Positions 1-32,501 of a DNA stretch of 32,501 nt are shown piece after piece. Source of the DNA: Deltaproteobacteria bacterium. GTDB taxonomy: Bacteria; Desulfobacterota; Desulfobacteria; Desulfobacterales; B30-G6. The stretch lies in NCBI GenBank assembly GCA_022340465.1, contig JAJDNW010000054.1, positions 1 through 32,501 of the forward strand, in the 5' to 3' direction. The translations under genes were made by a program, and so were the position numbers. Position 1 is the first letter of the stretch; each line of letters starts with the position of its first letter. The notes below the pieces were generated by a model. It saw nothing but the letters and a program-made list of their open reading frames with translations, was not told where the DNA came from and did no database searches.

Positions 1-2301
1 TACAAGGGACGTGACCCAAAGCTCCAGCGGCTTACCGCCATTAAAACCATTCGCTTTATAGACGATTTTGACGAAGAAAAGGTGGAAAAGGTCAAGGCCC
101 ATTTCTATCACGAAGCGGAGGTCGTGGCCCGCCTGTCACACAAGAACATCGTTAAGATTTACGATGTCGGCGAGGACCTGGACCTTTCCTACCTTGCCAT
201 GGAGTACCTGGAAGGCGAAAGCCTGGAACGTTCGTGTCGTGCAAAAAGGCCCCTCCCCATTATCCGGGCCGTGGACATCATCGCGCAGGTGTGCGACGCA
301 CTCGATTATGCCCACGCGCACGGAATCATTCACAGAGATGTCAAGCCCGGCAACATCATGGTGCTCAAAAGTGGAGAGGTGAAAGTCACGGATTTCGGGA
401 TTGCCAGGGCAGCGGGAAGCACTAAAACACGCACGGGAATTATCAAGGGGACTCCGTATTACATGTCCCCGGAACAGGCGCGTGGATTGACCCTGGATGG
501 AACGGCCGATATTTTTTCACTGGGGGTGGTCCTCTATCAGGTGTTGACTGGGAAGTTGCCTTTTACCGGCGAGAACTTGGCGGCGATCATGTATCAAACG
601 GCCAATGTCGATCCCGAATCACCCGTAACGTACAACCCGGAGGTCGGGCGGCCCCTGGTGGACGTCATCAACCGGGCCTTGGCCAAAAATCCGGAAAGGC
701 GCTATCAATCGGCCGGACAGATGGCCGGCGATTTGCGGCGCGTGAAAATGGCGCTCGAGTCCCGGGACGAGGATGGGGATTTGCTGCAGAAGGAAACCGG
801 ACGTGGGGGGGAGGTGGAAATATCTCCTTCGTTGGGCAGGGGCGAAGCCGATAGGCTTCAAACAACGTCCGCTGGAAAAAGGGAGAAAGAAGATTCCCCG
901 CAGGAAGCGCTGGATTTTGCGGACCTGGACAGGGTCCTGTCGGCCGACATGCGCGCTGAAACAGGGTCGCGGCCGACGGGAACCGTCGTTTTGCAGCGTG
1001 ATGCCAACGGCGAGGTCGGCGTAACAAAAGCGAACGACGCCCGCCGCGACACCGGCCCTCACGGTTATGCAGGAGCGAACGATGACGCAGCCGCGGCGAT
1101 TCCGCTGTCCACGTCAACCGGCACCAGCTCCTATCGGGCCGTAAAAACAGCTGACGGAACCCGGGGAGAAGACGGCCGCCGCGGATCGACCGTCGCAGAG
1201 GCAGGGGGGCGCAGAGGCGGCGGCGGTTCCCGACCGCGGCCGATGTTGCGGCATCGCTTTGTCCTGTCCGGGCTCGTTGGATTGCTGCTGTTGGGAGCCT
1301 TTGGTGGCGGGTATTTTATTTTCTGGAAAAGCCAGGAAAAAGAGCAGGAGCTGAGGATGCAGGAACAGCAGCGGGTGCTTTTCGAAAAAATCATGCAGGA
1401 AAAGATGCTCGAAAAGCAGCGCCTGGCAAACGAGGAAAAGCAAAAACAGACTGCGCTCGAAGAACAGAAAAGAGAAGATGATCTAGAGCGACAGGAAGCG
1501 CAGCGTATCATAAAACAGAAGCTCGAGGAAGCCAGGAGGAAACAGGAGGCCCAACGCCGGGCCAGACTGGAGGAAGAAGAAAGAAAAAAACGGGAGGAGG
1601 TCGAAAAAGAACGCCTGGCGAAAGAGCTGGAAAAGAAACGCCAGGCAGAGCTGGAGGCCCGGCGCAAAGCCGAAGCCGAGCGCAAGGTGCGCCTGGAAAA
1701 GGAGGCAACCGAGACATTGCGCCGGCAGGAGATTGCCGGTGTCGAAAAATACAAACTGGCGGCTGATGCTTTGCGGCGGGGGAAAAAGTATTTCGAGGCA
1801 GGAAAGGCATATGAGAAAGCCCTTGAGATGATCGACAAAAGCCGTTTTCGTTCAGATGCCGTCCTGGCAGCCTACCGCCGGGAAATAGAGACGGCGCTGG
1901 GTGCAGATGACATCGTTTACGGTTCGAAGGGGTATGTGCTGTACAAGGGCGAGTGGATGACGCCGGAAGCCAAGGAATTGGCCCGTTACAGCGAAGGCTA
2001 TGTGAAATACAAGGGAAAATTCGTGCAGTACACGACGTTGGCCGGAACCCTCGATAAGTTGTGTTCACCCCAGGTGGAAAAGTACCTTGCACAAAAATAC
2101 AGCGGCCAAACCGTGCATTCGAAAAACATCGTTTTTCAGAAGGCCGTCCTGAATCGCAACAATGCGGATTTTTCAGAATATTCCGTTTTCCACAACTGGA
2201 AGGTCTGGACCTTCAGGGGGGTTGACGAGGGTCTTTGCGTTATCGATGTCCGCTACACCGTGAGCACGGACAGGTGGTCGCTGCTCAAAGGGTGCGAGTA
2301 A
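1..2301 (+). CDS. Serine/threonine protein kinase with TM segment and coiled coil (5' end outside window)
   Basis: Hanks-type kinase whose start lies left of the window; the frame is open from base 1. The first visible residues (YKGRDPKL...TAIKTIRF) already contain the ATP-anchoring Lys of AIK. Next come the catalytic loop HRDVKPGN (about bases 330-350), DFG, the activation segment ending GTPYYMSPEQ, and the C-lobe to about base 740. A low-complexity linker (740-1250) leads to one TM helix (about 1255-1320), a highly charged Glu/Lys/Arg/Gln coiled coil (1325-1740), a TPR-like stretch with KYFEAGKAYEKALEMI, and a C-terminal globular region with repeated G-Y-V-x-Y-K-G motifs. The kinase should be cytoplasmic and the coiled coil periplasmic. 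The kinase half is closely related to the gene at 4156, and DUF4388 lies between them. Substrates are unknown. Confidence 0.93.
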   Translation, partial: YKGRDPKLQRLTAIKTIRFIDDFDEEKVEKVKAHFYHEAEVVARLSHKNIVKIYDVGEDLDLSYLAMEYLEGESLERSCRAKRPLPIIRAVDIIAQVCDALDYAHAHGIIHRDVKPGNIMVLKSGEVKVTDFGIARAAGSTKTRTGIIKGTPYYMSPEQARGLTLDGTADIFSLGVVLYQVLTGKLPFTGENLAAIMYQTANVDPESPVTYNPEVGRPLVDVINRALAKNPERRYQSAGQMAGDLRRVKMALESRDEDGDLLQKETGRGGEVEISPSLGRGEADRLQTTSAGKREKEDSPQEALDFADLDRVLSADMRAETGSRPTGTVVLQRDANGEVGVTKANDARRDTGPHGYAGANDDAAAAIPLSTSTGTSSYRAVKTADGTRGEDGRRGSTVAEAGGRRGGGGSRPRPMLRHRFVLSGLVGLLLLGAFGGGYFIFWKSQEKEQELRMQEQQRVLFEKIMQEKMLEKQRLANEEKQKQTALEEQKREDDLERQEAQRIIKQKLEEARRKQEAQRRARLEEEERKKREEVEKERLAKELEKKRQAELEARRKAEAERKVRLEKEATETLRRQEIAGVEKYKLAADALRRGKKYFEAGKAYEKALEMIDKSRFRSDAVLAAYRREIETALGADDIVYGSKGYVLYKGEWMTPEAKELARYSEGYVKYKGKFVQYTTLAGTLDKLCSPQVEKYLAQKYSGQTVHSKNIVFQKAVLNRNNADFSEYSVFHNWKVWTFRGVDEGLCVIDVRYTVSTDRWSLLKGCE

Positions 2302-2385
2302 ACCCCGGCGTTGCAAAGGCCGGAGGGATTCAAAATTGACAAGAAAAAACGGACCGATGACCAGTAACAAGGTAAAAGCCTGCCA

Positions 2386-2411
2386 GCCGAGGGGCGGTAT
2401 TGTTCCTCGGC
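2386..2411. other. Intergenic hairpin between kinase and DUF4388 gene
   Basis: The arms GCCGAGG (2386-2392) and CCTCGGC (2405-2411) pair perfectly around a 12-base loop. No T-run follows, so this is not a classic terminator. It sits in a 203-bp gap between two same-strand genes and could be a leader or processing structure. I could not match it to a known riboswitch. Confidence 0.4.
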
Positions 2412-2504
2412 AATCGTTGTGTCTTATTTTGGGTTGTAGACCCGATAAAAAATGAAACATTAACCAATAGTTACCATGCTGTATATACAACATAGGGGTT
2501 GAGG

Positions 2505-4154
2505 ATGTCGCTAACAGGGGACATACGGTCCTTTTCACTTTCCGCCATAGGGCGCCTTCTGCACCAGGAAAAAAAAACCGGCATCTTGAGCGTGCACTCC
2601 GGCGACCGCGAAACGAAAATTTATTTTCGTGCGGGCGACATCGTATTTATCAGCGGCGCACTTGCGGCGGAACTTTCCCTGGGCGCGTTGCTGAAAGAAA
2701 AAAAGCTGGTTACCGATGCGGAAATCGATTTGTCGCTCGAAATTGCCAAAAGTGAGAACAAGCGCCTCGGTGTCGTGTTTCTCGAAAAAGGGTTCATATC
2801 TCAGAAAAAGCTGGTTAACATCCTGAATTACCAGTTCAAGGAGGCGATTTCCAACGTTCTCACATGGCGTGCGGGCAGTTTCAGCTACGAAGATGGTATC
2901 GAGGGATTCGTCGAGGACATTCGGCTGAAGCTGGATCCCATTCGCCTGGTTGCCGAAGCGGAGAAATGGAAATCCTACCGCTCGCTGATTCCAAATGATC
3001 GCGTGATATTCCATATCAAGGCAGGGGCGCTCAAGGCCGACCGTTTTTCCGCAGACGGATCCCTGCGCGTGATGCTGCTGATAGACGGGAAGAGGGATGT
3101 GGCCAAGATTATTGCCGAAAGCGGATTGTCCCGTCTGGCGGTGTACCGCGCCCTTTCAGCTCTGGCCGCTCAGGACGCCATCGAAGTCCAAGGCACGGCT
3201 GGGGCACCGGGGACCGGCGCCGGACACGATATGGCGGTGATCGTTGGCTATTACCTGGAGGTCATCCATGCGGTTACGACGGATATCTCACTGGAACTGG
3301 GTGAAAAAAAAGCGTACGGCATGCTGCTCAACGCTTTGGAGAACGCACCTGCCAGCCATTTGTTGGCAGGTGCCGTGGTGCCGGGTGACAGCCCGGGCGA
3401 AAATACGGGCCGTGTTTGTGAACGCCTGGTGAAAAGCGGCTCTCCTGTAGGGACGGCATCCCTCGAAGCGGCTTTCAAGGCCGTCATTTTCCATCTGCTC
3501 AGAGAAAAATACCATGTTCTCGGGTTCAAGGCCGTCAGGAACACGCTTTTAAGGCTCATCACCTCGGCCGAACGGCTGCAGGATGAAACCGGGAGCGTGG
3601 CCGAGAGCGTGTTGCCGTTTTTTCGCACGCTTGCCGGCGATAAAGGCTTGTTCAGCGGAAAAAAGGCACTGTCCACCGGCGGAGGAACCACCGAAGCGGG
3701 TGCCGATGCCTCCAAAGGTGCCGGGCAAAGCCTGGAAAAGACCGGCGGTGCCGCCATTATCGCTTTTTACAGCCGGGTTATCCAGATGGTAACCCATGAA
3801 ATGGAAACGGAGATCGGCGGCAAGGTGTATGCTTTGCTTAACCGGATAATGGAAAACTCGGAATATTACGACAGATTCCTGTCACAGTACCGTGTGGACG
3901 ACGGTATACAGGAAAATGTGGAGCGCATCCGCGGACACATCGCACGTGAAGGTCACCGGCTGGCAAAAAACAGCTTCGTTTCCGGGTTTCAACAGGTGCT
4001 CATAGCACTTTTGACGGAAGAACAGCGGCTGCTGGGGGAAAAATCGGCCAGGGCGACCGTGCATAAGATTGAGGGTTTTCTTGCGAACATCTCCGAGGAC
4101 ACATTCAGGCCTTTGATCATGAACCTCATTCCGACGCTTAAGAGAATCATATAA
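2505..4154 (+). CDS. DUF4388 (PATAN-type) domain protein
   Basis: A 549-residue soluble protein that opens with a typical DUF4388 sequence (SLTGDIRSFSLSAIGRLL, then KTGILSVHSGDRETKIYFRAGDIVFISG). DUF4388 proteins are known mainly from signalling and surface-motility contexts in myxobacteria, cyanobacteria and Desulfobacterota; the biochemical role is unclear. The N-terminal domain covers about residues 1-105. A winged-helix-like region follows (KRDVAKIIAESGLSRLAVYRAL), then two similar helical segments at about 245-370 and 420-550, each starting with a Y-x-x-V-I-x-x-V-T motif. I chose the ATG at 2505, preceded by AGGGG, over the TTG two codons earlier. The gene ends one base before the next kinase's ATG, so the two are probably translationally coupled. 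Confidence 0.88.
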   Translation: MSLTGDIRSFSLSAIGRLLHQEKKTGILSVHSGDRETKIYFRAGDIVFISGALAAELSLGALLKEKKLVTDAEIDLSLEIAKSENKRLGVVFLEKGFISQKKLVNILNYQFKEAISNVLTWRAGSFSYEDGIEGFVEDIRLKLDPIRLVAEAEKWKSYRSLIPNDRVIFHIKAGALKADRFSADGSLRVMLLIDGKRDVAKIIAESGLSRLAVYRALSALAAQDAIEVQGTAGAPGTGAGHDMAVIVGYYLEVIHAVTTDISLELGEKKAYGMLLNALENAPASHLLAGAVVPGDSPGENTGRVCERLVKSGSPVGTASLEAAFKAVIFHLLREKYHVLGFKAVRNTLLRLITSAERLQDETGSVAESVLPFFRTLAGDKGLFSGKKALSTGGGTTEAGADASKGAGQSLEKTGGAAIIAFYSRVIQMVTHEMETEIGGKVYALLNRIMENSEYYDRFLSQYRVDDGIQENVERIRGHIAREGHRLAKNSFVSGFQQVLIALLTEEQRLLGEKSARATVHKIEGFLANISEDTFRPLIMNLIPTLKRII

Positions 4155-4155
4155 G

Positions 4156-5412
4156 ATGAAAGCCAATTTAAATTACTGGATGGCGCAAGTGTTGATTCTA
4201 GTCTTCTATGTCATGACGCTGGTGATCTACAGCAGAGCCAGATACGAGTACATGGGCGGTAAAATCGGCAAGGCCATCAACCTGATCGTGTTGTTTCTTC
4301 TGTTCCTGTTTCTCTCGGACATCGTCGATTACTTTTTCATAATGCTGGTGCCGCTTGCAGCGGACACCATATTGATCATCAAAATACTGCTGAGGCTGGT
4401 CGCCATATGCGTGCTGTTTTTCGGCGGCATGCGCTTTTTTTCCGGCCGGTCGGCACCGGTGGAGATTGTCAGGCAGACCGTCGCCCTGGGAGGCGGCACG
4501 CAAGCAGCGCCCAAGCCAATGGAGAAGCCTGTCGCGGCCGTTGACAAGACCGTCGTGATCGAGGGCGATGCAGGAACGACGCCCATGCTGGGCAGGTACG
4601 AAATCATCGAACAGTTGGGAAGGGGCGCCATGGGGATCGTTTACAAAGGGCGCGACCCCAAACTGAACCGCCTGACTGCCATCAAAACGATCCGTTTTTC
4701 CGATGAGTTCGACGAATCACAGGTTGTGCAGATCAAGGAGCATTTCTATCGGGAAGCCGAGGTCGTGGCAAAGCTTTCCCACCCCAATATCGTCACCATT
4801 TACGATGTCGGTGAAGACCTGGACCTTTCCTACCTGGCCATGGAGTACCTGGAGGGAGAAAACCTGGATAAATTTACGCACAGGGAAAATCTGTTGCCCA
4901 TCAAACGGTGCATCGACGTGGTTGCCCAGGTGTGCGAGGGCCTGGATTATGCACATCGGCACGACATCATTCACAGGGACGTCAAGCCCGCCAATATCAT
5001 GATGATGAAAGACGGCGTCGTCAAGGTGATGGATTTCGGCATCGCACGGGCGACCACCAGCACCAGAACGCGCACCGGCGTTATCAAGGGGACGCCTTAT
5101 TACATGTCTCCCGAACAGACCCAGGGGAAAAAACTGACCGGCCAGTCGGACATCTTCTCGCTGGGCGTCGTGTTCTACCAGCTGATAACCGGAAGGCTTC
5201 CTTTCGACGGTGACAATATGGCTGCAATCATGTACCAGATCGCCTCGGTTGAACCGGAATCGCCAGCCACTTACAACCCAAAGGTCAACCAGGCCGTCCA
5301 GGCGATCCTCAAACGTGCGATGGCAAAATCGCTTCAGAAAAGATACCCGTCTGCGGGGAAGATGGCAGAACATCTGCGGCTCTTGAGCCGTAAGATGGAT
5401 GAGCGGCGATAA
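4156..5412 (+). CDS. Membrane-anchored serine/threonine protein kinase
   Basis: 418 residues. The N-terminal third is hydrophobic with three or four TM helices (about residues 7-27, 38-58 and 60-95). A short Pro/Ala/Lys linker leads to a complete Hanks kinase domain from about residue 146: glycine loop GRGAMG, AIK lysine, catalytic HRDVKPAN near residue 274, DFG, and an activation loop rich in Thr/Arg (STRTRTGVIKGTPYYMSPEQ). The protein ends directly after the kinase fold, with no extracytoplasmic sensor, unlike the upstream paralogue. It follows DUF4388 with a one-base gap, so it is the last gene of a three-gene run, and it converges with the AAA-OmpA gene 12 bp away. The activation-loop Thr residues are likely autophosphorylation sites that the nearby FHA protein could read (inference). 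Confidence 0.95.
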   Translation: MKANLNYWMAQVLILVFYVMTLVIYSRARYEYMGGKIGKAINLIVLFLLFLFLSDIVDYFFIMLVPLAADTILIIKILLRLVAICVLFFGGMRFFSGRSAPVEIVRQTVALGGGTQAAPKPMEKPVAAVDKTVVIEGDAGTTPMLGRYEIIEQLGRGAMGIVYKGRDPKLNRLTAIKTIRFSDEFDESQVVQIKEHFYREAEVVAKLSHPNIVTIYDVGEDLDLSYLAMEYLEGENLDKFTHRENLLPIKRCIDVVAQVCEGLDYAHRHDIIHRDVKPANIMMMKDGVVKVMDFGIARATTSTRTRTGVIKGTPYYMSPEQTQGKKLTGQSDIFSLGVVFYQLITGRLPFDGDNMAAIMYQIASVEPESPATYNPKVNQAVQAILKRAMAKSLQKRYPSAGKMAEHLRLLSRKMDERR

Positions 5413-5424
5413 CGGGCGACCCGC

Positions 5425-6978
5425 TCAGTTTCCGGCCCCCCTATGCAGCGCGATTTCCACCCTCCGGTTGGCGGCACGCCCTTCTTTGGTTTCATTGCCT
5501 GCGATGGGATCTTCGGGGCCTTTCCCGGCCGCATGGATTTGGGACGGCGCGACTCCCTGACCGGTTAGATAGGATTTAACCACGTTGGCCCTGAATTCGG
5601 AGAGACGACGGTTGTAATCGTAGTTCCCCAAAGAGTCCGTGTATCCGGTGACCTGAACGTCGATTTCCGGTACTTGCTTGGCCACGTGGGCGATACGGTT
5701 CATCATGGCATACGCTTCATCCGAAAAATCGTTCGAATCCATTTGAAAGCGGATAATGAATTTTTGATCGAGGGTAGCCTGTATCTCGGCTTCTGACAGG
5801 ACGGGGCTATTGTCGGGCTTGCGTGCGGAGGAAGCGCCCGATGTTTCACCGTTCGCTGCGGTTGGGACGGCAACGTTTCCCAAACCGGACGGGGCCGTGG
5901 TTTCATCCGCTCGGGGGGAGACTTCCGGGGTAGCTTCCTTGGGTTGTTGGATAGCAGTCGCGCCTTTTTCGTTGCCCATGGCCGGCGTGGCGGACACTGC
6001 CGGCTTTTCAGGCCCCCCCACGTCCTGGAAATAAAAAAGACCGGCCGCGACTGCCAGAAGGCCCAGCAGAAGAACGGAAACCGCGGTGCCCACCAAAGAC
6101 CTTCGCCAGGGAAGGAATAAGGCGCTCAAAAATGACTCCCGCTCGGTTTTTTTTCTGTCGTCGGAGACTTTTTCCGTTTCAATGCTGAGCTCCTCGGCAC
6201 ACTCCTTTACGATGCGTGCGTCGATCTTCTTTTTTCCCCTGGCAAATGCGGTCAGCAGGGCATGGTCGCAGATGACATTTATCAGGCGCGGGTAGCAGTT
6301 CGAGAAGGAGGTAACTTGATGCACGGCACCGGCACTGAACAGGGGGGTGTCGCAACCGGCGACAGCGAGACGGAATTTAATGTACTCCGTCACTTCTTTG
6401 GCGGGAATGGGGCCGATGCTGTAGCGGGTCGTGATGCGTTGAAGCAGCGCCCTGTTCCTGTTTTCCAGGAGGGTGTCGTTGAGTTCGTTCTGTCCGACCA
6501 GAAAGATGTTGAGCAACTTGGCGTCCTGTGTTTCGATATTCGACAATTGCCGGATTTCCTCCAGCATTTCGTGGTTGAGACGCTGGGCTTCGTCGATGAT
6601 GATCAGCACCCGTTTGCCGGTATCGTGGGCTTTGTGCAGGAAATGAATGAAATGAACGAGAAAGTCACCCTTGCTGGTAAATTGTTTGTCGATGTTGAAA
6701 GCGCTGACCAGAAAATTGAAAAAATCGATTTTTTCCAATCCGGGGTCGGAAACGGTGGCCACGAGCGTGTTATTATCGAGGCTGCCCAGTAAGCTGTTGA
6801 TGAGGGTCGTTTTGCCGGTGCCGACATCACCCACGAGGAGGAGAAAACCGCGATTGTCGTGAATGCCGAACTTCAGCCGCGCCAGCGCCTCCTTGTGTGT
6901 TTCTCCTAGCCACAAAAAACGTGGATCCGGGCTTATCTGAAAAGGCTTCTCTTTCAGCCCAAAATGGGAAAGATACAT
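5425..6978 (-). CDS. ExeA/GspA-like AAA+ ATPase fused to an OmpA-like peptidoglycan-binding domain
   Basis: 517 residues. The N-terminus (MYLSHFGLKEKPFQISPDPRF) is typical of the ExeA/GspA family, followed by Walker A GDVGTGKT (about residues 50-57), Walker B LIIIDEAQ (about 125-132) and an AAA+ lid to about 270. A single TM helix (about 292-312) is followed by a Pro/Ala/Thr-rich linker and an OmpA/MotB-type domain (about 400-515) with QVTGYTDSLGNYDYNRRLSEFRA and the terminal NRRVEI motif. In Aeromonas, ExeA uses cytoplasmic ATPase activity and a periplasmic peptidoglycan-binding domain to help place the secretin ExeD. Here the OmpA fold would take the wall-binding role. The ATG has an AAGGAG site 5 bp upstream. 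There is no ExeB or secretin in the window, so its partner is unknown. Confidence 0.93.
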   Translation of the reverse strand: MYLSHFGLKEKPFQISPDPRFLWLGETHKEALARLKFGIHDNRGFLLLVGDVGTGKTTLINSLLGSLDNNTLVATVSDPGLEKIDFFNFLVSAFNIDKQFTSKGDFLVHFIHFLHKAHDTGKRVLIIIDEAQRLNHEMLEEIRQLSNIETQDAKLLNIFLVGQNELNDTLLENRNRALLQRITTRYSIGPIPAKEVTEYIKFRLAVAGCDTPLFSAGAVHQVTSFSNCYPRLINVICDHALLTAFARGKKKIDARIVKECAEELSIETEKVSDDRKKTERESFLSALFLPWRRSLVGTAVSVLLLGLLAVAAGLFYFQDVGGPEKPAVSATPAMGNEKGATAIQQPKEATPEVSPRADETTAPSGLGNVAVPTAANGETSGASSARKPDNSPVLSEAEIQATLDQKFIIRFQMDSNDFSDEAYAMMNRIAHVAKQVPEIDVQVTGYTDSLGNYDYNRRLSEFRANVVKSYLTGQGVAPSQIHAAGKGPEDPIAGNETKEGRAANRRVEIALHRGAGN

Positions 6979-7068
6979 ATTCTCCTTTCAGCGGTGACAG
7001 CAGCCCACGGCGTTTGGAGGGGGCTTACTCAAACCTTCGGTTCTCCCGGACGTCGCTGATTTAACATG

Positions 7069-7099
7069 TTGTTATTTCATCGTTAGTTTTGTATATAAT
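7069..7099 (+). promoter_or_regulatory. Candidate sigma70 promoter of the VWA-FHA gene
   Basis: A perfect TATAAT (7094-7099) lies 46 bp before the chosen ATG, with a weak -35 TTGTTA (7069-7074) at 19-bp spacing. It lies in the 160-bp divergent gap between the AAA-OmpA and VWA-FHA genes. Confidence 0.45.
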
Positions 7100-7144
7100 G
7101 GAAACGCCAAATCGTGTCAACGGTACTTTAAGAGGAATATGCCT

Positions 7145-8476
7145 ATGAAAGCGATCCGCGGTATGTACAGGGGCCTGTGCGGGTCCGTGCTGATTCTGAT
7201 TGTGATGCAGCCGTTCATCATGACCGCCCATGCTTCCGAGGGTGTGGCAAATGCCGGCATGGATGTGATCTTCGTACTCGACAACTCGGGCAGCATGATC
7301 AAAAACGATCCCGGCTTCATAACCAAAACAGCCGTCATTAAATTCCTGGAAGGGCTGGCCAAGGAAGTGAGGGTGGGAATGGTGATTTTTGATACGAATG
7401 CCCGCCTGGTGGAGCCGCTTTCGTCGATAACGACGGCCGAAAGCGCCGAGGGATTTTTGGATGGCCTTGGGGAGATCACATACAAAGGCCAGTTCACCAA
7501 CACGCCGGCAGGTGTCGAGAGAGCGTTGTACGAGTTGAAAACCAACGGGAGACCGGCCGCAAGGAAAGCGATCATTCTTCTTACGGACGGCATCGTCGAC
7601 ACCGGGAACAGGGAACAGGATCTCGAGTCCGAAAGGTGGTTGAAGGAAACGCTCACCAGCGAGTGTGAAAAGCGGGGCATACGGATTTTCGGTGTTGCCT
7701 TTACAGAAGACGCCGATTTTCGCCTGATGCAGACCCTGGCCGCCAAAACGGAAGGGGAATATTTCAGGGCTTTCACCGCAGATGAGGTTCAAACGGTTTT
7801 TCAGAAAATAGATGACATGGTTTCGTCAGCGGTGGAAACGACGAACACCGCCCTCCAGGCGATTGAGAAGGGCTCCCCGCCGCCACCGGAGAAAGCACCG
7901 GTAACCGCCGATATTAAAAAAGCAAAAGCACCCGGGAAAGAGGAAACGGGGCGTGCACTGATGCCCCTGCTGCTGGTTGCCGTGGTTCTGGCCGGCGTGC
8001 TACTGATTTATGTCACCTTTGTCCGTAGAAAGAAAACGGTCATGGTCAAGCCGGATCCGCAATCCCAGAAACCGCCCTCCGGCACGGCCAGGGGAAAAGG
8101 GTCCATCGGTCAGGCCGAACTGATCGACACGGAGAATGTCATCTCCACGGAATCCATAACCCTCCCGCTCAACCGGGAGTCGGTAAGCATCGGGAGGGAT
8201 CCGAGCAATGATATCGTCATTCCCAGGGAATCGATTTCAAGCCTGCACGCTACCATCGATTACAAGAACGGATACTACCATCTGGAGGATCACCGCAGCA
8301 CGAACGGTACGCGTTTGAACGACAAACCGCTGAAAGAAAACAATCCGGTGCGACTGAAAAGCGGCGATAAAATTCATTTTGCCATATATGAGTTCCGGTT
8401 CCTGATGCACGACTTTGCCCCTTACGGCGAAACCGTCATGATCAGGAGGGACATGAAGGTTGCCAAAGAGTCGTGA
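7145..8476 (+). CDS. VWA domain - TM - FHA domain protein
   Basis: 443 residues. A signal peptide or N-terminal anchor (LCGSVLILIVMQPFIMTAHAS) precedes a von Willebrand A domain with an intact MIDAS start, FVLDNSGSM, and the later MIDAS Asp in ILLTDGIVD (about residues 33-225). A Pro/Lys linker and TM helix (about 278-300) follow, then a C-terminal FHA domain (about 345-435) with the hallmarks SIGRDPSNDI, SSLHATI and STNGTRLND. The predicted topology puts VWA in the periplasm and FHA, a phosphothreonine-binding module, in the cytoplasm. With two Ser/Thr kinases nearby, the FHA domain is a plausible reader of their activation-loop phosphothreonines (inference). I chose the second ATG because AGAGGA (7131-7136) is 8 bp away, versus 2 bp for the ATG at 7139. 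Confidence 0.92.
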   Translation: MKAIRGMYRGLCGSVLILIVMQPFIMTAHASEGVANAGMDVIFVLDNSGSMIKNDPGFITKTAVIKFLEGLAKEVRVGMVIFDTNARLVEPLSSITTAESAEGFLDGLGEITYKGQFTNTPAGVERALYELKTNGRPAARKAIILLTDGIVDTGNREQDLESERWLKETLTSECEKRGIRIFGVAFTEDADFRLMQTLAAKTEGEYFRAFTADEVQTVFQKIDDMVSSAVETTNTALQAIEKGSPPPPEKAPVTADIKKAKAPGKEETGRALMPLLLVAVVLAGVLLIYVTFVRRKKTVMVKPDPQSQKPPSGTARGKGSIGQAELIDTENVISTESITLPLNRESVSIGRDPSNDIVIPRESISSLHATIDYKNGYYHLEDHRSTNGTRLNDKPLKENNPVRLKSGDKIHFAIYEFRFLMHDFAPYGETVMIRRDMKVAKES

Positions 8477-8637
8477 AATGTGAGGCGTGGTATGTGAGCG
8501 GTAAAACGTGAAATGTGAGATGTGGGAAGTAAAACGTGAAACGTGAAATGTGAAACGTTAGACGTGAGAGGGAGTGGCTTGTTTTACGTCTAACGTCTTA
8601 CGTCTCACGATTCACGTCTTTTTAACCGTACACCGTT
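8470..8637. repeat. ACGTGAAA-type short repeats with large imperfect inverted repeat
   Basis: Degenerate tandem units based on ACGTGAAAYGTGA fill most of the gap between two convergent genes. The stretch 8534-8567 is matched in inverted orientation by 8584-8617, and both arms contain ACGTTAGACGT; only about seven positions differ over about 33. A T-run follows the right arm. It could act as a bidirectional terminator and resembles the low-complexity GTGAAACGTG repeats seen in Desulfobacterota intergenic DNA. Confidence 0.75.
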
Positions 8638-10311
8638 TTACAGTTTATAGTTCAAGGCCGCACCTTTTTCGGCCGTGTTGGCCATCTTCGAATAGATGGA
8701 AAGGTAACCCTTGCCGTCCTTGCCCCGGGGGGGGGACCAGTTTGCCAGCCTGCGGTCTATTTCTTCGTCCGTTAGACCGATTCTCAGTCGCTCACCGGGT
8801 ATGTCTATCTCGATCAGATCACCGTCTTCCACGATGGCCAAAGGACCCCCGGCAGCGGCCTCGGGTGTGATGTGCGCCACGGCACAGCCTTTGTTGGTGC
8901 CGGAGAAGCGCCCGTCGGTCATGAAGGCGATTGTGTCGGAGAGCCCTTTGGCCGAGAGCTGCCAGAGGAAGCGCTGCAAAAGGCGCATGCCGGGGTCTCC
9001 TTTGGGGCCCACATTTCTGACAACGACCACGTCGCCCCTTTTCAGACGGCCTTCTTCGAGGGCTTTGCAGGCGGATTCTTCCGAAACAAAAATGCGTGCC
9101 GGACCGTGATGACGGTGCATGGCGGCAGGCACGGCCGATTTTTTGATTAACGCACCTCCCGGCGCCAGGTTTCCCTTCAGAAAGATGAGCCCCCCCTCGG
9201 ATGACAACGGCTTTTCCAGGGTGCGGATGACCACCCCGTCGCCGTCTGCGGCCGATTTCAGATTTTCGCTCAAGGTGGCGCCGGTAACCGTCATGACATC
9301 CCCGGCCAGAAGGGGCTGCATGGTCTTCATGGCCGAGGGCAGACCCCCGGCCTCGTCGAAATCTCTGAGAAGGTGCCGGCCGGATCCGGACGGGGCGATG
9401 TCGCACAAAAGCGGCGTTTTGCGGCTCACTGCGTTGAAAACTTCCAGGGGGATATCTATGTCCAACTCGGCCGCTGTGGCCTGGAGGTGAAGGACACCGT
9501 TGGTCGAGCCGCCCACGGCCATCAGGACGGCGATGGCATTTTTAAAGGCGTCCATGGACATGATGTCCGAGGGCCTGACACCCTTATTGTGGAGTCCGAC
9601 CACCTGCCTGCCGGCCTGGAAGGCCAGGCGCATCAGCCGCGAATCCGCTCCCGGTGTGGTGGCGTTCCAGGGTAGGGACATGCCCAGCGCCTCGCTCAGG
9701 CAGGCCATGGTATTGGCGGTGCCCATGACCGGACAGGCACCGCAGCCCGGGCAGCCGCGCTCCCGGATGTCGGCATAAGACCGGCCTTGTAAGCGGCCGG
9801 CCTTGTAAGCGGCATAATGCCGGGGGGCGACATCCAGGGGGTCGACAACTTCCCCCCGGTAGGTATTGAGCTGCATGTAGCCGCCGGTAACCACGACGGC
9901 GGGGAGATCGAGGCGGGCGGCAGCCATCAGGTGGGCCGGGATCACGTCGTCGCACACCGGCACGAACACCATGGCGTCGAAAAGGTTGGTCATGGCAACG
10001 GTTTCGATGTAACCGGCCACCAGATCACGGTGGGGCAGGTGATAGTTGTCGTGGCCCGCCATGCTGGTGCAGATCGAGCTGATGACAAATTCCCGGGGCG
10101 TCCCGCCGGCGGCCCAGATGCCCGCTTTGACGGCCCCGGTCACACGGTCCAGGTGAATGGCGGCCGGGTTGACTTCTCCCCAACTGCTGACAACGCCGAT
10201 TTGCGGCCGTTCAAGGGCCTCGTCGCCGTAGCCGATGCCGCGTATCATGTTCTGGCGTTCCACCATGGCGTAATCGGGAAGGTGTTCATCCCTTTTTGGA
10301 ATAGTAGTCAA
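8638..10311 (-). CDS. IlvD/Edd-family dehydratase (dihydroxy-acid dehydratase-like)
   Basis: 557 residues, full length for the family of iron-sulfur dehydratases that includes dihydroxy-acid dehydratase (valine/isoleucine synthesis), 6-phosphogluconate dehydratase and sugar-acid dehydratases. Conserved features are CDDVIPAHLMAA (Cys120), GCPGCGACPVMGTANTMACLSEALG (Cys187/190/193), and the C-terminal TDGRFSGTNKGCAVAHITPEAA block with GGPLAIVEDGDLIEIDIP. The motif that in DHADs reads TPCNxHL, with a cluster-ligand Cys, is NPAAIHL here (about residues 48-54). That makes the exact substrate uncertain, so no symbol is assigned. The start is TTG with GGAG 8 bp upstream. It lies downstream of the aldehyde oxidoreductase on the same strand after a 188-bp gap. 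Confidence 0.87.
   Translation of the reverse strand: MTTIPKRDEHLPDYAMVERQNMIRGIGYGDEALERPQIGVVSSWGEVNPAAIHLDRVTGAVKAGIWAAGGTPREFVISSICTSMAGHDNYHLPHRDLVAGYIETVAMTNLFDAMVFVPVCDDVIPAHLMAAARLDLPAVVVTGGYMQLNTYRGEVVDPLDVAPRHYAAYKAGRLQGRSYADIRERGCPGCGACPVMGTANTMACLSEALGMSLPWNATTPGADSRLMRLAFQAGRQVVGLHNKGVRPSDIMSMDAFKNAIAVLMAVGGSTNGVLHLQATAAELDIDIPLEVFNAVSRKTPLLCDIAPSGSGRHLLRDFDEAGGLPSAMKTMQPLLAGDVMTVTGATLSENLKSAADGDGVVIRTLEKPLSSEGGLIFLKGNLAPGGALIKKSAVPAAMHRHHGPARIFVSEESACKALEEGRLKRGDVVVVRNVGPKGDPGMRLLQRFLWQLSAKGLSDTIAFMTDGRFSGTNKGCAVAHITPEAAAGGPLAIVEDGDLIEIDIPGERLRIGLTDEEIDRRLANWSPPRGKDGKGYLSIYSKMANTAEKGAALNYKL
9781..9812. repeat. Exact 16-bp tandem duplication inside the IlvD-like gene
   Basis: The unit CCGGCCTTGTAAGCGG occurs twice with no gap. 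Sixteen is not a multiple of three, so the copies are read in different frames (AAYKAG, then GRLQGR), yet the protein stays in frame and family-like. Confidence 0.85.
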
Positions 10312-10499
10312 TGCCTTTTCTCCAAGCGTTAGGTATGCTGACGCGTGTTATTTCGCCTTCTGCTGTCATTTGCCCTTCGGGCGTAATTAACGCTTCGCGT
10401 GATATTTATGGTCGCTTTTAGCGGAAAGCGATTAGTGAGCATGAATTACAGCGAAGCAAATTACGGCAAAGCCAAAAGTGGTTGAATGCCCTAATCTTT
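10312..10499. other. Gap with several small GC hairpins
   Basis: This gap between two minus-strand genes holds compact hairpins: GCCC-TTC-GGGC at 10372-10382, ACGC-TTC-GCGT at 10390-10400, and a CGCTTTTAGCGG element near 10414. Short ATTACRGCGAAGC-like words also recur (10443-10462). I see no gene. The hairpins may be transcript ends or processing sites for the upstream AOR message. Confidence 0.4.
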
Positions 10500-12275
10500 C
10501 TATATGGCGCCCTCCGGCGGCATGCCGTTTTCATCCCAGCCGTGGAGGAGGTAATATTCCTTGAGCATGACGCGCAGCTCTTCCGGGGTGATGGCGTCGC
10601 CTGTCTTTTCGTTTTTGCGGAAAAATCCCTTGGAAAGCCACTCGTCTTCGGGCCCCATGCCTTCACGCAGGTTGAAGCGGCGGACGAGGGTGGCGATGGC
10701 TGCAGCACGCCTGCGAAGCGATTCCATGTCTGCATCGAGGCCCGTAAGCGCCTGAACGATCTGTTCCAGGGTTTCCCACATGTACATGTCCCGGTAAAAG
10801 CGGCACAACACCAGCGTGTCGAAAATGGTCAGGCGGTCTTCAAACTCGAGGAAAAGCTCGGCCTTGCCTTCGATTCTGGACGGGGGGATCATTCCCGTGA
10901 GCTCCGGTTTGTAAAAGGTCGCCCGCAGGTGGCAGGCCCCGCGGTCGGAGGTGGCGTAGGCCAGGCCCATCCCTTTGAGCACCCGCGGATCGTAGCCGGC
11001 CGGTTCCATCCCCTTGACGTGCACCGCGATCTCTTCGAGATCCCATTCTCTGGCGGCATGCTTGATCCCCTGTGCCAGCACGTCACCGATACCTTCGCGA
11101 CGGCCGATCATGCGGAGCAGATCCGCGATGCGCTCCGCCTGGCCGTAATCCACCTCGTATTCGACTTTGCCGCGGCGGCTGGCTTCAATGGTGAAGGCGC
11201 ACAGGTTGCCGGCCGTGATCGTGTCGATGCCCAACCGGTCGCATATGTCGTTGAGGTAGGCGATTTCCTCGATGCTGTCGATCATGCAGAGTCCGCCAAA
11301 AGCGTAAATGGTTTCGTATTCAGGTCCCTCCAGTTTCAAACCCGCGTGGCGGCCCTCCTTTACGGTGGTCATCCGGCCGCAGGCCATCAGGCACTTGGCG
11401 CAGGCGCGCGGTTTGACATCGCAGCGGGAGTGCAGACCGTCTGAACTGATCTTTTCCCACTGGTCATACCGCCCCTCGGCCCAATAGCGGGTGGGGAAGG
11501 CGTTGGCACCGTTGGTCACCTTGACCAGTTGGGAGGTGCCCATGGTTTTATAGGCGTGCACGCCGGGGTTGTCTTTGGCTTCGGACATGATGGCCTTGGA
11601 AAGGGCGGCCACGGCTTCGGCATCGTGGGGGGTTCGCGTTCGGTCGCCCTGGAAAAGCAGCCCTTTTATTTTTTTTGCGCCCAGCACGGTGCCCACGCCC
11701 GTCCGCCCGGCCGACCGCCACTGGTCGTTTTTAATGACGCCGAAACGGACAAGCTTCTCGGCGGCCGGTCCGATCACAACGGCCCCGGTCTTGCGGAATT
11801 GCCTGTCATCCCGGGTGTAGCGCTTGAGGACTTCCTCCTCGGCGGCGTAGGTCTCCAGACCCCACAGGTCGTCGGCCGCATGAAACATCACCGTTTCGGG
11901 TTGGATGCCGAGTACGACCGGGGAAGGGCTTTCGCCCTGGATGACGATGGCATCGAAACCGGCGGCATCGATGGCTTCCGGCACCTTGCCGCCCGAGTAG
12001 GATTCGGCATAAAGGCCTGTCTGGGGAGATTTGGTAAAGACACCGTATCGCGAACTCCCCCATATCCTGCTTCCGGTAACGGGGCCGGTGGCGAAAATAA
12101 GGATGTTGTCCGGGTGCAGAGGGTCCACGCCCTTGGGCATGAGGGTGTAGAGCAGGTATGAGGCCAATCCCTTGCCCCCGATATATGTTTCGTAGATCTC
12201 GTCGTCCAGGGTCTCCACCCAGTGTTCATGCCGGCCCACATCGATTCTCAGTATGCGTCCATAGTTCCCCTTCAT
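10500..12275 (-). CDS. Aldehyde:ferredoxin oxidoreductase (tungsten/molybdenum pterin enzyme)
   Basis: 591 residues, the usual AOR length. The enzyme oxidises aldehydes to acids, reducing ferredoxin at a bis-pyranopterin W/Mo centre in the cytoplasm. Family features are the N-terminus MKGNYGRILRIDV, the pterin-binding IGGKGLASYLLY and FATGPVTGSRIWGSSRYGV, the cluster motif CAKCLMAC (Cys-x2-Cys-x3-Cys near residues 288-295), GPEYETIYAFGG, and the later Cys region LVLCRFYR that supplies the fourth ligand. The ATG has AAGGAGA 7 bp upstream. It is transcribed away from gabT. Proteins of this type in sulfate reducers often act in amino-acid or aldehyde degradation; the actual aldehyde cannot be told from sequence. 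Confidence 0.95.
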   Translation of the reverse strand: MKGNYGRILRIDVGRHEHWVETLDDEIYETYIGGKGLASYLLYTLMPKGVDPLHPDNILIFATGPVTGSRIWGSSRYGVFTKSPQTGLYAESYSGGKVPEAIDAAGFDAIVIQGESPSPVVLGIQPETVMFHAADDLWGLETYAAEEEVLKRYTRDDRQFRKTGAVVIGPAAEKLVRFGVIKNDQWRSAGRTGVGTVLGAKKIKGLLFQGDRTRTPHDAEAVAALSKAIMSEAKDNPGVHAYKTMGTSQLVKVTNGANAFPTRYWAEGRYDQWEKISSDGLHSRCDVKPRACAKCLMACGRMTTVKEGRHAGLKLEGPEYETIYAFGGLCMIDSIEEIAYLNDICDRLGIDTITAGNLCAFTIEASRRGKVEYEVDYGQAERIADLLRMIGRREGIGDVLAQGIKHAAREWDLEEIAVHVKGMEPAGYDPRVLKGMGLAYATSDRGACHLRATFYKPELTGMIPPSRIEGKAELFLEFEDRLTIFDTLVLCRFYRDMYMWETLEQIVQALTGLDADMESLRRRAAAIATLVRRFNLREGMGPEDEWLSKGFFRKNEKTGDAITPEELRVMLKEYYLLHGWDENGMPPEGAI

Positions 12276-12407
12276 ATTCGTTCTCCTTTTTCATCGTATG
12301 TTGCACTAAAATGCGTAGCTGAAGCGAAAACTGGCCCCGCTGCCTGCAGTTGGTGGGAGGGTTCGCCGATTCCACCGACCAACCGGCGGAGTGGTCTGTC
12401 ACTTGAT

Positions 12408-12449
12408 AGCGACGAGGTCGCGTTGTAAAAAAGCGTGCACACACGTTTA
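12408..12449 (+). repeat. Two-hairpin repeat, copy A
   Basis: The first stem GCGAC/GTCGC (12409-12413 with 12417-12421) is followed by GTTG and a second hairpin beginning TAAA and ending TTTA (12426-12449), whose core pairs GCGTG with CACGT. It is one of about six copies; see also 22646, 25098, 28048, 29282 and 31928. This copy is the only one without an adjacent gene end. Confidence 0.7.
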
Positions 12450-12540
12450 ATACTATAACGTTTTAGGCATCCTATCCATTGAATGTAGAGGTTGTCAAGT
12501 TGAAAGCGGCGGAATAATTTATCTTCATATTAAATTACGG

Positions 12541-12572
12541 TTGACACAGAAAATCTGTATTCGCTATATAAT
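12541..12572 (+). promoter_or_regulatory. Candidate sigma70 promoter of gabT
   Basis: A perfect TTGACA (12541-12546) is followed by TATATA (12565-12570, 18-bp spacer) or TATAAT (12567-12572, 20-bp spacer), about 75 bp before the gabT start. Confidence 0.6.
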
Positions 12573-12595
12573 TAATGTATTGAGAACAATAAATA

Positions 12596-12617
12596 TTAAC
12601 TAAACCCTTTTAGTTAA
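12596..12617. promoter_or_regulatory. Palindrome in gabT leader, possible operator
   Basis: TTAACTAAA (12596-12604) and TTTAGTTAA (12609-12617) form a perfect 9-bp inverted repeat with a 4-bp spacer. It lies just downstream of the promoter candidate and 29 bp before the start codon. It could be an operator, for instance for the LacI-type regulator encoded downstream, although it lacks the central CG common in LacI-family sites. Confidence 0.45.
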
Positions 12618-12646
12618 TTATCGATCAATCAGAAAGGAGGCGTGTC

Positions 12647-13903
12647 ATGACAACAAACAAGGAACTTGGTGAAGGGAAAAGCAGCTTCGTTTCAAACGCT
12701 GTCAGCAATGTGTCCCTCAATTACATCGAATCCGCCAAGGGTGCCGTGCTTACGGACGTGGAAGGCAATGAATTCATCGACTTTGCCTGTGGCATCGGTG
12801 TGATGAATATCGGACACAGCCACCCCAAGGTGGTTGAGGCCATTAAAAAGCAGGCCGAAAAACTGGTGCACACCTGCTTCATGGTGAATCCCTACGAGTC
12901 GGCTGTAAAATTGGCCGAAAGGCTGTGCGCGTTGACGCCCGGGAATTTCCCCAAGAAGGCCTTTTTCTGCAACAGCGGTGCGGAAGCCGTGGAAAACGTC
13001 GTCAAAATCGCGCGCTATTACACCAAACGTCCCGCCGTGGTTGTCTTCGAGAATGCTTATCACGGCAGAACCCAGTTGACCATGACCATGACCAGCAAAA
13101 TCAAACCTTACAAATTCGGCTTCGGGCCTTTCTGCCCGGAAGTCTATCGCATGCCTTTCGGCGATGAGGTCGGAGCCGACAAGCTCAAGGATGTTTTTAT
13201 TAAAATCGTCAACCCGGAAGCCGTGGCGGCCGTCGTCGCCGAACCGGTGCAGGGGGAAGGCGGGTTTATCGTTCCGCCGGACGATTATTTCCCGGAGCTG
13301 ATCGAGATATGTCACGACAACGGCATCCTGTTCGTTTCCGATGAAATTCAAAGCGGCATGGGACGCACCGGTAAAATGTTCGCCATCGAACACTGGGGTG
13401 TCGAGCCTGACCTCATCACTACGGCCAAAAGCCTGGCGGCCGGCATGCCGCTGGCGGCTGTGGTCGGCAAGGCGGAGATCATGGACGTGGTGCATCCGGG
13501 TGGCCTGGGCGGTACCTATGGCGGCAACCCGGTGGCCTGTGAAGCCGCCCTGGCGGTTTTGGATGTTTTCGAGGAAGAAAACATGCTGGAAAAATCGGTG
13601 GCCCTGGGTGAAAAGTTGTGGGCTCGCTTCGGTGAATGGAAGGAAAAGTTTGCCATCGTCAAGAGCATTCGCGGCAAAGGCGCCATGGTCGGTCTGGAGC
13701 TGGTCAATCCCAAAACAGGCCAGCCGGCCGCCGACGAGACCCTGCAGCTCGTCAAACACTGCCACGCCAACGGTGTGGTGGCCATCAGCTGCGGCTCTTA
13801 CGGCAACATCATCCGCACCCTCGTGCCTTTTGTGATTACCGACGAACAGCTGGAAAAGGGGCTTTCCGTCGTGGAGGCCGGGATTTCGAAGATCGACGCA
13901 TGA
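12647..13903 (+). CDS. gabT: 4-aminobutyrate aminotransferase (class III PLP aminotransferase)
   Basis: 418 residues, matching GabT in length and closely in sequence. It transfers the amino group of GABA (or a similar omega-amino acid) to 2-oxoglutarate, giving succinate semialdehyde and glutamate. Visible marks are FACGIGVMNIGHSHPKVVEAI, the phosphate-binding NSGAEAVENVVKIAR, AYHGRT, EPVQGEGGF, SDEIQSGMGRTG, and the Schiff-base lysine in TTAKSLAAGMPL (Lys261). GGLGGTYGGNPVAC and SCGSYGNIIRTLVPF are also GabT-like. AGAAAGGAGG precedes the ATG. A close relative acting on 5-aminovalerate or beta-alanine cannot be excluded. The adjacent LacI-type gene on the same strand may regulate it. An oxidoreductase for the aldehyde product is divergently encoded (inference). 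Confidence 0.93.
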   Translation: MTTNKELGEGKSSFVSNAVSNVSLNYIESAKGAVLTDVEGNEFIDFACGIGVMNIGHSHPKVVEAIKKQAEKLVHTCFMVNPYESAVKLAERLCALTPGNFPKKAFFCNSGAEAVENVVKIARYYTKRPAVVVFENAYHGRTQLTMTMTSKIKPYKFGFGPFCPEVYRMPFGDEVGADKLKDVFIKIVNPEAVAAVVAEPVQGEGGFIVPPDDYFPELIEICHDNGILFVSDEIQSGMGRTGKMFAIEHWGVEPDLITTAKSLAAGMPLAAVVGKAEIMDVVHPGGLGGTYGGNPVACEAALAVLDVFEEENMLEKSVALGEKLWARFGEWKEKFAIVKSIRGKGAMVGLELVNPKTGQPAADETLQLVKHCHANGVVAISCGSYGNIIRTLVPFVITDEQLEKGLSVVEAGISKIDA

Positions 13904-13917
13904 TATCTCGCGCAGAG

Positions 13918-13997
13918 ATCACAAGGGCACGCAGAGAATTTGTGATGCATGCGTAAGACATCATCTGTTCTCTTGGTGCCCCTGGTGCCTTTGTGAT
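13918..13997. repeat. CACAAAGGCAC-type inverted repeat
   Basis: The left arm ATCACAAGGGCACGCAGAGAA is... matched by a right arm at 13968-13997 that contains GGTGCC twice and ends CTTTGTGAT. Together they form an imperfect hairpin behind gabT. Similar CACAAAGGCACAGAGAA words are common in intergenic DNA of many Desulfobacterota. It may end the gabT transcript. Confidence 0.6.
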
Positions 13998-14013
13998 TGA
14001 GTATTTCTTTACT

Positions 14014-15054
14014 ATGAAAACGAACCCCACCATACGAGACATCGCCGCGGCGGCCAGGGTGTCCGCCGCGGCGGTGTCGCTGGCCCTGAACAACCGGCCG
14101 GGGGTCAGTGAAAAAACCCGGCGCCGCATTCAGAAAATCGCCCGCCGTATGGACTATCGGCCCAATTACGCCGCCAAACGCCTCATGGGGCACCCCAGCC
14201 ACACCATCGGCCTGATCCTGCGCAACATCGCCGACCCCTTTTTCCCGGAGCTGGCTCTGGGCGTTGAGGAAAAGGCGACCGAAATGGGCTACAGCCTGCT
14301 GCTGTGCAACACCAACGGCACGTTGGCCAAGGAAAAAAGCGCGCTGGATGCCTTGCGTGCCAAAGGGGTGGACGGCGTTATCCTTTCGACGGTCACCGTG
14401 GATGATCCCAATGTCAAGCCGCTCATCGATGCCGGTGTTCCCTTCGTCTGCGTCAACCGCTTCGTCATGGATCCAGCCGTCGAAAGCAAAACCGACTATG
14501 TGGTGCTGGACAATTACGCCTGCGGTTACGAGGGCATGCGTCACCTTTTACGGATGGGTTATGAGCGCATCGCCATCCTGACCGGGGATTTGAACACCTC
14601 CACCGCGGCCCTGCGTCGCCAAGGCGAGCGTGATGCCCTGGCGTCATACGGCGTCGACCAGGACCGGAGACTGGTGGTCGAGTGCGGCTGGTCGCGGAAG
14701 CGCGCTTTTGAAGCCGCCCGGCACTTTCTGGGATTAAAGGAGCGGCCCGAGGCTTTTTTTGTCCACGACGACCACATGGCCCTCGGTGCCAGAGAGGCCG
14801 TGCTGGGTGAAGGGTTGGCCATTCCGGACGATGTGGCCCTTTTAGGAATCGACGACATTCAAATGGCTTCGCTTACCGGTGTGGATCTCTCGACCATCAG
14901 CCAGAAAAAATATGACATGGGGGTCATGGGTGCGAAAATCCTGATCGATAAAATTGAAGAAAGCACGCCTCCCATGGTGAACAAGATCATGCTCGAGCCC
15001 CGTCTCATGATCCGCAAATCGTGCGGGTACCATCTCCGGGGCTACGTGCGGTGA
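14014..15054 (+). CDS. LacI-family transcriptional regulator
   Basis: About 346 residues. An N-terminal LacI-type helix-turn-helix (PTIRDIAAAARVSAAAVSLALNNRPGVSEKTRRRI) and hinge helix (YRPNYAAKRLM) are followed by a periplasmic-binding-protein-like effector domain (HTIGLILRNIADPFFPELALGVEEKA ... DGVILS ... AILTGD ... AFFVHDDHMALGAREAV ... LLGIDDIQMASL ... LIDKIE). It binds operator DNA as a dimer and is likely released or activated by a small ligand, unknown here. I chose the ATG at 14014 because the HTH follows at once and the earlier GTG at 13993 overlaps the upstream repeat; neither has a clear ribosome site. Its neighbours gabT and the diaminopropionate lyase are candidate targets. Confidence 0.93.
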   Translation: MKTNPTIRDIAAAARVSAAAVSLALNNRPGVSEKTRRRIQKIARRMDYRPNYAAKRLMGHPSHTIGLILRNIADPFFPELALGVEEKATEMGYSLLLCNTNGTLAKEKSALDALRAKGVDGVILSTVTVDDPNVKPLIDAGVPFVCVNRFVMDPAVESKTDYVVLDNYACGYEGMRHLLRMGYERIAILTGDLNTSTAALRRQGERDALASYGVDQDRRLVVECGWSRKRAFEAARHFLGLKERPEAFFVHDDHMALGAREAVLGEGLAIPDDVALLGIDDIQMASLTGVDLSTISQKKYDMGVMGAKILIDKIEESTPPMVNKIMLEPRLMIRKSCGYHLRGYVR

Positions 15055-15078
15055 AAAGCGCGGCGTTGCGTTTTGGTT

Positions 15079-16293
15079 TCAGGATTTTGAGGGGTATTTT
15101 CCCCGCCACACGATGTCGCGGTAGTTGGCAGGATCCGTGGCTCCTTCCGTGTTGAAAAAGAGGCACACCGACCCGCTGTCCATCCCCAATTGCCTCCTTA
15201 AATCCTCGAATCTGGAATGGTTCATCAGCAGGTCTATGACGCCGGCACCGATGGAACCGGACTCTCCCGCCTCAACCACGGCATCTCCGGACAGGGGATT
15301 GGCAAGAATGCGCATGCCGTCTGCGGCTACATAATCGTCGCAGCTCACGTAGGCGGAAGGAAGGTCGCGCAGGATTTCCCATGATATGGGGTTGGGTTCC
15401 CCACAGGCCAGGCCGGCCATGATGGTACTCAAATCGCCCTCGGCGGGGTGCGGTTTACCATCGCCGGCGGCAACGGATGCAAGCATGCAGGCGGCCTGTT
15501 GCGGTTCCATAACGATAAATTTGGGGCGCGGTTTGGCATAGGCGCCATGCAGGTGGCCCACCACAGCACCTGCCAGCGTTCCTACCCCGGCCTGGATGAA
15601 GACATGCGACGGAACGGCATTTTGCGATCGCAGCTGTTCCACGGTTTCGGCGCACATGGTGAGGTAGCCTTGCATAATCCACAGGGGGATGTCCGTGTAA
15701 CCCTGCCAGGCCGTGTCCTGGATCAGGTGCCAGCCGTTTTCTTCTGCCGTGCGGCGAGCCAGCCGCACCGTATCGTCGTAGTTGAGATCGGTCACCACAA
15801 CCGCTGCTCCATGGCTCTCGATGCTGGCCACCCGGGAAGGGGCCGATCCCCTGGGCATGTAAACCACCGCGCGTTGCCCCAACTGCTCAGCCGCCCAGGC
15901 TACGCCTCTTCCGTGGTTTCCGTCCGTGGCCGTTGCCAGCGTGATCCGTCCTATCTTTTGCCTGGTTTCCCTGCTGACGATCTGCGCGTAGGGCGTGTCT
16001 GCAAGATCTCTGTCAAGCATCCGGCACACCAGTTTCGCCACGGCAAAGGAACCACCCAGGACCTTGAAGGCCTTGAGCCCGAAACGGTGGGATTCGTCTT
16101 TGGCGAAAATGCCGCGCAGGCCCCAGGCATGGGCCAGGCCCTGCAGGGGCACCAGGGGGGTCGGCGCATAACCGGGCAGCTGGCAATGAAATTCCATGGC
16201 CTCCCTGGAAGCGGCGGGTGAAAGATATGGCGGCATCGTCACCCTGCAGGGGGATTGCAGGATGTATTCAAAATGATGGGAGGGTATTTTCAT
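15079..16293 (-). CDS. dpaL: Diaminopropionate ammonia-lyase
   Basis: About 404 residues, a fold-type II PLP enzyme that cleaves 2,3-diaminopropionate to pyruvate and ammonia. Diagnostic are KDESHRFGLKAFKVLGGSFA, whose second Lys (AFK) carries PLP, the phosphate loop TDGNHGRGVAWAA, YMPRGSAPSRVASIESHGAAV, and the IQAGVGTLAGAV block. The annotated family (DpaL/YgeX) is about 400 residues, so this is full length. I used the ATG at 16293; an in-frame TTG seven codons earlier with GGGG upstream is an alternative. It converges with the LacI gene (24-bp gap, no clear terminator). It may serve amino-acid catabolism together with gabT. Confidence 0.9.
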   Translation of the reverse strand: MKIPSHHFEYILQSPCRVTMPPYLSPAASREAMEFHCQLPGYAPTPLVPLQGLAHAWGLRGIFAKDESHRFGLKAFKVLGGSFAVAKLVCRMLDRDLADTPYAQIVSRETRQKIGRITLATATDGNHGRGVAWAAEQLGQRAVVYMPRGSAPSRVASIESHGAAVVVTDLNYDDTVRLARRTAEENGWHLIQDTAWQGYTDIPLWIMQGYLTMCAETVEQLRSQNAVPSHVFIQAGVGTLAGAVVGHLHGAYAKPRPKFIVMEPQQAACMLASVAAGDGKPHPAEGDLSTIMAGLACGEPNPISWEILRDLPSAYVSCDDYVAADGMRILANPLSGDAVVEAGESGSIGAGVIDLLMNHSRFEDLRRQLGMDSGSVCLFFNTEGATDPANYRDIVWRGKYPSKS

Positions 16294-16384
16294 GGCGATG
16301 GGGCCGGACGGCAAAACCCCGGTGCCCTTGGGCGCCAGGGTTCATGTTAAACTTTAAAATAAACAGATAACTTATTGAAATAAT

Positions 16385-16461
16385 TGGTCGGGACGGCGCG
16401 ATTTGAACGCGCGACCCCAGCGTCCCGAACGCTGTGCTCTACCAGACTGAGCCACGTCCCG
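16385..16461 (-). tRNA. tRNA-Pro (CGG)
   Basis: A 77-nt cloverleaf read on the minus strand: acceptor CGGGACG pairing with CGTCCCG, D-loop CTCAGTCTGGTAGAGC, anticodon arm GCGTT-CGG-GACGC giving anticodon CGG, T-loop GTTCAAAT, discriminator A and encoded CCA. It sits between purA and the diaminopropionate lyase gene. Confidence 0.97.
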
Positions 16462-16518
16462 ACATGGGAGTCTCCATATTGCACTCCTGAATCATTGTCA
16501 ACAGCTTTCCACATTAAT

Positions 16519-17868
<1,350 letters not shown>

Positions 17869-17883
17869 TTTTTGTTAAGATGT

Positions 17884-18351
17884 CTACTTTCTACGCGAAT
17901 GAAAAAAAAGTTGCATCATGGTGCGGCATTCCGTTTCCTTTACGCCGCCGATGATCTCCGGACGGTGATTCAGGCGCACGTCCTCGGAAAAATTATAGAG
18001 CGAGCCCGCCGCCCCCCATTTCGGATCGGCGGCGCCGAAAACGACGCGGGCGACCCGTGCGTGCACGATGGCCCCCATGCACATGACGCAGGGCTCGACA
18101 GTAGCATATAGCGTGGTGCTTAACAACCGGTAATTATGCAAGTTCGCCGCTGCCTTACGCAGGGCCTCGACCTCGGCGTGGGCGGTGGGATCGGATTTCA
18201 GAATGGTCCGGTTGTGCCCTGTGGCCACGATGTCGCCGGCAGCATCGACGAGGACGGCGCCGACCGGGACCTCGCCCGAGGCTTCCGCTTTTTTGGCTTC
18301 CGCGATGGCTATCCCCATGAAATGTTCATGCTCTAGAAATATGGTTGACAT
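17884..18351 (-). CDS. tadA: tRNA adenosine(34) deaminase
   Basis: 155 residues. TadA converts A34 of tRNA-Arg(ACG) to inosine so that it can read CGU, CGC and CGA. The zinc and catalytic residues are all present: His58-Ala-Glu60 in TAHAEVEAL and Cys88-x2-Cys91 in EPCVMCMGAI, plus the N-terminal VPVGAVLVD. The C-terminal helix with MMQLFFHSRRK is typical of bacterial TadA. No clear ribosome site precedes the ATG. Its substrate tRNA is encoded divergently 50 bp away. purA follows downstream. Confidence 0.95.
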   Translation of the reverse strand: MSTIFLEHEHFMGIAIAEAKKAEASGEVPVGAVLVDAAGDIVATGHNRTILKSDPTAHAEVEALRKAAANLHNYRLLSTTLYATVEPCVMCMGAIVHARVARVVFGAADPKWGAAGSLYNFSEDVRLNHRPEIIGGVKETECRTMMQLFFHSRRK

Positions 18352-18401
18352 ACGGGGTTGTATAGCCTAATAAGCAACAAAAATTCAAACGGTTTCATTT
18401 T

Positions 18402-18478
<77 letters not shown>

Positions 18479-18482
18479 TAAG

Positions 18483-18520
18483 AAAAGCGAAATCAGTAAC
18501 GATTTCGCTTTTTTTATTTT
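18483..18520 (+). terminator. Rho-independent terminator of tRNA-Arg
   Basis: AAAAGCGAAATC (18483-18494) and GATTTCGCTTTT (18501-18512) form a perfect 12-bp stem with a 6-base loop, followed by TTTATTTTT. It begins five bases after the tRNA. Confidence 0.9.
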
Positions 18521-18572
18521 TAGAGACACCCTATCGGATTTGACTTATCATAAATGAGTGAAGATATTAAAA

Positions 18573-18597
18573 CCTAAGGTGAGCGTTTCAAATTTTA
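18573..18597. repeat. CCTAAGGTGAGCGTTTCAA motif
   Basis: This stretch nearly repeats the left arm of the purA leader hairpin (17821-17839, two differences). Its second half, GCGTTTCAAATTTTARG, appears again at 31800-31815 upstream of the acetyl-CoA synthetase gene. It is a short dispersed motif of unknown role. Confidence 0.5.
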
Positions 18598-18623
18598 AGA
18601 ATGAACAGAACAAACATATTTTC

Positions 18624-18657
18624 AAAGGATTATAATCCTTTTCGAAAGCGATTTCGA
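18624..18657. promoter_or_regulatory. Two back-to-back palindromes, possible operator/promoter
   Basis: A perfect 18-bp palindrome, AAAGGATTA/TAATCCTTT (18624-18641), contains TATAAT (18631-18636). It is followed at once by TCGAAA-GCGA-TTTCGA (18642-18657). A -10 box inside a palindrome is typical of an operator-controlled promoter, but I see no good -35. The downstream gene starts at 18733. Confidence 0.45.
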
Positions 18658-18732
18658 TCTGCAGCAACCTTTAGGGGAACTAAGCCCTGAAGGAAATTGA
18701 ACCCAATCGGTAGGTAAACGTATCCGGAACCC

Positions 18733-19233
18733 ATGCGAATGCTTGCACCCGTAAAAAAATATGTGTATCCGCTGCTGCTCGGCGCATTCCTTTTAGCGCC
18801 GTTTTCCGGTATGGCCGAGATTTACTCCTGGACCGACGAAAACGGCGTGCGGCATTACAGCGACACCCCGCCTCAGAGCGCGGTCCAGATGAATGTCGAG
18901 CAGGAAATTCCCCACGATCGGGAAAGGGATCGGCAAAACAGGGAAGCCTACATGAAAATGTTGGAACAAACCGCCGAGAAACAGCGGCAACGGGAAAAAC
19001 ACGAGCTCGAAGGACGGCTTGAAAGGACGGAAAGGCAGTTGCGGGATACCGAAAAGAAGGCCGAGCAAGCCCTCCAAGCCGCAGAAAAAGCACGCACCGT
19101 CGCCGAAGAAAAACAGCGCCGCAGGGAAATTTACGTGGCCCCCTGGATCGGTCCAGGCTATGGGCCGGCGCGGCCCGTTCCCTACGAGCGGCATCCGCGC
19201 CGCACGCCACCCCGCCAGGCCATCACTCCCTAA
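18733..19233 (+). CDS. DUF4124 domain protein, secreted
   Basis: 166 residues. A signal peptide (VKKYVYPLLLGAFLLAPFSGMA) is followed by a DUF4124 domain, EIYSWTDENGVRHYSDTPP. A long charged coiled coil (about residues 60-135) rich in Glu/Arg/Gln/Lys follows, and then a Pro/Arg-rich tail. DUF4124 proteins are common, short periplasmic or cell-surface proteins of unknown function. No strong ribosome site is visible; a second ATG lies two codons in. The gene stands alone between the tRNA-Arg terminator and a 377-bp gap. Confidence 0.82.
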   Translation: MRMLAPVKKYVYPLLLGAFLLAPFSGMAEIYSWTDENGVRHYSDTPPQSAVQMNVEQEIPHDRERDRQNREAYMKMLEQTAEKQRQREKHELEGRLERTERQLRDTEKKAEQALQAAEKARTVAEEKQRRREIYVAPWIGPGYGPARPVPYERHPRRTPPRQAITP

Positions 19234-19610
19234 GCCCCAAGGTTGCTTAAACAGCATAACAGATAATAGATAGTGCTTCGACATAACTTTCAATTTCATA
19301 ACAGCATCGCAAGTTCCTGAATAAAACCAGCGGTTCACTCCAAGGATCTTGCCTATTTTGCCATGTTGCTTACCCTTCGGGAAAGCCTGAGAACTTCAGG
19401 CTCTACGAGCAGCGCCTGCGGCGCCTTTATTGCTGAGGGTTCGAAGTAAAGAGCTACGACTTCACCCTCGACGCCTTGGCTCTGAAGCCCTCAGGCTGTT
19501 GCAACGTTGGGGTAAAGATGGACAGGCCGGCCATAAACTGATACGTAGCTTTGAAAACGACCCGAACCGTTTTCAAGGGCAAGCTTATCTGTCCTTGGGG
19601 AGGAGCTACG
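19234..19610. other. 377-bp gap with folded segment
   Basis: I see no convincing gene. The segment 19384-19499 is rich in self-complementarity: AGCCTGAG (19384-19391) pairs with CTCAGGCT near 19491-19498 around inner hairpins, including AGCCTGA/TCAGGCT, GCGCC-TGCG-GGCGCC-like pairing, and GAGGGT..GAAGT / ACTTC.ACCCTC. This could be a structured RNA, a processing signal or a decayed mobile repeat. The last 70 bases carry the ribosome site of the next gene. Confidence 0.45.
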
Positions 19611-19895
19611 ATGTCAGGGGTGAATGAAATTTTGCTGGTGGCCGCTATTGTCGCGGCGATATTTTTCGTTCCGCGGATGATGCCTGCCAAACGGCAGATC
19701 CCGATTGCCAGGCGGCCGGTGGTCATGTCGGCAAAAGCACGTTTGGCCGTTGCCGCATCGGTTGTATATCCATTCGCGGCGGCGGCATATTTTCGACCCT
19801 GGAAAAATGACCTGATCATTTACCTCTACCTCGGGGTAGGGCCGGTCGCGCTTGGATGGCTTTTGTACTGGGTTTATACGGGGCTTAGAAAATAA
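19611..19895 (+). CDS. Small membrane protein, unrecognised
   Basis: 94 residues with two or three TM helices: residues 4-22 (ILLVAAIVAAIFFVPRMM), a middle segment (LAVAASVVYPFAAAAYF) and a C-terminal one (LIIYLYLGVGPVALGWLLYWVYTGL). I do not recognise a family. The ATG is well supported by GGGGAGGAG 7 bp upstream. It ends directly at the start of the YkgJ-like gene, so it is the first member of a four-gene cluster leading to the selenoprotein peroxiredoxin and the PlsY-like protein. Confidence 0.8.
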   Translation: MSGVNEILLVAAIVAAIFFVPRMMPAKRQIPIARRPVVMSAKARLAVAASVVYPFAAAAYFRPWKNDLIIYLYLGVGPVALGWLLYWVYTGLRK

Positions 19896-20600
19896 ATGGG
19901 CAAGCGGGATGCCATATTCCTGACCGTCGAGGAGGCCCTCGAGGCCGTCTGCCTGGATTTTCGACGCTACGAGCCGCAGGTCATGCTGTTCGGCGAGGTT
20001 TTGCGGGTCATTTCAGACGGCGGGATCGTCCTCAAGAGCGAACCGGGAAAAAGCGGCAGATGGGTGGCCCCTGAAAGGGGATCAAAAATGGTGTGGTTTG
20101 ACGGCGAAGCGCTTCGCGCCTATGTGTGCGATATTGTGAAATCCATGCGTCCTGGTGCCGATGCCATGGCGGCCGTCTGCTCACGGGTGTTTCGTGAGAG
20201 GGCTGTCCCGGCCGTCGATCCCGCAACGGGGGAACCCGGGGTTTGTATCGAAACGGGTATGGAAAAATTCGTCTGCGTTCAATGCGGAAACTGCTGCAAA
20301 GCCCTGGATTACCATGACGCGCTTACCGAACAGGACGTTGAGATGTGGAAGGAAGCGCAGCGATACGACATTCTCGCCTGGGTCGGTGTCGCCCAAAAAA
20401 AGGGTGGTGCGAGTTCCTATCGCATCTGGAAAGACCCCAAAACCGGAGAACTCGCAGATCAATGCCCGTTTTTGACAAAGGTTCCGGATAAAAATCGATG
20501 GATTTGCCGAATTCACGATATCAAGCCGCGTATCTGCCGCGACTATCCTGTCAGCCGCAAACACGGTGTCATGACGGGGTGCCGGGGCTTCGACAGGTAA
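19896..20600 (+). CDS. YkgJ-family cysteine cluster protein
   Basis: 234 residues. The C-terminal half has the YkgJ/UPF0153 Cys pattern thought to bind iron or zinc: CVQCGNCCKAL, CPFL, CRIHDIKPRICRDYP and a final CRGF. The N-terminal 110 residues are not Cys-rich and I do not recognise them. YkgJ proteins are of unknown biochemical function. The start abuts the stop of the upstream membrane protein (no gap). A 77-bp spacer separates it from the peroxiredoxin gene. Confidence 0.85.
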   Translation: MGKRDAIFLTVEEALEAVCLDFRRYEPQVMLFGEVLRVISDGGIVLKSEPGKSGRWVAPERGSKMVWFDGEALRAYVCDIVKSMRPGADAMAAVCSRVFRERAVPAVDPATGEPGVCIETGMEKFVCVQCGNCCKALDYHDALTEQDVEMWKEAQRYDILAWVGVAQKKGGASSYRIWKDPKTGELADQCPFLTKVPDKNRWICRIHDIKPRICRDYPVSRKHGVMTGCRGFDR

Positions 20601-20677
20601 GCCGAAATGAACCGACGCGACAGGCTTTTCAAGGCATTCAAACAAGGACCCAAGTTGCGATTAGGAAGGAGATAGAA

Positions 20678-21151
20678 ATGGCGATACAAGAAGGACGACC
20701 AGCACCCGATTTCAGCCTCCCCGATGCCCGGGGAACGCAGGTGAAGCTCAGTGAATTCAAGGGAAAAAATGTCATCTTGTATTTTTATCCCAAAGACAAC
20801 ACGTCAGGCTGAACCAAAGAGGCCGAGGGATTCCGTGACGCTTACGGCGAATTCCTAAAATTAGACACGGTCGTATTGGGCATATCGCCTGACAAGGAAC
20901 CGTCTCATCAGAAATTCATTGAAAAACTGGATCTGCCTTTTGCGTTGCTTTGCGATCCTGAAAAAAAGGTTCTAAAAACCTACGAAGCCTATGGTGAAAA
21001 AAAGATGTACGGCAAAGTCACCATGGGGGTCATCCGTTCCACCGTGTGGGTCGGGGCTGATGGCAAGGTCAAAAAGCACTGGAAACGGGTGGCCAAGGCC
21101 GCCGATCATGCCCAAAAAGTGTTAGAAACGCTAATGCAAGATAGACGTTGA
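20678..21151 (+). CDS. bcp: Selenocysteine-containing thiol peroxidase (BCP/PrxQ-type peroxiredoxin), UGA = Sec45
   Basis: 157 residues if the in-frame TGA at 20810-20812 is read as selenocysteine. BCP/PrxQ enzymes reduce hydroperoxides through a peroxidatic Cys in NTPGCTKEA. Here the frame reads KDNTSG-U-TKEAEGFRD, so UGA sits exactly at that Cys. Downstream the same frame continues as a normal BCP: VVLGISPDKEPSHQKF, LPFALLCDPEKKV, YGEKKMYGKVTMGVIRSTVWVGADGKV. The usual resolving Cys five residues later is Glu50; Cys92 is the only other Cys. AGGAAGGAGAT precedes the ATG. A hairpin suited to a bacterial SECIS starts 14 bases after UGA. Standard gene callers would miss or split this gene. SelA/B/C/D are not in the window. 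Confidence 0.9.
20827..20855 (+). promoter_or_regulatory. Putative bacterial SECIS element
   Basis: A hairpin inside the coding region: lower stem GGGATT (20827-20832) pairs with AATTCC (20850-20855, one G-U), a two-base bulge (20848-20849), upper stem CCGTGA (20833-20838) with TTACGG (20842-20847, one G-U), and loop CGC (20839-20841). The loop begins 26 bases after the UGA and has a G in its second position, as expected for SelB-dependent bacterial SECIS elements. Confidence 0.7.
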
Positions 21152-21152
21152 T

Positions 21153-21716
21153 ATGCCGTTATTGCTTTTGATTTTCGCTTATATCGCCGGATCGATCAAT
21201 TTCTCCATCATCATTTTCAAACTGACCGGCAACGGCGATCCCAGAGATGCCTTCAGCGGCAACCCCGGTATGACCAACGTTTACAGGCAAAGCGGATTGA
21301 CCATGGCGGGCGTCGTGCTGCTGATGGATGTCGGGCGATCCTTTCTCGTAGCCGCAATGGCGGTGTCCATGCTTTCGGGGGGCTGGGTCCCCTGGATCGG
21401 CTTCGCCCTTATTGTGGGCAATCGCTACCCCTGTTTTCATGGTTTCAGGGGCGGCAAAGGCGTTGCCAATTATCTCGGTTTTTCTCTGTGGAGTGTCCCC
21501 TTTGCCGTTTTGATATCGGCACTGTCATGGCTGCTGTGTTATGCTGTCGTACGCATACCTTTCATCGGATCATTCGTCATGGTGTCGATTCTTGCCTATG
21601 CCTCCATGTCCCATTGCGCTTTTCGGCCGTGGTGTTCGGCCGGTGTGATGGTGACGGTGCTGTTTATTTTTTTGTCTCACCGTCGGAACCTGAGCGAATT
21701 GGTCGGCAAAGGCTAA
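21153..21716 (+). CDS. PlsY-like glycerol-3-phosphate acyltransferase (divergent)
   Basis: 187 residues, multi-pass membrane protein of PlsY size. PlsY makes lysophosphatidic acid from acyl-phosphate and glycerol 3-phosphate. The three PlsY motifs are recognisable: GSINFSIIIFKLTGNGDPR, SGNPGMTNVYRQSG (usual form SGNxGATNVxR), and GNRYPCFHGFRGGKGVA (usual GHxFPxFxxFKGGKGVA). The C-terminal HRRNLSEL matches the family's HRxNIxRL. The Met-Thr in place of Ala-Thr and the GNR start differ from housekeeping PlsY, so this may be a paralogue. It begins one base after the peroxiredoxin stop, implying cotranscription. A possible terminator hairpin follows at 21757. Confidence 0.85.
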   Translation: MPLLLLIFAYIAGSINFSIIIFKLTGNGDPRDAFSGNPGMTNVYRQSGLTMAGVVLLMDVGRSFLVAAMAVSMLSGGWVPWIGFALIVGNRYPCFHGFRGGKGVANYLGFSLWSVPFAVLISALSWLLCYAVVRIPFIGSFVMVSILAYASMSHCAFRPWCSAGVMVTVLFIFLSHRRNLSELVGKG

Positions 21717-21756
21717 ATCGGGTTCATCGAATACAGTGGCCCTCATAAGAAATATG

Positions 21757-21774
21757 AAAAATAGTGCTATTTTT
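21757..21774 (+). terminator. AT-rich hairpin after PlsY-like gene
   Basis: AAAAATAG (21757-21764) and CTATTTTT (21767-21774) can pair, 41 bp after the stop. The loop is only two bases and the stem has one G-C pair, so it would be a weak terminator. Confidence 0.4.
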
Positions 21775-21923
21775 ACGGGCTGGCTGTTGACAAAACCCAG
21801 GAGCTGTGTGATGTTCTGAGAAAACGGAAGCCCTTCCTGACATTCTTATGATCACGTTCAGAGATCTCTTCTATCCAAAGTAAGTGCTTAGAGAAATCAG
21901 TTTCAGGTAAACCGTGTTTGAAG

Positions 21924-21947
21924 ACGCAAAAATGGCGCGTTTTGCGT
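21924..21947. promoter_or_regulatory. Inverted repeat upstream of unrecognised gene
   Basis: ACGCAAAA (21924-21931) and TTTTGCGT (21940-21947) form a perfect 8-bp inverted repeat with an 8-base spacer, 54 bp before the start at 22001. Operator or RNA hairpin; no further evidence. Confidence 0.35.
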
Positions 21948-22000
21948 TAAAGGATTTTCATAAACGAACGACAATAAACGATCGACAATTGGAGGATTAC

Positions 22001-22648
22001 ATGAATGATTTTCTTCACAGTCTTCGAAGCAACAAGGACAAGCGCTTCGACAGAAACCGAAGAAATTACGATTCGCCCGGTTACCGGCCAAACGACCGGA
22101 TGAACACTGTTGACAGGAAAAGAAAGGGAACCTATCGGTCCCAGCAGAATGAACAGACACAGGCTTATGCCGCCATAAACAAACTGTTGCCCACCATCAA
22201 AAGTCTGCTGGAATCCCTGACGGAAGACCGCAAGAAGCTGATCGAGGCGGAAGAGCGCAAAGCCGAGGCCATGGAAACCATCGCATCTTTTTTGAAGCAG
22301 CTTGCAGGATCGACGGGATCTGACGTTCCCGCCCTCGAAAGCATAGAGTCGATTTGTGAAGGTGACAGATGCGAAGCCGCCCCCGAAGAAGCAGCGCGGG
22401 AGCAGGCGGTCGGCATCCGCGAGCCCTCCGATCCAAGCCGGTTATCCGAAGGGGAGAATGCAGCGGTCGCCACGACTGAAGGCGCAGAAGGAAACCAACG
22501 CGATGACCTGGTGTCGATGATTAAAGGGTTGCGAAACCAGGGCTTCAGCTATGAGAAAATAGCAAGGCACCTCGAGGAAAACAACATTCCGACCATATCC
22601 GGAAGAGGGCGCTGGCGCGGGCAGGCCGTTAGCAAGCTCTGCCAATAA
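22001..22648 (+). CDS. Unrecognised protein with coiled coil and recombinase-like C-terminal HTH
   Basis: 215 residues. The N-terminus is Arg/Asn/Asp-rich and probably disordered. A helical coiled-coil stretch (about residues 55-105, AINKLLPTIKSLLESLTEDRKKLIEAEERKAEAMETI) and an acidic Glu/Ala-rich linker follow. The last 45 residues, MIKGLRNQGFSYEKIARHLEENNIPTISGRGRWRGQAVSKL, resemble the helical segment of serine recombinases and related HTH modules (GxSxxxIAxxLNxxGIPTxxGxGxW). There is no catalytic recombinase domain, so function is unknown. GGAGGA lies 4 bp before the ATG; an in-frame GTG 29 codons upstream lacks such a site. The stop codon is part of repeat copy B. Confidence 0.82.
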   Translation: MNDFLHSLRSNKDKRFDRNRRNYDSPGYRPNDRMNTVDRKRKGTYRSQQNEQTQAYAAINKLLPTIKSLLESLTEDRKKLIEAEERKAEAMETIASFLKQLAGSTGSDVPALESIESICEGDRCEAAPEEAAREQAVGIREPSDPSRLSEGENAAVATTEGAEGNQRDDLVSMIKGLRNQGFSYEKIARHLEENNIPTISGRGRWRGQAVSKLCQ

Positions 22649-22688
22649 ATTTTTCTACGAAAAATTTATGAAGCGCGACTTCGTTGCT
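22646..22688 (-). repeat. Two-hairpin repeat, copy B
   Basis: A 10-bp perfect hairpin with arms TAAATTTTTC and GAAAAATTTA (22646-22668, loop TAC) is followed by GCGAC-TTC-GTTGC (22675-22687) in reverse orientation to the other copies. Its first three bases are the TAA stop of the upstream gene. A separate terminator follows at 22717. Confidence 0.8.
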
Positions 22689-22716
22689 GTTATTTGCCAT
22701 TATCGGCGCGATACCC

Positions 22717-22740
22717 AAAGCCACTTCGGATTGGCTTTTT
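22717..22740 (+). terminator. Rho-independent terminator
   Basis: AAAGCCA (22717-22723) and TGGCTTT (22732-22738) pair around an 8-base loop and continue into more T residues. It lies between two convergent genes and the A-run on the left side could also serve the minus-strand hydrolase. Confidence 0.65.
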
Positions 22741-22757
22741 CAGGGTAATGATTTTCA

Positions 22758-23429
22758 TCATAAGAGGACATTCGCAAACCAGGCAACGCTTTCCCGGATA
22801 AAGGCCGATTGATGACCCGGGTCGCTCATGCGGTGGTCGCCGCCGGATTGGATGATCATTTTTTTCGGGCGGGAGGCGTGCTCATAGAGCGACCTGGCAT
22901 GGGACACGGGAACCACCTCGTCGCAGGCTCCGTGGATGACGAGAATGTTTTTCACCTTATGCATGCTGCCTGTGATATCGAATGGGCTTGAGAGCGGATG
23001 ATCGCCGGCAGGTGAAAACCGGCTGTGCAGGGGCGCGGCAAAGGTGACCACGGCCGCGACTTCCTCCGTATCACACACCGCAAGGCATACCGCACCGCCC
23101 ATGCTGCTCCCGAAAAGCCCCAAATCCCCGCTGCAGGCATCCAGGGAACGCACCAGCCGCAGGGCATCCGATAGGTCCCGAGACCTTTCCGGCAATGATG
23201 CCACCTGATCGAATTCTCTCCTGCTGTCGCCGCAACCGCGATGATCGAACCTGAAATAGCCGATTCCCTGTCGGCAGCACGCCTTGGCCAGGGCCGTCTG
23301 CTTGGGAGAATTGCGGTCGGCTATCAGTCCATGGCAGCCAATCACCATGGGCGCGGGGAGCGCTTCCGGAAGGTGGAGGGTGCCGATCAGTCGATATCCA
23401 TCGGAGGTAAATTCCATTGTTTTTATCAT
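22758..23429 (-). CDS. Alpha/beta hydrolase
   Basis: 223 residues with a complete catalytic triad: nucleophile Ser109 in GSSMGG, Asp170 in HGACDEVVP, and His199 in GGDHRMS. The oxyanion region is VIGCHGLIADRNS. The N-terminus (MEFTSDGYRLIGTLHLPE) and the QxALAKACCRQGIGYFRFDHRGCGDS block match the serine aminopeptidase S33 / dienelactone-hydrolase-like group. There is no signal peptide, so it is cytoplasmic. The substrate is unknown; an esterase or thioesterase-like role is likely. It is transcribed divergently from rlmD. Confidence 0.88.
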   Translation of the reverse strand: MIKTMEFTSDGYRLIGTLHLPEALPAPMVIGCHGLIADRNSPKQTALAKACCRQGIGYFRFDHRGCGDSRREFDQVASLPERSRDLSDALRLVRSLDACSGDLGLFGSSMGGAVCLAVCDTEEVAAVVTFAAPLHSRFSPAGDHPLSSPFDITGSMHKVKNILVIHGACDEVVPVSHARSLYEHASRPKKMIIQSGGDHRMSDPGHQSAFIRESVAWFANVLL

Positions 23430-23531
23430 AACAGGCTTCCATAAGCCATTGATCGAAGAATCTCAATACCATATGATGGCCACCCTATGGCGTTGGCTGG
23501 CTGTGTCGAATACAAAAAATGGAAATGTATT

Positions 23532-24932
23532 ATGGCGGTCAAGAAGAATCAAATCATCGAAGTTAAGATTGAAAAAATCGCCTTTGGGGGCAGGGGGCTT
23601 GCCAAACCGGACGGCTTTACGCTTTTTGTCGATCAAACCGTTCCGGGCGACCTGGCAAGCGTCCGGGTTACCAGGAAGAAAAAATCCTATGCCGAAGCAC
23701 GTGTCGAGCATCTGATCGAACCTTCTCCCCTGCGCGTCGCTGCGCCGTGTCCGTACAGCGGTCACTGCGGGGGCTGCAAATGGCAGTTTCTCGACTACGA
23801 ACAACAGATTATGTTCAAAAGACAGCATGTCCAGGAGGCGTTGGCGCACATCGGTCAGATCCGCGATGCCGTGGTCCACGAGACGCTGCCGTCCGACAAG
23901 GTCTTCGGTTACCGCAACAAGATGGAATTCACCTGCGCCGAAAGACGCTGGCTGCTCCCCGAAGAGATGGCGGTTGCCGATCCGCGGGAGGCCGGTATCG
24001 CCCTGGGCCTCCATGTGCCCGGAACCTTCTACAAGGTGCTGGACATCGATGCCTGCCTTCTGCAGTCATCGCTGGGAAATCGCATACTCGAAGATGTGCG
24101 TCGCTATATAAAAACGTCGGGTGAACCGGTTTACGGTTTGCGGAGCCATACCGGTTTCTGGCGCTTTGTCACCCTGAGGCACTCCGCCGCGCATGACCAG
24201 TGGATGGTGAACCTGATTACCGCCACGGAAAACACCGGTGTTCTGAGACCGCTGACAGAGATGCTGCTGGAAAAATATCCTGAGATCGTGTCGGTCGTCA
24301 ATAACATTACCGCCAGCAAAGCAGGGGTGGCCTTCGGGCAGAAGGAAATCCATCTTGGCGGAGAACCTTGCTTGACGGACAGGATAGGGGGGGTTGCATT
24401 CAAGATTTCAGCTAATTCATTTTTTCAGACCAATACGGACGGCGCCCGGAAATTGTACGACACGGTAAAGGCTTACGCGAACCTGAAAGGGCATGAAACC
24501 GTGCTGGATCTGTATTGCGGTACCGGCTCCATCGCCATCTACCTGTCCGGTTGCGCCAGGGAAATCATCGGTATCGAACAGGTGGAAAGTGCCGTGGCCG
24601 ACGCTGAGGTCAACTGTCTGGCGAACGGGGTCGTGAACTGCCGCTTCCTCCAGGGAGACATGCGGCACCGCCTGCAGCACGTCGATACCCGCGCCGAGGT
24701 AATGATTGTCGATCCGCCGAGAGCGGGCATGCACAAAGATGTCGTTCAAACCATATTAGAGATGTCTCCCGAAAAAATTGTTTACGTGTCCTGCAATCCA
24801 GCCGCCCTGGCCCGCGACGCGGCCATGATGTCCGCCGCATACCGGCTGATAGAAGTCCAGCCGGTGGACCTGTTCCCGCACACGTATCACATTGAATCCG
24901 TGGCGCTGCTGACAAAAAAGTCCTGGAGCTGA
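23532..24932 (+). CDS. rlmD: 23S rRNA (uracil(1939)-C5)-methyltransferase
   Basis: 466 residues. An N-terminal TRAM-like domain (QIIEVKIEKIAFGGRGLAKPDGFTLFVD) is followed by the iron-sulfur motif CPYSGHCGGCKW (Cys73, Cys79, Cys82; the fourth ligand is probably Cys in IDACLLQ). The SAM-binding motif is DLYCGTGSIAIYLS, the substrate loop DPPRAGMHKD, and the catalytic Cys421 lies in YVSCNPAALARDA. RlmD/RumA-type enzymes form m5U in 23S rRNA; a close homologue acting at another uracil cannot be excluded. I chose the ATG at 23532; an upstream GTG/ATG extension adds 15 unlike-family residues. The stop codon lies inside a strong inverted repeat. Confidence 0.92.
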   Translation: MAVKKNQIIEVKIEKIAFGGRGLAKPDGFTLFVDQTVPGDLASVRVTRKKKSYAEARVEHLIEPSPLRVAAPCPYSGHCGGCKWQFLDYEQQIMFKRQHVQEALAHIGQIRDAVVHETLPSDKVFGYRNKMEFTCAERRWLLPEEMAVADPREAGIALGLHVPGTFYKVLDIDACLLQSSLGNRILEDVRRYIKTSGEPVYGLRSHTGFWRFVTLRHSAAHDQWMVNLITATENTGVLRPLTEMLLEKYPEIVSVVNNITASKAGVAFGQKEIHLGGEPCLTDRIGGVAFKISANSFFQTNTDGARKLYDTVKAYANLKGHETVLDLYCGTGSIAIYLSGCAREIIGIEQVESAVADAEVNCLANGVVNCRFLQGDMRHRLQHVDTRAEVMIVDPPRAGMHKDVVQTILEMSPEKIVYVSCNPAALARDAAMMSAAYRLIEVQPVDLFPHTYHIESVALLTKKSWS

Positions 24933-24967
24933 ATGTAATAAATTCCGCTTCAGGACTTTTTTGTCAG
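24909..24967. terminator. 17-bp perfect inverted repeat over the rlmD stop
   Basis: CTGACAAAAAAGTCCTG (24909-24925) is perfectly complementary to 24951-24967. The left arm is the last codons of rlmD, and the stop lies in the loop. With A-run and T-run in the arms it can serve as a terminator on both strands. Confidence 0.75.
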
Positions 24968-25097
24968 TGAACGCGGCTTCCGTCTTCGCTCTTCCGTTGT
25001 TCTTCGAACGACGCCGCGACAAGTCGCGCTCCGCCGAGGCAGGTCGCCGCTATTAAACTGGAAATTGAATAGCCTAACCCATCATGTCGGGCTTGGA

Positions 25098-25140
25098 AGC
25101 GACGCAGTCGCGTTACATAAAAGCGTGGTACACGCTTTTA
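25098..25140 (+). repeat. Two-hairpin repeat, copy C
   Basis: GCGAC-GCA-GTCGC (25099-25111), then GTTACA, then a perfect 10-bp hairpin TAAAAGCGTG/CACGCTTTTA with loop GTA (25118-25140). It ends 13 bp from the stop of the minus-strand lipoprotein gene. Confidence 0.85.
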
Positions 25141-25153
25141 TTGGCGCACACTT

Positions 25154-25786
25154 TTATTGGGATAGCCGTGCATAAACGTCCCTGATGACAGCGGCCGACA
25201 GGTGTTGCATGGCGGCACTCATGGCGCCGGCAAAGCTGGGTATCTCCATATCGGCAACGGCCTGCCGCACATGGTACCTCTTTTGCATCAGTGCGGCGTC
25301 CCCGCTGTTCTGCTCGTGGTTGTCGATCAAGGTAATGACGACCGTCAACACGGCTTCGGCGCTTTTCCCGTCGACCTCCTGGTAGAATTCCTCCACGACG
25401 CCGGTGACGATATGTGTGCAGGGCAGTACCGAGTCTTCGTAGAGCGCCGCTTTAAAAAGAGCGCATTCCTCAAAGTCGCGCATCAGAAAGAACGATGCGA
25501 GATCGCCCGGTTGGGCGCGCCACTTGTGATACACGTACTCGTCTCTCTTGAACGGCTTAACTTTGAAAACGATTCGGTTGGAATCGTAAAGGGGCGAGGC
25601 CTGAAAACGATCGATCCTGAGGACATAGGGAAGGGGTGCATTTTCCTCCGGTTGCGGCGGGTCATATTCGAGGGTGTAGTAGTGGACATCTATAGGCGCC
25701 TGCCTGATGCCGGTGCAGGCATGACCGCCGAGAAGGACTGCACACAAGAGCATGGCCATGAAAATCCTCAAAACGGTTTCGGGCAT
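25154..25786 (-). CDS. ABC-type transport auxiliary lipoprotein (PqiC-like)
   Basis: 210 residues. The N-terminal hydrophobic segment MAMLLCAVLLGGHAC is a lipoprotein-type signal with a slightly unusual lipobox, so Cys24 is likely lipidated. The mature start (YYTLEYDPP ... LRIDRFQASPLYDSNRIVFK) matches the DUF330/PqiC family, outer-membrane partners of MCE proteins. The YYTL and YDSNRIVF motifs are the clearest. It is the last gene of the Mla-like operon after MlaD, and would link the MCE channel to the outer membrane (family knowledge). Confidence 0.85.
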   Translation of the reverse strand: MPETVLRIFMAMLLCAVLLGGHACTGIRQAPIDVHYYTLEYDPPQPEENAPLPYVLRIDRFQASPLYDSNRIVFKVKPFKRDEYVYHKWRAQPGDLASFFLMRDFEECALFKAALYEDSVLPCTHIVTGVVEEFYQEVDGKSAEAVLTVVITLIDNHEQNSGDAALMQKRYHVRQAVADMEIPSFAGAMSAAMQHLSAAVIRDVYARLSQ

Positions 25787-25816
25787 GGTGATGGTGTCCT
25801 TTCCTTTTTCTGGCGC

Positions 25817-26827
25817 CTACTTCCCCCTGCTTCCCATCGATTTCTCGACGGGCGGTTCTCCCAGAAACAACTGTGACGGCTGGTCGGCAATGCGTTCCAG
25901 GAACCGGTCGAGGCTTTTACCGGCTTTTTCGTAGCTTTTAAGTGTTTTTTTCATGTCTGCCGCCAACGAGGCGATTTCCTGATGGGACTGCTCCACCAGC
26001 CGGTTGCTGTTGACGGTAAGCCGGTTGATGTTGTCCAGGGAAGTGCGCATTCCCGCTATCAATGCCTGGATGTCGACCGCATTGTCAGCTATCAGGCCGT
26101 CGGTTCTTACCAGTGTCTTGTCGAAGAGGGCAATGGTACCGCGGCTTTCGGTCGACAGGGCGTCGATGTTCTCAACGGCGGCGGCGATGGCATCGATGGT
26201 CGTACGCCATTTCGTGGGCTCCATGGATTGCCTGATATCTTCGATGGCCAAGCGCATATCACCGGAGAGACGTTTGAGTTGGGCATCATCCATGGTTTGT
26301 TCCATTTTTGCGAGCATAGAATTCAGGTTTTGCAGGATGCCTTTGATGTCCAGCCCCTTGAATTCAACCAGCACGTCGTTAAGGGCGCCCATAATTTTCC
26401 TGATTTCTGATGGGCGGGTGTCGATAACGGGGTAGGGTGAAGGAAAGGCTTCCCGCTGAGAAACAAGAATATCTCCCGCCCTTTTTTTTTCCAGCTCGAC
26501 ATACATGAGTCCTGTGATGCCCACGGCTTTGAGTTCGGCAACGATGCTCTTGTCGAGTTGCAATCCCGTTTCAATTTTCAGCACCACCCTGATCAGACGC
26601 GCATCAGGTGCCACCCCGATGCTGTGAACCTTGCCAATGGAAACCCCCCGGTACTTGACAGGGGAATCACGGTCGAGACCCTGCACCGTTTCATCGAAAT
26701 AAGCCACGTAGAATTTGCCTTTTTCGAGATAGTTCGACATCCCTAGCCAGATAACGGTGAAAACAACCATGGCGAACCCGGCTACCACGAAAATGCCTAC
26801 TGCCATCTTTGTTCTGACCGATGCCAT
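25817..26827 (-). CDS. mlaD: MlaD-family MCE lipid transport protein
   Basis: 336 residues. A single N-terminal TM helix (KMAVGIFVVAGFAMVVFTVIWLG) anchors the protein in the inner membrane. The MCE domain follows (about residues 38-115: YFDETVQGLDRDSPVKYRGVSIGKVHSIGV ... ITGLMYVELE). A long helical tail, about residues 150-320, is much longer than in E. coli MlaD (183 residues) and resembles the extended helical needles of other MCE proteins. It should form a hexameric ring and carry lipids across the periplasm. The ATG follows AGGAC. It is separated from mlaF by a 327-bp gap containing a palindromic element. Confidence 0.93.
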   Translation of the reverse strand: MASVRTKMAVGIFVVAGFAMVVFTVIWLGMSNYLEKGKFYVAYFDETVQGLDRDSPVKYRGVSIGKVHSIGVAPDARLIRVVLKIETGLQLDKSIVAELKAVGITGLMYVELEKKRAGDILVSQREAFPSPYPVIDTRPSEIRKIMGALNDVLVEFKGLDIKGILQNLNSMLAKMEQTMDDAQLKRLSGDMRLAIEDIRQSMEPTKWRTTIDAIAAAVENIDALSTESRGTIALFDKTLVRTDGLIADNAVDIQALIAGMRTSLDNINRLTVNSNRLVEQSHQEIASLAADMKKTLKSYEKAGKSLDRFLERIADQPSQLFLGEPPVEKSMGSRGK

Positions 26828-27154
26828 ATGTCCTCATTACCCTCTTTTAGTGTCTATTCAAAACGTAATAGCAGCGAGATTATAGTTTGTTTCAGAATAC
26901 CGTTCCATATGCCCTAAGCCCTTGGCGGGTTTATTTTTCAACGCATCATATCAAACCAAGGCATACCCTGTGCCCGCCGGATTATTGATGGAAACATTCA
27001 GATTTTTACTAAAATTCAGATAGTGGAAACATCATCAATCCGGCAGGGCACTACGACAGCCGTGCAGAATATTGATATATGGTGCTTTGAAAAAATAAAC
27101 CCGCCACCTTCCACCCCAATGTTGAAACGGAACCTATATATGGCAGATGTGCAG
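26828..27154. other. mlaF-mlaD gap (327 bp)
   Basis: No gene is seen. Most of it is the 184-bp palindromic element at 26923-27106. The 95 bp next to mlaD contain the mlaD ribosome site. The adjacent operon genes are otherwise much closer together, which supports an insertion. Confidence 0.6.
26923..27106. mobile_element. 184-bp imperfect palindrome, MITE-like
   Basis: Terminal inverted repeats TGGCGGGTTTATTTTTCAA (26923-26941) and its complement at 27087-27106 differ by one extra A. Inner arms also pair: CAACGCATCATATCAA-like sequence near 26940-26955 with 27072-27089, and GTGCCCGCCGGATT...TTGATG (26970-26990) with CATCATCAATCCGGCAGGGCAC (27030-27051). The whole is one nested palindrome centred near 27012. 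A 3-bp CCT flanks both ends, which may be a target duplication. It has no coding capacity. Alternatively it is a large RNA hairpin for mRNA processing. Confidence 0.65.
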
Positions 27155-27934
27155 TCATTGGGGCCGGGCATCTTCGCTTTCCGGGGTAAGCCGGCGCCTG
27201 AAGAACTGTTTCACCAAGGGGTCCGGGCTGTGCTTTTTAAGGAAGAGCGGGTTCCCTTCGGCAATGATTCCTTTTTTACCTTTATCGATCATGATCACAC
27301 GTTTTGCAATGTTAAAGATGCTGTCGAGTTCGTGGGTGACGATTACCATTGTGGTTCCGATCATGGCGTTGATCTGTCGGATCAGTTCGTCGATTTCCAT
27401 AGACCGCACCGGGTCCAGGCCGGCCGTCGGTTCGTCCAGAAATAAAATCTTGGGGTTGAGCGCCAGGGCCCGAGCCAGGCCCGCCCTTTTTTTCATGCCG
27501 CCGCTGACTTCTCCGGGCATGTGATCCTGATAGTCGATGAGGTCGAACTGGCAGAGCTTCATGCTGACAAGACGGCGTACCGCATCTTTGGGCAGATTTC
27601 CATATTCGACGATGGGCAGGGCGATGTTTTCCGCCAGGGTCATGGAACCGAAAAGGGCACTGCCCTGGAAAAGCACACCGATGTCGCGGAAGAAACGATG
27701 TGACGCTTCCGGGTCATCGCCGGTGACGTTCACGCCGTTGATGGTGATTTCGCCGGCATGAGGCCGCTGCAGCCCGATGAGGTGCTTCAACAGCGTCGAT
27801 TTACCACTTCCGCTGGAGCCGACAATGACGAGGATTTCGCCTGCGGCCACGTCAAAGCTTAGGTCCTGCAGGATCACATCGTTGCCGTATTGTGCGACCA
27901 GGTTCCGAACTTTAATGATAGGTTCCGGTGACAT
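27155..27934 (-). CDS. mlaF: MlaF-like ABC transporter ATPase
   Basis: 259 residues. It energises MlaE/MlaD lipid transport at the inner membrane. Visible are Walker A GSSGSGKST (about residues 38-46), Q-loop region GVLFQGSALF, signature VSGGMKKRAGLARAL, Walker B ILFLDEPTAGLDP, and the switch His in VIVTHELDS. The QGSALFGSMTLAENIALP motif is characteristic of the Mla/Mkl group. It follows mlaE after 156 bp carrying a two-hairpin repeat. Confidence 0.95.
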   Translation of the reverse strand: MSPEPIIKVRNLVAQYGNDVILQDLSFDVAAGEILVIVGSSGSGKSTLLKHLIGLQRPHAGEITINGVNVTGDDPEASHRFFRDIGVLFQGSALFGSMTLAENIALPIVEYGNLPKDAVRRLVSMKLCQFDLIDYQDHMPGEVSGGMKKRAGLARALALNPKILFLDEPTAGLDPVRSMEIDELIRQINAMIGTTMVIVTHELDSIFNIAKRVIMIDKGKKGIIAEGNPLFLKKHSPDPLVKQFFRRRLTPESEDARPQ

Positions 27935-28047
27935 ACTTCACTCAAAGATCTGGCTCTGAGCGGGGATGACGATGCAAACACCCGAGAGCACCATATGACA
28001 TTTTATTGAAATAGACGTTTAAGCCAGTTTTTTCCCGTTCAATTTTT

Positions 28048-28090
28048 AGCGGCGAAGCCGCGTTTCGTAAATTTTGCTCCGCAAAATTTA
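28048..28090 (+). repeat. Two-hairpin repeat, copy D
   Basis: GCGGC-GAA-GCCGC (28049-28061), then GTTTCG, then a perfect 10-bp hairpin TAAATTTTGC/GCAAAATTTA with loop TCC (28068-28090). It abuts the mlaE stop codon (28091-28093, minus strand). Confidence 0.88.
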
Positions 28091-29242
28091 CTACCAGTAG
28101 GAACGAATCACCGCAAAAATGGAATCGAAAAGAATAATCAGAAAAATACTGTTGACCACTGCGGACGTGGCGGCATTGCCCACCGCGGCCGCTCCGCCCC
28201 TTACCTGAAAGCCTCGCTGGCATCCGGTCCAGGCAATCAGCAGGGCAAACACGACGCTTTTAAACAGCCCCCAGAGCACTTCGAAAAGCGCCAGTGCATC
28301 GAGGGTCTGTGCAATATAGGTCCCCGGGGTCAGATCGAGCAGAAACACACCGACAACCATTCCACCGGTTATGGCGAAGAAATCGGCAAAAAGCGTCAGA
28401 AAGGGAACAACGATGACGGCGGCGACGATGCGGGGTACGGCCAGAAAAAGCGTGGGGTTGAACCCCATGGTGAACAGAGCATCGATTTCTTCAGAGATCT
28501 GCATGGTGCCGATTTCGGCCGCATAAGAAGAGCCGGTGCGACCGGCAACCACGATGGCGGTCATAATCGGTCCCAGTTCCGAAACCATGGCCATGGCAAC
28601 CAGAGAAGCCACATAGATATTGGCTCCGAATTGCCGGAGCTGGATCGAAGACATGAACGCCATAATCAGTCCCAAAAGAAAACTGATCAGACCTACGATG
28701 GGGACGGCATCGACACCTGTTTTTTTCATAAGGGTGATGGTGTCTTCCACCCGCAGGGACCGGGGCTTGACAACCGTGTGCAGCAACCCCAATACGATCG
28801 AACCGAGAAAAGAGATCATGTAACGGAGATTGTGCAATTCTCTGATGGTTGATTCTCCGAAGCGCAGAAAAAAGTTTGGCTCCCTGACACGTTCAAAGAT
28901 CGGACACTCGACGTCACGCGTGTAAACCGCGCGTTCGAAGAGCGCTTTCAGCTGACGGGTGGCGTTGACGATACTGAACTGTCCGCCACTGTTGCGGACT
29001 GAAGATTCCATATCTAAGACCGCCAGCAGACCGTAATCATCCAGATAGCTCACAACGGAAAGGTCGAGGGTCAACTGGGGAGGCGGATGGCTGTCTATGG
29101 AGGGCATCAGAAATTTGTATATGGCCGGCGTGGAATCGATATCGATATTCATTTTGAAACGAACGAGCAGGCCGCCGGACTCGTCTTCGGCGACGTCATA
29201 GATGTCTGCTGCGTCGGTCGTCGTTATGTGTCTCGTAACCAT
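28091..29242 (-). CDS. mlaE: MlaE-like lipid transport permease with N-terminal STAS domain
   Basis: 383 residues. Residues about 20-115 are a STAS domain (LTLDLSVVSYLDDYGLLAVLDMESSVRN); residues 125-383 are an MlaE permease with five or six TM helices and the motifs VPIVGLISFLLGLIMAF, SELGPIMTAIVVAGRTGSSYAAEIGTMQISEEIDAL, and the C-terminal RGAAAVGNAATSAVVNSIF-type helix. It is the inner-membrane channel of the Mla/Mce system, with MlaF and MlaD downstream. At the position where phosphorylatable STAS domains have Ser/Thr (FxDSxGL) there is Asp (YLDDYGL). No mlaC or mlaA gene is in the window. Confidence 0.95.
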   Translation of the reverse strand: MVTRHITTTDAADIYDVAEDESGGLLVRFKMNIDIDSTPAIYKFLMPSIDSHPPPQLTLDLSVVSYLDDYGLLAVLDMESSVRNSGGQFSIVNATRQLKALFERAVYTRDVECPIFERVREPNFFLRFGESTIRELHNLRYMISFLGSIVLGLLHTVVKPRSLRVEDTITLMKKTGVDAVPIVGLISFLLGLIMAFMSSIQLRQFGANIYVASLVAMAMVSELGPIMTAIVVAGRTGSSYAAEIGTMQISEEIDALFTMGFNPTLFLAVPRIVAAVIVVPFLTLFADFFAITGGMVVGVFLLDLTPGTYIAQTLDALALFEVLWGLFKSVVFALLIAWTGCQRGFQVRGGAAAVGNAATSAVVNSIFLIILFDSIFAVIRSYW

Positions 29243-29281
29243 AAGCTGGTCTTCGTTCCGGCCGGCTGATGTTGTGATTGA

Positions 29282-29328
29282 AGCGGCGCAGCCGCTTCTA
29301 AAAATAGATACCGCCGGCCGTATTTTTA
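29282..29328 (+). repeat. Two-hairpin repeat, copy E (divergent)
   Basis: GCGGC-GCA-GCCGC (29283-29295) is followed by TTC and an inverted repeat TAAAAATA/TATTTTTA with a larger 14-base loop (29299-29328). It lies 16 bp behind the stop of the small Cys-rich gene. Confidence 0.6.
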
Positions 29329-29344
29329 TGACGTCCGGCAGGAT

Positions 29345-29566
29345 CTATTTTCGCCACCCTTCGAGAGACAGGGCCGAGGATTCCAGGCTTGAAAAGTGCT
29401 GCGTGCATGAAACGGCTTCCGCCAAAATCTGCTGAATGTGCCTGAGCAGCCGGCAGGATTTGTAACAACCGGGAAAGTTCACCCTGTCATCGCAACCGCT
29501 GCAGGGGCTTTTGATCAGGTGTCCGACTTCAAAATCGAGTTTTTTATAAACAGTCGTGGTTTGCAT
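29345..29566 (-). CDS. Small Cys-rich protein, unrecognised
   Basis: 73 residues with six cysteines, five of them clustered as CSGCDDRVNFPGCYKSCRLL plus a later Cys. The spacing C-x2-C-x8-C-x3-C suggests a metal-binding or redox site. I do not recognise a family. The reading frame has no shadowing gene on either strand, lies between two well-supported minus-strand genes, and ends next to a repeat copy, as other real genes do. The ribosome site (GAAAGA) is weak. Confidence 0.6.
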   Translation of the reverse strand: MQTTTVYKKLDFEVGHLIKSPCSGCDDRVNFPGCYKSCRLLRHIQQILAEAVSCTQHFSSLESSALSLEGWRK

Positions 29567-29589
29567 AGCATCTTTCGCCGTTCACGCCG

Positions 29590-31779
29590 TCAACCATTCA
29601 GGCCGGAACGCGTAAACTGATCGTATCTGTACATCTTGGAGAGTGTTTTGACCGCCCTTTCCGGAGTGGTGAAAAACACCCCCTTGAAATCACTTTTTGC
29701 GGCCATGTAGATGGTTTTGTCCTTTTCATCGGTCATCAGCGACACGCCCACCACCGGTTTGCGGTGGCGTTCCATCAGGTCGACAATCTTTTGGACATAG
29801 CTCTTTTCTTCTTCTTCCAGGGCGTTTTTGATTCCAAGGAGAAATTCCTTGTCGTAGGAAGGGTCGGCCGCCATCACGGCATCCATATAATGGCCGATCA
29901 GATGCCTGCGTCCCATGATGCCCAGGTTGATGACGGCATCGCACCCCTCCCACTTGAGCAGGGTCTCTATGATGTCGATCGGCAGGTCACCGTCGGGTTC
30001 GCCCACCAGATCGATGGGGTTGGCACGGCTCCAGTAGGGCGGCAGCCACTGGTCGATGGTACGGATGATATCCGCAGACAGGTCGGGCACCTCCAACCCG
30101 TAGGCATTGCACAGGTCGGCGGTGACCACGCCCCACCCGCCGCCCAGGGTCATGACGGCGACGCGATTGCCTTTAGGCAGCGGCAGCGAGGAAAACCCTG
30201 CGGCAAGGTCCAGGAGGTCCATGGAGTGTTCGACCTTGACGATGCCGGCCTGTCGGCAGACAGCGTCGAATATGCGGCGATCCGTGCTCAAGGCCCCCGT
30301 GTGGCTGGAGGCCGCCTTGGTGCCTGCCGCGCTTTGTCCCCCCTTCATCAGGACGATGGGCTTTTGCATGCCGACGCGGCGGGCGCTTTCGAAAAAGCGG
30401 CGTCCATCCTTGACGCTTTCGATATACAGCATGACGGTCCGGGTAAGGGAATCGTCTTCAAGCGTTTCCAGCAGGTCCTCGATCGTGGTCATGGCTTCGT
30501 TGCCCGAGCCGCAGAAGCCGCGAATGCCGATGCCCTGCTGCTCCGCGAAGGCCAAGAACTGCGTTCCCAGGTTGCCTGACTGTGAAATCAGGGTGGTGGA
30601 TCCAGGACGCGGTTTCACCGGCAGGCTGGTGCAGTTCAACTGGATGTGGGGGTTGCAGATGCCCATGGTGTTGGGCCCCAGTATTTGAATGCCGGCCTTT
30701 TGCGCGGCGGCGGCCAGCTTTTTTTCGAGAGCCTTACCCTCGGCATCGGTTTCGCCGAATCCCGAAGTGATCAGCAAAACGCTGGTGATGCCCTTGGCCT
30801 GGAGATCCGGGAGCAACCCCATGACGCCGGCCGCGGGGATGGTGATCACCGCCAGGTCCACCTTCTTTTCGATATCCATGACCGTTTTGTAGACATCCCG
30901 ACCGGCGATCTTGCCCCCCTTGGGATTGACCAGGAAGATGTCTCCCTGATAACCGCTGCTGATGGTGTTTACCACCAGGGTGTGCCCCCACTTGCCCAAC
31001 TGCGCAGAAGCCCCCACGAAGGCGATGGACCTGGGGTAGAAAATGGGGCGGATCAATTCCGGGACGACCGCGGGTTTTTTGGTAGGGCTTTCGGCATCGT
31101 CCCCCAGAACGACCAACGCGTCCACGGCAACGACACTGCCGTCGGGTCTGGTGACAAGTGGATTGATGTCGATTTCCGCTATCTGCGGGTACTTGACCGC
31201 CAGGTTGGACAGGCCAGTCAGCGTTTTTATCAGGAGTCGGCGATCGGCTTTCTCTTCGCCCCGAAAGGCATCCAGCAGCGCCCTGGTTTTAATCTCGTCC
31301 AGGATCGTCGCGGCATCCTGTTCCGAAAGGGGCGCCAGGCGAAAGGCCACGTCCGACAGGGCTTCGGTGAAGATGCCGCCGGCGCCGAACATGATCACCG
31401 GGCCGAACTGCCGGTCCCTGAACATGCCGGCCACCCACTCTCTCTTCCCGGCAACGAAAGGCTGCACCAGAAAACCTTCCAGGTCGTCCCCGGCATCCGC
31501 GGCGACCTTCACGGCGGCGTCCCTGACGTCCGCTTCGCTCTTGAGGTCGAGGCGTACCAGGCCCTTTTCGGTCTTGTGCATCAGGCGGCTGCCCAGTCCC
31601 TTCAGAACCACCGGGTAGCCCATGCCACTGGCGGCCTGAGCGGCCTCGTCCGGTGAGAAAACGGCTTTTTCGTCCACGACCGGGATGCCGCAGGCAGCCA
31701 AAAGGCGCTTGGCATCGTATTCGGAGAGGGCCCGCTGCTCCTTTTCCCGGGCTGTTTTTAAAAAATCATCAATGTTCAC
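29590..31779 (-). CDS. Acetate-CoA ligase (ADP-forming), fused beta-alpha subunits
   Basis: 729 residues. The N-terminal ATP-grasp (beta) domain, residues 1-230, has SEYDAKRLLAACGIPVVDE, GYPVVLKGLGSRLMHKTEKGLV and EIDINPLV. The CoA-binding Rossmann domain, about 245-370, starts FYPRSIAFVGAS, with VNPKG and the GFGE motif. The ligase-CoA domain follows, with the phospho-His loop SSHTGALSTD and SQSGNLGTQ. Enzymes of this class interconvert acyl-CoA, ADP and phosphate with acid, CoA and ATP, giving substrate-level phosphorylation in anaerobes. The beta-alpha order in one chain is opposite to the alpha-beta fusions of many archaea. The exact acid (acetate or an aryl/branched acid) is unclear. A weak promoter candidate lies upstream. 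Confidence 0.93.
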   Translation of the reverse strand: MNIDDFLKTAREKEQRALSEYDAKRLLAACGIPVVDEKAVFSPDEAAQAASGMGYPVVLKGLGSRLMHKTEKGLVRLDLKSEADVRDAAVKVAADAGDDLEGFLVQPFVAGKREWVAGMFRDRQFGPVIMFGAGGIFTEALSDVAFRLAPLSEQDAATILDEIKTRALLDAFRGEEKADRRLLIKTLTGLSNLAVKYPQIAEIDINPLVTRPDGSVVAVDALVVLGDDAESPTKKPAVVPELIRPIFYPRSIAFVGASAQLGKWGHTLVVNTISSGYQGDIFLVNPKGGKIAGRDVYKTVMDIEKKVDLAVITIPAAGVMGLLPDLQAKGITSVLLITSGFGETDAEGKALEKKLAAAAQKAGIQILGPNTMGICNPHIQLNCTSLPVKPRPGSTTLISQSGNLGTQFLAFAEQQGIGIRGFCGSGNEAMTTIEDLLETLEDDSLTRTVMLYIESVKDGRRFFESARRVGMQKPIVLMKGGQSAAGTKAASSHTGALSTDRRIFDAVCRQAGIVKVEHSMDLLDLAAGFSSLPLPKGNRVAVMTLGGGWGVVTADLCNAYGLEVPDLSADIIRTIDQWLPPYWSRANPIDLVGEPDGDLPIDIIETLLKWEGCDAVINLGIMGRRHLIGHYMDAVMAADPSYDKEFLLGIKNALEEEEKSYVQKIVDLMERHRKPVVGVSLMTDEKDKTIYMAAKSDFKGVFFTTPERAVKTLSKMYRYDQFTRSGLNG

Positions 31780-31843
31780 TTCCGATGGTCCTTTACTGGG
31801 CGTTTCAAATTTTAGGAACCGATTATTTTTAAATGAAACATTT

Positions 31844-31872
31844 ATTTAAACATAAGAAATAAGACGTATCAA
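31844..31872 (-). promoter_or_regulatory. Candidate promoter of the acetyl-CoA synthetase gene
   Basis: On the minus strand TTGATA (31867-31872) and TTAAAT (31844-31849) are 17 bp apart, 65 bp before the start codon. Only four or five bases match each consensus. Confidence 0.4.
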
Positions 31873-31927
31873 GGACTGAATTGCCAAGAGATTTGAAAAA
31901 TTAGGTGAAAGAAGGAAAAAATGAGAT

Positions 31928-31970
31928 AGCGGCGCATTCGCGTCACGTAAAAGCGTTTCCGGTGCATTTA
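31928..31970 (+). repeat. Two-hairpin repeat, copy F (degenerate)
   Basis: It matches the family over 43 bp (GCGGCGCATTCGCG, then CACGTAAAAGCG and a TTTA end) but both stems have mismatches. It abuts the stop codon of the next minus-strand gene at 31971, just as copy D abuts the mlaE stop. Confidence 0.7.
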
Positions 31971-32501
31971 CTACCAGTCGGACAGGTCGGCAACCGGGTA
32001 GGTTTTGATGAAGCGCATCTCCAGGTTCCTGATGGTGATGTCCTGGGTGGCTCCCCCGGTCCCCTCGGTGAAGCCGAAAAGGATCTGCTTGAGGTCGTCG
32101 TGCACGGATTGGTCCAGTTCCAGCGGATTGCCATCTTTCAGGGTGCGGTAGATCAGGGGAGCCGTGTCGGCATAGGTGGCCCCGGTGTCCTTGAAGTTGC
32201 TCTTCTCTGTGGCATTGAGGTTGTCGAGGCGCTCCACCCAGGCCTTGAGCTGGTAGTCGTAGGTTTGACCGTCCCCGTTGTCGAGTTTCGGCCGTATCAG
32301 TTCCAGGCGGACGCCGTATAGCTGACCGTCCTCCATCCAGTTGTAGAGGTCGGTTCCCTTGGCAACCTGGTGGTAGCCGTCTGCGCCGGAAACCGAATCG
32401 GTGTTCAAGGAGTTCATGGGCTGGGTCGGGCCGCCGCCGGCGCCGTGGCGGTTGTCGTCTCGGGTGGCGACGGCGCTGCACGTCGGAAACACCGAGGGGG
32501 C
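31971..32501 (-). CDS. Unrecognised protein, C-terminal part (start outside window)
   Basis: The frame is open to the right edge, so the start is beyond the window; at least 176 C-terminal residues are visible. It has no TM segment, only one Cys (PTCSAVATRDD), and a mix of Asn/Asp/Gly/Thr typical of secreted or surface proteins. Visible stretches are ATRDDNRHGAGGGPTQ, LYGVRLELIRPKLDNGDGQTYDYQLKAWVERL, and a final IRNLEMRFIKTYPVADLSDW. A minor pseudopilin-like or other surface protein is possible, but I cannot support a family. Confidence 0.8.
   Translation of the reverse strand, partial: APSVFPTCSAVATRDDNRHGAGGGPTQPMNSLNTDSVSGADGYHQVAKGTDLYNWMEDGQLYGVRLELIRPKLDNGDGQTYDYQLKAWVERLDNLNATEKSNFKDTGATYADTAPLIYRTLKDGNPLELDQSVHDDLKQILFGFTEGTGGATQDITIRNLEMRFIKTYPVADLSDW

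Follow-up and report, generated by a model that had tools for sequence, protein, structure and literature searches.

A nested palindrome in the mla operon of a Desulfobacterales genome belongs to a putative MITE with IS630-type termini

Results

The mla operon and its enlarged mlaF-mlaD gap

The window analysed here is a stretch of 32,501 nucleotides (positions 1 to 32,501 of contig JAJDNW010000054.1, assembly GCA_022340465.1) from a Deltaproteobacteria bacterium of the order Desulfobacterales. The genome, G000 in the following, is a draft, 95% complete and in 162 contigs. An mla operon lies on the minus strand of the window; its genes and the features found between mlaF and mlaD are:

28091..29242, minus strand: mlaE with an N-terminal STAS domain, upstream in the operon (PF02405, 2.6e-73; PF01740)
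27155..27934, minus strand: mlaF, ABC ATPase (ORF; PF00005, 3.4e-33); its TGA stop codon (27155-27157) directly abuts the element
26881..27154, minus strand: whole MITE, 274 bp (full-length alignment of nine copies and BLAST boundaries)
27128..27154, minus strand: left terminal inverted repeat (TIR), decayed, CTGCACATCTGCCATATATAGGTTCCG (consensus, and a counterpart in the IS630 element of genome G185)
26923..27106, no strand: inner nested palindrome (16-nt arms, fold, nine copies over the full or nearly full length)
26881..26907, plus strand: right TIR, decayed, TATAGTTTGTTTCAGAATACCGTTCCA (consensus; this TIR is shared across the order)
25817..26827, minus strand: mlaD, starting 53 bp past the right end of the element (ORF; PF02470, 5.6e-15)
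25154..25786, minus strand: probable ABC-transport auxiliary lipoprotein gene, downstream of mlaD (PF03886, E = 5.6e-05; at 23.2 bits the match is under the Pfam cut-off of 26 bits)

Profile matches to MlaE, the ABC ATPase and MlaD agree with the initial annotation, which had placed a palindrome inside an mla operon. That the gap holding it is much larger than its neighbours is likewise borne out by the ORF coordinates: mlaF and mlaD are 327 bp apart, whereas the mlaE-mlaF gap measures 156 bp and the one separating mlaD from the lipoprotein gene 30 bp.

A 274-bp unit encloses the palindrome

A repeat search of positions 26923-27106 revealed a nested palindrome with perfect 16-nt arms at 26923-26938 and 27091-27106. 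These 184 nt fold with -76.3 kcal/mol, whereas shuffled sequences average -39.45 (z -8.8; none of 200 shuffles was as stable), so the palindrome is not a product of chance. Its presence as first described is thereby confirmed by arms and fold. The terminal repeats of 19 bp assigned to it are perfect over 16 nt and extend to 19 bp only if the fold is allowed a 1-nt bulge.

The extent had to be corrected. Multicopy alignments define a repeated unit of 274 bp on the minus strand, at about 26881-27154, of which 26923-27106 is only the inner part; 27-bp TIRs lie outside the originally given coordinates. The string TGGCGGGTTTATT, proposed as the ends of the element, is an inner arm, and the real ends (TATAG.../TAGAGC...) lie about 42-48 bp farther out. 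BLAST places the boundaries of the multicopy unit in the window at 26881-27149. The bases 27150-27154 were assigned by comparing their letters with the consensus tip, which has decayed in the window copy to CT where TA is expected. The unit is oriented like the mla operon, with its left end (which in the insertion sequence described below lies on the 5' side of the transposase) at 27154 and its right end at 26881. All ORFs inside the 274 bp are mechanical and none is a transposase gene, in line with the lack of coding capacity noted before.

The gap in related genomes

We compared the mlaF-mlaD gap with that of three related genomes, G001, G002 and G004, two of the same genus among them (G005 is left out of this comparison). 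The element is absent from all three: mlaF and mlaD are about 31 bp apart in G002 and overlap in G004; in G001 the gap of about 160 bp is filled with unrelated sequence. The flanks are too diverged for a base-exact junction to be read. These relatives provide the empty site that the initial annotation had proposed to look for. Because their gap lacks the element, the latter is an addition at this site.

A motif close to CACCCCATAGTTGCA(A/G)CG is common to the G001 gap (L065) and to the flank of place L019 in otherwise unrelated intergenic DNA, which suggests another interspersed repeat in the genus.

Copies in the own genome

A search of G000 with the 184-bp palindrome returned 37 HSPs, nine of which cover all or nearly all of the query. 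With a longer query 71 HSPs were obtained; here the flanks of copies were matched too, and the constant core comprises about 274 bp. Merging several searches, to which the search with the right TIR contributed 10 listed of its 22 matches, gives at least 47 places with sequence of this family, nine of them of at least 267 bp. The nine full-length copies show a mean column identity of 92%. Thus, the sequence recurs at unrelated places as a unit whose boundaries are constant; the initial annotation had proposed to look for further copies. The sequence is neither single-copy nor conserved in place across species, which are the two observations that had been named in advance as speaking against a mobile element.

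The remaining copies carry internal deletions, are truncated, represent mini forms of about 70-105 bp or are members of a second subfamily; deletion forms altogether span about 70-110 bp. The second subfamily (L011, L016, L017, L021, L022, L025) is marked by GGCCGTCCCTGATATTTTCAAGGCGGC as its outer arm; its palindromic core is related, with arms that differ and are still complementary. The mini forms (L074, L079, L080, L083, L124, L126, L176) consist of the outer ends only. The internal junction is almost identical in several of them, so the mini forms may move as elements of their own. Two places on contig C94, considered as the ends of one long element, turned out to be separate mini copies, and the genes that lie between them are ordinary ones.

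Two further observations concern individual places. At L042/L008 (contig C13, ~28778), an ORF seems to end on the TAG of the left tip, so the element may supply its stop codon. The full copies L002 and L004 (contigs C57 and C126) lie near contig ends and have nearly identical flanks (GGCAGGGT...AAACCCTGC), which would reflect either a duplicated segment or an assembly effect.

Termini and target site

A gapless comparison of the consensus ends of the nine copies defines imperfect 27-bp TIRs with TA tips, TAGAGCATTTGCCATATATATGTTCCG on the left and TATAGTGTTTGTCAGAATANCGTTCCG on the right. The TATAG tip presumably resembles that of Correia elements. Since the two ends differ consistently (...ATATGTTCCG on the left, ...AACGTTCCG or similar on the right), the element has a direction. 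Both TIRs were matched in 83 two-ended elements of the loci examined, 71 of which have TA at both tips; some of these loci overlap, so that a few elements were perhaps counted twice, and the templates themselves begin or end in TA.

Evidence for the target site comes from L165, an element in the record of the Olavius algarvensis Delta 3 symbiont. A diverged empty counterpart is present on the same contig, and the joined flanks of L165 align with it free of gaps (58/73 positions identical) through a single TA. This empty site, which belongs to a relative's element and not to a copy of G000, supports a 2-bp target duplication as the probable mode of insertion. The filled copy has TG, not TA, at both outer dinucleotides; these tips fit a 2-bp duplication if either mutation or a TG target is assumed. 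Within the IS630 family, insertion into TA with duplication of the target is established for ISY100 (PMC2170065).

Distribution across the order

The right-TIR pattern, allowing up to two mismatches, occurs in 56 of the order's 389 sampled genomes and in 36 of 150 genera. It has 22 matches in G000 and a maximum of 81, in G113; no match of the reversed control pattern is among those listed for the same 389 genomes. A sample of the phylum yielded two matching genomes out of 395, both from the same order; none of the 378 genomes of this sample from outside the order had a match. Whole copies are far more restricted. With the window copy as query, only G000 and the same-genus genome G001 matched among 96 relatives. 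A consensus-like copy matched 23 of the 389 genomes, many over the right 27 bp only. An exact scan of named genomes retrieved 19 stretches; the records are that of the O. algarvensis Delta 3 symbiont and metagenome-assembled genomes titled Desulfobacteria, Desulfobacterales, Desulfobacteraceae, Deltaproteobacteria or Proteobacteria. The interiors of the elements vary between genomes and repeat within one genome.

An IS630-family partner and deletion intermediates

A transposase associated with these termini was found in other genomes of the order. One of them, G245, has an intact 341-aa ORF whose end abuts a right TIR and which matches both the IS630 family transposase profile NF033545 (216.7 bits, cut-off 100) and DDE_3 (8e-35). 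Strong matches (E ≤ 1e-40) to this transposase occur in eight of the 389 genomes, three of them at full length and free of stops (G245, G019, G185). G185 contains a complete IS630-family insertion sequence (IS) of 1,200 bp, composed of a left TIR (TATAGCAAATGTCACAAATATGTTCCG; 23/27 to the template), an intact 341-aa ORF and a right TIR (CGGAACGTTATTTTGACAATCACTATA; 24/27); its transposase is 77% identical to that of G245. Upstream of the intact transposase genes of G245 and G019, no left TIR of at least 20/27 is present in the flank examined, and these two were not counted as complete elements for lack of a recognizable left TIR. The termini of the MITE are thus shared with IS630-family elements, namely with the complete IS of G185 and with the right ends in G245 and G019, the assignment to the family resting on NF033545.

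The likeness is closest at the right end. The right end of the L003 MITE is 88.9% identical to that of the G185 IS over 27 bp, beyond which the interior of L003 has no significant stretch in common with the IS. The left TIR of the G000 elements is less similar to the IS than the right one, and the only complete IS found sits in another family of the order. Compared with a plasmid collection, the partner transposase is less than 60% identical to every match (24-29% among the matches listed).

In G187, two-ended copies carry pieces of the transposase gene and internal deletions; one of 631 bp joins transposase residues 1-67 to 257-340. Such internally deleted copies are, as far as their structure tells, the bridge between IS and MITE.

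The direct transposase search gave fragments in G001 and G002 and no match in G000, where the initial annotation had proposed to look for a transposase; likewise, DDE_3 was not detected in any of the four genomes searched for this family (G000-G003). Because no transposase is detectable there, the family in G000 appears orphaned, and its mobility in this genome is inferred from its history. The missing same-genome partner lowers the estimate of current mobility, not that of the origin.

In G001, the place L208 (contig C461) combines a left TIR (25/27), a spacer of 25 bp and about 45 residues of the C-terminus of an IS630 transposase, and is probably a same-genus relic of the autonomous element.

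Comparison with known repeat families

The closest precedent, compared by description, is RUP of Streptococcus pneumoniae with IS630-Spn1. In the sections of PMC2229807 that deal with it, RUP is a short non-coding repeat with a TA target and TIRs that match those of an IS630-family IS, and its mobilization in trans was inferred from this TIR similarity. In contrast to our element, RUP measures 107 bp and its IS resides in the same genome; here, the unit has 274 bp and a large palindromic interior, and G000 gave no transposase match. The TIR sequences appear to differ in the letters compared.

Correia/NEMIS elements of Neisseria share with our element the TA termini, a similar TIR length (24 bp as contiguous pairs; PMC2229807, Table 1), long stem-loop transcripts and size variants that either have or lack an internal block, as far as the relevant sections of that source describe them. 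They differ in size (~107 or 155 bp versus 274 bp and its deletion forms) and host phylum, and were set apart by description and by the absence of an Rfam match. ERIC/IRU of enterobacteria are also large intergenic palindromes with TA at the termini according to the same table of PMC2229807; at 127 bp and with a short TIR, they were set apart by description. The partner IS itself resembles ISY100 and IS630, described in PMC2170065 as having one transposase gene between imperfect TIRs and a TA target that is duplicated on insertion, and the element in the window differs from these in carrying no transposase.

Neither a description of this MITE family nor its TIR strings were found in the open-licence literature, which omits most subscription papers. 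While the kind of element, a repeat of the RUP/IS630-Spn1 type, is well known, this family seems undescribed and would be new, as set beside the named families by description and Rfam only.

Discussion

Taken together, the copies, the gap without the element in relatives and the termini shared with an IS630-family IS support the non-autonomous MITE-like element suggested by the initial annotation. The feature is almost certainly one copy of a MITE mobilized in trans by an IS630 (Tc1/mariner-like) transposase. In the sequence of events we propose, such a transposase would have acted in an ancestor of G000, binding both TIRs, cutting the element out and inserting it at a TA immediately past the mlaF stop codon. 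The transposase gene would later have been lost, or may be located where the draft is incomplete; decay of the copies in G000 would now be under way. The palindromic interior would have been amplified along with the element, and its base-pairing is presumably being lost in individual copies, including the one in the window. The IS630-type transposase that seems to have moved the element is still encoded in related bacteria.

The initial annotation had also offered a regulatory RNA hairpin that sets mlaD relative to mlaF, which we regard as possible but unsupported. In this reading, the hairpin would be transcribed in the mla mRNA and act as a processing or stability element of the RNase III/RNase E type, setting mlaD against mlaE and mlaF. 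The palindrome does lie inside the operon in the transcriptional sense and its strand folds very stably, and transcripts of Correia/NEMIS and ERIC are reported to affect neighbouring mRNAs in the sections of PMC2229807 devoted to them. Paired consensus positions carry substitutions a little less often than unpaired ones (0.054 versus 0.073), and four two-sided Watson-Crick changes were counted, compared with a permutation mean of 0.85 (P 0.007). However, three of these four cells fall at one pair and 62 one-sided changes break pairs across the nine copies; being weak and mostly due to one pair, covariation of the arms was set aside as support for an RNA function. In the window copy itself, 10 of the 96 consensus pairs are disrupted, and the fold of this copy (-88.1 kcal/mol) is among the weakest of the nine. 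Moreover, the element is not conserved at the mlaF-mlaD site, an Rfam search of 26400-27600 gave no match at E ≤ 1, and terminator-like and promoter-like hits are within or close to shuffle expectation. We therefore consider such a domesticated hairpin unlikely. It is also quite doubtful that the inserted element was co-opted as an RNA switch within the operon, in which the hairpin splits the mla transcript and the level of MlaD, the substrate-binding component, differs from that of MlaE and MlaF. If this were true, a mobile element would have caused a lineage-specific change in the stoichiometry of lipid transport.

A REP/BIME-type selfish palindrome moved by a RAYT (Y1) transposase instead of IS630 would equally be intergenic, palindromic and multicopy, but the unit size, the long paired TIRs with TA tips and the sharing of these TIRs with an IS630-family IS make this very improbable. 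An attenuator or leader specific to the mla operon that merely resembles other palindromes has nothing but its position in its favour, and is refuted to near certainty by nine full-length copies at unrelated places and by relatives with a gap lacking the element.

Our reading is thus that the palindrome originates from a mobile element and has no demonstrated role. For annotation, this explains the gap in the mla operon without a new regulatory element. It links a single palindrome with a MITE superfamily distributed across one order of bacteria of the Desulfobacteria type, together with an autonomous IS630 partner and intermediates from IS to MITE. Since genomes with the TIR (56/389) far outnumber those with a strong transposase match (8/389, at the E-value threshold given above), the family provides a usable case of orphaned MITEs outliving their transposase.
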